Shown: positions 1 through 64,000 of the stretch, piece after piece
Position numbering within the stretch: position 1 is the stretch's first letter
Layout of the letters: every line of letters starts with the position of its first letter
Source: Peptoniphilus rachelemmaiella
GTDB lineage: Bacteria > Bacillota > Clostridia > Tissierellales > Peptoniphilaceae
NCBI RefSeq assembly: GCF_943169845.1
Contig: NZ_CALPBW010000010.1
Span: 1 to 64,000, forward strand
Reading direction: 5' to 3'
DNA: 64,000 bases
The notes under the pieces: generated by a model
What the model was told of the DNA's origin: nothing
Databases searched by the model: none
What the model saw: only the letters and a program-made list of their open reading frames with translations
Position numbers and translations under genes: made by a program

Positions 1-296
1 GGATGGAAGAGGCAAAGAAAAGCGGGCTAAAGGAGTGGCGCCACTGCTTACGTGCCTACAACAACTGGTTCGAGGAGATCACCAACAGCTTTGATTACCC
101 GTGGAGTAACGGCTACGTGGAAGGAACGCACAACAAGATCAAGACGGTGAAGCGCGTGGCCTTTGGAATGCGTAACTTTCATCATTTCCGCACGAAACTG
201 CTTTTTGTTTGTTCAAAAGATAAGTGAGTGAGGGTGTGTAGGAAAACAAAAAGGAGCCTAGTTTTTACTAGACTCCCCAATGGTTGACATAGAACC
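1..296 (+). mobile_element. Right end of an ISL3-type insertion sequence
   Basis: This region comprises the transposase C-terminus, a short hairpin (253-261 with 268-276) and the motif GGTTGACATAGAACC at 282-296, which resembles an ISL3-type terminal inverted repeat. The left end is outside the window, so the repeat and the target duplication cannot be paired. The IS ends about 100 bases downstream of the converging lysR-type gene, so no gene in the window is interrupted by it. Confidence 0.55.
3..227 (+). CDS. ISL3-family transposase, C-terminal fragment
   Basis: The open frame runs in from the left window edge, so only the last ~75 residues are visible. The stretch with NGYVEGTHNKIKTVKR followed by an aromatic-rich FGMRNFHHFRTK tail is the typical C-terminal end of the DDE transposases of the ISL3 family, which cut and rejoin the element's ends. 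The ATG at 3 is probably internal rather than the true start. The stop lies about 55 bases before a candidate terminal repeat, as expected for an intact right end. Whether the whole element is intact cannot be seen here. Confidence 0.85.
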   Translation: MEEAKKSGLKEWRHCLRAYNNWFEEITNSFDYPWSNGYVEGTHNKIKTVKRVAFGMRNFHHFRTKLLFVCSKDK

Positions 297-347
297 TTCT
301 TTTTGCCGACTTTTAAAATACAAACACGACGCTTGCGAAACAAACAT

Positions 348-384
348 AAAAATAGCCCTCTACCCTATGCTCGGGGAAAGGACT
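348..384 (-). terminator. Terminator of the LysR-type gene
   Basis: An imperfect 12-pair stem (354-365 with 373-384, one mismatch and two G-U pairs) is followed on the minus strand by ATTTTTATG. It sits just after the stop of the LysR-type gene. A second hairpin with a T-run on the same strand lies at 245-276 inside the IS end. Confidence 0.5.
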
Positions 385-399
385 TTTCACTTTCTGTGT

Positions 400-1260
400 T
401 TACAGGGATTCATCGCCTTCCGTTAATCGCTGGTACAATTCGATGCCGCCGGTGCCTTTTAATGCCACCAGGGTAAATTCGTGGCGATCGGTGATTCCCT
501 CCACGTGAAAGGTGGCGAGGCGGGGATTGTTTTTCGCAAGGCTTTCGTAGCCGAAGGAGATGCCTACATTCGCCGCCACCAATTGCGAAATTAAGGCCAA
601 ACTCGATGTGGTCACCAGACGCTTAAAGTCCCGCACTTCGTAACCTTTGTAGCGCAGTTTATCTTCGAGGATTTCCCGTGAGCCGCTCCCCGACTCTCGC
701 ACGACCAAACAGCCCCCGGTCACCTCTTCCATGGCAAGGGTGCGGTTCTTGTAAGGGTGATCGACGCTGCAGATGCCGGTAAAGGTTTCTTCTTTTAACA
801 CATCGAAATCAAATTCGTTTTTCGCAAACTGCCCTTCCACCATGAGAAAATCCAAGCGGGCGTTTCGCAGCCGCTCCAAAAGGGCTTCCGTATTGTCCAC
901 GGTCAAGACGAAATCATTGGGCCGATCCTTCACCAAGGCGGCGAGCTTTTGGGCATAGGCGTATTCCCCCAGGGTTTTCGTAAGGCCGATGCGAATTGTG
1001 CGGGCCTTTTCTTTTCTAAAATGATCCAGTGTGTCCCGGTAATTTTTCTGTTGGCTGCGGGCGTAGTTTTCCAGCACACGGGCCTCCTCGGTAGGCACCA
1101 TCTTCTTTCCGTCGTAGCGGAAAAACACGGCGCCGAATTCCTCTTCCAAGGAACGCATGTGCTTGGTCACCGCCGGTTGGGTGATGTGTAAATTTTCCGC
1201 CGCCCGAGTGTAATTGCCCGTGGCCAAGACTTCCAAAAAGGTACTTAATCGAATGTCCAC
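400..1260 (-). CDS. LysR-family transcriptional regulator
   Basis: A 286-residue protein of the usual LysR length. The N-terminal winged helix-turn-helix is at about residues 1-60, with the family signature AAENLHITQPAVTKHMRSLE. It is followed by a LysR substrate-binding (periplasmic-binding-like) domain at about 90-280. The start is GTG at 1260, preceded by GGAGG. It is transcribed divergently from the YeiH-type transporter gene, the classical arrangement in which a LysR protein regulates its neighbour from the shared intergenic region. The inducing ligand cannot be read from sequence; YeiH partners suggest a sulfur-related anion, which is inference. Confidence 0.93.
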   Translation of the reverse strand: MDIRLSTFLEVLATGNYTRAAENLHITQPAVTKHMRSLEEEFGAVFFRYDGKKMVPTEEARVLENYARSQQKNYRDTLDHFRKEKARTIRIGLTKTLGEYAYAQKLAALVKDRPNDFVLTVDNTEALLERLRNARLDFLMVEGQFAKNEFDFDVLKEETFTGICSVDHPYKNRTLAMEEVTGGCLVVRESGSGSREILEDKLRYKGYEVRDFKRLVTTSSLALISQLVAANVGISFGYESLAKNNPRLATFHVEGITDRHEFTLVALKGTGGIELYQRLTEGDESL

Positions 1261-1299
1261 AATGCCTCCATATCGTTTCGTTATCGCTCCATAATGAAT

Positions 1300-1331
1300 T
1301 ATAATTTTATTTTATCTCAGTTTTATGAGAT
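1300..1331 (+). promoter_or_regulatory. Divergent promoter/LysR operator region
   Basis: The 100-base gap between the divergent genes contains a TATAAT at 1300-1305 and a dyad ATCTCA-N6-TGAGAT at 1314-1331. The dyad resembles the interrupted dyads bound by LysR proteins. It lies just downstream of the candidate -10 for the rightward gene. No convincing -35 hexamer is visible, as is common for activator-dependent promoters. Confidence 0.45.
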
Positions 1332-1360
1332 GATCAATGCACAAAGAAAGGAGCATACCG

Positions 1361-2374
1361 TTGAAATCCATCCAAGCAATTATTCCCGGGGTCCTGTTGA
1401 CCGTTGTCATCGCCGCGACCTCAAAATTTATCGAAAGCATACTGCCTATGCCCTTAATCAGCGCCTCGGTGATCGCTCTGTTTATCGGCATGATCATCAA
1501 TCATTTTTTAGCGTCCGACCATCCCGTCCACAAAGGCGCCACCTTCGCTTCGAAAAAATTATTGAAGCTGGGGATTATTTTATTGGGGGCATCCTTAAAC
1601 ATGGCCACAGTATTCCAAGTGGGCCGCCTGTCCCTTTCCGTCATGATCTTTACTCTGCTCACCTGCTTCGGCTTGGGCCACTTCTCCGGTAAATTCTTCG
1701 GACTGAACTGGAAAATGTCCAATCTGATTTCCGCCGGCACGGGCATTTGCGGCGGCAGCGCCATCGCTTCCATCGCCCCGGTCATTGAAGCCGACGATTT
1801 GGACATCGCCTACGCCATGAGCGCCACCTTTATTTTCGACATGGTCATGATCGTCGCCTTCCCCCTTATGGGTCACGCCTTGGGCCTTTCCGACATGGCC
1901 TACGGCCTCTGGGCAGGCACGGCGGTGAACGACACCTCGTCGGTTGTGGCTGCAGGCTACGCCTTCTCCGACGGCGCCGGGGACTTCGCCACCATGGTAA
2001 AGCTGACCAGAACGCTGGTCATCATTCCCACCGTCGTCATCTTCGCCTTAATCAGCGCCCACTTAAAATCCAAAGCGGAACACAAACACGAAAAAGCAAA
2101 ATTCTCCCTAACCCACGTGGTTCCCTGGTTCATTCTGGGCTTCCTGGCACTTACGGTCATTAACACCGCCGGCTTTATTCCCGCTGTAGTCAGCCAAAAC
2201 TTCAAGGTCATCAGCAAATTCCTTATGGTTATGGCCCTGGCAGGCATTGGCCTGAAGACGTCGTTAAAAGACATGAAGAGCGCCGGCACCGGCCCCATGC
2301 TTCACGGCTTCGTGATTTCCGCCCTCGTGGTTATCGTCGCCATCGGCGTTGAATATTTTATGGGTCTCGTATAA
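1361..2374 (+). CDS. YeiH-family membrane transporter
   Basis: A polytopic membrane protein of 337 residues with about ten hydrophobic segments. It carries the family's conserved glycine-rich stretch (ICGGSAIASIAPVIEA at roughly residue 130) of the YeiH/PF03601 putative sulfate/anion exporter family. I start it at the TTG at 1361 because GAAAGGAG sits 7 bases upstream. The in-frame ATG at 1337 lies upstream of that ribosome site and has none of its own. The divergent LysR gene is its likely regulator. A terminator follows at 2388. The transported substrate is not experimentally settled for this family, so function beyond 'anion transporter-like' is inference. Confidence 0.88.
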   Translation: MKSIQAIIPGVLLTVVIAATSKFIESILPMPLISASVIALFIGMIINHFLASDHPVHKGATFASKKLLKLGIILLGASLNMATVFQVGRLSLSVMIFTLLTCFGLGHFSGKFFGLNWKMSNLISAGTGICGGSAIASIAPVIEADDLDIAYAMSATFIFDMVMIVAFPLMGHALGLSDMAYGLWAGTAVNDTSSVVAAGYAFSDGAGDFATMVKLTRTLVIIPTVVIFALISAHLKSKAEHKHEKAKFSLTHVVPWFILGFLALTVINTAGFIPAVVSQNFKVISKFLMVMALAGIGLKTSLKDMKSAGTGPMLHGFVISALVVIVAIGVEYFMGLV

Positions 2375-2387
2375 AAATGGGTATATT

Positions 2388-2417
2388 AAAAAGAGGATCA
2401 TGGAATCCTCTTTTTTT
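2388..2417 (+). terminator. Rho-independent terminator after yeiH-type gene
   Basis: Stem AAAGAGGAT / ATCCTCTTT with a short loop, followed by a T-run, directly downstream of the YeiH-type gene. Confidence 0.85.
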
Positions 2418-2449
2418 ATTACGCTATTTTATCTGTGAAAGGAGTTCTT

Positions 2450-3799
2450 ATGTCTCATAGATTTGATTATATCGTTATCGGCGGCGGCAGCGGCGGCATT
2501 GCCACGGCCAATCGGGCAGCCCAATACGGCGCCAAGGTGGCCGTCGTCGAACAAAACCAATTAGGCGGCACCTGCGTGAACCGGGGCTGTGTGCCGAAAA
2601 AAATCCTTTGGTACGCCTCGGGCATTCGCCGCACACTGGAAACGGAAACATCGCCCTACGGCTATGACCTCGGCCCATGGTCTTTCGACTACAAGAAGCT
2701 GCGGGAGTCCCAAATGGCCTATGTGGATCGGGCTCGAAGCGCCTACGAAAAAAACATGAAGAACAACGGCATTACCCACATTCAGGGCCAAGCACGCTTT
2801 GTGGACGCCAACACCGTGGAAGTGGGCGGCGAAGAATACACCGCCGAGCACATTACCATTGCATCCGGCGCCTCCCCCACGCCCTGCCCCATTGAGGGCG
2901 GCGAGTTGGTGGATTATTCCAACGACTTTTTCCGCTGGGAAGAACTGCCGAAATCCGTGGCCGTCGTCGGCGGCGGCTACATCGGCACGGAACTTTCCTC
3001 CTTCCTCGCCGGCATGGGCGTGGAGGTCCACTACCTGGTGCGGGGCGATCGGATCTTAAAGAAATTCGACGAAGCCATTACCGATGAAGTCACGAAAATG
3101 ATTCAAGCAGGCGGCGTGAACATTCACTTCGACACGGAATCCAAGCGCTTCGAAAAGGTCGATGAAGGCATAAAAATCACCTTTAAAGACGGCACCACCG
3201 CCGTCTACGACCGCATCCTTTGGGCCGGCGGCGTCACCCCCAACACGAAGGATCTGAGTTTAGACAAGGCCGGCGTCGATGTGGACGACAAGGGCCGCAT
3301 TGTCACCGACACTTACGAAAATACGAGCCAAAAGGGCATTTATGCCGTCGGCGATGTCACTGGGAAATTGGATCTCACTCCGGTGGCCATTGCCGCCGGA
3401 CGTCGCCTTTCCGATCGCCTCTTCGGCGGCAAGAAAGACGCCCACTTGGTCTACGAAGACATTCCCACGGTGGTCTTCTCCCACCCGCCCATGGGTTCCG
3501 TGGGCCTCACAAAAAAAGCTGCTGTAAAAGCCTACGGCGAAGAAAACATCAAGGTCTACGACACCTCCTTTACGGACATGCGCTCCAGCGTGGCGGCAGA
3601 CGGGCTCACCAATAAAATGCTTCTCGTCTGCGCCGGCGAGGAGGAGAAAATCGTGGGCATTCACGCCGTCGGCGAAGGCGTGGACGAAATGATGCAGGGC
3701 TTTGCCGTGGCCGTGAAAATGGGTGCCACCAAAGCCGACTTCGACGCCACCGTGGCCATTCACCCCACCGGGGCGGAAGAAATGGTTACCATGAGATAA
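2450..3799 (+). CDS. Glutathione reductase-like NAD(P)-disulfide oxidoreductase
   Basis: A 449-residue flavoprotein of the pyridine nucleotide-disulfide oxidoreductase class I. FAD-binding GGGSGG is at residues 11-16. The redox-active disulfide GGTCVNRGC has cysteines at 42 and 47. A second dinucleotide fold ([12 protein letters not shown]) is near 175, the FAD motif AVGDVTG near 300, and the dimerisation-domain HPTGAEE at the C-terminus supplies the catalytic His-Glu pair. The C-terminal ending is that of glutathione-disulfide reductases, but mycothiol- or other low-molecular-weight disulfide substrates cannot be excluded. The start is ATG at 2450 with AAAGGAG at 2438-2444; the upstream GTG at 2435 overlaps that site. 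It is a single-gene unit between two terminators. Confidence 0.9.
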
Positions 3800-3811
3800 T
3801 GAATAAAAAAC

Positions 3812-3848
3812 AAAACGCTTCTACTGAGCTTGGTAGAGGCGTTTTTTC
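3812..3848 (+). terminator. Terminator after the disulfide reductase gene
   Basis: A 13-pair stem (AAAACGCTTCTAC with GTAGAGGCGTTTT, one G-U pair) followed by TTTT on the plus strand. Confidence 0.85.
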
Positions 3849-3854
3849 TTGAAA

Positions 3855-3890
3855 ATGAAAATCCCGCCGGCAACATCGCCGACAGGATTT
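3855..3890 (-). terminator. Terminator of the first stalk-protein gene
   Basis: On the minus strand, stem AAATCCTGTCGGC / GCCGGCGGGATTT with a T-run, immediately after the stop of the gene at 3898. It converges with the plus-strand terminator just upstream. Confidence 0.8.
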
Positions 3891-3897
3891 CGTCTCT

Positions 3898-4677
3898 TTA
3901 TTTTCCTACGCGAACCGTCATGAGAATATCGTCGATGCGGTCACTCGCCTTTTCGAATTTTTCCTTCAGGGCCTTGTCTTGAATCATCGCCGGGTCGCCC
4001 CTGAAATCCGCGCCGTAATAAACGCCGTCTTTGTAGGCGAGAATGACGGGCCAATTGTACCACTCCGTCCGCGGATTTTCCACACGGGAAAGGGAGAAGA
4101 GGAAGCCGTCGCTGCCCGCATCGTCATTGGATTTTTCGTAGAAGTGGAGGCATGTGCCTTCGAGCTTGTAGGAGATCGCCACATCCTTGGGCAGCACAAA
4201 GGACATGTCCACGTCTTTCACATAGATGCGCTCGCCGGCCGGCGCATCCTTTTGGGGATAGCTTCCCACGGTGACGACGCGCACCTTCGGCATCCACTTG
4301 ACGGGAAGCCCCGTGGCCTCGCCTAAGTAGCGGGCCGGAATAAAGGTGCGATCATTCTCGAGGTAAGGCGCCACGTCCATGGAGGCCGTCTTGTCGCCCA
4401 GGCGATAGGATTTCTTTCCGATGGTCATGACCACGGAAGCATCGCCCTTCGTCAAGGTCACTTCTTTTTTATCGCCGTCCCACGCCACGGTGTAGCCCAG
4501 CTCTTCGGTGACGGCACGCAGTGGCAGAAAGGTGCGGTCGTGGCGAATGACGGGCGTCGTTTCTTCGGCTATCAGCTCCCGGCCGTTAACGTAAATCGCG
4601 ATGGGATCCGGCCCCTTCGCCAGGGCCGTCGAGGGAAGGAGCAGCAAGCAGATTAATAATGTGGCCAACTTTTTCAT
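3898..4677 (-). CDS. Secreted stalk-domain (copper amine oxidase N-like) protein A
   Basis: A 259-residue exported protein. It has a Sec signal peptide at 1-20 (MKKLATLL... ending ALA) and then two copper-amine-oxidase-N-like repeats (PF07833 type) at about 27-145, with the hallmark pairs DRTFLPLRAVTEELGY and DRTFIPARYLGEATG. An unrelated C-terminal domain follows at about 160-259; I do not recognise it. In this domain family the N-terminal part is a cell-surface stalk, not an enzyme. I start at 4677 because AAGGAGG lies 7 bases upstream; a longer in-frame ATG has no ribosome site. The first ~160 residues and the promoter are nearly identical to the neighbour at 4999-6093, while the C-termini are unrelated. 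Function unknown; expression is probably phase variable. Confidence 0.88.
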   Translation of the reverse strand: MKKLATLLICLLLLPSTALAKGPDPIAIYVNGRELIAEETTPVIRHDRTFLPLRAVTEELGYTVAWDGDKKEVTLTKGDASVVMTIGKKSYRLGDKTASMDVAPYLENDRTFIPARYLGEATGLPVKWMPKVRVVTVGSYPQKDAPAGERIYVKDVDMSFVLPKDVAISYKLEGTCLHFYEKSNDDAGSDGFLFSLSRVENPRTEWYNWPVILAYKDGVYYGADFRGDPAMIQDKALKEKFEKASDRIDDILMTVRVGK

Positions 4678-4895
4678 AAAAAACCTCCTTCGATCATCCG
4701 TAGATGATTGCATTTTATCTTACACTTCACGTCATCTCTTGCTTCCACGGTGAATTTACAAAAAATCACCCATAATCAATGGATCGTAGCAGAAGAGTTT
4801 GTGCTTTCCTACTTTTATTATACCCCCCCCCCGACAGTTTTTCAATACTTATATGAGCACGGGGCATCGACCGCTTACGCCCGATGAAATTTTTC
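4242..4895 (-). repeat. Tandem duplication, copy 1
   Basis: This segment is the near-identical partner of 5659-6306. It covers the promoter with its G-run, the ~130-base untranslated leader, the signal peptide and the whole stalk domain. Similarity stops abruptly after the residues GSYPQKDAP, where the two C-terminal domains diverge. Divergence is mostly third-codon changes and one-base indels, so the duplication is recent. Confidence 0.9.
4817..4845 (-). promoter_or_regulatory. Promoter with 10-G spacer (putative phase-variable), copy 1
   Basis: On the minus strand, TTGAAA (4840-4845), a 17-base spacer and TATAAT (4817-4822). The last ten bases of the spacer, next to the -10, are all G (4823-4832). 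Homopolymer runs in a promoter spacer are a known slipped-strand phase-variation device (as in Neisseria porA and Bordetella fim promoters). Here 10 G give the optimal 17-base spacing. The predicted start of transcription is about 130 bases before the gene at 4677. Confidence 0.8.
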
Positions 4896-4905
4896 GTTCA
4901 ACAAG

Positions 4906-4945
4906 GGAACCCCCGATCTAACCGAGGGTTTTCTAATGCAAAAAA
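4906..4945 (+). repeat. Dispersed double-hairpin repeat, copy A
   Basis: AACCCCCGAT-CTA-ACCGAGGGTT followed by TTCTAATGCAAAAAAGC. The same arrangement recurs at 30807-30849 and, truncated, at 37931-37955. Each copy is followed directly by a second, unrelated hairpin. Confidence 0.75.
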
Positions 4946-4970
4946 GCATCTCTTCACCGAGATGCTTTCG
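4939..4970 (-). terminator. Terminator of the second stalk-protein gene
   Basis: Minus-strand stem AAAGCATCTC / GAGATGCTTT followed by TTTG, 30 bases after the stop of the gene at 4999. The rest of the 321-base gap 4678-4998 holds the promoter and leader of protein A and repeat copy A. Confidence 0.85.
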
Positions 4971-4998
4971 CCCTTTGTCGTGTACTTGATTTTTAATT

Positions 4999-6093
4999 TT
5001 ACATCTTTACCGAAGTCAAGACGGACATAATGCCGTCGATGGCGTAGGAGCGTCGGCTCGGCACCTCGCCCTGTTTTCGCGGTTCTTTTTCTTTCAATGT
5101 GGCGACCAAATAGTTCCCGTCTTTCGCGCCTAAGAGGAGCTGGCCTTTTTTCGGGAAGTCTTTGGAATTTTCTTCGATGGTGCCTAAAATTTCGCCGGTG
5201 GCTTTAAACTTAAAGGCGATGCTGCCTTTGCCCTTTACCACTTCCACGCCTTCGATGCCGTCTTCCGGCCAGTCCCAGGTAATGTCGGGTTTGGTCAGGC
5301 TTTCTTTTTTTGTGATGTCGCTGTAGGCCAAATCCCTTCGATCAAAGGTGCCTAAGATGAGAAGATGTTTCTCTTCATCATAGCAGACGGTCTTTTTCTG
5401 CGATTCGAAGACCGTTTCCATGTTCACGTAGCGCTTGTCGCCTTGACGGAGGACGGTATCCTTTCGAATGGGTATTTGAATGATCTTCTCCCGCGTCGTT
5501 TTAAAGGACACATTTTTATCGTCTTTCACAGGCAGATAGCATGCCTTTTCCATGACCACCTCTTCGTCGATGAAGACCTTGCCGTTTTTTTCCACGTAGT
5601 CCGATGTGTCCAAGAGTTGCCCGCAAAAAATCACCCGGTCCACGGTTCGCGATGTCGGTGCGTCTTTTTGAGGATAGCTTCCCACGGTGACGATGCGCGC
5701 CTTCGGCATCCACTTGACGGGAAGACCCGTGGCCTCGCCTAGGTAGCGAGCCGGAATAAAGGTGCGGTCCTTTTCCAAATAAGGAGCCACGTCCATGGAG
5801 GCCGTCTTGTCGCCCAGGCGATAGGATTTCTTGCCGATGGTCATGACCACGGAGGCGTCGCCCTTCGTCAAGGTGACTTCTTTTTTGTCTCCGTTCCATG
5901 CCACGGTGTAGCCCAATTCTTCGGTGACGGCCCGCAAGGGCAGGAAGGTGCGGTCGTGGCGAATGACGGGCGCCGCATCTTCGGTAAAAAGTTCCCGGCC
6001 GTTGACGTAAACCGCAATGGGATCGGGCCCCTTCGCCAAGGCCGCCGATGGAAGGAGCAGGAAACAGAGTAACAATGTGGCTAACTTTTTCAT
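4999..6093 (-). CDS. Secreted stalk-domain (copper amine oxidase N-like) protein B
   Basis: A 364-residue exported paralogue of the protein at 3898. It has a signal peptide at 1-20 ending ALA and the same two stalk repeats to about residue 145. From about residue 163 a different C-terminal part of ~200 residues follows that I do not recognise; it starts with another stalk-like segment (a VIFCGQLLDTSDYVEKNGKVF type strand pair). The start at 6093 is preceded by AAGGAGG. The N-terminal half, leader and promoter match protein A almost exactly. It is probably a surface-exposed protein with a constant anchor/stalk and variable outer domain. Function unknown. Confidence 0.88.
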   Translation of the reverse strand: MKKLATLLLCFLLLPSAALAKGPDPIAVYVNGRELFTEDAAPVIRHDRTFLPLRAVTEELGYTVAWNGDKKEVTLTKGDASVVMTIGKKSYRLGDKTASMDVAPYLEKDRTFIPARYLGEATGLPVKWMPKARIVTVGSYPQKDAPTSRTVDRVIFCGQLLDTSDYVEKNGKVFIDEEVVMEKACYLPVKDDKNVSFKTTREKIIQIPIRKDTVLRQGDKRYVNMETVFESQKKTVCYDEEKHLLILGTFDRRDLAYSDITKKESLTKPDITWDWPEDGIEGVEVVKGKGSIAFKFKATGEILGTIEENSKDFPKKGQLLLGAKDGNYLVATLKEKEPRKQGEVPSRRSYAIDGIMSVLTSVKM

Positions 6094-6306
6094 AAATACC
6101 TCCTTCGATCATCCATAGATGATTGCATTTTATCTTACACTCACGTCATCTCTTGCTTCCACGGTGAATTTACAAAAAACACCCATAATCAATGGATCGT
6201 AGCAGAAGAATTTGTGCTTTCCTACTTTTATTATACCCCCCCCCGACAGTTTTTCAATGCTTTATGGGCAAGGCCACCATCGCTCTCGGCCGATGAAATA
6301 TTTCCG
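5659..6306 (-). repeat. Tandem duplication, copy 2
   Basis: Partner of 4242-4895; see that entry for the matched elements. Copy 2 differs by 9 rather than 10 G in the promoter and by scattered substitutions. Confidence 0.9.
6230..6257 (-). promoter_or_regulatory. Promoter with 9-G spacer (putative phase-variable), copy 2
   Basis: On the minus strand, TTGAAA (6252-6257), a 16-base spacer ending in nine G (6236-6244), and TATAAT (6230-6235). It is identical to copy 1 except for one G fewer, giving a 16-base instead of a 17-base spacer. The two promoters are therefore expected to have different strengths in this clone. Confidence 0.8.
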
Positions 6307-6311
6307 TACAA

Positions 6312-6340
6312 TAAAAAAAGCGCCGGTTTCCCGACGCTTC
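6312..6340 (-). terminator. Terminator of the flavodiiron protein gene
   Basis: Minus-strand stem GAAGCGTCGG / CCGGCGCTTT with loop and T-run, right after the stop. Confidence 0.85.
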
Positions 6341-6343
6341 TCA

Positions 6344-7552
6344 TTACTTGCTTGCCTTTAAGGCTTCGGCCATTTCCTTGGCCAATTGTGCACATTTGTC
6401 TAAGTCTTCTTGTTTCGGGGCGCCCATAACATCCACGGTGGTGGGGAGCACGTCCCATTTGCTTTCTTCGGCGAAAGCGGCGAATACTTTTTCCGCGCCG
6501 CCGCCCCAGCTGGCGTTGGTGAAGGTGCCTAAGATGTGGTTTTTCATTTTTTGTTTCTTCAGCACTTCGACCAAATTGGCCATGGGCGGGAACAGACCGA
6601 CATTGTAGGTGGGGCAGCCCAAGATAATGCCCTTGTAGTTCCAGGTTTCGCTGATTAAATAGCTGATATGGGTCTTGGATACGTCGCGAATGCGAATGTT
6701 GCGCACGCCTTCTTGGGTCAAGGAGCGGGCGATGGCTTCGGCGACTTGTTCCGTGTTGCCGTACATGGAGCCGTAGACGATAAGGACGCCGTCTTCGGTT
6801 TTTTGTTCGCTTAAATCGCTGTAAAGGCTCACGATGCGGCCGATGTTGTCGCGCCATACGGGGCCGTGGTCCGGGCAGATCATCTTAATGTCCAAGCCAC
6901 CTAATTTCTTCAGAGCACGGATGACTTGCACGCTGTACTTGCCGACGATGTTGGTGTAGTAGCGAATGGTTTCTTCGCGGTATTTTTCCCAATCCACTTG
7001 GTCGTCGAAAATAGCGCCGTCTAAGGTGCCGAAGCCGCCGAACGCGTCTTGGCTGAAGAGAATGCCCGTTTCTTCTTCGAAGCAGACCATGGATTCGGGC
7101 CAGTGAACCATGGGCGTGGTGTAAAAGGTGAGCTTCCTCTCGCCGATGTCCACGGATTCGCCGTCTCCTACGAGAATGGCGCGGTCTTCGCCGATGGCGT
7201 AGAAGTTTTCCATCATGGTGACGGCTTTTTTGTTGGTAATGATCTTACATTCCGGGTAGCGTTCCAACACGCTCTTTAAAGAAGAGGTGTGGTCCGGTTC
7301 CATGTGGTTGACCACGACAAAATCGAGCTTTCTGCCGTTAAGGGCGTCGTCTAATTTTTCGAAAAATTCCGACACGGAGTCGATGCGGACACAGTCTAAA
7401 AGACAGGTCTTGCTGCCGCCGTCGAAGAGATAGGAGTTGTAGCTGATGCCGTCGGGCAGGGGCCACATGCCTTCGAATAAATGGGTGTAGCGGTCGTTTA
7501 CACCGATGTAATGGACGTGATCATTGATTTTTACAAATCGCGTTGCTGCCAT
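6344..7552 (-). CDS. Flavodiiron protein (A-type flavoprotein)
   Basis: A 402-residue cytoplasmic enzyme that reduces oxygen to water and/or NO to N2O, protecting anaerobes. The N-terminal metallo-beta-lactamase-like domain (about 1-250) carries the diiron ligands in HMEPDH (H83, E85, D87, H88), HWPES near 148, SQDAFGG near 167 and CPDHGP near 228. The flavodoxin domain (about 255-402) begins LIVYGSMYGNTEQ, the FMN phosphate loop. Length and layout match class A flavodiiron proteins without extra C-terminal modules, so an external rubredoxin or similar donor is expected. The start at 7552 has AAAGGTGAT upstream. It is a single-gene unit. Confidence 0.96.
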   Translation of the reverse strand: MAATRFVKINDHVHYIGVNDRYTHLFEGMWPLPDGISYNSYLFDGGSKTCLLDCVRIDSVSEFFEKLDDALNGRKLDFVVVNHMEPDHTSSLKSVLERYPECKIITNKKAVTMMENFYAIGEDRAILVGDGESVDIGERKLTFYTTPMVHWPESMVCFEEETGILFSQDAFGGFGTLDGAIFDDQVDWEKYREETIRYYTNIVGKYSVQVIRALKKLGGLDIKMICPDHGPVWRDNIGRIVSLYSDLSEQKTEDGVLIVYGSMYGNTEQVAEAIARSLTQEGVRNIRIRDVSKTHISYLISETWNYKGIILGCPTYNVGLFPPMANLVEVLKKQKMKNHILGTFTNASWGGGAEKVFAAFAEESKWDVLPTTVDVMGAPKQEDLDKCAQLAKEMAEALKASK

Positions 7553-7633
7553 TGTATCACCTTTCTTTTAAAAATTCATTTCATATACCACAATAGATTT
7601 TACCTTGTTACCCGCTATTTTTCAATGGATTCT

Positions 7634-8389
7634 CTAAATATCCAATTCTAAATAGACGGGGCAGTGGTCGCTTCCGAAAATGTCGTCGCGAATGTCTGCC
7701 TCCACAATAGCATCGGCCAAACGGTCGCTCACCACAAAGTAATCGATGCGCCAACCGGCGTTCCTTTCCCGGGCCTTGGTGATGTAGCTCCACCAGCTGT
7801 AGCGATCCGCCGCATCGGGATAAAGGTGGCGGAAGGTGTCCGTGTAGCCGGCGTCCAAGAGATTTTGAAATTGGCTGCGCTCTTCGTCGGAAAAGCCCGC
7901 GTTTTTACGATTGGCCGCGGGGTTTTTCAGGTCGATTTCCTTGTGGGCCACGTTTAAATCCCCGCAGAGCACCACGGGCTTCACCTGATCCAACATATTC
8001 AGGTACTTGCGAAAATCCTCTTCCCATTCCATGCGGTAATCCAAGCGGGCCAGGCCCCGTTGGGAATTGGGGGTGTAGCAGGTTACCAGGAAGAAATCCT
8101 CGTACTCGCAGGTAATGACCCGCCCTTCCTTGTCGTGTTCTTCCATGTCGATGCCGTAGGACACGTGAATGGGCTCTTCCTTCGTGAAAACCGCCGTGCC
8201 GCTGTAGCCTTTTTTCTCCGCGTAGTTCCAGTATTGGTGGTAGCCCTCAAGCTCCAGATCCAGCTGGCCGGCGGAAAGCTTGGTTTCCTGCAAGCAGAAT
8301 ATATCCGCGTCCACGCCGTTAAAAAAGTCCATAAAGCCCTTTTTTATGGCGGCGCGAATGCCGTTGACATTCCATGAAATCAGTCGCAT
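7634..8389 (-). CDS. xth: Exodeoxyribonuclease III
   Basis: A 251-residue AP endonuclease/3'-5' exonuclease of the ExoIII branch of the endonuclease-exonuclease-phosphatase fold, acting in base excision repair. Visible motifs are [11 protein letters not shown] at 4-14, the metal ligand in CLQETKLS near 34, [14 protein letters not shown] near 145-160, and the C-terminal [11 protein letters not shown] with the catalytic His. Length is typical. It starts one base after the stop of the TtcA-like gene, with GAAGGAGAG as ribosome site inside that gene's end, so the two are cotranscribed. Confidence 0.96.
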
Positions 8390-8390
8390 A

Positions 8391-9209
8391 CTACTCTCCT
8401 TCCTCGTAGTGTTCCAAAAAGCTGTGCTTCTCTCCTTCGCTGTCTTTATAGCCTAAAATCGCCCCGAGCTCCACATTTTCCGCCGAGCGATAAATGGACA
8501 TGGCCACGTTGGGATTTTCCTCCGCAATGGTCTCGATGAGGTTTTTCACATAGGCACGGGCGCCGAAATTTTCCTTTGCCGTCACCGTGCAGGCGCAGTC
8601 GATGGGGGTGAGGTCATTGTATTTCACCCACTGGCGAATGTCCGATTCCCGAATAAAAATCATGGGGCGAATCAGCTCCATGCCCTCGAAATTCGTGGAA
8701 TGAAGCTTGGGCATCATGGTCTTGTAGCTGCCTCCGAAAAGCACATTCATCATCACCGTCTCGATAACATCGTCGAAGTGGTGGCCTAAAGCCAGCTTAT
8801 TCGCACCCAAAGACTTCGCCTTGTCGTAAAGGCTCCCCCGCCTCATGCGGGCGCACATGTAGCAGGGCTTCTCCCCGCCCATGTCCTCCGCCACCTCAAA
8901 GACATTGCTGTCGTAGATCTGAAGGGGAATCCCCATGGCCTTCGCCGTCTCCTCCACCTGCGTTCGAATGGCGGGCAGGTAGCCCGGATCCATGGTTAAA
9001 AACAAAAGCTCAAACTGCTTCTTGCCGTGGCGCTTCAATTCCTGCAAAAGCTTCGCGAGAAGCAAAGAATCCTTGCCACCGCTAATGGCTACGGCGATGA
9101 CATCCCCGTCTTCGATTAAATCGTAGTCGTTGATGCCCTTAATGAAACGGCGCCAAATGGTCTTCCGATATTTTTTTATAATGCTTCGTTCAATTTCTGC
9201 TATGGACAC
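8391..9209 (-). CDS. TtcA-like tRNA 2-thiolation enzyme
   Basis: A PP-loop ATP pyrophosphatase of 272 residues. The adenylation loop SGGKDS is at 43-48, the [10 protein letters not shown] pair of cysteines is in the middle, and a further Cys pair lies in [14 protein letters not shown], the arrangement of TtcA/TtuA-type tRNA thiolases that bind an Fe-S cluster. The likely role is sulfur insertion into tRNA (2-thiocytidine at position 32 if TtcA proper). I take the GTG at 9209 as start because AGAGAGGA precedes it by 7 bases; the upstream in-frame ATG at 9254 falls in a terminator-like hairpin. Operon with xth. Confidence 0.88.
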
Positions 9210-9225
9210 GTGCTCGTCCTCTCTA

Positions 9226-9253
9226 TTTAAAAAATCCCGGCTCCCCGGGATCA
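9226..9253 (-). terminator. Terminator-like hairpin ahead of the ttcA-like gene
   Basis: Minus-strand stem ATCCCGG-N4-CCGGGAT followed by TTTTTT lies 20 bases before the GTG start. A second GC-rich hairpin (GGCGGGC/GCCCGCC with TTTTATA) lies just upstream at 9280-9312. They could end an upstream transcript or act as attenuator; no known ligand motif is visible. Confidence 0.5.
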
Positions 9254-9377
9254 TACCATACCACTCTCATGGTACTATAAAAGGCGGGCCGTTTCAATCG
9301 CCGCCCGCCTCGTTGAAATAATTTTTACACGCCCCTTGCATTTTCCGCTACTATAGCCTAAAATAATAGGAGTACTC

Positions 9378-9453
9378 GCTAACGTGGCTCAGATGGTAGA
9401 GCAGCTGATTCGTAATCAGCAGGTCAGGGGTTCAAATCCCCTCGTTAGCTCCA
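9378..9453 (+). tRNA. tRNA-Thr (anticodon CGT)
   Basis: A 76-base cloverleaf. The acceptor stem GCTAACG pairs with CGTTAGC, followed by discriminator T and an encoded CCA. D-arm GGCTCAGATGGTAGAGC, anticodon arm CTGATT-CGT-AATCAG, T-arm CAGGGGTTCAAATCCCCTC. Anticodon CGT reads the threonine codon ACG. It stands alone, with a terminator directly downstream. Confidence 0.97.
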
Positions 9454-9456
9454 AAT

Positions 9457-9480
9457 GACGCCTACGGGCGTCTTTTTTTA
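9457..9480 (+). terminator. Terminator after tRNA-Thr
   Basis: Stem GACGCC-TACG-GGCGTC followed by seven T. Confidence 0.9.
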
Positions 9481-9495
9481 TGCCTTTTTCACAGA

Positions 9496-10167
9496 TTACA
9501 AATCCCGCTTCTTGAACTTTTTTAAAGCCGCCGTATAGGAAAGCACGGTCATGAGTACCAAAAATACGATGCCGAGAAGCACGATGAGTGCCACGTGGCT
9601 CGTCGCCCACAGGTATAGGGCCTTGACTTCCTTTGGGAATGCCGAGGCGGCAAAGCCGGATATGCCGACGACAACTAATGTCGCGGCGATGAGGGCTGCC
9701 CCGGCCACTGCCTTGGCTTTTTTGTGACCCACGGCAAAGAAAATCGGCACATTGATGTCCATAAAAAGGATGTACATGACGAGATAACCCCCGCCGACGG
9801 CCAAGCTTTCGCCGATAATAAGCGCGCCGCTTTTCGCCAGATTCACGCCGTTCATAATGACGAGGGCGACAAGCGTCGTGACGAGAAATACCACGAAAGA
9901 ATAAAGGTAGCGCCCCCGCACCGTGTCCTCATCTTCCATGCCGATCATGCGGTAGAGCCGTTCCGTCCCGGAATCTTCTCCCGTGACGAAGGGATAGGTC
10001 ATGATCATCAAAGACATGGTCATGGCGAAGACCATGGGGAAAAAAGAAAGATCCGTAAAATAAGTAAAGCCCACGGAAAACAGGATGAAAAAAGCGATGG
10101 GTTTCCACGTAATATAAGGGCGAATGCTCAAAAAATCCATTTTGCAGGTTTTAAGCATCTTCATCAC
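9496..10167 (-). CDS. ABC transporter permease (ABC-2-like)
   Basis: A 223-residue integral membrane protein with about six hydrophobic segments and no recognisable catalytic motif. It overlaps the end of the ATP-binding gene at 10151 by 17 bases and is the last gene of a GntR-ATPase-permease operon. Small permeases in this setting (YtrA-type operons) form exporters or bacitracin/cell-envelope stress transporters; the substrate is unknown. Confidence 0.82.
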   Translation of the reverse strand: MMKMLKTCKMDFLSIRPYITWKPIAFFILFSVGFTYFTDLSFFPMVFAMTMSLMIMTYPFVTGEDSGTERLYRMIGMEDEDTVRGRYLYSFVVFLVTTLVALVIMNGVNLAKSGALIIGESLAVGGGYLVMYILFMDINVPIFFAVGHKKAKAVAGAALIAATLVVVGISGFAASAFPKEVKALYLWATSHVALIVLLGIVFLVLMTVLSYTAALKKFKKRDL

Positions 10168-11005
10168 CTCGATGGTAAAACGTCATAATGCGGTCGATGG
10201 AGGGCTTCTCCACCACGGTGTTTTCGCCGAAAGCTTTCGCGACTTCTGCCGTCACCAATACTTCCACGTGGGTGGATGTTTTTTTCTTGCCGAGAATTTT
10301 TTTCGGATCCATCCCACTTAAATTCGCCTCACTGCATTTTACAATGCGATAAGTCTCCAAAAAGTCGTCTTTCGTGCCGTAAAAAATCATCTCGCCGTCC
10401 ATAATGAAAGCGATGTAATCGGCGATGGCCTCCAAATCTTCCGTAATGTGAGTGGAAAAGAGCACGGTGTTCTCCTCATCCTCCGCCATGTAGCGCTGAA
10501 TGGTGTCGCGAAATTCATCCCGAGAGCGGGGATCCAGCCCGCTGGTGGGCTCGTCCAAGATCAAGGTCTTGGCGCCGTGGGACAGAGCGGCGGCGAGCAT
10601 AAGCTTCGTCGTCATGCCCCTAGAGAGGCTCTTCACATTTAGTTTTTTGTCGATGCCGTAAGCGGCCACGCGCTTCAAAAATTCCGCGCCCTTCCAATTT
10701 TTATAGCCCACGGACAAGACATTGTTCACGTCTTCCACAGACCAGTCTTTCGGAAAATAAGATTCATCGAGGACGATGCCCACATCCTGCAGGTAGTCGT
10801 TGTCTTCCTGCCGCACGCCGCGGTAGTGCACCTCGCCTCCATTTAAATGATTGAGATTTAAAATAGCGCGAATGGTGGTCGTCTTGCCCGAGCCGTTAGG
10901 GCCGATAAACCCCGTAATAAATCCCTCTTTCACGGGAAAACTGACCCCATTTAAAGTAAAGGCGCTGTATTCTTTGCGAATCTCTTTTAATGCGATTCGA
11001 TCCAT
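10151..11005 (-). CDS. ABC transporter ATP-binding protein
   Basis: A 284-residue ATPase subunit. Walker A GPNGSGKTT is at 35-43, the signature-like LSRGMTTKLMLA near 130, Walker B with D-loop LILDEPTSGLDP near 155, and the switch His in STHITED near 190. The degenerate signature (LSRGM instead of LSGGQ) is characteristic of the YtrB/BcrA-like exporter ATPases. Its start abuts the end of the GntR gene. It energises the permease encoded just downstream. Confidence 0.93.
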   Translation of the reverse strand: MDRIALKEIRKEYSAFTLNGVSFPVKEGFITGFIGPNGSGKTTTIRAILNLNHLNGGEVHYRGVRQEDNDYLQDVGIVLDESYFPKDWSVEDVNNVLSVGYKNWKGAEFLKRVAAYGIDKKLNVKSLSRGMTTKLMLAAALSHGAKTLILDEPTSGLDPRSRDEFRDTIQRYMAEDEENTVLFSTHITEDLEAIADYIAFIMDGEMIFYGTKDDFLETYRIVKCSEANLSGMDPKKILGKKKTSTHVEVLVTAEVAKAFGENTVVEKPSIDRIMTFYHRGDEDA

Positions 11006-11379
11006 TAGTCACCTCCGAATAACACATCCAGCATGGCCACAATATCTTTCTTGGCGATGCCGTGATCCTTGGCAATGGCGACAACGGCTTCCATGTGCCC
11101 TTCTATTTCTTTTTGCACGATTTCCCGCGCCACATTTTCGTTTTTCTCGGCGACAAAAGATCCCTTCCCCTGCCGCGTCACGATAAATCCATCCGCCTCC
11201 AGCGCATCGTAGGCTTTTTTCACCGTCATAATGCTAATGGAAAGATCCTTGGCGAGGACGCGAATGGAAGGAAGCTTTTCGTCGTATGCCAACACGTCGT
11301 TTATAATTTGATCGCGAATTTGATTCCGCAGCTGTTCGTAAATGGGAACCGAGGCGGAATTGTCAATGATGATGTCCAT
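11005..11379 (-). CDS. GntR-family regulator (YtrA-like)
   Basis: A 124-residue regulator with a GntR winged helix at about 10-78 (motif LPSIRVLAKDLSISIMTVKK) and a short C-terminal helical dimerisation tail, the size of the YtrA subfamily. These proteins normally repress their own ABC operon until a cell-envelope or peptide stress signal appears. It is the first gene of the operon with the ATPase and permease downstream. A T-rich gap separates it from the next unit. Confidence 0.93.
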   Translation of the reverse strand: MDIIIDNSASVPIYEQLRNQIRDQIINDVLAYDEKLPSIRVLAKDLSISIMTVKKAYDALEADGFIVTRQGKGSFVAEKNENVAREIVQKEIEGHMEAVVAIAKDHGIAKKDIVAMLDVLFGGD

Positions 11380-11430
11380 GGCTATCCCTCATTTCCATAA
11401 CAGTGTATAACAGTAATGAACACTTGTCAA

Positions 11431-11476
11431 TAAAAAAAAGCCATTTCCAATCTTAACCAGATTAGAAATGGCCTTC
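11431..11476 (-). terminator. Terminator of the LanFEG/two-component operon
   Basis: Minus-strand stem GCCATTTCTAATCT / AGATTGGAAATGGC (one mismatch) followed by eight T, after the histidine kinase gene. Confidence 0.9.
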
Positions 11477-11490
11477 GTTCCAATGTTTTC

Positions 11491-12867
11491 TCACGCAATA
11501 GGTTCCAGAGGCAGAATCAAGGTAACCATCGCCCCCTTCCCCGACGGGCGATTTTTTATTTTCAGATAGCCGTGATGCAAGTCGGCGACGGTTTTTGCCG
11601 TGTAAAGTCCCAAGCCGTAATGGATCGAGCTGTGACGACTCTTATCGCCGCGATAAAAGGGTTCCGAAGCTCGCTTTAAATCCTCGTCGGAAAATCCGGG
11701 GCCGTAATCGCCAACGGTCATTTCGAGGGTGTTTTCTCCTGTTGAAATAAGCAGTTCCACAGCCGATGCCTCGGGCGCATAGTGAATGGCATTCATGAGT
11801 AGATTCTGCACCCCTCGCTCCAATTGTTTTAAATCCACCGACACATAGCTGTTTCCGACATGCAAGGATTCCTCGATTGGGCACCCATAAGTGTTCGCTA
11901 TTTCCCGAGCCAGGGCCGTTATTTTTTCCGCGACAACAGAAATATGCAATCTTTTTAAATCCAATTCCTCGGAAACACCGAACTGATTCACTTCCATAAG
12001 GGCGTGGGCATAGGCCGAAATCCGCGTCGAATTTTTTTCAATGAAATCAACGTAGCTTCTTTGCTCATCGGATAATTTCGTCTCTTTCAACAATTCCGCG
12101 TTCCCCCGGATAATGGCGACGGGCGTTTTCAAATCATGGGCCAGTGAGGAAATTTGGTTTTTCCTATTCGCCTCTTCCGTCCATTTTTCTCTCAGGGATC
12201 GACTCAATGCGATTTTCATCTTTTCCAAAGCATTTAATACACCGTTAAATTCTTTAATGGTCGACATCCCTATTTCAAAATCTAAATTCTGTTTCGCGAT
12301 TTCCTCCGACGCTTCGATCATCGGCGTCAATTGCTTCGTCAAACGTCTCGCCCAAATCAGGGTAATGGTCATGGCGCTTATAAAGCATAAACTTACCATG
12401 AGGGCGGAAAACAAATAATTTACGGGAGGGAAGTGGGCCTCCATCCAGGGATTGGAATAGCGAGGCTTCAGGGTGTAGTGGGCTACCACCACGCCCTCCC
12501 GGCGCTCGATCTCCATATAAGCGGAAGACGGCGTGGACATTACCTGCCCCCGGAGAAAGGCCATTGCTTTTTTCCTCTCCGCCGCCGAGATATTGGAGTC
12601 GACCAGATGCCCGTTATCTGCGAAATACGCGTAACCGACGTGCTCAGGAATCATAGCGGGATCAAATGGCTCTGCCTGGGCGATTTTCGCCTTGTTTCGA
12701 AGAATTAACTGTTCCGTCGCATCAGCTGGTACGATTCCGTTCAATCGATACGCCGCCACAAAAAGAACCAGTGCAAGGCCCGCAGATGCTGCAAGACCGA
12801 GTGCGATACTGAGCAAATACTTAAGAAAGACGAGTTTTAGGGACTGCCCTTTTTTATTTAGTTCCAT
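11491..12867 (-). CDS. Sensor histidine kinase
   Basis: A 458-residue membrane kinase. A transmembrane helix lies near 15-37, an extracytoplasmic loop of ~110 residues follows, and a second transmembrane helix is near 150-170. Then come a HAMP-like segment, the H-box SSLAHDLKTPVAI near 245, an N-box (NLLMNAIHYAPEA), and G-boxes (DYGPGFSDED, HYGLGLYTAK). It overlaps the response regulator gene by 10 bases, so the two are a cognate pair. Genes for a LanFEG-type immunity transporter lie upstream in the same operon. By analogy with SpaK/NisK/CprK it probably senses a cationic peptide such as a lantibiotic; the ligand itself is inference. Confidence 0.95.
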   Translation of the reverse strand: MELNKKGQSLKLVFLKYLLSIALGLAASAGLALVLFVAAYRLNGIVPADATEQLILRNKAKIAQAEPFDPAMIPEHVGYAYFADNGHLVDSNISAAERKKAMAFLRGQVMSTPSSAYMEIERREGVVVAHYTLKPRYSNPWMEAHFPPVNYLFSALMVSLCFISAMTITLIWARRLTKQLTPMIEASEEIAKQNLDFEIGMSTIKEFNGVLNALEKMKIALSRSLREKWTEEANRKNQISSLAHDLKTPVAIIRGNAELLKETKLSDEQRSYVDFIEKNSTRISAYAHALMEVNQFGVSEELDLKRLHISVVAEKITALAREIANTYGCPIEESLHVGNSYVSVDLKQLERGVQNLLMNAIHYAPEASAVELLISTGENTLEMTVGDYGPGFSDEDLKRASEPFYRGDKSRHSSIHYGLGLYTAKTVADLHHGYLKIKNRPSGKGAMVTLILPLEPIA

Positions 12868-13517
12868 TTATAGCCAATTCCCCACACAGTCGCAATGGGC
12901 TTTTCGCCGACCCGTTGAAACTTCGCCCGAATGTTTTTTACGTGCTCGGAAACCGCCGATGGTTCGCCTTCCCCCTCGTAGCCGAAAACCTGTTCATAAA
13001 TCTGCTCTTTCGAGAAGACCTGCCCTTTTCTTTCAGCCAGAAGCACACAAATCCGGTACTCGGATTTCGTCAAAGGTACTTTTTCTTCTTCTACAAAAAT
13101 GCTTTTTGAAGACAGATCAAAGCGAATCGATCCAAGGTTGAATCCGGCATGTTTTTCTCTCTGCTCTCTCCTTAAGTGCGCCTCCACCCGCGCGAGCAAT
13201 TCCTGTACGCCGAAAGGCTTTGTAATGTAGTCGTCTCCGCCGCTTAAAAGCCCTTCCACAATGTCTGCCTCCATGGACTTTGCCGTTAAAAAGAGAATGG
13301 GACAGTCCACGATGCGACGAATTTTTTTACAGAAAGTCATGCCGTCCATCCCGGGCATCATGACATCCAGTAAAATCAAATCGTATTTTCGCAAACTGTT
13401 TTCGTCTAATTCCAACGGATTTTGAACCGCATGAAGGCAATGGCCATTCTTTTTCAGAATATTTTCGATTAACACGAGCATATCCTCTTCGTCGTCGACG
13501 GCAAGTATCGTCGCCAC
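12858..13517 (-). CDS. OmpR-family response regulator
   Basis: A 219-residue regulator with receiver domain (acidic pair VDDEED near 8-13, phospho-acceptor Asp in LILLDVMMPGMDG near 52, Thr/Lys switch FLTAKS and TKPFG) and a C-terminal winged helix (about 125-219, ending GYKWN). The start is GTG at 13517 with GGAGGTG 5 bases upstream. The upstream ATG at 13538 has no such site. It lies between the ABC genes and the kinase gene in one operon and probably activates the ABC genes. Confidence 0.95.
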   Translation of the reverse strand: MATILAVDDEEDMLVLIENILKKNGHCLHAVQNPLELDENSLRKYDLILLDVMMPGMDGMTFCKKIRRIVDCPILFLTAKSMEADIVEGLLSGGDDYITKPFGVQELLARVEAHLRREQREKHAGFNLGSIRFDLSSKSIFVEEEKVPLTKSEYRICVLLAERKGQVFSKEQIYEQVFGYEGEGEPSAVSEHVKNIRAKFQRVGEKPIATVWGIGYKWN

Positions 13518-13576
13518 AAAATCACCTCCGCTATGCATCTAGCGCTTTTTCTTCTTAATTGATTATTTATAGGATT

Positions 13577-14317
13577 TCAATCGCCCCATTGTCCTCCGTC
13601 CCACCGATTAAACCAAATGACGGAGCCGATAAAGATCACTGCCGTCATGGGAAGGGCCGAAAATCCCCACTTCGCCATCTCTGCTGCTAGAAGGGAATGG
13701 TTTTGGTGCGCACTGGCTAAAATATAGGTCCCCGGCAAGCGTGCGGGCCAGGTGCAGGGGATAAAATACCAAAGCTTATCGCCTAATCCGGTGATGGCGA
13801 GAAGGGCGATGAGTGTTTCTACAACACCAAGCCCCATGGACGGGACCGAACCCAGTGCCAATGCCACCCACAAGTGAATCAAGTAGACGGCAACGGATGC
13901 GGCTAAAAGAAGCAACAGCGCCGCAAACCAAACAGCAAGTGTTTGGTGACCGAAAAGCCCTCCAAAGACGCCGACGGCTACGGACGTCGCCCAAATGAAT
14001 CCAAGAAACAGGGCCCCCGCTTTTCCCAAATAAGCCCTCGTCCTTGACGGCGCCGAAAGCAACAGTTGAAAATGGCCTGCGCCGCTTTCCATCTCCGCCA
14101 CTTTAGATATCAAAACACCGACTACGATGGGCACTGCCGCGCCTAAAAGCGTGAAATAGTTCTGAATCGTCTCATCGGGCATAAAATTTTTTATGCCGGT
14201 AAATTGACATGCCCCATAGAAGGCTAGGGCGTAGAGTACCGGTAAAATACCATGGATCCAAAGAATCCACGTGTGTTTAATTTTATAAAGCTCTGCTTTT
14301 AAAACTCTACCCATCAT
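13577..14317 (-). CDS. Lantibiotic-immunity ABC permease, second subunit (LanG-like)
   Basis: A 246-residue permease with about six transmembrane helices. The N-terminus GRVLKAELYKIKHTWI and the segment SAPSRTRAYLGKA near 90 are typical of LanE/LanG/MutG-type ABC-2 permeases. The start ATG at 14317 overlaps the preceding stop as ATGA with GGAGGT upstream. With the ATPase at 15051 and the first permease at 14314 it would form an exporter that removes lantibiotics or related peptides from the membrane. Confidence 0.85.
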   Translation of the reverse strand: MMGRVLKAELYKIKHTWILWIHGILPVLYALAFYGACQFTGIKNFMPDETIQNYFTLLGAAVPIVVGVLISKVAEMESGAGHFQLLLSAPSRTRAYLGKAGALFLGFIWATSVAVGVFGGLFGHQTLAVWFAALLLLLAASVAVYLIHLWVALALGSVPSMGLGVVETLIALLAITGLGDKLWYFIPCTWPARLPGTYILASAHQNHSLLAAEMAKWGFSALPMTAVIFIGSVIWFNRWDGGQWGD

Positions 14318-15063
14318 TTTACCTCCTGGGTCGCAAACCATCGAGCCGTTATCCCGGACAATAAGATAAAAATCCCAAGAGATAGCGCGCAGGGAATGAT
14401 GATCGACGTGTTTTCGATCATGGGTTCGGCAACTTCCGCCACAAGACCGTTGGGCAGGAGGTGCAGAATCGGTACCATTAAACGCGCACCCCACGCGTAG
14501 GGACAAAGGAGCCACATGGACGTATCAGCGAACATAGCCCCCAATGCCGCGCCCAACAAGATGTTGATGGACACGGCGGCCGATAAGCCGAACTTCTTCG
14601 CCAGAAACAGGCACAAAGGCACTTGCCACAGGTTTACAAAAAATAATACACCACTGGCAAAAAGTAGGGTGTCCCACCCCAGATTCGGCGTCAGTTGACT
14701 ACCCAGAAAAGATTGTAGGATTCCGACACCCGTCATGTGGATGGCAGAGGCGAATAAAAGATACACTGAAGCCACAAGTACTTTTGCAACCCACACTTTT
14801 TTTAGATCGACGTGAAGAGAAAAAATGGCGCGGTAAGCCAATTTTCTCTCATCTCTTCGATGCACCATGGCTGGTACCAAAGCAAAGGTCGCCGGCAATA
14901 GAATCACATACCACCAGTTGTATGCATCGACAGAAAAGTAGGGCGGCATAAGTACGAAAGCCATGGCGAGGGGCATTAGGGACATGATAACGACGAATGT
15001 TTTTAAAAAGGTATGCTTCTGCTTTAAATGCTCAGCGAGAATATATTTTTTCATTTGCGCCAC
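14314..15063 (-). CDS. Lantibiotic-immunity ABC permease, first subunit (LanE-like)
   Basis: A 249-residue six-helix permease starting MAQMKKYILAEHLKQKHTF, the N-terminus typical of LanE/MutE proteins. It overlaps the ATPase gene by 13 bases upstream and the second permease by 4 bases downstream (ATGA), which points to tight translational coupling. The two permeases are distinct paralogues, as in NisEG, SpaEG and CprBC. Confidence 0.87.
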   Translation of the reverse strand: MAQMKKYILAEHLKQKHTFLKTFVVIMSLMPLAMAFVLMPPYFSVDAYNWWYVILLPATFALVPAMVHRRDERKLAYRAIFSLHVDLKKVWVAKVLVASVYLLFASAIHMTGVGILQSFLGSQLTPNLGWDTLLFASGVLFFVNLWQVPLCLFLAKKFGLSAAVSINILLGAALGAMFADTSMWLLCPYAWGARLMVPILHLLPNGLVAEVAEPMIENTSIIIPCALSLGIFILLSGITARWFATQEVK

Positions 15064-15758
15064 CCCTCGCTTCCATTGACGACCGTCATGTAGCGCGACT
15101 CTAAATCGTCGTTTTCTGCAATTTTTTCTTGGTACTTTAATTCACCGCCGACGATAATTCCCACGTGGTCGGCCGATTGCGCCACTTCTCCTAAAATGTG
15201 ACTGGATAAAACGACCGTCATGCCTTTTTTCGGGAAACTCCGAATTAAATCACGCAAATCCCGAATGCCCTCAGGATCCAGACCATTGGTCGGCTCGTCT
15301 AAAATTAATAGCTTTGGTCGGTTCACCAAGGCGATGGCAATGCCCAGCCGTTGCTTCATTCCCATGGAAAATTGTCCCGCCTTCTTTTTCCCCGTATCCT
15401 TTAAATCGACAATGTCCAAAACTTCATCGATGCGTTCGTCGCCCAATCCCAATAACAGGGTTCTCACCTTCAGATTTTCTTCAGCGCTTAAATTATCGTA
15501 CAAAGGCGGCGTTTCGATAAGGGCACCGATCGCCGCTAAATCGTTGCGGCTCCAAGGATGTCCATCAAATAAAATATCTCCCGATGTCTTGTGAAGCATG
15601 CCCGCAATCATCTTTAAAGTCGTCGATTTTCCCGCGCCATTTGGCCCAAGCAATCCGTAAACGGTGTTTTTTTCCACCTTTAAATCCAAATGATTCACGG
15701 CAATTTGCTCTTTAAACGTCTTCGTTAAGCCCTTTGTTTCTAAAATATATTTTTCCAT
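15051..15758 (-). CDS. Lantibiotic-immunity ABC ATP-binding protein (LanF-like)
   Basis: A 235-residue ATPase. Walker A GPNGAGKST is near 36-44, the Q-loop is replaced by GALIETPPLY (glutamate in place of glutamine, the 'E-loop' that marks lantibiotic-immunity LanF ATPases), the signature is FSMGMKQRLG, Walker B LLILDEPTNGLDPEG, and the switch is SSHILGE. It is the first gene of a five-gene operon with two permeases, a response regulator and a kinase. No lantibiotic precursor or synthetase gene is nearby, so this is a defence (resistance) rather than producer-immunity locus. Confidence 0.93.
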   Translation of the reverse strand: MEKYILETKGLTKTFKEQIAVNHLDLKVEKNTVYGLLGPNGAGKSTTLKMIAGMLHKTSGDILFDGHPWSRNDLAAIGALIETPPLYDNLSAEENLKVRTLLLGLGDERIDEVLDIVDLKDTGKKKAGQFSMGMKQRLGIAIALVNRPKLLILDEPTNGLDPEGIRDLRDLIRSFPKKGMTVVLSSHILGEVAQSADHVGIIVGGELKYQEKIAENDDLESRYMTVVNGSEGWRK

Positions 15759-15826
15759 AGCTTATCCCTCCTTCTATTTCTAAGGAGAGTATACGGAACA
15801 ACTTTAAGGATTTTATAAGGAAGCGC

Positions 15827-15863
15827 TAAAAAACCGGCGATGGCCCATGCCGCGAATCGCCGG
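15827..15863 (-). terminator. Terminator of rarD
   Basis: Minus-strand stem CCCGGCGAT / ATCGCCGGT (apart from the end pair) with loop, followed by TTTTT, 7-40 bases after the stop. Confidence 0.8.
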
Positions 15864-15869
15864 GTACAT

Positions 15870-16733
15870 TTATTCTATATGCTCCGTTTTCTTCCTCTCT
15901 CTGAAGCCGTCCGCCAGAAACAGTACCACGCCGGACCACACGAAGGCGAACATGATGGCGTGGATGGTGGTGAATTCCTCGCCCATGATGAAGACGCCGA
16001 GGAGGAGTTGGATGGTGGGGTTGATGTACATTAAGACACCGGCGAGGGATAGGCTCGTGTCTTTCATGCCCACGGCAAAAAAGATGAGGGGCACGGTGGT
16101 GGCGACGCCCATGGTGGGGATGAGCAGGTATTCTCTCACGCCAAGGCCTTCGAGGTGGCTAAAGGCCACGAGGTAAATCAGGGCGACGGGCACGACGAGG
16201 AAAGTTTCCATAAAGATGCTCAGCATCCCCGAGGCGGTGATTTGTTTTTTTATGGCGCCGTAGAAGGCGAAGCTGGTGCCGATAATAATGGCAAAGACGG
16301 GCAGCTTGCCGTAGGCGACGATGGGCACGGTAACGCCGAGTATGGCCAAGGCGAAGGCCACCCACTGCAGAGGCCGGAGCCGTTCGTTGTAAATGAAAAA
16401 GCCCAGGACGATGGAGAAGATGGGATACATGTAATAGGCCAGGGAGGCGTCGATAACGCGGCCGGTCATGACAGCGATAATGTAGCCGCCCCAGTTAATC
16501 GTAATGGTGATGCCCGCCAAGAGCAAAAAGAGCATCTGCCTTTTGTCTTTCATTAAGGCGAGGATGGCAGGGCCCTGACCCATAATGAGCATGACAATGA
16601 GACAAAAGAGCATGGAAAAGATGATTCGAAAGGACAGAACGGCCAAGGGATCCATGGCGCCGAAAAGGGGCCAATACAAAACGAGGAAGGCCCACATTAA
16701 GTAGCAGGCCAATACTTTTAAACTTCCGGGCAT
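15870..16733 (-). CDS. rarD: RarD-type EamA transporter
   Basis: A 287-residue protein with ten predicted transmembrane helices in two EamA halves. It has the RarD-type N-terminus (YLMWAFLVLYWPLFG) and the conserved RII arginine near 36 (AVLSFRIIFSM). RarD proteins are putative drug/metabolite exporters; the physiological substrate is not established. It is transcribed alone, downstream of truA but beyond that gene's own terminator. Confidence 0.9.
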   Translation of the reverse strand: MPGSLKVLACYLMWAFLVLYWPLFGAMDPLAVLSFRIIFSMLFCLIVMLIMGQGPAILALMKDKRQMLFLLLAGITITINWGGYIIAVMTGRVIDASLAYYMYPIFSIVLGFFIYNERLRPLQWVAFALAILGVTVPIVAYGKLPVFAIIIGTSFAFYGAIKKQITASGMLSIFMETFLVVPVALIYLVAFSHLEGLGVREYLLIPTMGVATTVPLIFFAVGMKDTSLSLAGVLMYINPTIQLLLGVFIMGEEFTTIHAIMFAFVWSGVVLFLADGFRERKKTEHIE

Positions 16734-16793
16734 CGTGCACCTCTTTCTATGTATTGTCTTTTATCTTATCACGTAAAGGCCATGTTTTAAGCA

Positions 16794-16820
16794 AAAAAAT
16801 AGCACGTTTTTCGTGCTATT
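16794..16820 (-). terminator. Terminator at the end of truA
   Basis: Minus-strand stem AATAGCACG-N5-CGTGCTATT followed by TTTTT. The stem contains the truA stop codon. It ends the ecfA1-ecfA2-ecfT-truA operon. Confidence 0.88.
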
Positions 16821-17559
16821 CGTAGTCGATGGACATGAGGATGAGTCCGTTGGCCGCAGCCGTCGGGCCCAAATCCTTTCGGTCCAGGGTTTCCGTGGCC
16901 TTGAGCAGTTGATCTTCCGGCATGAGGCCGCGGCCGATTTCCATGGCGCAGCCCATGATGATGCGGATTTGGTTTTTCAGAAAGCTTTTGCCGTAAAAAT
17001 CCACCTCGATGATCTCTCCCGCTCGGGTGACGGTAATTTCGTCGATGGCCCGCTTGGGGTTGGCCGGGGATGCGTAGCGGCCGATGAAGGCGGAAAAGTC
17101 GTGAAAGCCTTCGATTTTTTTCAGGGCCCGCGCCATTCGCACCACATCCAGAGGAAAGGGGGCGTGCGCGGCGTAGCGATCCAGCATGCCGTTTCTCTGT
17201 TTGCTGTTATAGATGCGGTATTTGTAGTGCTTCTTCTTGGCGCCGTAGCGGGCGTGAAAATCCATGGGCACTTCCACGGCCTCGGTAATGCTTAAATCCC
17301 GCGGCAGGTGGTAGTTCACTACCCGGGGGAAGTTGCCGAGATCGATGGGCGTATCGGAGAGAAAGTTGGCCTTCTGCCCCAGGGCGTGGACGCCTTTGTC
17401 TGTGCGGCCCGCCGACTGCAGCGCCACGGGATGATGCACGGTTTTTTCCAGAGCCGCCCGCAGCAGAGTCTCCACGGTGCGGAGCTTTTTCGGCCCCTGA
17501 TCCTGATAGCCGTGAAAGTGGGTGCCGTCGTAAGCGATGGTGATTAAAATGTTTCTCAT
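16816..17559 (-). CDS. truA: tRNA pseudouridine(38-40) synthase
   Basis: A 247-residue TruA. It converts uridines 38-40 in the tRNA anticodon arm. The catalytic Asp lies in AGRTDKGVHALGQ near 55. The N-terminal ITIAYDGTHFHGYQ and the KHYKYRIYN and FHDFSAFIGR segments are all family marks. The start at 17559 overlaps the ecfT stop as ATGA; the earlier in-frame ATG lies inside ecfT. The position behind ecfT is conserved in Firmicutes, although rplM and rpsI, which usually follow, are absent here. Confidence 0.97.
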   Translation of the reverse strand: MRNILITIAYDGTHFHGYQDQGPKKLRTVETLLRAALEKTVHHPVALQSAGRTDKGVHALGQKANFLSDTPIDLGNFPRVVNYHLPRDLSITEAVEVPMDFHARYGAKKKHYKYRIYNSKQRNGMLDRYAAHAPFPLDVVRMARALKKIEGFHDFSAFIGRYASPANPKRAIDEITVTRAGEIIEVDFYGKSFLKNQIRIIMGCAMEIGRGLMPEDQLLKATETLDRKDLGPTAAANGLILMSIDYE

Positions 17560-18368
17560 GGCAAGGGCACGGGCATCCACCGGGTGGCGGAAACGAGGAT
17601 GAAGAAGATCATATTCGCGGTAAAGAGCAGATGGTCTTCTCCCGTCAGTTGAAGGGGATTTAATTTCGTGCGGTGTTCATCGCCGCGGTAGCAGCGGCTT
17701 TCCATGGCGGTAGCCAGCTCTTCCGCCCGGCGAAGGGCGTTTAAAATCAAGGGCACCAAAAGGGGCACGAGGTTTTTCGCCCGATTCAACACATTGCCCG
17801 ATTCGAAATCGGCGCCCCGTGCCATTTGCGCTTTCATGATTTTGTCCGCCTCGTCGATTAAGGTGGGGATGAAGCGCAAGGCGATGGTAATCATCATGGC
17901 GATGGCGTGGGCGGGAAAGCCGACGCGTTTTAAGGGGCTCATGAGCTTTTCGATGCCTTCGGTAAGGGCCAAGGGCGAGGTGGTCAAGGTAAGCAGGCTC
18001 GTGCCCATAACGAGGAGCACCAGGCGAATGGCCATAAAGATTGCTTGTGTAAGGCCTTCTCTTGAGATGGTTAAAAAGCCCAGTTTGAAAATCACCTCAC
18101 CGGGAATGAAGAACACATTCATAATGAAGGTGAAGATTAAAATGAGCCGGAGGGGCTTTAAGCCCTTCACCACCATGCCCACGGGAATTTTCGCCGCGGC
18201 GATGGTGAAAAAGAGCCAGGCGAAAATAAAGATGTAGGGCCAAAAATGATTGATGAAGAACAGACTGACGATGAAAATCGTCATAATAATGATCTTGTAG
18301 CGGGGGTCCAGGGAATGAACCGGCGATTTGGCGGGGAAATACTGCCCGATGGTAATGTCTTTAAGCAC
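17556..18368 (-). CDS. ecfT: ECF transporter transmembrane subunit EcfT
   Basis: A 270-residue membrane subunit with about five helices at the N-terminus. The two cytoplasmic coupling helices carry the three-residue motifs seen here as MARG (near 203) and CYRG (near 240), which contact the two ATPases. It forms the shared energising module with EcfA1 and EcfA2. It overlaps ecfA2 by 8 bases. In a group II system it would serve several S components; TrpP, ThiW and FolT encoded in this window are candidates. Confidence 0.95.
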   Translation of the reverse strand: MLKDITIGQYFPAKSPVHSLDPRYKIIIMTIFIVSLFFINHFWPYIFIFAWLFFTIAAAKIPVGMVVKGLKPLRLILIFTFIMNVFFIPGEVIFKLGFLTISREGLTQAIFMAIRLVLLVMGTSLLTLTTSPLALTEGIEKLMSPLKRVGFPAHAIAMMITIALRFIPTLIDEADKIMKAQMARGADFESGNVLNRAKNLVPLLVPLILNALRRAEELATAMESRCYRGDEHRTKLNPLQLTGEDHLLFTANMIFFILVSATRWMPVPLP

Positions 18369-19224
18369 GTCTTCCCTCCCACCATGTCTTTAATTCGTCG
18401 AATGCTTCATCGACGGTGATGCAGTCTTCCTTGATGGCGATGCCTTTCTCCGCCAAATCGGTCATGGTGCGGCGCACTTGGGGCACGCCCAAACCGATGG
18501 CGCGAAGTTCTTTTTCTCTTGCAAAAATTTCCCGAGGCGTGCCGTCCATTGAGACGCGGCCGCGGTCCATAACGATCATGCGGCTCGCCAGTCGCGCCAC
18601 TTCTTCCATGCTGTGGGAGACGAGGACGATGGTGGTGCCGGTGGATTCAAAGATGCCGCGAATCTCTTCTAAAATTTCGCGGCTGCCTCGGGGATCCAGG
18701 CCCGCCGTGGGCTCGTCCAAGACCAAGACCTCCGGCTCCATGGCGAGAATGCCCGCAATGGCCACCCGCCGCTTTTGTCCGCCGGAAAGAGCGAAGGGGC
18801 TTTGCTCCCCTTTTTGGTCGTAGTCCAGGCCCACTTTTTCCATGGCCCGGCGCACCCTATCTTCCACTTCTTCGTCGGAAAGGCCTAAATTCTTCGGGCC
18901 GTAGGCGATGTCTTTTGCGATGGTTTCTTCAAAGAGCTGATACTCCGGATATTGAAACACCAGGCCCACTTTTTGGCGCAAGACGGCGATGCTGTTTCCC
19001 TTTTCCCGGTAATTGACGCCGTCGTAAAGGATTTCTCCTTCCGTGGGCTCCATCAGGCCGTTTAGATGTTGAACCAAGGTGGACTTGCCGCTGCCTGTGT
19101 GGCCCACCAGGGCGATAAACTCGCCTTCGCCGATGTCCAGGCTCACGTCGTCCAGAGCGCGTTTTTCAAAGGGCAGGCCTTTATTATAAATGTAGCTTAC
19201 ATTTCGGATGCTGATACTCGGCAT
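18361..19224 (-). CDS. ecfA2: ECF transporter ATPase EcfA2
   Basis: A 287-residue ATPase with Walker [10 protein letters not shown] near 41, Q-loop [12 protein letters not shown], signature ALSGGQKRR, Walker [14 protein letters not shown] and switch VSHSMEE. The sequence [10 protein letters not shown] in the Q-loop region and the C-terminal region distinguish EcfA2 from EcfA1. It overlaps ecfA1 by 28 bases. Confidence 0.95.
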
Positions 19225-20030
19225 AAGGCGCTGACAAACTCCTCTCTGTCTAAGATCCCGTCGGGCAGAGGTACGCCCACGGCTTTTAATCGGGCGGCGA
19301 GCTCCGTCACCTGGGGCACGTCCAGACCCAATGATTTCATGGTGTCTACTTGATTAAACACGTCCCGCGGCGGCCCCTCGAGAATGAGCTTGCCCTCTTC
19401 CATCACCGCCACCCGATCCGCCTGCACGGCTTCGTTCATAAAATGGGTGATGAGGATAATGGTCTTCTTCTCTTCTTTGTTCAGACGCAGGATGGTTTTC
19501 ATGACTTCCTGACGTCCCACGGGATCCAGCATGGCCGTGGGCTCGTCTAAAATAATGTAATCGGGATTCATGGCGAGAATGCCCGCAATGGCCACCCGCT
19601 GTTTCTGTCCGCCGGAAAGCTTGTGGGGCTGATCGTCTTTGTATTCTGTCATTTCCACCGCCGCCAGCGCCTCGTCGACCCGCCGGCGAAGATCCGATTG
19701 CTCCACGGCCAAATTCTCCGCGCCGAAGGCCACGTCTTCTTCCACCACCGTGGCGACGATTTGATTGTCGGGGTTTTGAAAGACCATTCCCGCCCGAGCG
19801 CGAATCTTCCAAATATCCGCCTCATCTTTCGTGTTCATCTCATCGACGATGACATCGCCGGAGGTGGGCCGATAGAGTCCGTTTAAACACTTGGCCATGG
19901 TGGATTTGCCGCTGCCGTTGTGACCCAGGACGGCGACGAATTCCCCTTTTTCGATGGTGAGGCTCACGCCGTCCACCGCACATTTCACGCCGTCCTCGTA
20001 TTGATAGACTAGATTTTTGATCTCGATCAT
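19197..20030 (-). CDS. ecfA1: ECF transporter ATPase EcfA1
   Basis: A 277-residue ATPase with Walker [10 protein letters not shown] near 38, Q-loop [11 protein letters not shown] (characteristic of EcfA1), signature KLSGGQKQR, Walker [13 protein letters not shown] and switch ITHFMNE. First gene of ecfA1-ecfA2-ecfT-truA. The 119-base gap to trpP holds that gene's terminator and this operon's promoter region. Confidence 0.95.
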
Positions 20031-20111
20031 ACGCGCTCCTTCGCTTCTACTGTTGCGTTAACTTATGCATTATACCACAGGCCAAAGGCCCCGCTCAATT
20101 TCAATGACATA

Positions 20112-20145
20112 GAAAAAGAGCGAGGGTGAGATCGCCTCGCTCTCA
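20112..20145 (-). terminator. Terminator of trpP
   Basis: Minus-strand stem GAGAGCGAGG / CCCTCGCTCT (with a G-U pair) followed by TTTT, just after the trpP stop. Confidence 0.85.
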
Positions 20146-20149
20146 ATGC

Positions 20150-20656
20150 CTAGGCGCGATTGCGTTTGTAATTCACGGCGATGACTCTTTCGAAGATCAC
20201 GCCTAAAACCGCTGTCATCACTGCCGTCGGCAGAACCACGGCGACAAACATGGCCGTAAAGGCTGCATCGCCGGGCAGACCCACGAAGATCAGGGCCGTT
20301 CCCAAAAATACGGCGCCGCTGATGACGGTGGCGATAAAATAAATAATGGCTTTTGTAATATTGCCGTCACCGGGGAAGGCGCGCACCATAAAAAGGACAG
20401 CGAATGCGGCGATGATTTTATCAAACATGCTGGGCAATTGACCGCCGGGGAATTGGGTGGTTAATGCCGCCATAACGCCGGTGGCTACGCCCATGGCCAA
20501 GGTAGGCAGGGGCTTCGGATTCAGAATAATGTAAGCGATTAAGCAAAAAAGCATAAAGTCCGGCTTCATGCCGTTAAAAAATCCGGGGACGACGGCGTGT
20601 AAAATCGTGCCCAATGCGATGAAAATTGCGCCCTGTACCAATGTTTTCGTGTTCAT
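20150..20656 (-). CDS. trpP: TrpP-type tryptophan transporter (ECF S component)
   Basis: A small membrane protein of about 168 residues with five to six hydrophobic segments, matching the TrpP family: FNGMKPDFMLFCLIAYI near 30, then GVATGVMAALTTQFPGGQ near 58-75. These proteins take up tryptophan and resemble ECF substrate-binding components. I start at the ATG at 20656 (MNTKTLVQG), preceded by AAGGAGT; the frame extends a few residues upstream to a second ATG. Control is by the tryptophan T-box directly upstream. The general EcfA1-A2-T module encoded next door could energise it. Confidence 0.88.
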   Translation of the reverse strand: MNTKTLVQGAIFIALGTILHAVVPGFFNGMKPDFMLFCLIAYIILNPKPLPTLAMGVATGVMAALTTQFPGGQLPSMFDKIIAAFAVLFMVRAFPGDGNITKAIIYFIATVISGAVFLGTALIFVGLPGDAAFTAMFVAVVLPTAVMTAVLGVIFERVIAVNYKRNRA

Positions 20657-20677
20657 AATAACTCCTTTTCTCGGCAC

Positions 20678-20710
20678 AAAAAAACCATTTGCTCGTATAG
20701 GAGCAAATGG
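20678..20710 (-). terminator. T-box-controlled terminator ahead of trpP
   Basis: Minus-strand stem CCATTTGCTC-N5-GAGCAAATGG followed by seven T. It overlaps the 3' part of the T-box antiterminator, so uncharged tRNA would prevent its formation. Confidence 0.9.
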
Positions 20711-20940
20711 TGAATTCGCGGTGCCATCCTAGTTGCGCCCAAAAGGACGCATCTTATTTTAGATACTAACATATCCTATCTCGGTAACGGGAGAACCGGC
20801 TCGGCTACTTTTCTTCACCTCGCACTCACAGACCCATTCACAACAGGGAACTTCATCGGTTCACACCAACCACCGACTCTCTGAGAAGGGCACCTGAAGC
20901 TACTTGCTTCTGCTCGACGTTTTCATATTTGTTAGGATTA
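20678..20940 (-). promoter_or_regulatory. Tryptophan T-box riboswitch
   Basis: A minus-strand leader RNA with a long stem I (AGAGAGTCGGTGG loop element), the T-box GGATGGCACCGCG (20717-20730) and a terminator. In the specifier loop, GTGAA is followed by TGG (20834-20836), the tryptophan codon. The downstream gene is a tryptophan transporter, so codon and gene agree. Transcription reads through when uncharged tRNA-Trp binds. This leader fills most of the 304-base gap to the next gene. Confidence 0.92.
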
Positions 20941-20945
20941 CTAAC

Positions 20946-20973
20946 AGTATAGCAGAAAAAAATGAAATTGCAA
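20946..20973 (-). promoter_or_regulatory. Promoter of the trpP T-box
   Basis: Minus strand TTGCAA (20968-20973), 16-base spacer, TATACT (20946-20951), placing the transcript start at the beginning of the T-box leader. Confidence 0.65.
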
Positions 20974-20981
20974 TTGCTTTT

Positions 20982-21476
20982 TTACTTTTTCCACAGTTCC
21001 AGATCGGAGAGTTTGCCCGCCCGTTTCAGAGACAAGAGCACCAAGATGCCGATGGATGCACCGACGACGGTGGAGGGCACGAAAAAGGGAATGTAGTAAA
21101 AGGGACTGCCCAAATCCAATCCGTAAAGGTATTTCATAAAGGGATAGGACAGGATGGCGCTTAAAATCCCCGTGCCGAAGACTTCGCCTACCCACGTGGC
21201 GGGAAGGGAGGCGGTTTTTTTGTAGGCGAGGCCCGAGAGCAGGGCGCCCACCACGGCGCCGATGACGGAGGTAATGGGCCTGCCCGTGCCCATGCGAATG
21301 AGCCCGGTTAACAGGGCGCAGAGGAAATTGTACCAAGGTCCTAAGATCACGGCGCCGATGACATTGATGGCGTGTTGAAAGGGCGCCATATTGGGGAAGA
21401 CCACCAAGGTGGACAAGGTGACGGAAAGGGCGCAGAGAATGGCCGTAGCCGTTAAGAGGCGAGTCTTTTTATTCAT
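20982..21476 (-). CDS. thiW: ThiW-type ECF S component
   Basis: A 164-residue membrane protein with about five helices. It carries the ThiW family's AINVIGAVILGPWYNF near 40-55, LIRMGTGRPITSVIGAVVGALLSGL near 63-85 and GEVFGTGILSAILSYP near 98-113. ThiW proteins import the thiazole precursor of thiamine. The start at 21476 is preceded by GAGGTGG; the frame's earlier ATG overlaps the upstream gene. No TPP riboswitch is visible. It lies behind the glutaredoxin-like gene with an 8-base overlap and is expected to use the shared ECF energising module. Confidence 0.88.
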   Translation of the reverse strand: MNKKTRLLTATAILCALSVTLSTLVVFPNMAPFQHAINVIGAVILGPWYNFLCALLTGLIRMGTGRPITSVIGAVVGALLSGLAYKKTASLPATWVGEVFGTGILSAILSYPFMKYLYGLDLGSPFYYIPFFVPSTVVGASIGILVLLSLKRAGKLSDLELWKK

Positions 21477-21711
21477 ATGCTTCCACCTCAAATGAAATAC
21501 CGCCGTCTTCCGAAATAAAGGCGGGCACGCCGATGTTTCCCGCTTTTTTCACCTCATCGAAGGCGGGGGATGTGTCTCTCAGCTGCAGAAAGGCCTTTAA
21601 GTCGGCGATGTTTTTCGTCACGTCCACGTAGTCGTAGGGAATGTTCTTTTCGTCTAAAATTTTCTTTGCCGCTAAACAATCGGGGCAAAGGTCCGTTCCG
21701 TAAATTTTCAT
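21469..21711 (-). CDS. Glutaredoxin-like protein
   Basis: An 80-residue thioredoxin-fold protein with the redox pair CPDC at 9-12 near the N-terminus, a cis-Pro region GVPAF near 62 and a C-terminal acidic tail. The size and TDLCPDCLAAKKIL start fit small Firmicutes glutaredoxin-like proteins. The ribosome site GGAGGAG lies immediately after the carB terminator hairpin. It overlaps thiW, so the two are cotranscribed. Its redox partner is unknown; the disulfide reductase at 2450 is a speculative candidate. Confidence 0.88.
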   Translation of the reverse strand: MKIYGTDLCPDCLAAKKILDEKNIPYDYVDVTKNIADLKAFLQLRDTSPAFDEVKKAGNIGVPAFISEDGGISFEVEAYE

Positions 21712-21722
21712 TGCTCCTCCTA

Positions 21723-21748
21723 CAAAAAACCGGCATTTCTGCCGGCTA
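21723..21748 (-). terminator. Terminator after carB
   Basis: Minus-strand stem AGCCGGC / GCCGGTT with TTTTTTG. It separates the pyr operon from the glutaredoxin-like gene, whose ribosome site follows at once, so some read-through is likely. Confidence 0.8.
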
Positions 21749-21790
21749 TTCTTTTATTTTGTTCTTAACCCTTGTGAATCCTTTAAGTCA

Positions 21791-24700
21791 TTACTTTACG
21801 TTGTAGTCGCCGATTTCGTAAAGATTCAGGGCGTCTTTTAAGGGATTGTTCTTTAAGGTTTGGGCAAAGACCTTGGCCTTGTCCAAGTTGGTGAAAAGTT
21901 CCACGTCGCATTCGATAGCGTTTCGACGGATCAGGAAGCCGTCGCGCTTGGAGTCATTGCCCTTGGTTGGGGTGTTGAACACCAGGTCGATTTCGCCACC
22001 TTGAATCAAGTCGATCATGGTGGGGGCTTCTTCGCCGATGCGGCGCACTTCTTCGGCCTCGATGCCGTGTTGATTTAAGAAGGCCTTGGTGCCCTTGGTG
22101 GCGTAGAAGGTAACGCCGTCTTCCGCCAGGGATTTGGCGATGGGCAAAAATTCCTCTTTGTCGCGGTCGCGAATGGTGCACAGGGCGCGGCGGCTCTTCG
22201 CCGCAATGTCTGTGCCGGCGGCCAAAAAGCCCTTGGCCATGGCTTCTTCTTCCGTGCGGCCCACGCCTAAGACTTCGCCGGTGGAGCGCATCTCCGGTCC
22301 CAGGGACGCTTCCACCCGGTGGAGTTTTTCCGTACTGAAGACGGGGATCTTCACGCAGGTCGTGGGGGATACGGGGCCGATGCCCGTGGTGTAGCCCATG
22401 GATTTTAAGCTGTCGCCGAGCATGACTTTCGTCGCGATTTCCGTAATGTTCATGCCCGTTACCTTCGAGAGATAGGGCACGGTGCGGGAGCTTCTCGGGT
22501 TCACTTCGATCATGTAAAGGGTGTCGTCTTTAATGATGAATTGAATGTTAATCATGCCGATAACGCCCAGCTCCAGTGCCACTTTTTTCGTGGCATCTAA
22601 GATGGCTTCGTCCATTTTTTTCGAAATGTGGCGGCTGGGATAGATGCTGATGGAGTCGCCGCTGTGGACGCCGGCCCGTTCCAAGTGTTCCATGATCCCG
22701 GGCAGGAACACGTCGGTGCCGTCGCAAATGGCATCCACTTCACATTCCATGCCTTGAATGTATTGGTCGATTAACACGGTGCGCTTGGGATCCATGGCGA
22801 AGGATTCTTCCAGATAGTAGCGCAGATCTTCATCGGCGGTGCAAATTTCCATGCCTTGGCCGCCCAAGACATAAGAGGGGCGTACGAGGACGGGATAGCC
22901 CAGGCTTTCCGCTTTTTCCATGCCTTCTTCCACACCGTGGACGCCGACGCCTTTCGGGCGAACGAGGTTCAACTCTTCCAACATGGCGTCGAATTTTTCA
23001 CGGTCTTCCGCCCGGTCGATGGCCGTGGGATCCGTGCCTAAAATGGGGATGCCTTCTTCTTTAAAGACACCGGCGAGCTTAATGGCCGTTTGGCCGCCGA
23101 ATTGGAGGATGACGCCTTCGGGTTTTTCTTTTTCGATGATGTTTAATGTATCTTCCGCCGTAAGGGGCTCGAAGTAAAGTTTGTCGGAAATGTCGAAGTC
23201 CGTGGAGACGGTTTCGGGATTGTTGTTAATGATGATGGTTTCGTAGCCTTCTTTGCGCAGGGTCTTGACGCAGTGGACGGAGGCGTAGTCGAATTCCACC
23301 CCTTGGCCGATGCGAATGGGGCCGCTACCGATGACGATGATGCGGCGCTTGTCTTCGTGAACCGGGGATTCGTCTTCGCCCTCGTAATTGGAGTAGAGGT
23401 AATTGGCCTTGGCATCGGCGAGGCCCCCTTGGGTGTCCACTTTTCTGTACTTGGCTTCGATGCCGAAGAGCTTTCTCAGCTCGCGAATGAATTTTTCGCT
23501 GACGTTTAAGCGATTGGCGATGATTTCGTCGCTGAAGCCCAGCCGTTTCATTTCGCGGAGCTTGTCTTCCGTCAAGTCTTCCTTCTTCATGGCTTCCAGT
23601 TCCGCTTCCACGCCGACGATGCGCTTAATGATCCGCAGGAAGTAAGCGTCCATGCCCGTTTCTCTGGAGAGGCGGTTAATGTCGTAGCCCGTGTTTAAAA
23701 GGGCCGCCAAATAGAAGAGGCGCTCGTCGTTGGGCCGCTTCACATTTTCCTTTAATGTAGCGATGTCCATGGTTTTGAAGCGGGGGTGAAGGAGGCTGAA
23801 GGCACCGATTTCCAAGGAGCGCAAGCCTTTTAACAGAGCCACTTCAAAGGTGGGGCCGATGGCCATGACTTCGCCGGTGGCCATCATTTTCGTGCCGAGG
23901 TTGCGATCGGCGTTAAAGAATTTGTCGAAGGGCCATTTGGGAATCTTCACGACCACGTAGTCGATGGAAGGTTCGAAGGCCATGGAGCGGGTGCCGGTGA
24001 TTTTGTTTTCGATTTCGTCGAGGCCCAAGCCCAGGGCGATTTTTGCCGCCACGCGGGCGATGGGATAGCCCGTGGCTTTCGATGCCAGGGCCGAAGAGCG
24101 GCTCACACGGGGATTGATTTCGATGACGGCGTATTGCAAGCTGTTAGGCTCCACGGCGAACTGCACATTGCAGCCCCCTTCGATGCCTACGCCTTCGATG
24201 ATGCGGAAGGCCGCTTCACGAAGCATGCCGTGTTCGATGTCCGTCAAGGTTTGGGTCGGTGCCACGACCATGGAGTCGCCGGTGTGGACGCCGACGGGAT
24301 CGATGTTTTCCATATTGCAGACGCAGATGCAGCTGCCCTTGGAATCGCGAATCACTTCGTATTCGATTTCTTTCCAGCCGGTAATGCACTTTTCGATGAG
24401 TACCTGACCGACGCGGGAAAGGTGAATCCCGGCGTGGGCGATGGTCCTGAGCTCCGCTTCCGTGTCGCAAATGCCGCCGCCGGTGCCGCCTAAGGTAAAG
24501 GCCGGGCGCACCACCACGGGGTAGCCGATGATTTTTGCATAGGCTACGGCATCTTCCACGGTTTCCACGGTTTTCGATTCGATAATGGGCTCGCCGATTT
24601 CTTCCATGAGTTGACGGAATTCTTCCCGGTCTTCGCCCTTCTTAATGGAGGGAATGGAGGTGCCGATAATGTCCACGCCGTATTTTTCCAAGACGCCGGA

Positions 24701-25012
24701 ATCGTAGAGCTCGATGGAAAGGTTTAGGCCCGTTTGCCCGCCCATGCCGGCGATCAAAGCGTCGGGGCGTTCTTTTTCGATGATTTTTTCGATGACTTCC
24801 GTGGTCAAGGGCTCGATGTAGACCTTGTCCGCCACTTCCCTGTCCGTCATAATGGTGGCCGGATTGGAATTGACGAGGACCACTTCCACCCCTTCTTCCC
24901 GAAGGGATTCACAGGCTTGGGTGCCGGAGTAGTCGAATTCCGCCGCCTGACCGATGACGATAGGGCCGCTGCCGATGACGAGTACTTTTTTAATATCTTT
25001 GTTGCGGGACAT
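21791..25012 (-). CDS. carB: Carbamoyl-phosphate synthase large subunit
   Basis: A full-length 1073-residue synthetase. Two homologous ATP-grasp halves (about 1-400 and 550-935) are joined by the oligomerisation domain, and a C-terminal allosteric MGS-like domain follows (about 940-1073). Visible marks are [22 protein letters not shown] at the N-terminus, the second-half counterpart [20 protein letters not shown], and ATP-grasp loops GGTGGGI and VLGGQGMEI. It makes carbamoyl phosphate from bicarbonate, ATP and ammonia for pyrimidines and arginine. Last gene of the pyr operon, nine bases after carA. The partner CarA lacks the glutaminase triad, so ammonia is probably taken directly from solution. 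Confidence 0.98.
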
Positions 25013-25021
25013 GATTTCCTC

Positions 25022-26062
25022 CTAGGCTAATTCACTGATAAGGGCTAATTGTGTGCTTAACAAATCCCGTGCGCCGGGCAGACCGAAGGGATCGAAGAGC
25101 ACGCCGACGGCTTTGTTTTCTTTGTCCGTAAAGCCTTCCACGGATTCGTCGGCGACGTTTCTGTAGTCGATGGCCACGGATTCCGGCAAGTGTTCGATGC
25201 CGTACTCTCTGTTTTGACTCGTCATATACACCCGCTCCCCTTCACCTTTTACGGCGATGGAGGCGCCGGCGTGGGGCGAGGCAAGTTTCACCAAATCGCC
25301 GCCTAAAGCCAGGCCCAGGAACTGAGCCCCGAGGCCCATGCCGTAAATGGGCAGCTTGCCGATCATTTGCCCGATGTCGTGAACCAGATCCAGGTAGTGG
25401 GCGGCGACGCCGGGGCCGGAGCTTAAGAACAAGAGGTCCGGCTTATCTGCCAAAATGGCTTCGTAATTGGTCATGGCGGGATAGACGATGAGGCGGTAGC
25501 CTGCGTCGTTTAATGCTTCTAAAATGCCGTCTTTGACGCCGAAGTCCCAAAGGGCGATGGTGGGGCCTTCCCCTTCGATTTCCGTGACCTCGATGGTGCT
25601 CACTTCTTCGATGGTGTTGGGGTTTTGTTCGGCGAAGTATTCGTCCATTTCAGAGGGCGTCATGAGGCGGTCGGTAATGACGCCCCGTTGCATCCCCGTT
25701 TCCTTTAAGTGGCGTATGAGCCCGCGGGTGTCGACATCTTCGATGCCCACCACGTCGTAGTAATTTAAGTATTCTTTCAGATCCATTTCGCTGCGGAAAT
25801 TCGTGGCATTTTCCATGGCACGGCGGCAGATAAAGGCCGCGATCGTCGGGCCGTCGGATTGATTGTCCTCGAAATTCATGCCGTAGCCGCCCACCAAGGG
25901 ATAGGTGAAAAGCAGGATACGATCTAAATTGGCCGGATCCGTCATCACTTCTTCGTGGCCGATCATGGTGCTGTGTACCGTAAAGCGACCGCCTACTCTG
26001 CGCTTTTTGCCGCTAAACTCTTTGCCCGTAAAGACGGTGCCGTCTTCTAATTGAATATACAT
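25022..26062 (-). CDS. carA: CarA homologue lacking the glutaminase catalytic triad
   Basis: A 346-residue small subunit of carbamoyl-phosphate synthetase. The N-terminal domain (1-150) and the class I glutamine amidotransferase fold (165-346) are both intact. The nucleophile elbow, normally GICLGHQ, reads GMGLGAQ (241-247), so the active Cys is Gly243 and the neighbouring His is Ala. The other two triad residues, normally in GHPEA, read FDPFG (323-327): His to Asp324, Glu to Phe326. NPG-like LSSGPG (214-219) is kept. The frame is open throughout. As in ammonia-dependent CPSase I of vertebrates, it is expected to be structural only. It sits between pyrD and carB in the pyr operon. Confidence 0.93.
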   Translation of the reverse strand: MYIQLEDGTVFTGKEFSGKKRRVGGRFTVHSTMIGHEEVMTDPANLDRILLFTYPLVGGYGMNFEDNQSDGPTIAAFICRRAMENATNFRSEMDLKEYLNYYDVVGIEDVDTRGLIRHLKETGMQRGVITDRLMTPSEMDEYFAEQNPNTIEEVSTIEVTEIEGEGPTIALWDFGVKDGILEALNDAGYRLIVYPAMTNYEAILADKPDLLFLSSGPGVAAHYLDLVHDIGQMIGKLPIYGMGLGAQFLGLALGGDLVKLASPHAGASIAVKGEGERVYMTSQNREYGIEHLPESVAIDYRNVADESVEGFTDKENKAVGVLFDPFGLPGARDLLSTQLALISELA

Positions 26063-26072
26063 AGTCGCTCCT

Positions 26073-26969
26073 TTAAATGATCTTGCGAATCTCGTCGAAG
26101 GATCCGATGTTTTCTTCTTTCATATATGTTTCTAAATCGGCGATGAGGCGCGGCACGATGTGGGGATCCACTAAATTCATGGTGCCGATTTCCACCGCTT
26201 GCGCCCCCACCATAATCATGGCGATGACGTCGTCCGCCGACTGAATCCCCCCCATGCCGACGACGGGAATCTTTACCGCTCGGGCCACGTCCCGCACCAT
26301 TCTGAGGGCGATGGGGAAAATCCCCGGGCCCGACAGGCCGGCGTAGACATTGTCGAAAACGGCGCGGCGATTTTTTACATCCACGGCCATGGCCTGGAAG
26401 GTATTCACCAAGCTGATGCCGTCGGCCCCCGCCGCTTCACAGGCTTTCGCCAGCTCCGCCGGATTGTCGCCGTTAGGGGAAAGCTTCACCACAATTTTGT
26501 GGCGGCTCACTTCCTTTACCTTGGCCGTAATGGCCGCCGCGTCCTGACAGTGTAGGCCGAAGGCCATGCCGCCGGAGGCCACATTGGGGCAGGAGATGTT
26601 GAGCTCGATCATGTCGATATCCGCTTCGTTTAACATCTCCGCGGCAATTAAGTAATCCTCCACGCTGTGGCCGCCGAGATTGGCGAGAATCACCGTGTCG
26701 ATTTTCCGCATCTCGGGCAAAATCACCTCGATGAAATGCTTCACCCCGGGGTTTTCCAGGCCGATGGAGTTCATAATCCCCGACGGGGTTTCATAGACCC
26801 GCTGCCCTGTGTTGCCCGGGCGGGGATTTAATGTGAGCCCCTTCGATGAAATACCGCCGATGATGGCGGGATCGTAAAAGGGGGCGTATTCCTCGCCGAA
26901 GCCGTAGGTGCCCGAAGCGCCGATGAGGGGATTTTTCATGGTACATCCCAAAAGTTCCGTCTTAAGCAT
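26073..26969 (-). CDS. pyrD: Dihydroorotate dehydrogenase B, catalytic subunit
   Basis: A 298-residue FMN-binding TIM barrel of class 1B. It oxidises dihydroorotate to orotate with NAD+ through PyrK. Seen: SGTYGFGEEY at 19-28, the active-site Cys in NISCPNVASGG near 130, the FMN phosphate loop GMGGIQSADD near 240. It overlaps pyrK by 8 bases, as expected for the heterotetramer partners. Confidence 0.97.
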   Translation of the reverse strand: MLKTELLGCTMKNPLIGASGTYGFGEEYAPFYDPAIIGGISSKGLTLNPRPGNTGQRVYETPSGIMNSIGLENPGVKHFIEVILPEMRKIDTVILANLGGHSVEDYLIAAEMLNEADIDMIELNISCPNVASGGMAFGLHCQDAAAITAKVKEVSRHKIVVKLSPNGDNPAELAKACEAAGADGISLVNTFQAMAVDVKNRRAVFDNVYAGLSGPGIFPIALRMVRDVARAVKIPVVGMGGIQSADDVIAMIMVGAQAVEIGTMNLVDPHIVPRLIADLETYMKEENIGSFDEIRKII

Positions 26970-27639
26970 AGATCGCCCTCCCTTCGAAGACCGGGCCGTC
27001 TTTGCAGACCCGCACCCGCTCGTTCCCCTTTTCGCAGGTGCAGGCCAAACAGGCGCCGAAGCCGCAGCCCATGTGCTTTTCCATGGACACGTAGATTTTA
27101 TTTTTCGCCCGCTTCACCGCTTCTCGCATCATGGGATCCGGCCCGCAGGTGTAAATCACTTCATCTGCAATGGCAAGTTCGTCGAAAATATTGGCGCCGA
27201 TGTAAAATTTCACCCGATCGCCGTAGGGGGCGTAAATGGCCTGAAGGGCCTCGTTTTCTTCCCGAAGGCCGATGGCCACGGAAAGCTTCCCTTCCGCGTC
27301 CCCTTCCAGCAAGTGGAGGGAGGGGGCGATGCCCGTGCCGCCGCCGATAAAGAGGGTCTTTTCTTTTATTTCGGGAAAGCCTCGGCCGAAGGGCCCTTCC
27401 ACCGCAATCTCCTCGCCGACGAGGAGCTGCGCCAAATCCTCGGTGCCGCCGCCGACTTTTTTTATGAGAAAGGACAGGGCGCCGTCTTTTATTGAAAAGA
27501 TGGAAATGGGCCGGCCCAACAGCTTCGCCCGATTCCGAGGCTTCACCATGAAAAACTGCCCCGGCGACGCGCTGCCCTCGTAGGCCAAGGTGAGGACGAA
27601 GAGCCCCTCGCCTAACGGCCGATTACCGATGACCTTCAT
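26962..27639 (-). CDS. pyrK: Dihydroorotate dehydrogenase B, electron-transfer subunit
   Basis: A 225-residue subunit of the ferredoxin-NADP reductase type. The FAD-binding RPISIFSI is near 38, the NAD-binding GGGTGIAPSLHLL near 100, and the C-terminal 2Fe-2S ligands lie in MGCGFGACLACTC and RVCKDG (185-215). It passes electrons from PyrD's FMN to NAD+. It overlaps pyrB by 17 bases at its start. Confidence 0.97.
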   Translation of the reverse strand: MKVIGNRPLGEGLFVLTLAYEGSASPGQFFMVKPRNRAKLLGRPISIFSIKDGALSFLIKKVGGGTEDLAQLLVGEEIAVEGPFGRGFPEIKEKTLFIGGGTGIAPSLHLLEGDAEGKLSVAIGLREENEALQAIYAPYGDRVKFYIGANIFDELAIADEVIYTCGPDPMMREAVKRAKNKIYVSMEKHMGCGFGACLACTCEKGNERVRVCKDGPVFEGRAIYA

Positions 27640-28543
27640 TTTTCGCCTCCAGCAAAGTCAGGATCAGGGCCATGCGCATGTACATGCCGTTTTGTGCCTG
27701 CTCGAAGTAAAGGGCCCGAGGGTCGCTGTCGATTTCCGCGTCGATTTCGTCTACCCGCGGCAGAGGATGGAGCACGATTAAATCATCGGATGCCGCACTC
27801 AGCACATCGGCGTTCAGCAAATAGGAGCCTTCGTAGCGCTTGGCTTCCTCTTCGCTGATAAAGCGCTCTTTTTGCACCCGAGTCATGTAAAGCACGTCCA
27901 AATCGCCGATGACGCCCTTGAGGTCGTCCACCTCCGCGTAGGGGCAGCGGGCCGTGTCCAAGTACTCTTCCGGCATATTCAGCCCTTCCGGAGATATGAA
28001 GACGAATTCGTTGTCGTAGTGGTTTAAAAACTGAAACAGGGAGTGAACGGCGCGGCCGTAGCGTAAGTCGCCGCAAAAACCGATCTTTAAGCCGGACCAA
28101 GCCTTTTTGTGCTTGCGAATGGTAAAAATGTCCGCCAAGGTCTGCGTCGGATGGGCGTGGTCCCCGTCGCCGGCATTAATGAGGGGCATGTTTTTCAGCA
28201 CGTCCACGGCCTTGTGTTGGGTGTAAGCGTGGGGATGGCGCATGGCGCAAATGTCCGCGTACTGATCCACGATGTGCAAGGTGTCCCGCACCGTTTCCCC
28301 CTTGGCCATGCTGGAGACTTTCACGTCGCCTAAGTGAAGCACCTGGCCCCCTAAGCGGTACATGGCCGCGTCGAAGGACATGCGGGTTCTCGTGGAAGGC
28401 TCAAAAAAAAGACTGGCCAGGATCTTTCCGTCACACGCGTGGGCGTATTTTGCGGGATCCGATGCAATTGCTTGCGCCAGTCTAAATAAATCGTCGTACT
28501 CTCTTTCTGTCATATCGTCAGGTTCTATGAAGTGTTTCAGCAT
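27623..28543 (-). CDS. pyrB: Aspartate carbamoyltransferase catalytic subunit
   Basis: A 306-residue ATCase catalytic chain joining carbamoyl phosphate and aspartate. The carbamoyl-phosphate loop FEPSTRTRMSF is near 52, HPTQTLADI near 133, and HPLPRVDEI near 265. No pyrI regulatory gene follows. I start at ATG 28543 with AGGAGG 5 bases upstream; the longer frame upstream covers the leader terminator and is not translated. First gene of pyrB-pyrK-pyrD-carA-carB. Confidence 0.97.
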   Translation of the reverse strand: MLKHFIEPDDMTEREYDDLFRLAQAIASDPAKYAHACDGKILASLFFEPSTRTRMSFDAAMYRLGGQVLHLGDVKVSSMAKGETVRDTLHIVDQYADICAMRHPHAYTQHKAVDVLKNMPLINAGDGDHAHPTQTLADIFTIRKHKKAWSGLKIGFCGDLRYGRAVHSLFQFLNHYDNEFVFISPEGLNMPEEYLDTARCPYAEVDDLKGVIGDLDVLYMTRVQKERFISEEEAKRYEGSYLLNADVLSAASDDLIVLHPLPRVDEIDAEIDSDPRALYFEQAQNGMYMRMALILTLLEAKNEGHR

Positions 28544-28545
28544 AT

Positions 28546-28668
28546 GGCCTCCTATAAAAAAAGCTTTTACAAAGGTAAAAGGCACAAAGAGAGACCCATC
28601 CCTCGGGACAGGTGTATTCTGTTTTGCGACCTTTTTAGTGTCTCGCACTAAATTAAAGTATCTTCGCT
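28546..28668 (-). promoter_or_regulatory. pyr operon attenuator leader
   Basis: The ~125-base leader holds a terminator stem CTTTTAC-CTTT-GTAAAAG plus seven T (28555-28580 region) just before the pyrB ribosome site. Upstream, TAAAAAGG could pair with CCTTTTA of that stem as antiterminator. Between them a strong hairpin ACCTGTCC-CGAG-GGATGGGT occupies the place of a PyrR-bound anti-antiterminator. Its loop only partly matches the PyrR consensus, so the PyrR link is an inference. Confidence 0.6.
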
Positions 28669-28674
28669 ACAAAT

Positions 28675-28703
28675 AGTCTACGCTCCCCGAGGCCGTTCGT
28701 CAA
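28675..28703 (-). promoter_or_regulatory. pyr operon promoter
   Basis: Minus strand TTGACG (28698-28703), 17-base spacer, TAGACT (28675-28680). Confidence 0.7.
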
Positions 28704-28721
28704 GAAAAAATAACGGAAGAA

Positions 28722-28759
28722 ATAAAAAAGCCCGAAGGACGCATAATGTCCTTCGAGCA
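28722..28759 (-). terminator. Terminator of the exported unknown gene
   Basis: Minus-strand stem CTCGAAGGAC / GTCCTTCGGG followed by TTTTTTA, directly after the stop at 28765. Confidence 0.88.
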
Positions 28760-28764
28760 TTGTT

Positions 28765-29412
28765 TCAAACTTCCTCTTTACCTCCCGGCCACGGCGTCGC
28801 ATCGTGATCGGCTTTCAGTTCTTTTTTCGACTTTTCTAAATCGTAAGGCACGTTCTTCTTTCCCGGAAGCTGCCAACTGTAATCCATTTTGTCGGTGGTG
28901 TTGCCATAAGCCCCGTCGATTAACCAAGAGGCCCCCGTGTCGCCGGCCATGGCCGCCAAAACCTTGGGCACGCCTTCTTCGATGACGAGATGGACTTTGT
29001 AAGAGTTGCACACAGAGGCGTGTTCCTTGCCGTCGTAGAAGTAAAAATCCACGAACATGGTAACGTCGTAGGTACCGTCGCCGTTATCGATAAATTTTTC
29101 GTCCTCGAAGATCGCCTTTTCAAGGACGTATTTTCGCCCCACTACCTCACAACGATAGGAATTCATGACTCGTTTGTCTTTGATGAACTGTTGAAGCTTC
29201 TTCGAGTCCTTGCTCAGATTGGTCGTGCTCAATCCCTTATCCTCAGCGAAATCACAAAAGTCGTTTAAAACAAAATTCCGCGCCGTCTTCAAGCAGGGCT
29301 CCTTCCACTGGTTTTTCTCGCTTTTCGCAAAGGACATGTAGGGCACGATGCAAAAAGCCGCCACAAGGGCCACGAGGGCCAATCCGCCGCCGATTAAAAG
29401 TAACTTCTTCAT
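28765..29412 (-). CDS. Exported or membrane-anchored protein of unknown function
   Basis: A 215-residue protein with an N-terminal hydrophobic segment at about 3-27 (MKKLLLIGGGLALVALVAAF) that is either an uncleaved anchor or signal peptide. A ~190-residue extracytoplasmic part follows with a few cysteines and a beta-rich look (GDGTYDVTMFVDFYFYDGKEH near 110). I recognise no domain. The second ATG (29412) is chosen because AAGGAGG lies 6 bases before it; the ATG at 29418 is too close. It is transcribed alone. Confidence 0.75.
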   Translation of the reverse strand: MKKLLLIGGGLALVALVAAFCIVPYMSFAKSEKNQWKEPCLKTARNFVLNDFCDFAEDKGLSTTNLSKDSKKLQQFIKDKRVMNSYRCEVVGRKYVLEKAIFEDEKFIDNGDGTYDVTMFVDFYFYDGKEHASVCNSYKVHLVIEEGVPKVLAAMAGDTGASWLIDGAYGNTTDKMDYSWQLPGKKNVPYDLEKSKKELKADHDATPWPGGKEEV

Positions 29413-29597
29413 ATTCATCCTCCTTCTGTGCTTTTTTCTTTCTATGTACGGTGCCGACCGCTTTCATTCTCCGGCACATTTTTAGATACCGATAGTTAAT
29501 CTTAATATACGCCTCCTTCCGCCTTGAAGCGTTACAAATAGATGAGGGAAAATTGATGTTTCGTCTAAGAAAAAGAGCCGAAATTTTAAAAACGAAA

Positions 29598-29635
29598 ATA
29601 AAGGGAAAATATGTTAATAAAGGGAAAATATGTTA
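29598..29635 (+). repeat. Two tandem 19-base repeats upstream of the VanJ-like gene
   Basis: The unit ATAAAGGGAAAATATGTTA occurs twice head to tail (29598-29616 and 29617-29635), about 50 bases before the gene at 29688. Paired direct repeats in this position often are regulator-binding sites. The rest of the 275-base gap 29413-29687 is AT-rich and shows no other clear element. Confidence 0.8.
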
Positions 29636-29687
29636 AAGATAGGCTACTCGCCACAGGATGAGCAACAATTTTATACAGTGAAGGAGA

Positions 29688-30728
29688 ATGGATTTTACTA
29701 TGAAAAAGAGAGACATTTTATTTTGCCTATTTCTTCTGATCTATGCCATTTTTGGATGTAGCTATGCTTTTTTCTCGGAGTACAAATTAAATAGAATGCT
29801 CACAACAACATTCGGATTTGCCCATTTATATTCTTTTTTTACCATGATATGCCTTGTAATGCTCCTTTTTTCATTATTAGCAGTGGCAATTACCTTGTTA
29901 AAGAATGGATTTAAATTGAAATTTGATACGCCAAATTCAATTTTAATTTCATCAATGATTTTTTCAATGCTTTTTATTTTCGGAGGAACTGGCACAGATA
30001 AACTAGTCGAGACAAGCCGTGATGGTCAGACAATTAGACTCGTTGAATGGAATGTAGCTGACAATATAAACGAGGCAAACATCCGAGATATTTTCGGCGA
30101 ATTTGACGCTGATATAGCTGTGTTCCCGGAACTTGGAGGATATGAAAAAGGGGATCATTCGAATAGCAGGCTCATTAATTTGTTCAAAAAAGCCGGTATT
30201 GATTTCGAAAAGTATGAAGTCTATGTTTCGGAACCGACGGAGGGCAGTATAGCTCCCGTTACAATCGTGATAAAGAGGTCATTCGGTCGCTACAATTTTT
30301 ACAAGAAAACACCTATGACGAGATTTGGAACAGTCTATTTATCTCCAACTACAAAGGGAAAACCGTCCATTATAGGATTGCACACGGCACCTCCGCTTCC
30401 GGGGTTAATGGGCATTTGGAAAAATGATTTAGATTTAATTTCAGACCTTTCTAAGCATAATAAAGATTCGATTATAATTGGAGATTTCAATGCCACAATG
30501 AAGCATGGTCGTCTTAATACTATAAAAACACATGTCGATGCTTTGGAGCATGTACCGAAATTTAATTCGGGAACATGGAACATAGATATTCCATCGCCTT
30601 TTAGGACAAGAATAGATCATATTTTAATACCAAATAATAAGTATGGTGTGAAAAGCATAGAGCTTAAAGCCCATAGCAACTCAGACCATTTGTGTGTGTT
30701 TACAGAAATACAGGAGTTAACCAATTAA
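29688..30728 (+). CDS. Membrane-anchored endonuclease/exonuclease/phosphatase-fold protein (VanJ-like)
   Basis: A 346-residue protein. Three hydrophobic segments occupy about residues 9-30, 42-72 and 82-100; from about 115 there is an EEP-fold domain with VEWNVADNINEANI, FPELGGYE, HTAPPLPG, the metal site GDFNATMKHGRL, RIDHILIP and the terminal SDHLCVF. This layout matches VanJ and relatives, which act outside the membrane on polyprenyl phosphates and can raise teicoplanin tolerance. The exact substrate is unknown. The gene is conspicuously AT-rich compared with both neighbours, which suggests transfer. Start choice is uncertain: AAGGAG lies one base before the ATG at 29688 and 13 bases before the ATG at 29700. 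Confidence 0.82.
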   Translation: MDFTMKKRDILFCLFLLIYAIFGCSYAFFSEYKLNRMLTTTFGFAHLYSFFTMICLVMLLFSLLAVAITLLKNGFKLKFDTPNSILISSMIFSMLFIFGGTGTDKLVETSRDGQTIRLVEWNVADNINEANIRDIFGEFDADIAVFPELGGYEKGDHSNSRLINLFKKAGIDFEKYEVYVSEPTEGSIAPVTIVIKRSFGRYNFYKKTPMTRFGTVYLSPTTKGKPSIIGLHTAPPLPGLMGIWKNDLDLISDLSKHNKDSIIIGDFNATMKHGRLNTIKTHVDALEHVPKFNSGTWNIDIPSPFRTRIDHILIPNNKYGVKSIELKAHSNSDHLCVFTEIQELTN

Positions 30729-30806
30729 AATTTACGTTATGAAGCGAGCGACTTAGAATGATATCTTCGTCGCTTTTTTATTGTTCAAATTGCAATCGAA
30801 GTGCAA

Positions 30807-30849
30807 CGGAACCCCCGGTCTAACCGGGGGTTTTCTAATGCAAAAAAGC
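30807..30849 (+). repeat. Dispersed double-hairpin repeat, copy B
   Basis: AACCCCCGGT-CTA-ACCGGGGGTT then TTCTAATGCAAAAAAGC, the best-paired copy. It matches 4906-4945 and 37931-37955. Confidence 0.8.
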
Positions 30850-30874
30850 GGCTCTTCGGAGCTGCTTTTTTTGT
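30807..30874 (+). terminator. Tandem terminators after the VanJ-like gene
   Basis: Hairpin 1 is the ten-pair stem of repeat copy B followed by TTTTC. Hairpin 2 is AAAAAAGCGGCTC-TTCG-GAGCTGCTTTTTTT. Together they would insulate the AT-rich gene from the tetR promoter. Confidence 0.8.
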
Positions 30875-30897
30875 GGGCGAAAAAGCGCGGAAAAAGA

Positions 30898-30952
30898 TTG
30901 ACGAAAAATGAAAATCGTTGTACATTATTACTACCGACGGAACCGTCGGTAG
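30898..30952 (+). promoter_or_regulatory. tetR promoter with perfect 10-bp palindrome operator
   Basis: TTGACG (30898-30903), 17-base spacer, TACATT (30921-30926), followed by CTACCGACGG-AA-CCGTCGGTAG (30931-30952). The palindrome covers the expected transcript start, the standard position for autorepression by the TetR protein encoded 20 bases further on. Confidence 0.85.
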
Positions 30953-30972
30953 CGGAAAAGGAAGGAGAGGTT

Positions 30973-31557
30973 ATGGTCAAAAAGCGTTTACGTCCGGAGG
31001 CGCGAAAGAAAGAAATTTTAGCTGCGGCGGCAAAACTCATAACGGAGAAAGGCTACAGCCACGTCACCATGGAAGATGTTGTAGAGGCGACGGGGCTTTC
31101 CAAGGGCGGCCTGTACCATTACTACAAAAGCGTCGACGACATTCTCTACGATTTAATGGTGGAGGGCCTTCGCTACCGGAACGACATCATCAAGGATGCC
31201 ACGGCAAGCTATGACGGCCCGATCGATCCGAAATTTGTTGCGGAGAGCATCGTAGAGAAAATGCTCGATGACAACCCCTATATGCCGGTGTACGTGCAGT
31301 TTTTACTCGCCAAACGTCGCAATGAAAAATTGGAAAAGCTGTTTTTAAAATTAAAGGAGCAAACCCTGGAAGAATTAAACGCATTTTTATTTTCCAAAGA
31401 GGGCGTGCAGATGAATGAGGACATGCTGGATTTGCTCACGGATTTCATCAACACGATGATCCTCGGCAGCGAACTTTTAGATGCACGGGAAAATTTTAAA
31501 AAGCATCGCCAACTTCTTCTCGCCGCCACCCAAAACATACTTAAATCGACAGTCTAA
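30973..31557 (+). CDS. TetR-family transcriptional regulator
   Basis: A 194-residue regulator. The N-terminal TetR helix-turn-helix (about 8-55) contains AAAKLITEKGYSHVTMEDVV and ATGLSKGGLYHYYKSVDDIL. The C-terminal ligand and dimerisation domain follows (60-194). The ATG at 30973 is preceded by GGAAGGAGAGG; the much longer open frame upstream runs through the operator and is not coding. It probably binds the palindrome at 30931-30952 and may also control the ABC/ECF genes behind it, though a terminator intervenes. Confidence 0.94.
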   Translation: MVKKRLRPEARKKEILAAAAKLITEKGYSHVTMEDVVEATGLSKGGLYHYYKSVDDILYDLMVEGLRYRNDIIKDATASYDGPIDPKFVAESIVEKMLDDNPYMPVYVQFLLAKRRNEKLEKLFLKLKEQTLEELNAFLFSKEGVQMNEDMLDLLTDFINTMILGSELLDARENFKKHRQLLLAATQNILKSTV

Positions 31558-31575
31558 GTCGGTTTAAGTTTTTTT
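31539..31575 (+). terminator. Terminator overlapping the tetR stop
   Basis: Twelve-pair stem ACTTAAATCGAC / GTCGGTTTAAGT (one mismatch/wobble) with the stop codon in the loop, followed by seven T. Its presence means the ABC genes need their own promoter or controlled read-through. Confidence 0.8.
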
Positions 31576-31583
31576 ACAAGATT

Positions 31584-31604
31584 TCGTGATAACTATTATC
31601 ACGA
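31584..31604 (+). promoter_or_regulatory. Fur-box-like palindrome ahead of the ABC/ECF genes
   Basis: TCGTGATAA-CTA-TTATCACGA is a perfect nine-pair inverted repeat. Its core TGATAACTATTATCA matches the 7-1-7 Fur consensus TGATAATNATTATCA at 14 of 15 positions (counting N). It lies between the tetR terminator and the ribosome site of the first ABC gene. Zur-type sites share the outer TCG/CGA, so zinc control is an alternative. Confidence 0.65.
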
Positions 31605-31617
31605 GGAAGGAGGTCTT

Positions 31618-33375
31618 ATGGCCATTTACAAAAAAATATTTTCCTATGTACCCGAGGCGAAGGGTTACGGTTACTTATCTCTGCTATTATCCATTGCAAG
31701 CGCCGCAGGTCTCGTGGCGGGCTATTATTTCGTCTACTGCGTCATGGTGGCGTTGATTCAAGAAGGCAACGTCGCCCACGCCATGGCGCTCTCTATTCGC
31801 ACCATGATAACCTTGACAGTAGGCAGTTTGCTTTATTTCGCATCGGGCTTCGCATCCCATAAATTAGGTTTTCACTTGGAAACCAATCTTCGCAAAAAAG
31901 GCATCGACGGCGTGGCAAAAGCCAGCTTCCGCTTTTTCGATCTCAATCCCAGCGGCGTCGTTCGCAAAACCATCGACGACAACGCCGGGTTAACGCACCA
32001 ATCGGTGGCACACATGATTCCCGATTTAGGGCAAGCTTTTGTCGTGCCCATTCTAAGTTTGATCTTAGGTTTTTACGTGAGCATTCGATTGGGCATCGTC
32101 CTCGTCGTCCTTATCGTCATCGGCGGTTTGCTCTTTAAATCCATGATGGGCGGGGAAACAAAATTTATTCAAATTTACCAAGACGCCTTAAAGCGCATGA
32201 GTGCCGAAACGGTGGAATACATTCGGGGCATTCAAGTTGTCAAAATTTTCGGCGCCGACGTTCAATCCTTTAAAGCACTTCACGACGCCATTCACGATTA
32301 CGCAAAATACGCCTACGCCTATTCCAAATCCTGCAAATTGCCCTACACGGCGATTCAATGGCTCTTAATCGGCGTCATCGCCATCGTCATGGTTCCCCTG
32401 TCATTCTACTTACACCGCGTAGGCGATATGCGTTCTTTCTACGTGGAACTGATCATGCTCCTCTTTATTTCGGGGGTCGTCTTTTCATCCCTCATGCGGA
32501 TCATGTATTCCAGCATATATATTTTTAACGCCAACTACGCCCTTTCCAATTTAGAGAAAATGTACGACGACATGCTGAAAGATAAAATCGCCTTCGGAAC
32601 GAAGGAAACATTCGACGGGGAAGACATCGCCTTTTCCCACGTGGATTTCGGTTACGGGGACAAGCCCGTCTTTAAGGATTTCAACCTGAACTTGGAAGGG
32701 GGCAAAACCTACGCCCTTATCGGCGCGTCGGGATCGGGGAAATCTACCCTCGCCAAACTCCTTTCCGGATTTTATAAAATCGACGGCGGCGACATTTTAA
32801 TCGGCGGAACGCCTTTGTCCGATTATTCGGAAAAAGCCGTGGCGAAAAACATCGCCTTTATTTTCCAAGATCCGAAACTCTTTAACGGCTCCATATTCGA
32901 CAACATTGCCGTCGCCAAAGGCGGCGCCACGGAAGACGAGGTGTTGAAGGCGCTGAAAGACGCCGCCTCCATGGACATTATCGAAAACCTGCCCGAGGGC
33001 ATCCACACCTTAATCGGCGCCAAGGGCGTGTACCTTTCCGGTGGAGAAAAACAACGGATCGCCATTGCCCGCGCCATGCTGAAAGACGCAAAAATCGTGG
33101 TAATGGACGAAGCCAGCGCCGCCATCGACGCCGACAATGAGTACAAATTGCAGGCCTCTTTTAAAAAGCTCATGGAAGGCAAGACCGTCATTATGATCGC
33201 CCACCGCTTGACGAGCGTGCGAAACGTAGATGAAATCCTCGTCATGGAAAAGGGGAAGGTTGTGGAGCGAGGAAGCCACGACGTGCTGATGGCAAAAGAC
33301 AGCTACTACAAGCGGGAACTTTTGCGCTATAACATGGCCAATGATTGGAGGATCAACGATGAAAGAGCACTTTAA
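31618..33375 (+). CDS. ABC half-transporter 1 (exporter fold)
   Basis: A 585-residue fused permease-ATPase. Six transmembrane helices lie within residues 15-310. The ATPase domain has Walker A GASGSGKST near 370, signature YLSGGEKQR near 473, Walker B VVMDEASAAID near 494 and switch AHRLTS near 528. The next gene encodes a second half-transporter, so a heterodimer is likely. Exporter-fold heterodimers of the IrtAB/YbtPQ type act as siderophore importers; the Fur-like box and linked ECF genes make an uptake role plausible but unproven. The start at 31618 has GGAAGGAGG upstream. Confidence 0.9.
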   Translation: MAIYKKIFSYVPEAKGYGYLSLLLSIASAAGLVAGYYFVYCVMVALIQEGNVAHAMALSIRTMITLTVGSLLYFASGFASHKLGFHLETNLRKKGIDGVAKASFRFFDLNPSGVVRKTIDDNAGLTHQSVAHMIPDLGQAFVVPILSLILGFYVSIRLGIVLVVLIVIGGLLFKSMMGGETKFIQIYQDALKRMSAETVEYIRGIQVVKIFGADVQSFKALHDAIHDYAKYAYAYSKSCKLPYTAIQWLLIGVIAIVMVPLSFYLHRVGDMRSFYVELIMLLFISGVVFSSLMRIMYSSIYIFNANYALSNLEKMYDDMLKDKIAFGTKETFDGEDIAFSHVDFGYGDKPVFKDFNLNLEGGKTYALIGASGSGKSTLAKLLSGFYKIDGGDILIGGTPLSDYSEKAVAKNIAFIFQDPKLFNGSIFDNIAVAKGGATEDEVLKALKDAASMDIIENLPEGIHTLIGAKGVYLSGGEKQRIAIARAMLKDAKIVVMDEASAAIDADNEYKLQASFKKLMEGKTVIMIAHRLTSVRNVDEILVMEKGKVVERGSHDVLMAKDSYYKRELLRYNMANDWRINDERAL

Positions 33376-35077
33376 ACAGAAATTCCATGTAACCGAAGAA
33401 GGTGCACGGGGATTGGTACGCGCCGTATGGGCGAGCTTTATCGTCAACGTCATCGCCATGTTTCCCGTCATGATTCTTATGTTGCTGGGTCAGCAGATTT
33501 TAGAAGGCACATTCTATTCGCAAACACTTTATTTCGCGCTATCTCTCGGCATTTGCGTCATATTGTTTGTCGCTCTCCTCGTGGAGTACGAGCGCATGTA
33601 TAACGCCACATACAAAGAATCGGCGAACTTGCGAGAAAATTTAGGGAAGACTTTGGCGAAATTGCCTCTGGCCTTTTTCTCAAAACGCAATTTAAGCGAT
33701 TTGGCACAATCCATTATGTCCGACGTGGATGCTATGGAACACGCCATGAGCCACGCCATTCCGAAAATTTACGGGCTCTACCTCTTCATTCCCATTCTCG
33801 GCATCATGCTGTTGATAGGGAATGTTAAGCTGGGCCTTGCGGTCATCCTTCCCATGACCCTGCGCCTCTTAATCCTCGTCGCGTTTAAAGGAGAAGGCAT
33901 TAAGAGTAATAAAAAATTCTTCGATAAGCTGCGGGCCAATGCGGAAGATTTTCAAGAGGCCATCGAGCTGCATCAGGAAATCCGGAGCTACCATTTAACG
34001 GATGAGGTTCAAAAAGACCTTGACGAAAAAATGGACGAAAGCGAAAAGATCCATATGAAGACCGAAGGCGTTAACTTCATCATTATAGCTTTGTCGAATT
34101 TATTCTCTTTCATTAGTCTCGGCATCGTTCTTTACGTCGGCGTCGGCCTTCTCGCCAAAGGGGAAGTGAGCTTACTTTATGTCGTAGGCTATGTCCTCGC
34201 CGCCATGAAGCTTAAAGATTTAATTGATCTTTCCAACGAAACGGCTTTGGAAATTCGCTACATTACCCCTCGCGTCGAAAATATAGCTTCTATTCAAGAT
34301 GCGCCCCTCCAAAAGGGAAAAGACGTGGATCTTCGTCGCGTAAGCATTGATGTAGAAGATGTTCACTTCGGATACGGCGAAAAGAACGTGCTGGACGGCG
34401 TGAACTTCACCGCTCGCCAAGGGGACGTTACCGCCCTCGTCGGCCCCAGCGGCTGCGGCAAGAGTACCCTCTTAAAACTCATGAGCCGCCTTTACGATTA
34501 CGATTCCGGCGCCATTCGCATCGACGACTACGACATTCAAAATGTTTCCACCGACTCCCTCTTTAAAAAGACATCCATCGTCTTCCAAGACGTGATGCTC
34601 TTTAATACGAGCGTCATGGAAAACATCCGCATCGGGCGTTTGGATGCCACCGACGAGGAAGTAAAAGAAGCGGCGCGTATGGCCAATTGCATGGACTTTA
34701 TCGACGAAATGCCCGAAGGGTTTGATACGGCCATCGGAGAAAACGGACAGGAACTTTCCGGCGGTCAACGGCAACGGCTTTCCATCGCCCGCGCCTTCTT
34801 AAAAGATGCGCCCATATTAATTCTCGACGAAATCGCATCCAGCTTGGATGTAGAAAACGAACGGGCCATTCAACAATCGCTGAACCATTTGATTCAAAAT
34901 AAGACCGTGGTCATCATTTCCCACCGCTTAAAGAGCGTGGAAAAAGCGGATAAAATCGTCGTCTTAAACAAAGGAAAAGTCGAGGGGGAAGGCAGACATG
35001 ACGAACTGCTGAAAACCTCGCCGACCTACCGAAACCTTATAGAAAAATCTGAAATGGCGGAAGCCTTTGTGTATTAG
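33359..35077 (+). CDS. ABC half-transporter 2 (exporter fold)
   Basis: A 572-residue partner of the preceding protein with six transmembrane helices (about 20-300), Walker A GPSGCGKST near 363, signature ELSGGQRQR near 464, Walker B ILILDEIASSLD near 485 and switch SHRLKS near 521. The ATG at 33359, with TTGGAGG 7 bases upstream, overlaps the first gene's end by 17 bases; the frame's earlier ATG lacks a site. The overlap supports a stoichiometric heterodimer. Confidence 0.9.
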   Translation: MKEHFKQKFHVTEEGARGLVRAVWASFIVNVIAMFPVMILMLLGQQILEGTFYSQTLYFALSLGICVILFVALLVEYERMYNATYKESANLRENLGKTLAKLPLAFFSKRNLSDLAQSIMSDVDAMEHAMSHAIPKIYGLYLFIPILGIMLLIGNVKLGLAVILPMTLRLLILVAFKGEGIKSNKKFFDKLRANAEDFQEAIELHQEIRSYHLTDEVQKDLDEKMDESEKIHMKTEGVNFIIIALSNLFSFISLGIVLYVGVGLLAKGEVSLLYVVGYVLAAMKLKDLIDLSNETALEIRYITPRVENIASIQDAPLQKGKDVDLRRVSIDVEDVHFGYGEKNVLDGVNFTARQGDVTALVGPSGCGKSTLLKLMSRLYDYDSGAIRIDDYDIQNVSTDSLFKKTSIVFQDVMLFNTSVMENIRIGRLDATDEEVKEAARMANCMDFIDEMPEGFDTAIGENGQELSGGQRQRLSIARAFLKDAPILILDEIASSLDVENERAIQQSLNHLIQNKTVVIISHRLKSVEKADKIVVLNKGKVEGEGRHDELLKTSPTYRNLIEKSEMAEAFVY

Positions 35078-35085
35078 GAGGAAGT

Positions 35086-35667
35086 ATGAAGAATGAAAAA
35101 TTAAAGGTCAAAGATCTCGTTACCATCGGGATCTTTTACGTTATCTATTCTATTGTAATATTCGGCGTCGGCATGATCGGCATGATCCCTATTTTATTTT
35201 TAATCTATCCGACCATTCTCGGCATCGTTAGCGGCGTCATCGTCATGTTGTTTATGGCGAAAGAGCAAAAACCCTGGGCGCTTTTTATCTTCGGAATGTT
35301 AACGCCCCTCGGAATGTTTGTCATGGGACATACTTACGTGGTGCCTGTACACGCATTAGTGGTCATGTTGATCGCCGAATGTATTCGCCGAGGCGGAAAT
35401 TATCGTTCCTTTAAATATAACGCCATCGCCTTTGGTATTTTTAACATGTGGATTTGCGGATCCCTTATGCAAATGCTCTTAGTAAAGGAAAAATACATGG
35501 AAATGTGTGCCATGATGGGATCGGATTATGTTCAAGCGCTTGAAAAACTTATCACCTACCCCCATATGGCCATCGTCTACGTAGGAGCCTTTATGGGCGG
35601 CATCGTCGGCGCGTGGATCGGCCGCGCCATGCTTAAAAAACACTTCATTAAGGCGGGCATTGCATAA
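35086..35667 (+). CDS. MptD/Trep_Strep-type ECF S component
   Basis: A 193-residue membrane protein with about six helices. It opens KDLVTIGIFYVIYSIVI and has GHTYVVPVHALVVMLIAECIRRGGNYRS-like stretches near 85-110 typical of the Trep_Strep/MptD family of putative ECF substrate-binding subunits. It lies 8 bases after the second half-transporter and overlaps the EcfT-type gene (TAATG). The substrate is unknown for this family; the position argues for a dedicated (group I) ECF system. Confidence 0.83.
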   Translation: MKNEKLKVKDLVTIGIFYVIYSIVIFGVGMIGMIPILFLIYPTILGIVSGVIVMLFMAKEQKPWALFIFGMLTPLGMFVMGHTYVVPVHALVVMLIAECIRRGGNYRSFKYNAIAFGIFNMWICGSLMQMLLVKEKYMEMCAMMGSDYVQALEKLITYPHMAIVYVGAFMGGIVGAWIGRAMLKKHFIKAGIA

Positions 35668-36356
35668 TGAATGGAGCGCCAAGTGTTTCATTTAATCCAA
35701 ACCCCATTACGAAATTTATTGTTACCATGCTCGTAAGCTTTACCGTATTACACCCCATTGGACTCTTTGCCTGGGGTGTGATGGTGTGGATCAGTTTGTT
35801 TTTTTGGTTAAGAGGGTTTAAAAAAGAAGCATTGCGAAGTTTTTTGGTTTTCGCTCTTCTTTATTTCCTGCCGAATTTTGAAGGCGTTATGGCTCTTCCC
35901 GGATTTTTAAAAATGTTTGTCGCCCTTTTAGTCGTGGTTAAAATGTTTTACTTGCCTTTTATGGCGGGGAAATACTTGATTCAAACATCTGACGTAGGCG
36001 ATATTATCACCTCTATGGATACCGTCCATGTGCCACGAGCCATTGCCATCCCCGTCGCCGTCATGTTTCGTTTTTTTCCTTCCTTTAAGGAAGAACATCA
36101 TCACATTCAGCAGGCGATGAAAATACGAGGGATTACGCGGAAAAATCCTTTGCGCTACGGGGAATATGTAAGCGTTCCATTGCTCATTTTATCGTCGACT
36201 ATTGCCGATGATATTGCCATGGCGGCGGAAACACGGGGAATCGGCATCGAGGGAGAGAAAACGCGCTTTCGGGAAGTGAAACGCGGCGTCGTCGACCTCG
36301 TGTATTTCCTAGGCGTGTTCGGTTTTGTATTGGGAGGCTGGTTATGCTCGAGATAA
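35667..36356 (+). CDS. ECF transmembrane subunit (dedicated EcfT)
   Basis: A 229-residue EcfT-type protein with four to five helices and the cytoplasmic coupling motifs KIRG (near 152) and ETRG (near 190) that contact the ATPases. It overlaps the S component upstream and the ATPase gene downstream by 13 bases. It is distinct from the general EcfT at 17556. Confidence 0.88.
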   Translation: MNGAPSVSFNPNPITKFIVTMLVSFTVLHPIGLFAWGVMVWISLFFWLRGFKKEALRSFLVFALLYFLPNFEGVMALPGFLKMFVALLVVVKMFYLPFMAGKYLIQTSDVGDIITSMDTVHVPRAIAIPVAVMFRFFPSFKEEHHHIQQAMKIRGITRKNPLRYGEYVSVPLLILSSTIADDIAMAAETRGIGIEGEKTRFREVKRGVVDLVYFLGVFGFVLGGWLCSR

Positions 36357-37741
36357 AACATCTGTCCTTAACGTATGGCGAGGCCGAAAAAAGCTTACAC
36401 GACATTACCTTTTCTGTGGCGGACGGCGAATGCGTCTTGCTCGCGGGAAAGAGCGGATCCGGCAAATCTTCCATTTTACGCGCCATCAACGGCATCGCCC
36501 CTTCTTACGACGGGGCATCCCTCGAAGGGGAGATACTGATCGACGGTCGTGCAGTTGAAAAAATGAGCATGGCCGATCTGTCCCAAATGATAGCCAGCGT
36601 GTTTCAAAACCCAAAGACCCATTTTTTCAATGTGGATACGACCTTGGAACTGGTATTTTATTTGGAGAACATAGGCCTTTGTCGCGAAAAAATGAAGGAG
36701 CGATTGGAGAAAATGCTCGCTCTTTTCCATATCGAACATTTAATGGATCGTGATATTTTCAAATTATCCGGCGGCGAAAAACAAGTCTTGAGTATCGCCG
36801 CAGCCTATATAAGCGGTGCACCCATTATTCTCCTCGACGAACCGTCGTCAAATTTAGATGAAAAGGCGACCCGAACCTTACACGATATGCTTTATGTGCT
36901 AAAACGAGAAGGCATCACATTAGTGATTGCCGAACATCGGCTTTATTACCTTATGGATCTCGTAGATAGAATTTATCTTATGGAGAAGGGAAGGTTGAAA
37001 ACAACTTTTTGCAAAAGTGCGTTTTTGGATCTTTCCGAAAAAGCGTTGTACGACCAAGGTTTACGTTCGACGCAACATGTGGCGTTAAATGAAAAGTCGG
37101 GAAAGTGTAACGGCTCGGATCTCAAAATCCACTGTTTACAGCATATTTTTGAGGGATCAGCCAAGGGATTTTCCGTAGAAGGTATTGGCCTTGCAAAAGG
37201 AAAGGTTTACGGCATCGTCGGAACCAATGGTTGTGGAAAATCCACATTCCTCAGAAGCCTTCTCGGCATCGAAAAGAGCGCGTTAGACGATATCGAGTTT
37301 CACGACTCGAGAATACCGCGGCGTAAACGACTGGCACATTCCGCATTGGTTATGCAGGATGTAAACCATCAGCTTTTCAGCGACACCGTGGCGGGGGAAG
37401 TCGTACTCGGGCAAAAGACGTTCGACGAGGAAAGGCGCGAACGAATATTGGATCGCTTAAACCTTTTGGATAAGAAAGAGCGCCATCCCATGAGCTTGTC
37501 CGGCGGCGAAAAACAACGGGTCGCCATTGCTTCGGTTTTATTGAGCGATCGGGAAATTATCGGTTTTGACGAGCCGACAAGCGGCATGGATTTCGAAAAC
37601 ATGGTAAGTATTTCAAAGCTTATGCGGTCCATGGCGAGAAACGGGGCGATTTTAATCGTCGTGTCCCACGATACGGAATTTTTAAATCGCACGGCAGATG
37701 AGATCATCGACATGGGTTCTTTCGAAATTCAAAAGAATTAA
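36344..37741 (+). CDS. Tandem-domain ECF ATPase
   Basis: A 465-residue protein with two ABC ATPase domains in one chain. Domain 1 has Walker A GKSGSGKSS (35-43), signature LSGGEKQVL and Walker B ILLDEPSSNLDE. Domain 2 has Walker A GTNGCGKST (near 290), signature LSGGEKQRV and Walker B IIGFDEPTSGMD. Fused ECF ATPases energise dedicated transporters. Last gene of the presumed five-gene uptake operon; no strong terminator follows at once, the IS remnant begins 30 bases on. Confidence 0.9.
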   Translation: MLEIKHLSLTYGEAEKSLHDITFSVADGECVLLAGKSGSGKSSILRAINGIAPSYDGASLEGEILIDGRAVEKMSMADLSQMIASVFQNPKTHFFNVDTTLELVFYLENIGLCREKMKERLEKMLALFHIEHLMDRDIFKLSGGEKQVLSIAAAYISGAPIILLDEPSSNLDEKATRTLHDMLYVLKREGITLVIAEHRLYYLMDLVDRIYLMEKGRLKTTFCKSAFLDLSEKALYDQGLRSTQHVALNEKSGKCNGSDLKIHCLQHIFEGSAKGFSVEGIGLAKGKVYGIVGTNGCGKSTFLRSLLGIEKSALDDIEFHDSRIPRRKRLAHSALVMQDVNHQLFSDTVAGEVVLGQKTFDEERRERILDRLNLLDKKERHPMSLSGGEKQRVAIASVLLSDREIIGFDEPTSGMDFENMVSISKLMRSMARNGAILIVVSHDTEFLNRTADEIIDMGSFEIQKN

Positions 37742-37770
37742 ACTAAAAAAGCAGGTTAACCTTAGTAGAG

Positions 37771-37924
37771 TGACCCCATAAAGTTGAGCTTAATCGAGTA
37801 AGCATTTCGCTTGCTCGATTTTGTTTTACATACCATTCGTCCTATGCTTCTTCAATTCATAATTGTATTTTGCCATTAAAAGACCCCCAAAGGTTGGATT
37901 TCTGGGTCCAACTTTTGGGGGTCA
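37771..37924 (-). mobile_element. Internally deleted IS3/IS150-type element (MITE-like)
   Basis: A 154-base unit bounded by inverted ends: TGACCCCCAAAAGTTGG on the minus strand at 37924 and TGACCCCATAAAGTTG on the plus strand at 37771. Inside, the right side holds a hairpin of 16 pairs (37882-37922) and the left an 11-pair hairpin with T-run (37793-37823). The minus strand carries the first codons of an OrfA-like gene. The rest of the transposase is missing. No clear target duplication is visible. Confidence 0.75.
37826..37876 (-). pseudogene. IS3-type OrfA start remnant
   Basis: Sixteen codons beginning MAKYNYELKKHRTNG and then a stop. The opening residues are those of IS150-type OrfA helix-turn-helix proteins; the frame breaks after about ten codons where the internal deletion joins the element's other end. 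Confidence 0.65.
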
Positions 37925-37930
37925 GTACGC

Positions 37931-37955
37931 TAACCGGGGGTTTTCTAATGCAATA
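37931..37955 (+). repeat. Dispersed double-hairpin repeat, copy C (truncated)
   Basis: TAACCGGGGGTTTTCTAATGCAA, the right half of the repeat found complete at 4906 and 30807. The left arm is lost at the boundary with the IS remnant, which suggests the IS inserted into or deleted part of it. Confidence 0.7.
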
Positions 37956-38172
37956 AAAAAAGACCCGGACCTCGCCGGATCTTTGGATCCCCCGCAGGGC
38001 CGGGCTTCGTTTAATTCAGACCCGCCCTTAAAGTAAAGGTGGGTAATTTGCTAACTACGTCTAACTTCCACTCAGTGGAGGCTTGTTATAGGTAACTAGA
38101 CACAATTTCCCGTGTCTGATTTGTCGGTTGAATTAATAGAAGGTATCGAACCGCGCAGGGGTTATTTATCTT
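37955..38172 (-). ncRNA. ssrS: Candidate 6S RNA
   Basis: A stand-alone minus-strand transcript of about 218 bases. It has its own consensus promoter, no open frame, and ends in the stem AGATCCGG/CCGGGTCT plus seven T (37954-37982). It contains a central hairpin CCCACCTTT-ACTTT-AAGGGCGGG and a CCTCCACTGAGTGGAAG hairpin. Length, extended stem-bubble layout and the CCCACC/GGGCGGG hairpin resemble Firmicutes 6S RNA, the RNA that mimics an open promoter and binds sigma-A RNA polymerase. Identification is by pattern only. With the IS remnant it fills the 477-base gap 37742-38218. Confidence 0.55.
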
Positions 38173-38178
38173 GTCTTT

Positions 38179-38207
38179 ATTATACTACGACGGCTCTTCT
38201 TAATCAA
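38179..38207 (-). promoter_or_regulatory. Promoter of the candidate 6S RNA
   Basis: Minus strand TTGATT (38202-38207), 17-base spacer, TATAAT (38179-38184), starting just after the rluA-type gene's stop. Confidence 0.8.
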
Positions 38208-38218
38208 GAATCGACACC

Positions 38219-39073
38219 TCAGAGGCGATCGTCGCCGAAAAATTTGAGCCACGCCTCGGGCATGGGGGATGTAAATACCATGGGCGCCTTTGTGCGGGGA
38301 TGGACGAGGGAAATTTTATGAACGTGGAGGTGCACGCCGCCCCGTCCGCCGCCGTAAAGTTCGTCGCCGAGGATCGGGTGGCCTATGTGGGCCATATGGC
38401 AGCGGATTTGATGGGTGCGCCCGGTGTCCAGCTGAATCTCCAGCAAACTCACCTTCCCCCTATGAATGGGCCTGAAGTGGGTAATAGCCGCCTGCCCGTC
38501 GTCTCGTACAACGCGCACCAGGGACGCGTCCCCGATGCCTATGGGTGCATCCACCGTCCCCGCCGCCGCCACTTCCCCATTCACCAGGGCCAGGTAGCTT
38601 TTGTTTTTCGTGCGGTCCTTCTCGAGGACGCCGTAGGCATAGGGATTTTTCGCCACCACCAAAAGCCCGGTGGTCTCCTTGTCCAGTCGCCCGAGCATGC
38701 GCACCTTCCGCTTCAAGCCTTTCGATTGAAAATAGCCGCAAAGCTCGTTGGCCAGTGTGTGGTCGGGATACATTTTGCAGGGCATGGCGGGAATCACGCC
38801 CTTGTCGATGACGAGGATGTCTTCATCTTCGTAGCAGATTTTTTGCTTCATGGGCGACGGGGCGAGGTTCGTCTCCTCGTCGGCAAATGCCACGACCACG
38901 GTCTCTTTCGCCGCCAAGGGCGTGGATTTTACGATCTTCCGCCCATTCACCGTCACCAGGCCCGCGAGAAAGGCGCGGCGACTATGGGTGTGGGAAAAAC
39001 CCACGCTTTTCAGGAAGCTGTCCGCCCGGGCATAGTTTCTTTCTGTCGTAAATTTTATGTCTGTGCTTTTCAT
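38219..39073 (-). CDS. RluA-family pseudouridine synthase
   Basis: A 284-residue enzyme with an N-terminal S4-like RNA-binding segment (about 15-65) and the RluA catalytic domain. The catalytic Asp is in GRLDKETTGLLVVAKN near 130, and the family's DTGRTHQIRCHMAHIGHPILGD follows near 220-240. It isomerises uridines in rRNA or tRNA; the exact target site among RluA/RluC/RluD-type enzymes cannot be told from sequence. The start overlaps nothing; the NAD kinase gene is divergent 58 bases away. Confidence 0.93.
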   Translation of the reverse strand: MKSTDIKFTTERNYARADSFLKSVGFSHTHSRRAFLAGLVTVNGRKIVKSTPLAAKETVVVAFADEETNLAPSPMKQKICYEDEDILVIDKGVIPAMPCKMYPDHTLANELCGYFQSKGLKRKVRMLGRLDKETTGLLVVAKNPYAYGVLEKDRTKNKSYLALVNGEVAAAGTVDAPIGIGDASLVRVVRDDGQAAITHFRPIHRGKVSLLEIQLDTGRTHQIRCHMAHIGHPILGDELYGGGRGGVHLHVHKISLVHPRTKAPMVFTSPMPEAWLKFFGDDRL

Positions 39074-39131
39074 TTTTCCTCTTTTGCATTACCATATAAG
39101 TAACGGAAGTTTTCGTAAAGGAGGTGAACTT

Positions 39132-39932
39132 GTGGCAAGTTCCATCATCAATATTATTTCTAACTCGAATTTCGAAAGTCGCAAGACTACGAAGCGACTG
39201 ATTCAAATATTAAAGCAGCACCATTATACGCCTACGACGACGCTGTCGCCGAAAGCGGAGCTGACCATTACCATCGGCGGCGACGGCGCCTTTATTAAGG
39301 CGGTGAACCGCATGAATTTTTCTTCCACGCCCATTGTGGGCATTAACACGGGCCACCTGGGCTTTTATCAGGAAATCAACCCCGATCGTTTGGATGCTTT
39401 TATCGAGGATTACAAGAATAAAAATTACCACATCGAGGCCCTTCCCCTATTAGGTGCGGAAGTTTATACCAATCAAAAAAAGTATTTCGTACAGGCCATT
39501 AACGAAATCGTGTTAAAGGCGCAAAATTCGAAGGTCATTCACATGAATGTCTTTATCGATCGAAACCATTTGGAAAAATTTTCCGGCGACGGGATGCTCG
39601 TCTCCACGCCCTCGGGCTCCAGCGGCTACAATCTGTCCTTAGGTGGCGGCATGATCCATCCCAAGGTGGAAGCCATGGCCATGACGCCCATGGCGCCTAT
39701 TTCCTCGCAAAGCTACCGCTCCCTCACCACATCCATTGTGATCCCCGGCGAACACGTGATTTCTCTCGTCCCCGAGCGGCGCTACGCCAACAGCAATCTG
39801 GTTTTGGTCGACGGCAGAGAACACAGCTACAGCCAGTTGAAGCGGATCAATATTCGCTTCTCCGATCAACGCATTCATAAATTAGTCATGGAAAACAATT
39901 ATTGGGAAAATATTAAAAGTAAATTCCTGTAA
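39132..39932 (+). CDS. nadK: NAD kinase
   Basis: A 266-residue cytoplasmic enzyme phosphorylating NAD+ to NADP+. It has GGDGAFIKAV near 50 (catalytic Asp; Ala where most kinases have Thr), NTGHLGF near 77, NEIVL near 125, and the substrate loop SGDGMLVSTPSGSSGYNLS near 152-170. The start is GTG at 39132 with AAAGGAGG 7 bases upstream; the longer ATG frame reads through the divergent promoter. A terminator follows. Confidence 0.93.
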   Translation: MASSIINIISNSNFESRKTTKRLIQILKQHHYTPTTTLSPKAELTITIGGDGAFIKAVNRMNFSSTPIVGINTGHLGFYQEINPDRLDAFIEDYKNKNYHIEALPLLGAEVYTNQKKYFVQAINEIVLKAQNSKVIHMNVFIDRNHLEKFSGDGMLVSTPSGSSGYNLSLGGGMIHPKVEAMAMTPMAPISSQSYRSLTTSIVIPGEHVISLVPERRYANSNLVLVDGREHSYSQLKRINIRFSDQRIHKLVMENNYWENIKSKFL

Positions 39933-39935
39933 AAT

Positions 39936-39957
39936 CAGCCCCTCGGGGCTTTTTTTA
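39936..39957 (+). terminator. Terminator of nadK
   Basis: AGCCCC-TC-GGGGCT followed by seven T. Confidence 0.9.
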
Positions 39958-39977
39958 TTGCCCGCCCAAGCAGGCAA

Positions 39978-40005
39978 AGAAAAAAGAGCCCGCCGGCTCC
40001 TTTTT
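39978..40005 (-). terminator. Terminator of the membrane J-protein gene
   Basis: Minus-strand stem GAGCCGG / CGGGCTC (imperfect) flanked by A- and T-runs, just after the stop at 40012. Confidence 0.75.
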
Positions 40006-40011
40006 CTGCTT

Positions 40012-40794
40012 CTACTGCTGCTTCCCGTAGGCGGCTTTGTAGCGGGCGATGTTTTCGTCGCTTAAAAAGTCGTTGGCTGCATTGATTTCCTGAAAGAGCT
40101 GTGTCGTGTCTTCCTCGGGATTTAAATCCGGGTGATACTTTTTCGCGAGCTTTTTGTAGGCCAGGCGGATTTCGTATTTGTCGGCGGTCACATCGACGCC
40201 CAGGCGATGAATGGCGGCTTCGTATTTTTCCTTAAAGCCCCCATCGTAGCTTCCTTGGTAGCCGCTCTGATTGTAGCTGCCGTAGTCACCTGCGCCCTGT
40301 CCGTAGTAATTGGCCTGATTAAAAAAGGCTTCGAATTGTCGGCGGAACAGCTCTTCTTCCATGCGGGCGCGGGCCGCTTCCTGACGGCGCCGCTCTTCTT
40401 CGATTTTACGTTGGTAGCGCCTGCCGTAATCCCCCATGGTGTCGTAGGTAATGTCTTTTCCCAACAGGTAGTAGTCCGCCCGCTCGTAAAAATACTCCGT
40501 CACCATGTACTGTACATATTTCAGCCGGCTCACCGCAAAGGAGCCGATGACAGGGAAGATTAAAATCAAAAGCAGAATCCCGCCCCAGTTCCCGCCGCCT
40601 CGTGAGGAGAAGCTCAGGGGAATCAAAAAGATAAAGAAGAATAAGCAGCCGCCGAAAAAGAGCAGGGACAAGAGCAGGCTGCGAAAGGAGCGGAAAAGCT
40701 CTGTGAGCAGGCTGAAGACCGCAATGAAAAATTCCAGCACATAGTCGATGGCGGTGCCCACGTATTTAAAAATGTTTCCGTAAAGTTTATTCAT
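40012..40794 (-). CDS. Membrane protein with C-terminal J domain
   Basis: A 260-residue protein. Two or three hydrophobic segments lie within residues 15-95, a charged coiled-coil-like helix (RRYQRKIEEERRRQEAARAR) near 130-150, and a Gly/Tyr/Gln-rich linker (YYGQGAGDYGSYNQSGYQG) near 160-185. The C-terminal J domain (about 195-258) carries the HPD motif in KKYHPDLNP. It probably recruits DnaK to the membrane. The start at 40794 has GGAGGGAA upstream, and the gene overlaps the metallopeptidase gene by 8 bases. Specific clients are unknown. Confidence 0.88.
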   Translation of the reverse strand: MNKLYGNIFKYVGTAIDYVLEFFIAVFSLLTELFRSFRSLLLSLLFFGGCLFFFIFLIPLSFSSRGGGNWGGILLLILIFPVIGSFAVSRLKYVQYMVTEYFYERADYYLLGKDITYDTMGDYGRRYQRKIEEERRRQEAARARMEEELFRRQFEAFFNQANYYGQGAGDYGSYNQSGYQGSYDGGFKEKYEAAIHRLGVDVTADKYEIRLAYKKLAKKYHPDLNPEEDTTQLFQEINAANDFLSDENIARYKAAYGKQQ

Positions 40795-41152
40795 GTTCCC
40801 TCCTGTGCCGCTCCATAAAAGCCGCATCCTCAAGGACCAAGTCGTTTTCGCCGGCCAAGGTTTCTAAGTGATGGGTCAGTTCGTGGTACAAGGTTTCTTT
40901 CAACCGCTCCGTAATCTCTTCGTGGGATTCGTAGCCGTAAAGGGCCATAAAGGAGCCGTAGTACAAGACGATGCTCTTGCCCATGGGCTCGGACTTGTAG
41001 TGGCCCATGACACAAAGGTCCGAAAAGGTCTCATCGCGCATTTCTTCTCTCGAAAAAATCACGCCGCCGTTGAGGCCGCGAAAATAATGTTGGGGCAATT
41101 CGTCTACCAAATCATCTAAAATCGTGGCCATTTCTTCAAATCGATCTTCCAT
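40787..41152 (-). CDS. Minimal zincin-like metallopeptidase
   Basis: A 121-residue protein of the small zincin family (PF06262 type). The active-site helix YHELTHHLE supplies the HExxH zinc ligands near residue 90, followed by acidic residues. Such proteins are short, cytosolic and of unknown substrate. The start at 41152 is chosen for CAGGAGGTGG just upstream; an earlier ATG has none. Translationally coupled to the J-protein gene. Confidence 0.87.
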   Translation of the reverse strand: MEDRFEEMATILDDLVDELPQHYFRGLNGGVIFSREEMRDETFSDLCVMGHYKSEPMGKSIVLYYGSFMALYGYESHEEITERLKETLYHELTHHLETLAGENDLVLEDAAFMERHRREHE

Positions 41153-41253
41153 ACCCACCTCCTGAACTTTCATTATAGAAGAAAGACCGTCAATTATAAA
41201 GGTGCTCATAAAATCTTCGATTTGTCTTCACTATTGACAGCGCCATGTTGCCA

Positions 41254-41280
41254 ATAAAAAAGCGAGGCCGAAGCCTCGCA
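41254..41280 (-). terminator. Terminator of the NhaC-type transporter gene
   Basis: Minus-strand GCGAGGC-TTCG-GCCTCGC followed by TTTTTT. Confidence 0.92.
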
Positions 41281-41285
41281 AATTT

Positions 41286-42899
41286 TTACAGTTGGTCTCT
41301 CAGTTCCGGATGCTTGTTTTGACGTCCCACAAGAGACAGCAGACCGACGACCATAACAACCCCGATGATTAAGGGGATGTAGGGGTCTTGGATGAAGCCT
41401 GCGATAATGTAGCAGACGGAGCTGATGGCGGCCACGGTCAAGGCATAGGGCAATTGGGTGGAGACGTGAACCACGTGATTGCATTGGGCCCCGGCCGAAG
41501 ACATAATGGTGGTATCGCTAATGGGCGAGCAGTGATCGCCGCAGACGGCGCCGGCCAAGCAGGCGGACAAACCGATGAAGAACAAGTGGTTTTCGACATT
41601 AAACATGCTGGTGACGATGGGGATTAAGATCCCGAAGGTGCCCCAGCTGGTGCCGGTGGCGAAGGCCAAGAGGGCCGCGACGATAAAGATAACCACCGGG
41701 AGGAACAATTGCAGGCTGCCTGCCACATTGCTCATTATGCCTGCGACAAATTCGGCGCTGCCTAAAAGATCATTGGAAATGCTCTTCAGTGCCGTCGCCA
41801 TGGTTAAGATCATGATGGCGGCGACCATGGAGTTAAACCCTTCCGTTAAACAATTCATGGAGGTGTTGAAGCTCAACACGCGGCGAATCATTAAATAGGA
41901 AATGGTGAATAACAAGGTAATGGTGGCGCCCCAGGGCAGTGCCACGGTGGCGTCGGTGTTACCGAATGCGCCGACGAAGTCGCCGGTGAAGTCCGATGCG
42001 GGATCGAAGTAGCCGCCGACGTAAATCAATGCGACGACGGAGGTAATGATGAGGAAAATAATGGGAATGACCAAGTCGAAAAGACTGGCGTGTTCCGCCG
42101 TTTCAACCACTTGCATTTCGTGTTCCAGTGCGGAAATGTCGTCTCCCTGAAGGGCCGCTTCTTCGTAGCGAAGCATGGGACCGTAATCGTCGCGACGCCA
42201 AATCAAGACGATGACGAAGATCAGGGTCAAAAGGGAGTAGAAGTTGTAGGGAATGGCCCGAACGAACATGGTAATGCCGCTCATGCCCGTGCCTTCCGCA
42301 TAGCCGGATACGGCCGCCGCCCAAGAGGAAATAGGGGCGATCATACAAATCGGTGCCGCCGTGGCGTCGATGATGTAGGAGAGCTTGGCGTGGGAGATCT
42401 TGAAGCGGTCGGTGACCGGTCGCATGACGCTGCCTACGGTAAGGCAGTTAAAGTAGTCGTCGATGAAGATTAAAATGCCCAGGAAGAAGGCCGCCGTTTG
42501 CGCGCCCCGTCTGGAGGTAATGTGTTGTGCCGCCCATTCGCCGAAGGCCTTGGTGCCGCCGCTGCGATTGATGAGGGCGACGAGCATGCCCAAGAGGACG
42601 AGGAAGAGGAAAATCCCCGCCGTACCGGATACGGCGCCGATTAACCCTTCGTTAATGACGTGGTCCATGGTGGTGGTAAAGGAGCCGCCGCTGGCCAAGA
42701 TCGCGCCGACGAAAATCCCGGTGAAGAGGGAGGGGAAAACTTCTTTGGTAATAAGGGCTAAGGTAATGGCCACAATAGGCGGCAAGAGGGACCAGGCCGT
42801 GGCCTCGGTGCTCGCACCCGATGCGGCGACGGCAAAGCTCGCCCCGATGGCGATAATGCCTAAAATTAAGGCGATAATAAGATTGCGTTGGTTTGTCAT
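41286..42899 (-). CDS. NhaC-family transporter under lysine control (LysW candidate)
   Basis: A 537-residue membrane protein with about twelve helices of the NhaC/Na+:H+ antiporter superfamily. Seen: FIDDYFNCLTVGSVMRPVTDRF near 165-185, GTSWGTFGILIPI near 432, and CGDHCSPISDTTIMSSAGA near 465-483, which are family hallmarks. An upstream lysine riboswitch argues that it moves lysine (the LysW subgroup) rather than only sodium. Direction is not decidable, but repression by lysine fits import. The start at 42899 has AAAGGAAG upstream. Confidence 0.9.
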   Translation of the reverse strand: MTNQRNLIIALILGIIAIGASFAVAASGASTEATAWSLLPPIVAITLALITKEVFPSLFTGIFVGAILASGGSFTTTMDHVINEGLIGAVSGTAGIFLFLVLLGMLVALINRSGGTKAFGEWAAQHITSRRGAQTAAFFLGILIFIDDYFNCLTVGSVMRPVTDRFKISHAKLSYIIDATAAPICMIAPISSWAAAVSGYAEGTGMSGITMFVRAIPYNFYSLLTLIFVIVLIWRRDDYGPMLRYEEAALQGDDISALEHEMQVVETAEHASLFDLVIPIIFLIITSVVALIYVGGYFDPASDFTGDFVGAFGNTDATVALPWGATITLLFTISYLMIRRVLSFNTSMNCLTEGFNSMVAAIMILTMATALKSISNDLLGSAEFVAGIMSNVAGSLQLFLPVVIFIVAALLAFATGTSWGTFGILIPIVTSMFNVENHLFFIGLSACLAGAVCGDHCSPISDTTIMSSAGAQCNHVVHVSTQLPYALTVAAISSVCYIIAGFIQDPYIPLIIGVVMVVGLLSLVGRQNKHPELRDQL

Positions 42900-42927
42900 G
42901 TAAATCTTCCTTTCTGCGTTTTCAATC

Positions 42928-42960
42928 GAAAAAAAGAGCCATGATACTATCATGACTCTT
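42928..42960 (-). terminator. Lysine riboswitch expression-platform terminator
   Basis: Minus-strand stem GAGTCATGATA / TATCATGGCTC with seven T, between the aptamer and the ribosome site. Confidence 0.9.
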
Positions 42961-43165
42961 GGTTATACGAAAAGAAACGCAAAAGGCACGATAGCTCTCC
43001 GTTCCGTAGAACGACAGTACGCAGGATATTCTCCTACGTCCCGGTGAAAGATACTTGTGGACACAAGCACCCAACCCTCGGCACGTCACCCTTTCACGAT
43101 TATCCATTGACCGGAGATAATCGCTACTGATGTGAAATGCGCCTCTATCATGTGGATTCGATTGT
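42928..43165 (-). promoter_or_regulatory. Lysine riboswitch (L box)
   Basis: Minus-strand leader with the L-box consensus in order: GATAGAGGCGCA, CAGTAGCG, GGGTGACGTGCCGAGGGTTGGG, CTGTCGTTC and GGAGAGCTATC, the last pairing with the first to close helix P1. The terminator follows directly. Bound lysine is expected to stop transcription. It fills the 321-base gap 42900-43220 together with its promoter. Confidence 0.92.
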
Positions 43166-43173
43166 TGACTATG

Positions 43174-43201
43174 AGTATAACAGAGATAAAAGAAATGTCA
43201 A
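43174..43201 (-). promoter_or_regulatory. Promoter of the lysine riboswitch transcript
   Basis: Minus strand TTGACA (43196-43201), 16-base spacer, TATACT (43174-43179). Confidence 0.75.
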
Positions 43202-43220
43202 GGAAATAATCAAATTCTTT

Positions 43221-44015
43221 TTATAAAATAACCAGACTGGCCCCCATAACCATCATGCCGAAGATCAGACCCAACAAAGACAAGTGGGTTTCGCCGTAGG
43301 CACGGGAAGCGGGCAAAAGTTCGTCGAAGGAAATTAAAACCATGATGCCGGAGATGGCGCCGAAGACCACGCCGAAGAGGGTAGGCGTAAGGAAGGGGCG
43401 CAGCAAAAGGTAGGCCAACATGGCGCCGACAGGCTCGGAGACGCCGCTTAAAAAGGTGAGCCACAAGGCCCGCTTCTTATCCCCCGTGGCAAAGTAAATA
43501 GGCGCCGCCACGCCGATGCCTTCAGGGATGTTGTGCATGGCAATGGCCACGGCGATGGACAGGCCCATGGCGGGATCCATAAGTCCGGTCATGAAGGTAA
43601 CCATTCCCTCGGGAAAGTTATGGACACCGATGGCGATGGCGCTTTTCAGTCCCACCACTTCCAGGGCCAGCTCTTTGCTCTTCTCTTCCAGCTCGTGTTC
43701 GGTTTTAATGTCGTGGGGCGCGTCGGCTTCCGGCACCAAATGGGAAATAAGGCCGAAGACGGCCATGGCGCCGAAAAAGGAGGCCAACATCATCCACTGC
43801 GACTGCTTGTCGGCCATGGTCTTCAGAAAATTTTCCTGTGCCATGGGCATCATTTCCATAAAGGAAATATAAATCATGACGCCGGCGGAAAAGCCCAAGG
43901 CGGAGGAGAGAAATTTTTTATTGTCCGACTTCGACAAAAAGACGATCACCGCCCCGAGCATGGTGGCGAGGCCCGCCAAGGCGGAACTTAAAAATGCGAT
44001 TGCGACATTGGACAT
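43221..44015 (-). CDS. ZIP-family metal transporter
   Basis: A 264-residue ZIP protein with eight predicted helices. The metal site is formed by HNFPEG (near 138 in VGVHNFPEGMVT) and HNIPEG (near 164). A charged His/Glu-containing loop follows helix 3 (near 95-115). It imports zinc, iron or manganese (ZupT type). It is transcribed alone; no riboswitch or obvious metal-regulator box is visible. The last 20 bases before the riboswitch promoter hold no clear terminator. Confidence 0.93.
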   Translation of the reverse strand: MSNVAIAFLSSALAGLATMLGAVIVFLSKSDNKKFLSSALGFSAGVMIYISFMEMMPMAQENFLKTMADKQSQWMMLASFFGAMAVFGLISHLVPEADAPHDIKTEHELEEKSKELALEVVGLKSAIAIGVHNFPEGMVTFMTGLMDPAMGLSIAVAIAMHNIPEGIGVAAPIYFATGDKKRALWLTFLSGVSEPVGAMLAYLLLRPFLTPTLFGVVFGAISGIMVLISFDELLPASRAYGETHLSLLGLIFGMMVMGASLVIL

Positions 44016-44093
44016 ACTGCTTTTACTCCTGTTTCTTTTCGCCGGCAGTACCGGAAGAATGACTAACGTCCATTATTTTACCATATTTGCAAT

Positions 44094-44131
44094 AAAAAAA
44101 CGCCCGGCCACGGTTTTACCGTAGCGAGGCG
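44094..44131 (-). terminator. Terminator of folT
   Basis: Minus-strand imperfect stem CGCCTCGCTACGG / CCGTGGCCGGGCG followed by seven T, just after the folT stop. Confidence 0.75.
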
Positions 44132-44136
44132 CTTGT

Positions 44137-44649
44137 TTATCGAAACAGCCGCGCGGCCTCGTCGGTGAGGCGCTTCAGAATCAGGGCCTGTACGACGATT
44201 TTAATGACGAGCATCAAGCCTTGGAAAGGAAGTTTGGCTGTAAATAAGGGGCCGTAGGGATTGCCCGTAAGCATGTGCACCCACACGGTACCTAAGCAAA
44301 CATTCACCACCAAGGTGGCTACCACATTGGCCAGGATGATGCGCTTTAGCGTCAGCTCTTTCTTGTAGAAGAAATAGCCGTAGATCACGGCGCCTAAAAA
44401 GGCATTAAAGGTGAATCCCGGAAAGTAAGGTCCCGTGGGTTTGGTGAAAAACCCGATGATGTCGGCCACAGCCGCCGCAATCCCTGAGGGAATGGGCCCT
44501 GCCACCGCCGATGCCAAGGTGACGGGAATAAATGAGAAGCTGATTCTCTGCACACTGCCGAGATCGATTCCCAAGGTTCGGGTAAAGACGATTTGCATCG
44601 CCACCATCAAGGCCAAAAAGGCAAGTTTCTTCGTATTCAATTGTTTCAT
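44137..44649 (-). CDS. folT: Folate ECF transporter S component
   Basis: A 170-residue membrane protein with six helices of the FolT family: VFTRTLGIDLGSVQRISFSF-type region at 20-43, then VAGPIPSGIAAAVADIIGF near 48-66 and PGFTFNAFLGAVIYG near 76-90. It binds folates and docks on the shared EcfA1-A2-T module. A THF riboswitch directly upstream supports the substrate. The start at 44649 has AAGGAGG upstream. Confidence 0.93.
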   Translation of the reverse strand: MKQLNTKKLAFLALMVAMQIVFTRTLGIDLGSVQRISFSFIPVTLASAVAGPIPSGIAAAVADIIGFFTKPTGPYFPGFTFNAFLGAVIYGYFFYKKELTLKRIILANVVATLVVNVCLGTVWVHMLTGNPYGPLFTAKLPFQGLMLVIKIVVQALILKRLTDEAARLFR

Positions 44650-44651
44650 TT

Positions 44652-44690
44652 TTCCTCCTTAAGCTGCTTAAGAGGACAGCAGCGGATGCG
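44652..44690 (-). promoter_or_regulatory. Ribosome-site sequestor and anti-sequestor of folT
   Basis: On the minus strand CCTCTTAAG-CAG-CTTAAGGAGG forms a hairpin (one bulged G) that buries the AAGGAGG site. The CAG loop and flank (GCAGC) can instead pair with GCTGC at the end of the aptamer. The two pairings are mutually exclusive, so ligand binding could switch translation. Confidence 0.7.
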
Positions 44691-44772
44691 ACAAAAGATA
44701 GCGAGCCTCTTCACTCTTCGTTTGAGAGCAACTTCCCATCTCTCAACACTTAACGCCTTTTGTCTACTCTAC
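44678..44772 (-). promoter_or_regulatory. Tetrahydrofolate riboswitch
   Basis: Minus-strand aptamer with the THF consensus in order: AGAGTAGAC, GGCGTTAAGTGTTGAG, GATGGGAAGTTG, CTCAAACGAAGAG and GTCGCATCCGCT. The first and last parts pair as P1. The downstream gene is folT. The control platform is translational, see the neighbouring entry. Confidence 0.93.
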
Positions 44773-44782
44773 TTACGAAACA

Positions 44783-44811
44783 ATTATAAACATTTCACGC
44801 CCATCGTGCAA
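44783..44811 (-). promoter_or_regulatory. folT promoter
   Basis: Minus strand TTGCAC (44806-44811), 17-base spacer, TATAAT (44783-44788), overlapping the last bases behind the pyk stop. Confidence 0.8.
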
Positions 44812-44813
44812 GG

Positions 44814-46559
44814 CTACTTCGTGCGCACGCTTCCCAAGAAGACTTCCCCTGTGTCGGCGTTCATGGTAATAACCTCGCCGGATTTCAAGCCGTCGGTGAT
44901 GCCCTTACAGCCCACAATGGTGCACTTGCCCAAGGACAAGCCGGCAATGGCCGAAGGGGACGTAAGGCCTTCTTCTTCGGAGATAAAGCCGCCGGCCCGA
45001 GCCAAATAAGGCGCCAGCGATTTTTCATAGCCCTTCGCCACGATAATGTCGCCGTCGGTAAAATCACGCATATAAGTGCCGTCTTCGGAGACGATGCGGG
45101 CGCGGGCGGTCTTTTTGCCCATGACAATGCCCACGCCTTTGTGCAGGGTGGATGCCACTTGATGGACCTTCACCACATTGGTGCTGCCGGCCACCCCTTG
45201 GGGAATTCCCGCCACCATGACGATTAAATCCCCCTCTTTAATAAAGCCGGCCCGCTTCACGATTTTCGCCGTCTCCTCAAAAATTTGCCTTTGATTGGTC
45301 TTTCCCTTGACGCCTGTTACGCCCCACTGAAGGCTCATTTGCCGCAGCACGGCGTCGTCTTCGGTAACGGCAAAGACATCGGATTTCGGGCGAAACTTCG
45401 CCAAATTTCTCGAGCTGTAGCCTGTGGCCGTGGCGATGACGATGGCATCGGCGGAAAGCTCTTCCGCCATTTCCACGGCGTGGCGCACGATGACATTGGT
45501 GGTGTTTCGCTTAAACTGGTCGCTCTTTTTCAAAATGTGTTCGTAGTCCAGGGCGGCTTCGGTAAAGGCGCAGACCTTGGCCATGGTCTTCACCGCTTCC
45601 ACCGGGTATTTGCCTCCGGCGGTTTCTCCCGAGAGCATGACGGCGCTGGTGCCGTCGATAATGGCATTGGCCACATCCCCCACTTCCGCCCGAGTGGGCC
45701 GGGGATTTCGAATCATGGAATCCAGCATTTGCGTGGCGGTGATGACGGGGATTCCCTCGTCGATGGCCCGATCGATTAATTGCTTTTGCACCAGGGGCAC
45801 GCGCTCCGTTTCGATTTCCACGCCCATGTCCCCTCGCGCCACCATGATGCCGTCGGCAAAGGCGGCGATTTCATCCATGTTGTCGATGCCTTCTTTGTTT
45901 TCAATTTTCGCAATGACCTTGATTCCCTCGCCGCCGTGGCTTTCCAAAACATTGCGAATGGCGATGAGGTCGTCTTTTTTTCGAATAAAGGAAGCGGCGA
46001 TAAAGTCCACCCCTTCGTCGATGCCGAAGCGAATGTCTTCCACGTCTTTTTCCGTGAGGGCCGGCAACTGAATGGAGGCACCGGGCACGTTGATGCCCTT
46101 GTGGTCTTTAATCACGCCGCCGTTTAAGACCTTCGTGTGAATGGTCCTATTTTCGATGCTTGCCACTTCAAGGGCCATGAGCCCGTCGTCAAGCAAGATC
46201 ACCTGCCCCGGTGAAACGTCTTTGTAGAGGCCGGCGTAGGTGATGGTTACACCGGATGCGTCACCTTCTATCTCCTCGGCGTAAAGGGCAAAGGCGCCCC
46301 CTTCTTCGAGGACCGCTTCCCCGCCTTTAAAGGTGGCGGTGCGAATCTCCGGCCCCTTCGTGTCCAACATGAGGGCGATGGGCAGATCCATTTCCCGCCG
46401 CACTTTTTTGATCCTATCCATGGTCTCTTTGTGGCTCTTATGGTCGCCGTGGGAAAAATTTAAGCGACACACATTGACGCCTTCGGTGAAAAGGGCCCGC
46501 AAGATGTCCTCGTCCCAAGACGCCGGGCCGATGGTCGCTACGATTTTTGTTTTTTTCAT
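44814..46559 (-). CDS. pyk: Pyruvate kinase with C-terminal PEP-utiliser-like domain
   Basis: A 581-residue enzyme converting phosphoenolpyruvate and ADP to pyruvate and ATP. Seen: ATIGPASWDE at 8-17, LDTKGPEIRTA near 68, the catalytic Lys segment FIAASFIRKKDD near 190, MVARGDMGVEI near 235, and ATQMLDSMIRNPRPTRAEV near 272. From about 490 an extra PEP-utiliser-like domain follows; its TSHAA motif reads TSPSA, so the phospho-His of true PEP-utilisers is lost, as it need not act in this enzyme. It is preceded by pfkA in the same operon, 8 bases away. Confidence 0.97.
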   Translation of the reverse strand: MKKTKIVATIGPASWDEDILRALFTEGVNVCRLNFSHGDHKSHKETMDRIKKVRREMDLPIALMLDTKGPEIRTATFKGGEAVLEEGGAFALYAEEIEGDASGVTITYAGLYKDVSPGQVILLDDGLMALEVASIENRTIHTKVLNGGVIKDHKGINVPGASIQLPALTEKDVEDIRFGIDEGVDFIAASFIRKKDDLIAIRNVLESHGGEGIKVIAKIENKEGIDNMDEIAAFADGIMVARGDMGVEIETERVPLVQKQLIDRAIDEGIPVITATQMLDSMIRNPRPTRAEVGDVANAIIDGTSAVMLSGETAGGKYPVEAVKTMAKVCAFTEAALDYEHILKKSDQFKRNTTNVIVRHAVEMAEELSADAIVIATATGYSSRNLAKFRPKSDVFAVTEDDAVLRQMSLQWGVTGVKGKTNQRQIFEETAKIVKRAGFIKEGDLIVMVAGIPQGVAGSTNVVKVHQVASTLHKGVGIVMGKKTARARIVSEDGTYMRDFTDGDIIVAKGYEKSLAPYLARAGGFISEEEGLTSPSAIAGLSLGKCTIVGCKGITDGLKSGEVITMNADTGEVFLGSVRTK

Positions 46560-46567
46560 CGTCTCTC

Positions 46568-47524
46568 CTAAATCGAAATTTTATCCAGTAAGTGGTACAT
46601 ATCTTTGTCGAAGGTTTTTTCCACGGCCAGGGCTTCTTCCAAATCCACGGCCTGAAGCTTGCCTTGTATCATCCCGAGGGCCAGAGATTTTTTTCCGCCT
46701 CGGCAGTAGTTCACCGCTTCCGCCCCTAAGCGGGAGGCGTTGATGCGGTCCGCGCCGGTGGGTATGCCGCCTCGCTGCACATAGCCCAGCACCGTGACCC
46801 GGGTCTCGATGCCCGTGGCCTCTTCCAAATCCCTGGCCAGGGCGTAGGATGAAAGCTTGTCTTCCGTGAGAAGAATAATGTGGTGGCGCTTACCGCGAAG
46901 TTTGCCGGCGAGCATTTTTTTCTTCACGGCCTCGAAGTCGAAATCCACCTCGGGCAAAATCACGCTCTCCGCCCCGCCGGCGATGCCCGCGTAAAGGGCC
47001 AGGTCGCCGCAGTGTCTGCCCATGACTTCCACAATATTGGCCCGCTTGTGGGCGCTGGAGGTGTCGCGGATCTTTCCGATGGCATCTAAAATGGTCTCGA
47101 TGGCCGTGTAAAAGCCGATGCTTCCGTGTTGGTAGCCCAGGTCGTTGTCGATGGTGGCGGGAATGGTAATCACCGATTGACCCAGTTTCGACAGGGACAG
47201 GGCCCCGCGCATGGAGCCGTCGCCGCCGATGACCACCAGGTGCTCGATGGCCATGGCCTCCAGATGCTTTTTCGCTTCAAAAAGCCCTTCGTCCGTGCGC
47301 ATTTTTTCCGAGCGGCTCGTGCCTAAAATGGTGCCGCCTTTGTGAATAATGTCCGCCACGGAAGACAGGTCCATATACATGGCGTCTTCGTTAAAAATGC
47401 CGGTGTAGCCGTTTCGAATCCCCAGCACCTCGATGTTTTCGTACACCGCCGAGCGCACCAGCGCCCGTATGGCTGCGTTCATGCCAGGGGCGTCGCCGCC
47501 GCTGGTTAATATGCCTATGGCCAT
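46568..47524 (-). CDS. pfkA: ATP-dependent 6-phosphofructokinase
   Basis: A 318-residue enzyme phosphorylating fructose 6-phosphate. Seen: ILTSGGDAPGMNAAIRA at 5-21, GGDGSMRGA near 102 (Gly after GGD marks ATP rather than PPi use), the catalytic TIDND near 125, and MGRHCGDLA near 169. The glycine-rich substrate loop reads PATIDNDLGYQHGS, slightly unlike the usual PGTIDND. The start at 47524 has GTGAGG upstream; the longer frame starts inside dnaE. Operon dnaE-pfkA-pyk. Confidence 0.96.
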   Translation of the reverse strand: MAIGILTSGGDAPGMNAAIRALVRSAVYENIEVLGIRNGYTGIFNEDAMYMDLSSVADIIHKGGTILGTSRSEKMRTDEGLFEAKKHLEAMAIEHLVVIGGDGSMRGALSLSKLGQSVITIPATIDNDLGYQHGSIGFYTAIETILDAIGKIRDTSSAHKRANIVEVMGRHCGDLALYAGIAGGAESVILPEVDFDFEAVKKKMLAGKLRGKRHHIILLTEDKLSSYALARDLEEATGIETRVTVLGYVQRGGIPTGADRINASRLGAEAVNYCRGGKKSLALGMIQGKLQAVDLEEALAVEKTFDKDMYHLLDKISI

Positions 47525-47531
47525 AGTCGCC

Positions 47532-50500
47532 TCACTTTCTGATAATATCTTCCGCGGGATCCACGTACACACTCAGATCCCGAATCAATTCGTCGTCGTA
47601 GTTGACCGCCAAGCGCTTCGGAAGACCCAGAGCTTTTTGCTCCTCGGTGAAATATAAAATCACATCCAGGGCGCCGCTGTGCTTTTCCAACACCCCTTCA
47701 ATCTCCTCTTGAAGGTCGCGATTTTTCAGGCGAATAAACACCTTCTGCGCCGCCTCTTCCAAGGGACGAATGGATTCCACCAAGACCTTGCCTTCTTCCA
47801 CTTCGCTTCCTTCAATGCGGCCGGTGACGGTAATAAGCTTGCCCTCTTCAAAAAAGCCCGGGGGCAGAGAAGCATAGACTTGGGGAAAGACCACGAGCTC
47901 AATGGTGCCGTAAAGGTCTTCCAAAATGCCGAAGGCCATCATTTTATTTTTCTTCGTCACCAAGGTTCTGGTCTCTCTCAACATGCCGCCTAAGGTGCGA
48001 TTAAACAAGACATCGGCGGTTTCCAGAGCCTCTTTTATATCCGCCGTGTTTGAATTTGTTTGTTGCTTTAAGCTTTCGCTGTAAGACTCCAGGGGATGAC
48101 CGGAGACGTAAATGCCCAGCACGTCCCGCTCGTATTCCAGCTTCTGTTTTTGGTCGTAGTCCTTCAGCTTCGGAAGCACGTCGCCTGCGGCGCTTTCCGT
48201 CTGTTGAAACAAACTGACCTGGCCGGGAATGTTCCGCTTATTTTCTCCCTGAATCTGATCCATGAGCTTGTCGTAAACGGCCAGATACTGGGGCCTGTTT
48301 CCTCCCAGGCTGTCGAAGGCGCCGGCCTTAATCAAAGATTCCATGCTGCGCTTATTCATGGCGCCGGGGGCCGCTTTATCCACTCGGCGAATAAATTCCG
48401 TCATGGAGGCAAAGGGCCCCTCGCACCTAGCGTCCTCAATGGCGCGGACGAAATTGGCCCCCACATTGCGAATGCCCTTCAGACCAAAGCGAATGGCCCC
48501 GTCTTCCACATTGAATTTCAAAAAGCTCTTGTTTACATCCGGCGGCAAGAGGGGAATGTTCAGCCGCTTCACTTCCTCGATGTACATGCGCATGTGATCG
48601 GTGTTGGACATAAAGGAGGTGATTTGTGCCGCCATAAATTGCGCCGGGTAGTAGCGCTTCAGCCAGGCCGTGCGGTAGGCCACCACGGCGTAGGCCACGG
48701 AGTGGGATTTGTTGAAGGCGTAGTTGGCAAAGTCGATCATGAGGTCGTAAATCTTGTCGGCACTGGCCTCGTCCACGCCGTTTCTCAGGGCGCCTGCCAC
48801 GTCCACTTCCCCGGCGTCGGTTAAGCTGCCGTAAATAAAGTTTTGCCGTTCCTGTTCCATCACGGCCATTTTCTTTTTGCTCATGGCCCTCCGCACCAAG
48901 TCGGCGCGGCCCAAAGAGTAGCCGCCGACCCGGCGCACGATTTCCATAACCTGTTCCTGATACACGATGCAGCCGTAGGTTTCTTCCAAAATATCCTTCA
49001 CCGCCTCGTAGGGATAGGAGATCTTCGAAGGATCGTGTTTCGATTCCACAAATTTCGGAATCTGATTCATGGGCCCCGGCCGGAAGAGGGCGTTGGCGGC
49101 GGCGAGGTCGGCAAATTTCGTGGGCTTTAAGTCTTTTAAAAAGGCCCGCATCCCGCCGCTTTCAAATTGAAACACGCCCAGGGTTTCCGCCCGCTGAAAG
49201 AGCTTCAACACTTCGGGATCGTCGTAGTCCATGGCATCGAAGTCGATCCTTTTGCCGTAGTCCCGCTCGATAAAGGCCAGGGCGTCGCGAATCACCGTCA
49301 GGGTTCTTAGGCCCAAAAAGTCCATTTTCAACAGCCCGAGCTCTTCCAACTCGATCATATTAAATTGGGTGGAGATAATCTCGCCGTTTCGCGTCAGGGG
49401 CACGTAGTCGGTCATGGGATTTTGACTGATCACGACACCGGCGGCGTGGGTGGAGGTGTGGCGAGGCACCCCTTCCAGTCGGCGAGCCAAATCCAAGAGC
49501 CGATGCACGTCTTCTTCTTCATCGTAGGCTTTTTTCAAAGAAGGCGAAATCTCCAAGGCCCGATTCAGAGTAATGTTTAATTCATTGGGCACCTGCTTCG
49601 CCACAAAATCCACCCGGCCGTAGGGCAGGTCCATGACCCGGCCCACGTCGCGAATGGCGGCGCGGGCGCCTAAGGTACCGAAGGTGACGATTTGCGCCAC
49701 GTGGTCTTCGCCGTATTTGTCGATGACGTAGTCGATGACCTCTTCCCGGCGTTCGTAGCAAAAGTCCACGTCGATATCCGGCATGCTCACCCGCTCGGGA
49801 TTTAAGAATCGCTCGAAGAGCAAACCGAATTTCAAGGGATCCACGTCGATGATTCCCAAGGCGTAAGACACCACGCTCCCCGCCGCAGAGCCGCGGCCAG
49901 GTCCCACTTCGATGCCCGATGCACGGGCAAAGGCGATGAAGTCCCACACGATGAGGAAGTAATCCGTATAGCCCATGGAAAAAATCGTGTTCAATTCAAA
50001 TTCTACCCGACTGCGCACGGCCTCATTCACTTCGCCGTAACGCTTCACGAGTCCCTCTTCCACCAGCTCCCGCAAATAGCCTTCGTTGGTGTAGCCCTCG
50101 GGGAGTTCGAAATGGGGCAGGTGCAGGTGGTGAAACTCCAGCTCCACATCACAGCGGGCGGCGATTTTCACTGTGTTCTCCAAGGCCTCGGGGGCGTAGG
50201 GGAAAAGTTCCGCCATTTCCTCGGGACTCTTCACGTAAAATTCGTCGGAGGGGAAGCGCATGCGCTGCTCTTCGTCTAAAATCGATGCCGTTTGAATGCA
50301 CAAGAGGGCGTCGTGGGCGTCGGCATCTTCTTTATTTAAGTAGTGGCAGTCGTTGGTGGCGACAAGGCCGATCCCCGTCTCTTTGGAAAGACGCAAAAGC
50401 TTGCGGTTCACCTCTTTCTGCTCCCGCATGCCGTGGTCCTGAAGCTCCAAAAAGAAACTGTCTTCGCCGAAAATTTCCCGGTAACGCAGGGCCGCCTCTT

Positions 50501-50960
50501 TGGCCCCTGCCTCGTCGTTTTGAAGAAGGGCCTGTTGCACCTCACCGCCTAAGCAGGCGGAAGTGGCGATGATCCCTTCGCTGTGCTTTCTTAAATCCTC
50601 CATATCCACCCGAGGCTTGTAGTAAAAGCCCTCCACATAGCCGGTGGAGACGATGGCCATTAAATTTTCCCAGCCTCGCTGATTTTCCGCGAGAAGAATC
50701 AGGTGGTAGCGCCGATTGCTCTTCTCCGTCACCGATTTATCCTGTTTCGTGACATAGACTTCGCAGCCCAAGATGGGCTTGATCCCCGCCGCCTTCGCCG
50801 CCTTGTAAAAAGCCACCATGCCGTACATATTTCCGTGATCCGTCAGGGCCACGGCATCCATGCCCATGGCCTTCACCCGCTCGGGGAGATCGGCGATTTT
50901 CGTAAAGCCATCTAAAAGTGAATACTCCGAGTGCAAATGCAAATGTACGAAAGATCCCAT
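47532..50960 (-). CDS. dnaE: DNA polymerase III alpha subunit DnaE
   Basis: A 1142-residue C-family replicative polymerase without a 3'-5' exonuclease insert, so DnaE rather than PolC. The N-terminal PHP domain starts FVHLHLHSEYSLLDG. The polymerase active site has GPGRGSAAGSVV near 358 and MPDIDVDF near 397. Next come a helix-hairpin-helix region near 830 and a C-terminal OB-fold (about 985-1065). In Firmicutes DnaE extends RNA primers before PolC takes over. It starts about 50 bases after the ptsH terminator, upstream of pfkA and pyk, the usual clostridial order. Confidence 0.98.
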   Translation of the reverse strand: MGSFVHLHLHSEYSLLDGFTKIADLPERVKAMGMDAVALTDHGNMYGMVAFYKAAKAAGIKPILGCEVYVTKQDKSVTEKSNRRYHLILLAENQRGWENLMAIVSTGYVEGFYYKPRVDMEDLRKHSEGIIATSACLGGEVQQALLQNDEAGAKEAALRYREIFGEDSFFLELQDHGMREQKEVNRKLLRLSKETGIGLVATNDCHYLNKEDADAHDALLCIQTASILDEEQRMRFPSDEFYVKSPEEMAELFPYAPEALENTVKIAARCDVELEFHHLHLPHFELPEGYTNEGYLRELVEEGLVKRYGEVNEAVRSRVEFELNTIFSMGYTDYFLIVWDFIAFARASGIEVGPGRGSAAGSVVSYALGIIDVDPLKFGLLFERFLNPERVSMPDIDVDFCYERREEVIDYVIDKYGEDHVAQIVTFGTLGARAAIRDVGRVMDLPYGRVDFVAKQVPNELNITLNRALEISPSLKKAYDEEEDVHRLLDLARRLEGVPRHTSTHAAGVVISQNPMTDYVPLTRNGEIISTQFNMIELEELGLLKMDFLGLRTLTVIRDALAFIERDYGKRIDFDAMDYDDPEVLKLFQRAETLGVFQFESGGMRAFLKDLKPTKFADLAAANALFRPGPMNQIPKFVESKHDPSKISYPYEAVKDILEETYGCIVYQEQVMEIVRRVGGYSLGRADLVRRAMSKKKMAVMEQERQNFIYGSLTDAGEVDVAGALRNGVDEASADKIYDLMIDFANYAFNKSHSVAYAVVAYRTAWLKRYYPAQFMAAQITSFMSNTDHMRMYIEEVKRLNIPLLPPDVNKSFLKFNVEDGAIRFGLKGIRNVGANFVRAIEDARCEGPFASMTEFIRRVDKAAPGAMNKRSMESLIKAGAFDSLGGNRPQYLAVYDKLMDQIQGENKRNIPGQVSLFQQTESAAGDVLPKLKDYDQKQKLEYERDVLGIYVSGHPLESYSESLKQQTNSNTADIKEALETADVLFNRTLGGMLRETRTLVTKKNKMMAFGILEDLYGTIELVVFPQVYASLPPGFFEEGKLITVTGRIEGSEVEEGKVLVESIRPLEEAAQKVFIRLKNRDLQEEIEGVLEKHSGALDVILYFTEEQKALGLPKRLAVNYDDELIRDLSVYVDPAEDIIRK

Positions 50961-50978
50961 AGTCGTCCTCTCTAAATA

Positions 50979-51008
50979 AAAAAAGAGCTGTCGAAAAGGC
51001 CAGCTCTT
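50979..51008 (-). terminator. Terminator of ptsH
   Basis: Minus-strand AAAAGAGCTG / CAGCTCTTTT with ten-base loop and T-run, abutting the ptsH stop. Confidence 0.88.
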
Positions 51009-51269
51009 TTAATCTAATTGTTTTTCTACAAATTCAACCATGCCCTCGATGGCCTCGTCCTCGTCTTTGCCTTCGGCCCGCAGGATAATCTCTTGACCCG
51101 AAAAAATACCCAAACTCATAATGCCGATAATGCTTTTGCCGTTGACCTCTTCGCCGTCGCGAACAATCGTAATATCCGATTCGTACTGATTGGCCACCCG
51201 AACAAACATGGCCGCCGGTCTGGCGTGCAGACCCTCTTTGTTTTTAAGTATAACCTTAGACTCTTTCAA
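51009..51269 (-). CDS. ptsH: HPr phosphocarrier protein
   Basis: An 86-residue HPr. The PTS phospho-acceptor His15 is in GLHARPAA and the regulatory Ser46 in GKSIIGIMSLG, so both enzyme I and HPr kinase sites are present; this distinguishes it from Crh, which lacks His15. It carries phosphate from enzyme I to sugar permeases and, when Ser-phosphorylated, acts with CcpA. It follows whiA by one base, as in many clostridia. Confidence 0.96.
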   Translation of the reverse strand: MKESKVILKNKEGLHARPAAMFVRVANQYESDITIVRDGEEVNGKSIIGIMSLGIFSGQEIILRAEGKDEDEAIEGMVEFVEKQLD

Positions 51270-51270
51270 T

Positions 51271-52215
51271 TTAAACTCCTCTCAGCTTTTCCGCCAGCTC
51301 GTGTATTTTTTTCATGCGATGGTTCACGCCGCTTTTCGACATTTTCGGCACCATCATTTCGCCAATCTCCGTTAAACTGGCCTCGGGATGATTCATGCGA
51401 CAGAGGGCCACGGGCATGAGCTCTTCGCCTAAAGACGAAAGGCCCACGGTCTTTCGGATCCAATCGATGTCTCTCATCTGTCTCGCCGCGGCGTTCACCG
51501 TCTTGGACAAATTGGCCGTTTCGCAATTTACCAGGCGGTTCACATTGTTCCTGACGTCTTTAACCACCCGGGTGGATTCAAATTCCAGGACGGAGCGACT
51601 CGCCCCCATAAATGCCAGGAAATCGGAAATTTTTTCCGCCTCTTTTAAGTACAGGATGTAATCGTCTTTTCTGTAAATGCCCTTGGCCGAAAAGCCCGCC
51701 CGCGAAAGCCATTTTCTTATGTCTTCGCCGTGGACCTTGTCGTGAGAAATCATCTCCAGATGATAGCCCTTCGACGGACTGGTCACGGACCCCGCCCCTA
51801 AAAAGGAGGCGCGGATGTAGGCGCGGATCGACGCCGCATCTCTTAACAGGGCCGGATCCACGGCATAGTGCATTTGAAAAACATTGTCGGGACGAAGGAA
51901 ATCGCTATCCATCAGAAGAGAGCGAACCGATCCTTCGTCGGTCATGCGAATGCGATACTGCTTGTTTTTCTTCAAATACATATTTTGCGTCGCCGCCACT
52001 TCCACATCGCTGCCGAAGAGGCGTTTGATGGCGGAAAGGATGCGCCGCGCCACGGAGGCGTTCTCCGTGTGGAAGGAAAGGTCTATTTTAAGGCCTTCCC
52101 TCAGGCGGATCACGCCGCAGGTGCGCACGTAAGCCGCAAGCTCCGCGTGAAGAATCGCCATGTCCTCCATGGGCACGCGGGCCAATTCATTTTTTACATC
52201 TTTTGAAAAACTCAC
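51271..52215 (-). CDS. whiA: WhiA-type sporulation/division regulator
   Basis: A 314-residue protein with a degenerate LAGLIDADG homing-endonuclease-like domain (about 20-200) and a C-terminal helix-turn-helix (about 225-310, with NHPEASLTEIGEMM and KSGVNHRMKKIHELA). In Gram-positives it influences cell division and chromosome segregation. It lies in the conserved rapZ-yvcK-whiA block with ptsH behind. Confidence 0.96.
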   Translation of the reverse strand: MSFSKDVKNELARVPMEDMAILHAELAAYVRTCGVIRLREGLKIDLSFHTENASVARRILSAIKRLFGSDVEVAATQNMYLKKNKQYRIRMTDEGSVRSLLMDSDFLRPDNVFQMHYAVDPALLRDAASIRAYIRASFLGAGSVTSPSKGYHLEMISHDKVHGEDIRKWLSRAGFSAKGIYRKDDYILYLKEAEKISDFLAFMGASRSVLEFESTRVVKDVRNNVNRLVNCETANLSKTVNAAARQMRDIDWIRKTVGLSSLGEELMPVALCRMNHPEASLTEIGEMMVPKMSKSGVNHRMKKIHELAEKLRGV

Positions 52216-52257
52216 AGTCTCCTCGATTCTACTACCTCTCTATTATAGAGCAGTTTT

Positions 52258-53253
52258 TCATCCCTTGCAATGGATTTCCCCATAACGGTCACATAAGCTT
52301 AAAAGTCGTTGAGCCACGCGAAGGCCGTCGTGGCGAATGAGATCGCCCCCTGTGGCCATAAAGGCGCCTTCCTCCACATCTACGCCTTTTTTCGACAGAT
52401 CCTTCCGCTCTTCGGCCGCTAAATAAATGGGCCGCACCCCTTCTTCTCGGGCGTACTTTTCCAGGAGATTCGGATCCGTTTTTGCATCGTTTGCAAGGAT
52501 GCACTTCACCGGTCTCGTAAGGCCGTGGGCTTTTAATGCCTCTAAGTGATCGCTTAAACTCATCCCCTCGGTTTCGCCGCGCTGCTCCATTATATTGGCC
52601 ACATAGACCAAGGGGGCGCGGGCCTCGTTTAATGCACGGGCGACCTCGGGCACGAGGATGTTGGGGATCAGGGAGGTGTAAAGGCTCCCGGGCCCCAGGA
52701 CCAACAGATCCGCCGCGAAAATTTCATCGATGCAATCGCCGTTGGCCTTCGGCGCCTCGGGATCCAGCTCGATGGAGGTAATGGCCGCGTCATTTTCGTA
52801 GGCGTAGCGGGGAATGGCGGATTCGCCGCGAATGCTCGCCCCATCGGCGTAATGGCCGATGAGGGCGATGGATTCTTCCGTCACGGGAAGCACCCGCCCG
52901 GTGATCTTGAGTACCTCCGCCGCTTCTTTCACCCCTTCGGCGAAGCCGCCGTGAATATCTGTCAGAGCCGTAATAATTAAATTGCCCATGTTCTGGTCTT
53001 TTAAATTCCCGTCTTTAAAGCGGTACTGCAGGAGGTTTTTCAGCGAAGGCTCCGCATTGGCGAGAGCCACCAAACAGTTCCGCACATCCCCCGGGGGAAG
53101 CATGCCGTAGTCTCTCCTCAGCATGCCGCTGTTGCCCCCGTCGTCGGCCATGGTGACGATGGCCGTAATGTCGTCGCTGAAGCGCTTCAGGCCCCGCAAA
53201 AGAACGGAGATCCCCGTGCCGCCGCCGATGACTACAAATTTCGGATCGTTCAT
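52258..53253 (-). CDS. yvcK: YvcK/GlmR-type metabolic regulator
   Basis: A 331-residue protein of the CofD-like family: VVIGGGTGISVLLRGLK at 6-22, TMADDGGNSGMLRRD near 36, LGPGSLYTSLIPN near 200, and YVANIMEQRGETEGMS near 235. In Bacillus it binds UDP-GlcNAc and supports cell-wall synthesis on gluconeogenic carbon. It follows rapZ by one base. Confidence 0.96.
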   Translation of the reverse strand: MNDPKFVVIGGGTGISVLLRGLKRFSDDITAIVTMADDGGNSGMLRRDYGMLPPGDVRNCLVALANAEPSLKNLLQYRFKDGNLKDQNMGNLIITALTDIHGGFAEGVKEAAEVLKITGRVLPVTEESIALIGHYADGASIRGESAIPRYAYENDAAITSIELDPEAPKANGDCIDEIFAADLLVLGPGSLYTSLIPNILVPEVARALNEARAPLVYVANIMEQRGETEGMSLSDHLEALKAHGLTRPVKCILANDAKTDPNLLEKYAREEGVRPIYLAAEERKDLSKKGVDVEEGAFMATGGDLIRHDGLRVAQRLLSLCDRYGEIHCKG

Positions 53254-53254
53254 G

Positions 53255-54091
53255 CTACACGCCCAAATCTCTGTGGCCCACGATGACCCTATAGCCCGCC
53301 TCGCGCAGGGCCTCTCCCAGTCTTTCCGTCATGGCCACGGAGCGATGGAAACCGCCGGTGCATCCGATGCCGATGGTTAAATGCTCCTTCCCCTCTGCCA
53401 CGTAATCGTCGCCGAAGGTCTTCATGTAGTTGACAATAAAGGCGACGAAATCCTCCGCCTTTTTCTTCCCGAAGACGTAGTCCCGGGTTTCGGGATTCAA
53501 TCCGTTTTTCGCCTTCAACTCGCTGACATAGTAGGGATTGGGCAAAAAGCGCATATCGAATACGAGATCCGCCTCTTCCAAAATGCCGTTTTTAAAGCCG
53601 AAAGAGATCACGGAGATGCCTAGCTTGCCTCGCTCCTCGATTAAAATGCTCTTTAGGCGAATTTTTAAATTATAATTGGTCATTTTCGATGTGTCAATAA
53701 TGTGATCCGCCCGGGCGCGGAGGGGCTCCATGTGCCGCTTTTCCTCTTCGATGCCCTTAGCGATAGAGGAGCTCAAAGGATGGGGACGGCGCAGTTCCTT
53801 GAAGCGCTGAATCAACACGTGGGGATCCGCCTCCAAATAGATGACGGTCACATCGTCCACCTCTTTGTCCAAGGTTTGAATGGCCACATCCAGCTCGTTA
53901 AAAAACAGGCTCGAGCGAATGTCTAAAACCAGTGCCACCAAGGGCATTTGGGCCTCTTCCACCATGTCGATGAATTTCGGAAACAGCGCCGGAGGCAAAT
54001 TATCCACGCAGTAATAGCCTAAATCCTCTGCCGCCTTTAGGGCCTGGCTTTTTCCGGCACCGGATAAGCCTGTGAGTACTAAAAGCTTCAT
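53255..54091 (-). CDS. rapZ: RapZ-type nucleotide-binding adapter
   Basis: A 278-residue protein with Walker A GLSGAGKSQ at 8-16, DNLPPALFPKFI near 34, and the C-terminal domain with VIVGHRDLGV at the end and GIGCTGGFHRSV near 247. In Gram-negatives it links GlcN6P to RNase E; in Firmicutes (YvcJ) the target differs. It overlaps murB by 4 bases. Confidence 0.96.
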   Translation of the reverse strand: MKLLVLTGLSGAGKSQALKAAEDLGYYCVDNLPPALFPKFIDMVEEAQMPLVALVLDIRSSLFFNELDVAIQTLDKEVDDVTVIYLEADPHVLIQRFKELRRPHPLSSSIAKGIEEEKRHMEPLRARADHIIDTSKMTNYNLKIRLKSILIEERGKLGISVISFGFKNGILEEADLVFDMRFLPNPYYVSELKAKNGLNPETRDYVFGKKKAEDFVAFIVNYMKTFGDDYVAEGKEHLTIGIGCTGGFHRSVAMTERLGEALREAGYRVIVGHRDLGV

Positions 54092-54975
54092 TCCGTTTCT
54101 CCCAACACTTTCACTTCCGTCTCCAGTTCCACGCCGTGTTTTTCATAGACCGCCTCCTGTACCGTGCGGATGAGCTCCACCACATCTTTGCAGGTGGCGT
54201 CGCCGCAATTGATGACGAAGCCGCAGTGCTTTTCAGACACTTGAGCGCCGCCGTGTTTCAGGCCCCTTAAGCCCGCCTGATCGATGAGCTGCCCTGCGAA
54301 GTAGCCCTCGGGGCGCTTAAAGGTGCTCCCCGCCGAGGGGTATTCCAGGGGCTGTTTCGCGAGGCGGCGTTGCCACAATTCATCCATACGGCTTTGAATG
54401 GCCGCCGCATCCCCCGGCTTCAAGGCGAAAGTGGCCTCTAACACCACGAGCTTTTCGTCGTAGACGCGGCTGTTTCTGTAGCGAAAGTCCATTGCATCTG
54501 CGGGGATCACTTCCGTGGTGCCGTCGTGATGCATGACCTTCACCGATTCCACCACATCCTTCATTTCCCCGCCGTAGGCACCGGCGTTCATGGTCATGGC
54601 GCCTCCCACGGCGCCGGGAATCCCGTGGGCAAATTCCAAGCCCTCCAGGGATGCCTTACAGGCCGCCTCCGCCACTTTTCTGAGTGAGGCACCGCTTTGA
54701 GCGATGACCCGCGTGCCGTCCACCCGAACGCCTGCAAAATAGTTTTCCAGACGGATCACCGCGCCACGGATCCCCTTGTCGGAAACCACCATATTGGTGC
54801 CCTTGCCCATGACCATCCATGGCAAGTTTTCTTTTTGAACCGCAACGATGACTTGGCGCAGCTCCTCCTCGGTGCGGGGTTCGATAAAATAATCCACGGG
54901 CCCGCCGATTTGAAAACTGGTCACTTCCTTCATGGGGCGATGCTCAATCACGTGTTCTCTTACAAATCTGTCCAT
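54088..54975 (-). CDS. murB: UDP-N-acetylenolpyruvoylglucosamine reductase
   Basis: A 295-residue type IIa MurB, making UDP-N-acetylmuramate for peptidoglycan. The FAD domain shows TSFQIGGPVDYF at 19-30, MGKGTNMVVSD near 57, and GIPGAVGGAMTMNAGAYGGE near 117-136. The catalytic Ser is in SAGSTFKRP near 223 and the catalytic Glu is near the C-terminus (GVELETEVKV). First gene of murB-rapZ-yvcK-whiA-ptsH. Confidence 0.97.
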   Translation of the reverse strand: MDRFVREHVIEHRPMKEVTSFQIGGPVDYFIEPRTEEELRQVIVAVQKENLPWMVMGKGTNMVVSDKGIRGAVIRLENYFAGVRVDGTRVIAQSGASLRKVAEAACKASLEGLEFAHGIPGAVGGAMTMNAGAYGGEMKDVVESVKVMHHDGTTEVIPADAMDFRYRNSRVYDEKLVVLEATFALKPGDAAAIQSRMDELWQRRLAKQPLEYPSAGSTFKRPEGYFAGQLIDQAGLRGLKHGGAQVSEKHCGFVINCGDATCKDVVELIRTVQEAVYEKHGVELETEVKVLGETE

Positions 54976-55051
54976 CTATCTAAACTCCTTTATTTTTAAT
55001 TCTGTAAACCTATTGTACCAAACAAATGCAAAGAAAGTTCAAAAAAGGGGG

Positions 55052-55080
55052 TTGACAAGTAGAGGATGTCCTTGTTAGAA
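55052..55080 (+). promoter_or_regulatory. Promoter of the Met T-box leader
   Basis: TTGACA (55052-55057), 17-base spacer, TTAGAA (55075-55080). Confidence 0.75.
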
Positions 55081-55084
55081 TTGC

Positions 55085-55352
55085 TTCACCGAGTTTGACG
55101 AGGAGAGTAACCTGAAGGGATCGAACTACAGAGAAGCTTCATTTGGTGAGAGAAGCGTTTTGGTTTTCGGGCGAACATGGCCTCTGACTCTAAGGGTCGA
55201 TACTAGATTCTTACAGGTGCGCCTGTTACAGCGCCGGAGTATGATGGTACTCGTTGAGGTGTAAATCGTGAGATTTACATAAATAAAGGTGGTAACACGA
55301 TTTCTATCGTCCTTTTTTTCCTATGGGAAAAGAAGGACGTTTTTTTATTTTC
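55085..55352 (+). promoter_or_regulatory. Methionine T-box riboswitch
   Basis: Leader with stem I marks GGAGAGTAA and CAGAGAAGC, a specifier loop GGGCGAACATGG with ATG at 55177-55179, the T-box AAGGTGGTAACACGA (55285-55299) and a terminator. The ATG specifier fits the methionine transporter behind it. Uncharged tRNA-Met should cause read-through. This fills the 399-base gap 54976-55374. Confidence 0.92.
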
Positions 55353-55359
55353 ATTTTGA
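55308..55359 (+). terminator. T-box-controlled terminator ahead of metN
   Basis: Fourteen-pair stem CGTCCTTTTTTTCC / GGAAAAGAAGGACG with one mismatch, followed by seven T. Confidence 0.9.
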
Positions 55360-55374
55360 ACGAGGAGGTTCATC

Positions 55375-56415
55375 GTGATCGACTTAAAACATATTTCCGT
55401 GGTCTTTGAAAAAGACCGCCAGGCCTTTACGGCGGTGGACGATGTGTCCGTCCACGTGGCGCCGGGGGATGTCTTCGGCATCGTCGGCTACTCCGGTGCA
55501 GGCAAATCCACACTGGTTCGCACCATTAATCTACTGCAGCCCCCCACATCCGGGGAGGTCGTCGTAAACGGCGAAGACTTAACCAAATTGCCGGTGAAGG
55601 AGCTGAGAAAGCGCCGCAAAAAAATCGGCATGATTTTTCAACACTTTAATCTTATGAACGCCCGCACCATTTTAGGCAATGTGCTCTATCCTCTGAAAGA
55701 CAGCAAGCTTTCCGATGCAGACAAAGAGAAAAAAGCCATGGATCTTCTGCGACTGGTGGGCATTGAAGACAAGGCCAACAGCTATCCCCGAGAACTTTCC
55801 GGCGGACAGAAACAGCGGGTGGCCATCGCCCGGGCCTTGGCCAACGATCCGAAGATTCTGCTTTGCGACGAAGCCACATCGGCTCTGGACCCCCGGACCA
55901 CCACCTCCATTCTCCATCTCTTGAAGCGGTTAAACGAGGAGATGAATTTAACCATTGTCCTCATTACCCACGAAATGCAGGCGGTGAAAGAAATCTGCAA
56001 CAAAGTCGCCGTCATGGAATCGGGGCGGGTGGTGGAAGCCGGCTCCTTAATCGACATTTTTGCCAATCCTCAAGAGGAAATCACAAAGCAATTTGTGAAC
56101 ACCGCAAGCCACTGGGATGAAACCATCGACAAGCTCAAGGACCACGGCTACTTTAATGGTGACGATCCCACCAGCGAGCTCATCCACCTGCGCTACATCG
56201 GCGCCTCCGCCACCAACCCGGTCTTAAACGACGTGTTCACGAAATTCCACGTGAAGACCAATATTTTGTCCGGGAGCATCGAATTTTTAGAAGATGTGCC
56301 CTTCGGCAATCTTGTGGTGCTCTTTGAAGGCTCTCCCGACGCCATTAAACAGGCAAAACAATACATGATCGATCAAAACGTCGACCTTCGCGTCGTCGAT
56401 AAGGAGGTGATTTAA
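55375..56415 (+). CDS. metN: Methionine ABC transporter ATP-binding protein
   Basis: A 346-residue ATPase with Walker A GYSGAGKST near 38, signature ELSGGQKQR near 140, Walker B LLCDEATSALDP near 162, switch ITHEMQAV near 197 and a C-terminal NIL/ACT-like regulatory domain (about 270-346) that senses methionine. GTG start with GAGGAGG upstream. It shares its last base with metI. Confidence 0.96.
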   Translation: MIDLKHISVVFEKDRQAFTAVDDVSVHVAPGDVFGIVGYSGAGKSTLVRTINLLQPPTSGEVVVNGEDLTKLPVKELRKRRKKIGMIFQHFNLMNARTILGNVLYPLKDSKLSDADKEKKAMDLLRLVGIEDKANSYPRELSGGQKQRVAIARALANDPKILLCDEATSALDPRTTTSILHLLKRLNEEMNLTIVLITHEMQAVKEICNKVAVMESGRVVEAGSLIDIFANPQEEITKQFVNTASHWDETIDKLKDHGYFNGDDPTSELIHLRYIGASATNPVLNDVFTKFHVKTNILSGSIEFLEDVPFGNLVVLFEGSPDAIKQAKQYMIDQNVDLRVVDKEVI

Positions 56416-57080
56416 TGGACTTCTTTGCCAATGCCATCGCATCGAAACAAGATTTTATTACGGAAACCGGCGCCACCATTTACATGGTGGTGGTCACGTC
56501 GATTATCGCCGGCATCATCGGCATGTTAGGCGGCCTGGCCTTGACCCTGACCCAAGAGGGCGGCCTGTGGGAAAACAAAAAAGTGTATTGGGTCTTGGAT
56601 AAGGTGGTCAACATCTTCCGTTCCATTCCCTTCATTATTTTACTGGCCCTCATCTCCCCGGTAACCCGCGCCATCGTCAAGACCACCATCGGCAATACCG
56701 CCGCCATCGTTCCCCTGGTTGTGGGCAGCGCCCCCTTCTACGCACGGCAAATTGAAAATGCCTTGGCCGAAGTAGACGGTGGTATCATCGAAGCGGCGAA
56801 ATCCATGGGCGATTCCCCGGCGAACATCGTCTTCGGCGTTTATTTAAAAGAAGGCCTTCCCGCCATTTTACGGGCCAGCGCCATGACCATCATCAGCCTC
56901 ATCGGCCTCACCGCCATGGCCGGTGCCGTCGGCGCAGGGGGCCTGGGCAACCTGGCCATTACCCGCGGCTACAACCGCTATCAAAACGACATCATCATCG
57001 TGTCCACCGTCCTTATATTAATTTTAGTCTTTATTACCCAAGGCCTCTTTAACCTGTGGGTGAAGAAAGTACAACACTAA
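56415..57080 (+). CDS. metI: Methionine ABC transporter permease
   Basis: A 221-residue permease with five helices and the cytoplasmic coupling loop EAAKSMGDSPANIVFGVYLKEGLP near 135-158 (EAA motif). It pairs as a homodimer with MetN. Start at 56415, adjoining the metN stop. Confidence 0.96.
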   Translation: MDFFANAIASKQDFITETGATIYMVVVTSIIAGIIGMLGGLALTLTQEGGLWENKKVYWVLDKVVNIFRSIPFIILLALISPVTRAIVKTTIGNTAAIVPLVVGSAPFYARQIENALAEVDGGIIEAAKSMGDSPANIVFGVYLKEGLPAILRASAMTIISLIGLTAMAGAVGAGGLGNLAITRGYNRYQNDIIIVSTVLILILVFITQGLFNLWVKKVQH

Positions 57081-57102
57081 GCAAAAGCGAAAGGAGCTTA
57101 AA

Positions 57103-58035
57103 ATGAAGCAATTAGTTAAGAAAATTACCTCTATCGCCCTTCTCTCGGCCCTGGTGCTCACCGGATGTGCCGGCGGAGGAAATAACGCGGCAAAAAACAA
57201 TGCCGACAACAGCGGAAAAAATAATACCGCACAAACGGCCAATGCGAAAAAAGAAGGCCAAGTGGTAAAAATCGGCGTCGTCGGCGACGACCAACGCCTT
57301 TGGGAAAAAGCGAAAGAAAATGCTGCCAAAGACGGCGTTACCTTGGACATCGTGGTCTTTACCGACTACAACACCCCCAACGACGCCTTGGTCAACGGCG
57401 ACATCGACTTAAATGCCTTCCAACACAAAGCCTTCTTGGATGATTACAACAAGGCGAAAAACCAAAACCTCGTGCCCATCGGCATGACCTACCTCTCCCC
57501 CATCGGCATCTACTCCACGAAGATTAAGGACTTAAAGGAACTGAAAGAGGGCGCGAAAATCGCCATCCCCAACGACGCCACCAACGGCGGCCGGGCCCTC
57601 ATCGTCCTCGAACAAGCGGGCGTCATTACCTTAAAAGACGACGCCGGCCTCGTGCCCACCATTAAAGACATTAAAGACAATCCAAAAAAAGTCACCATCG
57701 ACGAATTGGACGCGTCCCAAGTGGCCCGCTCCCTTCCCGATGTGGACGCCGCTGTCATTAACGGCAACATGGCCGTGGACGCCAAATTGGATCCGCGAAA
57801 AGACCCGATCTTTGTCGAAGCAATGGGCGAAAGCATTGCCCCCTACATTAACTACGTCGTCGCACGAGCTGAAGACAAAGACAACGAACTCTACAAAAAA
57901 GTCGTGAGCTATTACCAACAAGACAATGTGGATCAACTGCTCCAAGAACTCTACAAAGGCAGCCAATACGCCGCATGGAAATTGGATCTGAAGGATCTGG
58001 GCCAATACGGCGATTCGGCAAAAGACGCCAAATAA
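57103..58035 (+). CDS. metQ: Methionine-binding lipoprotein 1
   Basis: A 310-residue NlpA/MetQ-type lipoprotein. The lipobox LVLTGCAG puts the lipidated Cys at about 22, and an Asn-rich linker follows. The mature part has VGVVGDDQRLWEKA-like and FTDYNTPNDALVNGDIDLNAFQHKAF segments that shape the amino-acid pocket. It delivers methionine (D- or L-) to MetNI. Ribosome site AAAGGAG. Confidence 0.95.
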   Translation: MKQLVKKITSIALLSALVLTGCAGGGNNAAKNNADNSGKNNTAQTANAKKEGQVVKIGVVGDDQRLWEKAKENAAKDGVTLDIVVFTDYNTPNDALVNGDIDLNAFQHKAFLDDYNKAKNQNLVPIGMTYLSPIGIYSTKIKDLKELKEGAKIAIPNDATNGGRALIVLEQAGVITLKDDAGLVPTIKDIKDNPKKVTIDELDASQVARSLPDVDAAVINGNMAVDAKLDPRKDPIFVEAMGESIAPYINYVVARAEDKDNELYKKVVSYYQQDNVDQLLQELYKGSQYAAWKLDLKDLGQYGDSAKDAK

Positions 58036-58061
58036 ATAGATCATTAGAAAGAAGGATCGAC

Positions 58062-58121
58062 ATGAAACGAAAAGAACGAATGCTTTGCCCGTCCACCCGT
58101 TTAACAATCCACCGCCCTTAG
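58062..58121 (+). CDS. Possible 19-codon ORF between the two metQ genes
   Basis: ATG with GAAGGA 7 bases upstream, then MKRKERMLCPSTRLTIHRP and stop. It may be a short leader or decayed gene, or chance. It is strongly basic, with no hydrophobic stretch. The remaining spacer up to 58194 shows a short GC-rich hairpin-like stretch (GGGGCCCGGG region) but no T-run. Confidence 0.25.
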   Translation: MKRKERMLCPSTRLTIHRP

Positions 58122-58194
58122 GGGCCCGGGTGTGACGGATTCCTTCGAACACCCATTACCGGCTTCGGCCAAAATTAGAAAAGGAATAGTATCC

Positions 58195-59073
58195 ATGAAA
58201 CACATTTTTAAATCCATTACCGCCGTTCTCTTATGCGCCTGCCTCCTCTTTACCGCCACCGGCTGCGGCAAAGGCGGCGACGGCCAAGCAAAACAAACCG
58301 TGAAACTGGGCGTCGTCGGCGACGACCAACGCCTCTGGGAAAAAGCCGCGGAGCTTGCGGCAAAAGACGGCATTAAAATCGAGCTCGTCCACTTCTCCGA
58401 CTACAACACCCCCAACGACGCCTTGGTTAACGGCGACGTGGACCTGAACGCCTTCCAACACAAGGCCTTCTTAGATGCCTACAACGCCTCGAAAAAAACC
58501 GACCTCGTCCCCATCGGACGCACCTTTATCTCCCCCATCGGTGCCTACTCCAACAAAACCAAAGACTTAAAAGACGTGCCCCAAGGCGGCAAAGTCTCTA
58601 TTCCCAACGACACCACCAACGGCGGACGCGCCCTCTTCCTCTTAGAAGCGGCAGGCCTCATTAAGTTAAAAGACGACGTCGGCGTCAGCCCCACCAAGGC
58701 AGACATTGCAGAAAACCCGAAAAACATCACCATCGATGAATTGGATGCCGCCCAAGTGGCCCGTACCCTGCCCGATGTCGATGCTGCGGTCATCAACACC
58801 AACCTCGCCATCGATGCCGGCCTCTCCCCGAAAGACGATGCCATCTTCATGGAACCGGTCAACGAAAACTCCGCCCCCTACATTAACTACGTTGTGGCCC
58901 GAGGCGAAGACAAAGACAACGAACTCTACAAAAAAGTCGCTTCCTACTACCGCACCCCGGAAGTCAAAGAATTAAACGACAGCTTGTACGAAAAGACCCA
59001 ACTCATGGCTTGGGAGCTGGACATTCCCGATGCCGGCAACACCGCCGATCCCGCCTATCGTCCGGGCAAATAA
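58195..59073 (+). CDS. Methionine-binding lipoprotein 2 (MetQ paralogue)
   Basis: A 292-residue lipoprotein with lipobox TATGCGKG (Cys about 22), closely similar to the preceding MetQ over the whole mature part (VGDDQRLWEKA, NTPNDALVNGDVDLNAFQHKAF, NGGRAL, DVDAAVIN). Tandem duplicates can differ in substrate, for example L- versus D-methionine or other amino acids. The start is the ATG at 58195 with AAAGGAA upstream; a longer frame has no site. Last gene of the operon. Confidence 0.92.
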   Translation: MKHIFKSITAVLLCACLLFTATGCGKGGDGQAKQTVKLGVVGDDQRLWEKAAELAAKDGIKIELVHFSDYNTPNDALVNGDVDLNAFQHKAFLDAYNASKKTDLVPIGRTFISPIGAYSNKTKDLKDVPQGGKVSIPNDTTNGGRALFLLEAAGLIKLKDDVGVSPTKADIAENPKNITIDELDAAQVARTLPDVDAAVINTNLAIDAGLSPKDDAIFMEPVNENSAPYINYVVARGEDKDNELYKKVASYYRTPEVKELNDSLYEKTQLMAWELDIPDAGNTADPAYRPGK

Positions 59074-59091
59074 GACGATCCTCCTTTAAAT

Positions 59092-59114
59092 AAAAGCCCT
59101 TCGGGGCTTTTTTT
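59092..59114 (+). terminator. Terminator of the metNIQQ operon
   Basis: AAAAGCCC-TTC-GGGGCTTTTTTT. Confidence 0.9.
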
Positions 59115-59194
59115 GTGCCCGTCGTGGTGCTATCCGATGCCCGATGATATAATGATTAAAGTAGTCAAAGCCCTAATTCAGAAAGAGGTGCCCA

Positions 59195-60037
59195 TTGAGT
59201 ATTTCGAAAAAATCCAAACTTCCCAAGGGAGAATTTCGCATCATTAAAGATAAGTACATTCCGGAAATCGAATCCTCCCTTCGCAAAAAACCCGTACTCA
59301 TGCCCAATGCCATTTACAATGCCAGCGGCATTCGCATTCAGGGCACGCGAATCAAATCCCTGATTTTCTCAACAGATATCGCTTTAATTCGCAACTCAAA
59401 CGCCCAGGCGGTCTTCGCCGTTTATCCCTTTACGCCGCAGCTGGCCATCGTGCAGTCCATTATTCAAGGCTCCTCCATTCCCGTCTTTGCCGGCGTTGGC
59501 GGCGGCACCACCTCCGGCCCCCGCAGCGTGTCCATCGCCTTGGAATGCGAGCTTTTAGGCGCCTACGGCGTCGTGGTCAATACGCCCATGAAAAACGAAG
59601 TCATTCGGGAAATGTATAAGGTCTTGGACATTCCCATTATCGCCACGGTGGTCTCCAAGCACGACGACTTCGTCGGCAAGATCAACGCCGGCGCTCGGAT
59701 TTTAAACATTTCCGGCGGCAAGAATACGGCGGAGCTCGTAGCCTATGTACGAAGCATTATCGGAAACGAATTTCCTATTATCGCCACCGGTGGCGACGAC
59801 GAAGCGAGCATTCACGCCACGACCAATGCCGGTGCCAACGCCATTACTTACACACCCCCTTCCACTTCAGAACTGTTTAAAACCATGATGGAAGATTACC
59901 GCATGCATAGCGCAGCATCCAAGGCGGGAGAGAACGACCCGACGAATTTGGATGTGGAAGAATTCCAACGGGATTTAGTCTTCCCCGCCGATTCCATCGA
60001 ATTTATTTATCCGGAGCTGAACGATGATGAAAGGTAA
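59195..60037 (+). CDS. Conserved barrel-like protein of unknown function
   Basis: A 280-residue cytosolic protein. Alternating strand/helix pattern and glycine-rich loops, such as FAGVGGGTTSGPRS near 95 and ATGGDDEASI near 200, suggest a TIM-barrel fold with a phosphate-binding end. I do not recognise a catalytic set; related Firmicutes proteins are usually annotated only as hydrolase-like. Start is TTG at 59195 with AAAGAGGTG 5 bases upstream. It overlaps the AI-2E-type permease gene by 14 bases, so the two are cotranscribed. Confidence 0.7.
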   Translation: MSISKKSKLPKGEFRIIKDKYIPEIESSLRKKPVLMPNAIYNASGIRIQGTRIKSLIFSTDIALIRNSNAQAVFAVYPFTPQLAIVQSIIQGSSIPVFAGVGGGTTSGPRSVSIALECELLGAYGVVVNTPMKNEVIREMYKVLDIPIIATVVSKHDDFVGKINAGARILNISGGKNTAELVAYVRSIIGNEFPIIATGGDDEASIHATTNAGANAITYTPPSTSELFKTMMEDYRMHSAASKAGENDPTNLDVEEFQRDLVFPADSIEFIYPELNDDER

Positions 60038-61115
60038 ACTGAATCAACATTTAATTACCGTGGTTTTAATTTTTCTCATCATTTTGCTTTTCAGCACGAC
60101 ACAGAAATTTTTAAGCCCGGTCTACAGCGTCATTATGTCTCTCATCGTGCCGCTGATTCTGGCCATTTACATTTTCTACGCCTTTCGGCCCATTCGCGAC
60201 AAGCTGACACAATGGACGAAGAAGCCCCGCCTTTCCGCGGTGCTCACCTTCCTCCTTTTTATCGCCATTACCATCGGTCTCTTTTACGTCACCTTTACCA
60301 TGATCTACGATCAGGCCACGAGCTTTTTCTCGGACTTCGACGTCAACGCCTTGGTCACCTTCAATCAATCGGAGTTTTATCATCAGCTGAATCAGTACGT
60401 AGCCTTGGACAGCTACATGGATAAGTTTGAAGCTTGGCTGCAAAGCATTGCCGGGGACGTGCCTCGCCTCTTGGCCAGTGGCCTTTCCAATATAGGCGCC
60501 GTGGGAAGCCTCCTTCTCTTAATGATTTTGGGGCTTTTCTATCTCTTAATGGACGAAGACGACGCCGTGAAGGCCATTCAATACTTGGCTCGCGGCAAGT
60601 ATTACGACCGCATCATGGAGGTCTTGAGTGAAATTCACAAGACCTTGGAAACCTATATCTCCGGGCAGATTTTAGTGGCCGGCGTCTTGGGCGTGCTTAT
60701 GTTTATCGGCTACACCGTCATCGGCTTGAAATACAAATTATCCCTCGCCGCCATCGCCCTGGTCTTTAACTTTATTCCCTTTATCGGGCCCTTCTTAGGC
60801 GCCGCACCGGCGGTGCTCGTAGGCCTTACCATGGGCGGCTCCATGGTCATAAAAGTTATCGTGGTCAGCGTTGTGGTTCAACAATTGGAAGGCAATGTCA
60901 TTACCCCGAACATTATGGGAAACAAATTGGACATTCACCCCTTCGTCGTCATTTTGGCGGTGATGATCTGCGCCAATCTCTTCGGTGTACTTGGCGCTTT
61001 AATCGCATCGCCTCTGTATATGTGTTTGAAAATCATCATTAAAGGCATTCGCAACGAACGCTTCGACAACAAAAACCTCTGCGCCATTCCGGAGGAGGAA
61101 GGCGCGGAGTCTTAA
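60024..61115 (+). CDS. AI-2E-family permease
   Basis: A 363-residue membrane protein of the AI-2E (YdbI/YrrI) family. Helices lie at about 8-55 and 68-90, an amphipathic middle region follows, then helices near 150-180, 208-240 and 240-340. It contains family segments PFIGPFLGAAPAVLVGL near 251-267 and QQLEGNVITPNIMG near 285-298. The family includes sodium/proton antiporters and a claimed AI-2 exporter; its substrate here is unknown. Confidence 0.9.
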   Translation: MMKGKLNQHLITVVLIFLIILLFSTTQKFLSPVYSVIMSLIVPLILAIYIFYAFRPIRDKLTQWTKKPRLSAVLTFLLFIAITIGLFYVTFTMIYDQATSFFSDFDVNALVTFNQSEFYHQLNQYVALDSYMDKFEAWLQSIAGDVPRLLASGLSNIGAVGSLLLLMILGLFYLLMDEDDAVKAIQYLARGKYYDRIMEVLSEIHKTLETYISGQILVAGVLGVLMFIGYTVIGLKYKLSLAAIALVFNFIPFIGPFLGAAPAVLVGLTMGGSMVIKVIVVSVVVQQLEGNVITPNIMGNKLDIHPFVVILAVMICANLFGVLGALIASPLYMCLKIIIKGIRNERFDNKNLCAIPEEEGAES

Positions 61116-61130
61116 AGGATCGGTGATTTT

Positions 61131-61865
61131 ATGAAATGCCCACGCTGCGGTTCGGATCAACGGACAGGCGCCGCTTTTTGCAACGCTTGCGGCGCGCCCC
61201 TTCCGCAACAAGCCCCCGCTTCTCAACCTTCGCCTCGTGGGGCGGACGGTTCGAAGAAAAAAATCATCGCCGTCACCGTCCTCTGCGTGCTCCTCGCCAT
61301 GGTGGGCCTCGTCTTTTTAATGCGCCATCAAAAGCAATCGGAGATACGGGGTTTGGAAAAGCAAATGAGCTTTCACGCCGCAAACGGCGATTACGACAGT
61401 GCCCTGGACATTGCGAGACGCCTTTATGACATGACCGGCGACGACCAATACCTGAGCCGCTCCACGGAGCTTGAGCAAAGCGCCCGGGCGGCGGAAGATT
61501 TGGCCGAAGCAAAAAAGAAAGCCGCCGAAGTGCCGGAAACGAAAACCATCGTCGTGGAAAAGGAAAAGCCCGTGGAAAAAACCATCGTCGTGGAAAAAGA
61601 AAAGCCTGCGTCGAAACAGGCCTCGTCAAACGGCAGCAAGCTCAGCAAGGTGGCGGCCAATCTGAAAGACAAGGACATCACCTCCACGGCCCTGAAGTCT
61701 AATGTGCGCACGGAGCCTACCATTCACGCGCCGGTTCTCTACGCCTTGGAGAAGGGATCCGTCGTCCACGTCTACGACACGGTCATCGAAGGCAATATTA
61801 TTTGGCTCGACATCGGCGACGGCTGGACCTCCCACAAAAATTTTAACGGCGATCTTAAATATTGA
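61131..61865 (+). CDS. Zinc-ribbon membrane protein with SH3-like C-terminus
   Basis: A 244-residue protein. A zinc ribbon at the N-terminus has cysteines 3, 6, 17 and 20. A transmembrane helix at about 45-65 follows, then a helical segment rich in Ala/Glu, two copies of KTIVVEKEKP near 142-165, a Ser/Lys linker, and an SH3b-like domain (about 186-242, with NVRTEPTIHAPVLYAL and IIWLDIGDGW). The ribbon would be inside and the SH3-like domain outside. SH3b domains often bind cell wall. Function unknown. Its start is 15 bases after the AI-2E gene. Confidence 0.8.
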   Translation: MKCPRCGSDQRTGAAFCNACGAPLPQQAPASQPSPRGADGSKKKIIAVTVLCVLLAMVGLVFLMRHQKQSEIRGLEKQMSFHAANGDYDSALDIARRLYDMTGDDQYLSRSTELEQSARAAEDLAEAKKKAAEVPETKTIVVEKEKPVEKTIVVEKEKPASKQASSNGSKLSKVAANLKDKDITSTALKSNVRTEPTIHAPVLYALEKGSVVHVYDTVIEGNIIWLDIGDGWTSHKNFNGDLKY

Positions 61866-61872
61866 TCCCGCC

Positions 61873-61899
61873 GCCCTCGGTTTCGCCGGGGGCTTTTTT
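61873..61899 (+). terminator. Terminator of the zinc-ribbon gene
   Basis: GCCCTCGG-TTTCG-CCGGGGGC followed by six T. Confidence 0.85.
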
Positions 61900-62014
61900 G
61901 CATTTGTTTTATTCTACGGGCAAGGCAAGTTTGCCGCGGCAAATCTCGCTTCGCCATGGTACTTTCCTTTAATCTTCGCTATAATTAAATTATTACAATA
62001 ATAAAAGGTGGATT

Positions 62015-63046
62015 ATGAGCCCTTCCAAGCGAAACGATACAATCGATCTGATCAAAACCTTCGCCATTCTCTCCGCCGTGGCGATTCACGTCTCCGCCCC
62101 CTATGTGGCAGGGGATGTTACAAGCGCCTATTGGCCCGTCGCCTGTTTTTTCAGGAGCTTCGCCTCCGGCGGCGTTCCCCTCTTTTTCATGGCCAGCGGC
62201 GCCCTTTTGTTGCGCCCGGAAAAAGAAATGCCCCTTAAAAAACTCTACGGCAAAAATATGTTGCGCATCCTCGCGGCGCTTTTTGTCTGGGCCTTTGTTT
62301 ATCGCCTCGCGCCCATCTACGGCGGCATCCATTCCCTCGGGGAGCTGAAAGCGGCCCTCGCCGATTTAGTCTTTTTCCGCCACAAAGACCATCTCTATTA
62401 CCTTCACGTTATGATCCTCGTCTACGCCTTTTTGCCCATGAGCCGCATCGTCGCCTGCCATGCCGCGAAAAGCGACAGGGTCTATCTCCTCGCGCTGTGG
62501 TTTATTCTCGGGATTTTTCTTCCCACGCTGAAGGCTTTTTATCCCCTCGACGGCGTCGGCGCCATTCCCCTGCAGTGGAGCATGGTGCTCTCCTACAGCG
62601 CCTTGGGCTACACCTTCATGGGCTACGTCCTTTCGGATCAAAAGCCGGCGAAAACCCCCTTCGCCTTCAGCGCAGCCATGGGCTTTTTGCTCATCTTCGT
62701 CGGCACATTCATCTTATCCCGCACCGCCGGCCTATTGGAGGAGCGCCTCTTTGAAGGGATGTCCGTCGGCGTATGCCTTTGGGCCATGGGCCTTTTCGCC
62801 TTGGCACAACACATCTCCCTTTCAGAAAAAATGAAAGCCCGGGTCCTCGCCGTCTCCAAGGGCTCTTTTGCCATTTACCTCGTTCACGTCCTCGTCTTGG
62901 ATTATTTGAAAAACTTCTTCCCCGTCTTGGGAAGGCTGAATCCCCTTTTGGGAATCCCCGCCGTCACGATCGCGGTCTTCGCCGTCTCCTACATGATCTA
63001 CAAATGCCTTTCAATCATTCCCCTCGTTCGGAAATGGCTTATTTGA
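62015..63046 (+). CDS. Acyltransferase-3 family membrane protein
   Basis: A 343-residue protein with about ten helices of the acyltransferase-3 family (OafA/WecH-like). The N-terminal DLIKTFAILSAVAIHVSAP with its conserved His near 28 is typical, as is RSFASGGVPLFFMASGALLL near 48-67. These enzymes O-acetylate cell-surface sugars, teichoic acids or peptidoglycan precursors. Substrate unknown. It is a single-gene unit with AAAGGTGG upstream. Confidence 0.88.
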   Translation: MSPSKRNDTIDLIKTFAILSAVAIHVSAPYVAGDVTSAYWPVACFFRSFASGGVPLFFMASGALLLRPEKEMPLKKLYGKNMLRILAALFVWAFVYRLAPIYGGIHSLGELKAALADLVFFRHKDHLYYLHVMILVYAFLPMSRIVACHAAKSDRVYLLALWFILGIFLPTLKAFYPLDGVGAIPLQWSMVLSYSALGYTFMGYVLSDQKPAKTPFAFSAAMGFLLIFVGTFILSRTAGLLEERLFEGMSVGVCLWAMGLFALAQHISLSEKMKARVLAVSKGSFAIYLVHVLVLDYLKNFFPVLGRLNPLLGIPAVTIAVFAVSYMIYKCLSIIPLVRKWLI

Positions 63047-63051
63047 AAATT

Positions 63052-63074
63052 GCCCGGCCCCGCCGGGTTTTTTT
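63052..63074 (+). terminator. Terminator of the acyltransferase gene
   Basis: Plus-strand stem CCCGG-CCCCG-CCGGG followed by seven T. Confidence 0.85.
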
Positions 63075-63076
63075 GC

Positions 63077-63111
63077 GCAAAAAATCGGGCAAGCGCGTGC
63101 TTACCCGATGA
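63077..63111 (-). terminator. Terminator of the DUF1015 gene
   Basis: Minus-strand ATCGGGTAAGC / GCTTGCCCGAT followed by TTTTTT, opposing the terminator at 63052. Confidence 0.9.
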
Positions 63112-63125
63112 ATGTATTTCTTCAA

Positions 63126-64000
63126 TTAGTTTAATTCGTCCAGCTCGTGGATAAAGAGCCCGCTTCTGGGCTTGGGCTCAAACCAAGTGGACTTCGGCGG
63201 CATGACTTTGCCGGAATCCGCCACGGCCATAAGCTCCTCAAGGGCCGTGGGGTACATGGAAAAGGCCACGGCCATGTCGTCCTCCACCCGCCGCTCCAGC
63301 TCTTTTAAGCCGCGAACGCCGCCGACGAAATCGATGCGCCCATCGCTTCTTGGATCGTCGATGCCCAAGATCGGTGCGAACAGATTGTCCTGCAGGATCG
63401 ATACATCCAAGGCCTCGATGACATTGTCGGGCACTTCGCCCTTAAATTCTAAGCGGTACCAGCGATCCGCTAGGTACATGCCGAATTCGCCTTTCTTTTC
63501 AGGGCGGACGGCTTCATCTTTTTCCGTGACGACAAACTTTTCCTCAAGCTTTTTGAGAAAGGCTTCTTCGCTTAGTCCCTTTAAATCCGCCACCACCCGA
63601 TTGTAGTCGTAGACGTGGAGCTGATCGGCGGGATAGAGAATGGCCATGAAGTAATTGTACTCCGTGTCCGCATCCCCGGGGCCGAATTTTTCCCGGCGTA
63701 GCTTCGCCACCCGCACCGCCGAGGCGGATCGGTGATGGCCGTCGGCGATGTAGAGGGCCTCTTGCTTCTTGAAAGCCTCCACGAGCCCGTCCACGATGGC
63801 CCGATCGGAGAGGGTCCACACACGATGGGTTATCCCGTCGTCGGTGGTGAAGTCCAGCTCCGGCGCATTTGCCGTGCCTTTCGCGATCAAATCGGCGATA
63901 CCATCGTCGTTTCTGTAGGTGAGAAAGATGGGTCCCGTTTGGGCATTTAAGCGATCGATGTGATCCACCCGGTCTTCTTCTTTTTCCCGGCGTGTCTTTT
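63126..64000 (-). CDS. DUF1015-family protein, C-terminal part
   Basis: The visible 3' part encodes at least 290 residues. The frame stays open to the window edge (KTRREKEEDRVDHIDRL before the GTG at 63968), so the usual ~400-residue protein begins beyond it. Seen: YIADGHHRSASAVR near the middle, FMAILYPADQLHVYDYNRVV, a terminal KSTWFEPKPRSGLFIHEL. The DGHHR motif is shared with ATP/ADP-dependent serine kinases (SerK) and relatives; whether this member phosphorylates serine is inference. Confidence 0.9.
   Translation of the reverse strand, partial: KTRREKEEDRVDHIDRLNAQTGPIFLTYRNDDGIADLIAKGTANAPELDFTTDDGITHRVWTLSDRAIVDGLVEAFKKQEALYIADGHHRSASAVRVAKLRREKFGPGDADTEYNYFMAILYPADQLHVYDYNRVVADLKGLSEEAFLKKLEEKFVVTEKDEAVRPEKKGEFGMYLADRWYRLEFKGEVPDNVIEALDVSILQDNLFAPILGIDDPRSDGRIDFVGGVRGLKELERRVEDDMAVAFSMYPTALEELMAVADSGKVMPPKSTWFEPKPRSGLFIHELDELN

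Follow-up and report, generated by a model that had tools for sequence, protein, structure and literature searches.

Twin promoters with poly-G spacers precede two stalk-domain genes of Peptoniphilus rachelemmaiella: a candidate phase-variable switch

Two stalk-domain protein genes of Peptoniphilus rachelemmaiella, a human-associated anaerobe, each lie behind a promoter whose -35 and -10 hexamers are separated by a spacer containing a homopolymeric G tract, and we consider it likely that this layout supports slipped-strand variation of promoter spacing at each gene's own sigma-A-type promoter. Both genes are located in the stretch analysed here (the window; 64,000 nucleotides), which is part of the 80-kb contig 10 of a draft genome of 1.91 Mb in 41 contigs (labelled G000 in our genome comparison). 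The spacer of each sigma-A-type promoter would comprise 7 bp plus the G tract; polymerase slippage in the tract at replication would add or remove one G, gain or loss would move spacer length around 17 bp one base at a time, and transcription of the secreted stalk-domain protein would be raised or lowered, separately for each copy. We infer slippage within a clone, and its effect on expression, from the porA, fetA and tp0126 systems.

Table 1 Features of the twin stalk-gene region (positions in the window)
Feature	Position	Strand	Basis or remark
Stalk-domain protein, copy 1, 259 aa	3898..4677 (stop included)	-	PF07833
Start-site region and leader, copy 1 (predicted transcript start)	4678..4816	-	Reading, alignment, fold test
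-10 TATAAT, copy 1	4817..4822	-	Direct reading, sigma-70 scan, script
G10 tract, copy 1	4823..4832	-	Inside 17-bp spacer 4823-4839; direct reading, script
AACTGTC, copy 1 spacer, non-G part	4833..4839	-	Direct reading
-35 TTGAAA, copy 1	4840..4845	-	Direct reading, sigma-70 scan, script
Hairpin and T run, probable terminator, between copy 2 and copy 1 promoter	4942..4969	-	Fold test
Stalk-domain protein, copy 2, 364 aa, C-terminal part unlike copy 1	4999..6093	-	PF07833
Start-site region and leader, copy 2 (predicted transcript start)	6094..6229	-	Alignment with copy 1
-10 TATAAT, copy 2	6230..6235	-	Direct reading, sigma-70 scan, script
G9 tract, copy 2	6236..6244	-	Inside 16-bp spacer 6236-6251; direct reading, script
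AACTGTC, copy 2 spacer, non-G part	6245..6251	-	Direct reading
-35 TTGAAA, copy 2	6252..6257	-	Direct reading, sigma-70 scan, script
Terminator-like hairpin after the preceding gene, 5' of copy 2 promoter	6315..6342	-	Consensus scan and fold test

The initial annotation had described, on the minus strand 5' of both stalk genes, the order TTGAAA, AACTGTC, G(n) and TATAAT, with n = 10 and a 17-bp spacer in copy 1 (4817-4845) and n = 9 and a 16-bp spacer in copy 2 (6230-6257); direct reading and script measurement reproduced every element of this description, and recognisable -35 and -10 hexamers enclose the homopolymer at both promoters (Table 1). A sigma-70 consensus scan of positions 3700-6500 scored both tract sites at 11/12 and the two remaining sites at 9, making the tract sites the best pair, with the total of four sites near the shuffled expectation (mean 2.0, sd 1.4). 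Copy 1 (17 bp) is predicted to be stronger than copy 2 (16 bp) and both should work to some degree, a contrast that amounts to one homopolymer base in a 41-contig draft, where an assembly error is possible. A sequencing or assembly error behind the 10 versus 9 G would leave the layout real and silent on the state of the copies; we judge it improbable, given that both tracts have unique flanks within one 80-kb contig and that lengths differ in other genomes too, although the assembly is fragmented and two of its contig ends carry 8 and 16 G. Such runs of 8-16 G at or close to contig ends (the end of G000:C31, L120; the start of G000:C36, L121; and the start of G006:C12, L087) are probably sequencing artefacts.

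Hairpins with T runs precede both promoters, and the two stalk genes therefore look like separate units. The stretch around the hairpin between them (4938-4975) folded at -15.7 kcal/mol (z -3.73) in the fold test and is absent from the terminators listed by the consensus scan. The two genes, initially proposed to vary independently, could thus be expressed independently, each having its own promoter and a hairpin before it. The leaders gave no fold signal in either copy (z -0.39 and -0.14), and an RNA element there was rejected, the sole Rfam match of the region being sroD at 6314-6418 with a score of 23.2 against a gathering score of 50. A translational switch was likewise ruled out for the window genes, where the tract sits 5' of the leader and the ribosome-binding site. 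At a relative's locus (G007:C2), a 396-aa frame is open through a G8 tract into the stalk gene; the start there is more likely an ATG preceded by a ribosome-binding site of its own.

Both products matched Pfam PF07833 (copy 1, E 8.8e-32; copy 2, E 7.2e-34) with bit scores of 109.7 and 116.4, well above the gathering score of 24.2, while NCBIfam models gave zero matches to either protein. Signal peptides were judged by sight at both N-termini, as for most genes behind tract promoters, which makes both products, earlier designated as secreted, candidates for a secreted or surface location. To our knowledge, the role of PF07833 stalk proteins is unsettled. Predicted structures were good for copy 1 (mean pLDDT 88.2) and poor for copy 2 (72.2); the clear PDB matches were E. 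coli amine oxidase entries with TM-scores of only 0.19-0.28, which agree with the stalk domain's name and yield no function. Residues 145-364 of copy 2 (window 5002-5661) share 89% identity with a stand-alone lipoprotein of the same genome (L045, G000:C7:27279-27938), and copy 2 accordingly looks like a fusion of the stalk domain with this lipoprotein. Elsewhere in the genus, an identical 263-aa stalk protein occurs in three species (G001:C20, L060; G002:C19, L042; G005:C3, L054), which suggests recent exchange.

The G-tract promoter layout is not due to chance. With up to three mismatches, TTGAAAAACTGTCGGGGGGG occurred twice in the window against a mean of 0.01 in 100 shuffles, and the genome search proposed by the initial annotation, run with this 20-base motif at up to two mismatches, returned only the two window sites in 1.91 Mb. 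Runs of at least eight G show no excess in this genome (seven, including two at contig ends, against ~55 expected from a simple base-composition estimate using the window's G+C), and all three internal runs of at least nine G sit between TTGA and TATAAT. Across the eight genomes of the genus, G7-TATAAT was found at 13 sites in five genomes, with none for the reversed control and none for this strict pattern in the other three genomes. Nine of these sites stand before stalk genes and two before genes encoding a membrane protein of 120 aa; for the last two promoters, the fetched sequence contained no stalk gene. Counting runs of at least eight G irrespective of context gave 34, or 30 after the four at contig ends were dropped; 12 of the 30 are directly followed by a -10 element with 5 or 6 matches, against ~0.14 expected (19/4096 hexamers qualify, even base usage assumed), and TACAAT stands three bases beyond another of the runs. 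A looser pattern, TTGAAAAACTGTCGGGGGG with three mismatches, matched 7/8 genomes; because it also hit unrelated sites, and reversed controls in some cases, it was not counted.

Three stalk-gene promoter families share the layout, with -35 hexamers TTGAAA (A), TTGATT (B) and TTGTAT or TTGATT (C). Leaders are ~140 nt long in family A, to which the window copies belong, and ~40 nt in families B and C. Within family A the hexamers are alike in nine aligned sequences (one row cut at -35), whereas the leaders are merely 53-99% alike. The layout also precedes genes for small membrane proteins. In G005 and G007, the 120-aa protein gene has a tract promoter; the 160 nt inspected for its distant relatives (G002, G004, G006) contain no tract. 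A small membrane protein of 124 aa in G003, unmatched by the search with the 120-aa protein, has the tract layout with TATACT. Orphan promoters in G005 and G007 keep the start of the family A leader but lack a stalk gene within the fetched sequence. Such promoter-and-leader pairs, together with the ~140-nt leaders, could indicate that another promoter drives most transcription of the stalk genes, the tract promoter being a relic. This reading is very improbable, as no other minus-strand site in the leaders reaches the sigma-70 scan threshold, every family A row retains near-consensus hexamers, and the layout of families B and C lies just ~40 nt 5' of the start codon.

The layout is confined to a minority of the gene family. 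PF07833 stretches number 11 to 19 per genome. The 74 of the 120 taken for upstream analysis exclude additional stretches within one gene, matches that were weak or multidomain and those restricted to the C-terminus; one of the 74 gave no start codon. Among the resulting 73 genes (four of them lipoproteins without a stalk domain, and some with less than 320 nt upstream), only 11 have a run of at least seven G within 320 nt upstream, and most stalk genes thus have no tract, a distribution that counts against free variation. One stalk gene (G003:C1, L124; runs at 1107926-1107935 and 1108088-1108095) has a G10 at the end of its signal-peptide region and a G8 upstream, and is out of frame or a pseudogene, no start codon being joinable to the domain frame as sequenced. 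Other G runs in the genus have different surroundings. In G001, three lie in or just after TTGAC or TTGACA, with no good -10 directly behind, and the genes behind them encode SLH, SpaA and DUF5058 domains. In G004, a G9 tract (C28:31802-31810, L084) lies at the beginning of a DNA methylase gene (Pfam N6_N4_Mtase). With nine G the frame reads through the tract and stays open as far as the available sequence extends (512 aa); the gene may be a phase-variable type III methylase, which it resembles.

Spacer length was measured by script in 20 promoters, hand-picked among loci already identified; this set takes in eroded forms and omits the family B promoter of G004, which has no TTGA. Spacers of 17 bp (3 promoters), 16 bp (6), 15 bp (5), 14 bp (2), 13 bp (3) and 20 bp (1) were found; lengths therefore occur both around ~17 bp and away from it, as differences between species only. 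Nine of the 20 are 16 or 17 bp long, and tracts are interrupted in three. Judged from their sequence, promoters outside 16-17 bp should be weak or off, which is expected of switches in mixed states and also of decayed promoters; with only 9/20 in the favourable range, many of the 20 may be decayed.

Comparison of related promoters, which covered one genome per species, bears most directly on tract variability. In the best pair, from family B, the promoter motif of G000:C1 and G007:C2 is flanked by identical sequence, 291 nt on its upstream side and 131 nt on its downstream side, while the tract has 9 versus 8 G, an identity that suggests recent exchange of the segment between species. The orphan promoters of G005 and G007 have leaders alike at 143/152 bases without gaps, and tracts of 9 and 10 G. 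The two window leaders agree at 134/136 aligned bases plus two gap columns, despite 58 differences in the first 447 coding bases, and recombination has probably homogenised the upstream regions of the two copies. The window pair itself is weak evidence of tract variability, since five changes fall in this region and the tract accounts for just one of them. A scan of viral contigs for the promoter motif gave no matches. The phase-variable interpretation put forward initially thus keeps its structural part, namely that the G run forms the spacer of a near-consensus promoter and varies in length among related promoters with near-unchanged surroundings.

Alternatively, the G tract may be a fixed structural or regulator-binding element whose length drifts slowly between species with no switch. 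We regard this as unlikely, though less so than the other alternatives: relatives that are otherwise close have tracts of between 7 and 11 G, one pair differs solely in the tract over more than 420 nt, and the three promoter families have unlike flanks with only the tract and the hexamers in common. The conservation of a 7-nt non-G part in 12/20 promoters would suit a fixed element, as would the distant genome G474, in which all eight TTGA-type tract promoters have exactly nine G, a uniformity that speaks against free variation there.

That genome emerged from a wider survey. The 8-G pattern was present in 5/130 genomes of the family (Peptoniphilaceae), three of them from this genus, and G8-TATAAT in 12/391 genomes of the class (18 sites; reversed control, 2 genomes). 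Outside the window's genome, 9/15 G8-TATAAT sites have a -35 element with 5 or 6 matches at a distance of 14-20 bp (per-site chance between 0 and 0.104 in 500 draws), and the remaining six have a -35 with 3 or 4 matches. In another genus, TTGA...G7...TATAAT promoters number three in G357, eight in G474 and none in G440, and the genes behind 8/11 of them encode lipoprotein-type signal peptides as judged by sight. G474 also contains a G10-TATAAT site that lacks a clear -35. Five loci of this genome (L201, L203, L207, L209 and L210) have near-identical promoters, TTGACAAAC-G9-TGA/TGG-TATAAT, before different lipoprotein-like genes, and the one gene product scanned carries Listeria-Bacteroides repeats.

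Spacing variation by slippage has counterparts in other bacteria, here compared on the basis of excerpts from the cited papers. The statement that homopolymer promoter spacers vary surface proteins elsewhere agrees with the porA, fetA and tp0126 literature. Homopolymer promoter tracts are described for porA, fetA and opc (PMC2791445), and the meningococcal porA promoter has its homopolymer between -35 and -10 (PMC3899988); as in the window, the tract of porA and fetA occupies the spacer, where gain or loss of one base alters surface-protein transcription (PMC2791445, PMC3899988). Unlike the present case, these are outer-membrane proteins of pathogenic Neisseria, which are Gram-negative, with variation demonstrated experimentally. 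In Treponema pallidum, tp0126 likewise has a poly-G stretch separating -35 from -10, and transcription peaks at 17 nt (PMC7864442), but its product is an OmpW homologue of a spirochaete, and other tpr tracts described there lie outside the spacer.

In the Gram-positive gut bacterium Bifidobacterium breve, G-tract slippage was reported and further G tracts in promoter spacers are mentioned by the authors, but in the excerpted text the pilus tracts studied are intragenic and the promoter tracts merely mentioned (PMC9187656). One-base changes in an intergenic homopolymer alter surface-protein transcript levels at Spy1336/R28-Spy1337 of Streptococcus pyogenes, also Gram-positive, where the tract, unlike ours, consists of T and lies between divergent genes (PMC7098570). 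Gardnerella has long G/C tracts with reported length variation, ~70% of them upstream of genes; it belongs to the Actinobacteria, and the likeness, as far as the excerpt extends, is one of upstream position and not of a -35/-10 spacer (PMC11287997). In the open-licence literature searched, titles and the starts of abstracts on the genus or Peptoniphilus concerned other subjects, and those on the stalk domain did not mention phase variation. The earlier remark that no such promoter system is described for this protein family holds in that no report was found there, although the mechanism itself is known; as far as found, the novelty concerns the lineage and the gene family as well as its use at multiple loci.

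Beyond the twin promoters, the slippage model can be extended to a promoter-level phasome in Aedoeadaptatus, in which several stalk proteins and other surface proteins would each have a promoter of their own with a "7 bp plus G tract" spacer, and a population would try many random combinations. Under this model the tracts of the twin promoters would vary even though recombination keeps the promoters alike, and the design would have arisen independently before lipoprotein genes in another genus of the class. We offer this extension tentatively, as a possibility that falls somewhat short of probable. Random surface variation in Gram-positive anaerobic cocci has been little studied, as far as our literature searches show. 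If the tracts switch, G counts in reads would reveal, for several secreted proteins together, which state each is in, and the stalk proteins of PF07833 would stand out as proteins that it pays to vary, perhaps in response to pressure from the host or from phages.
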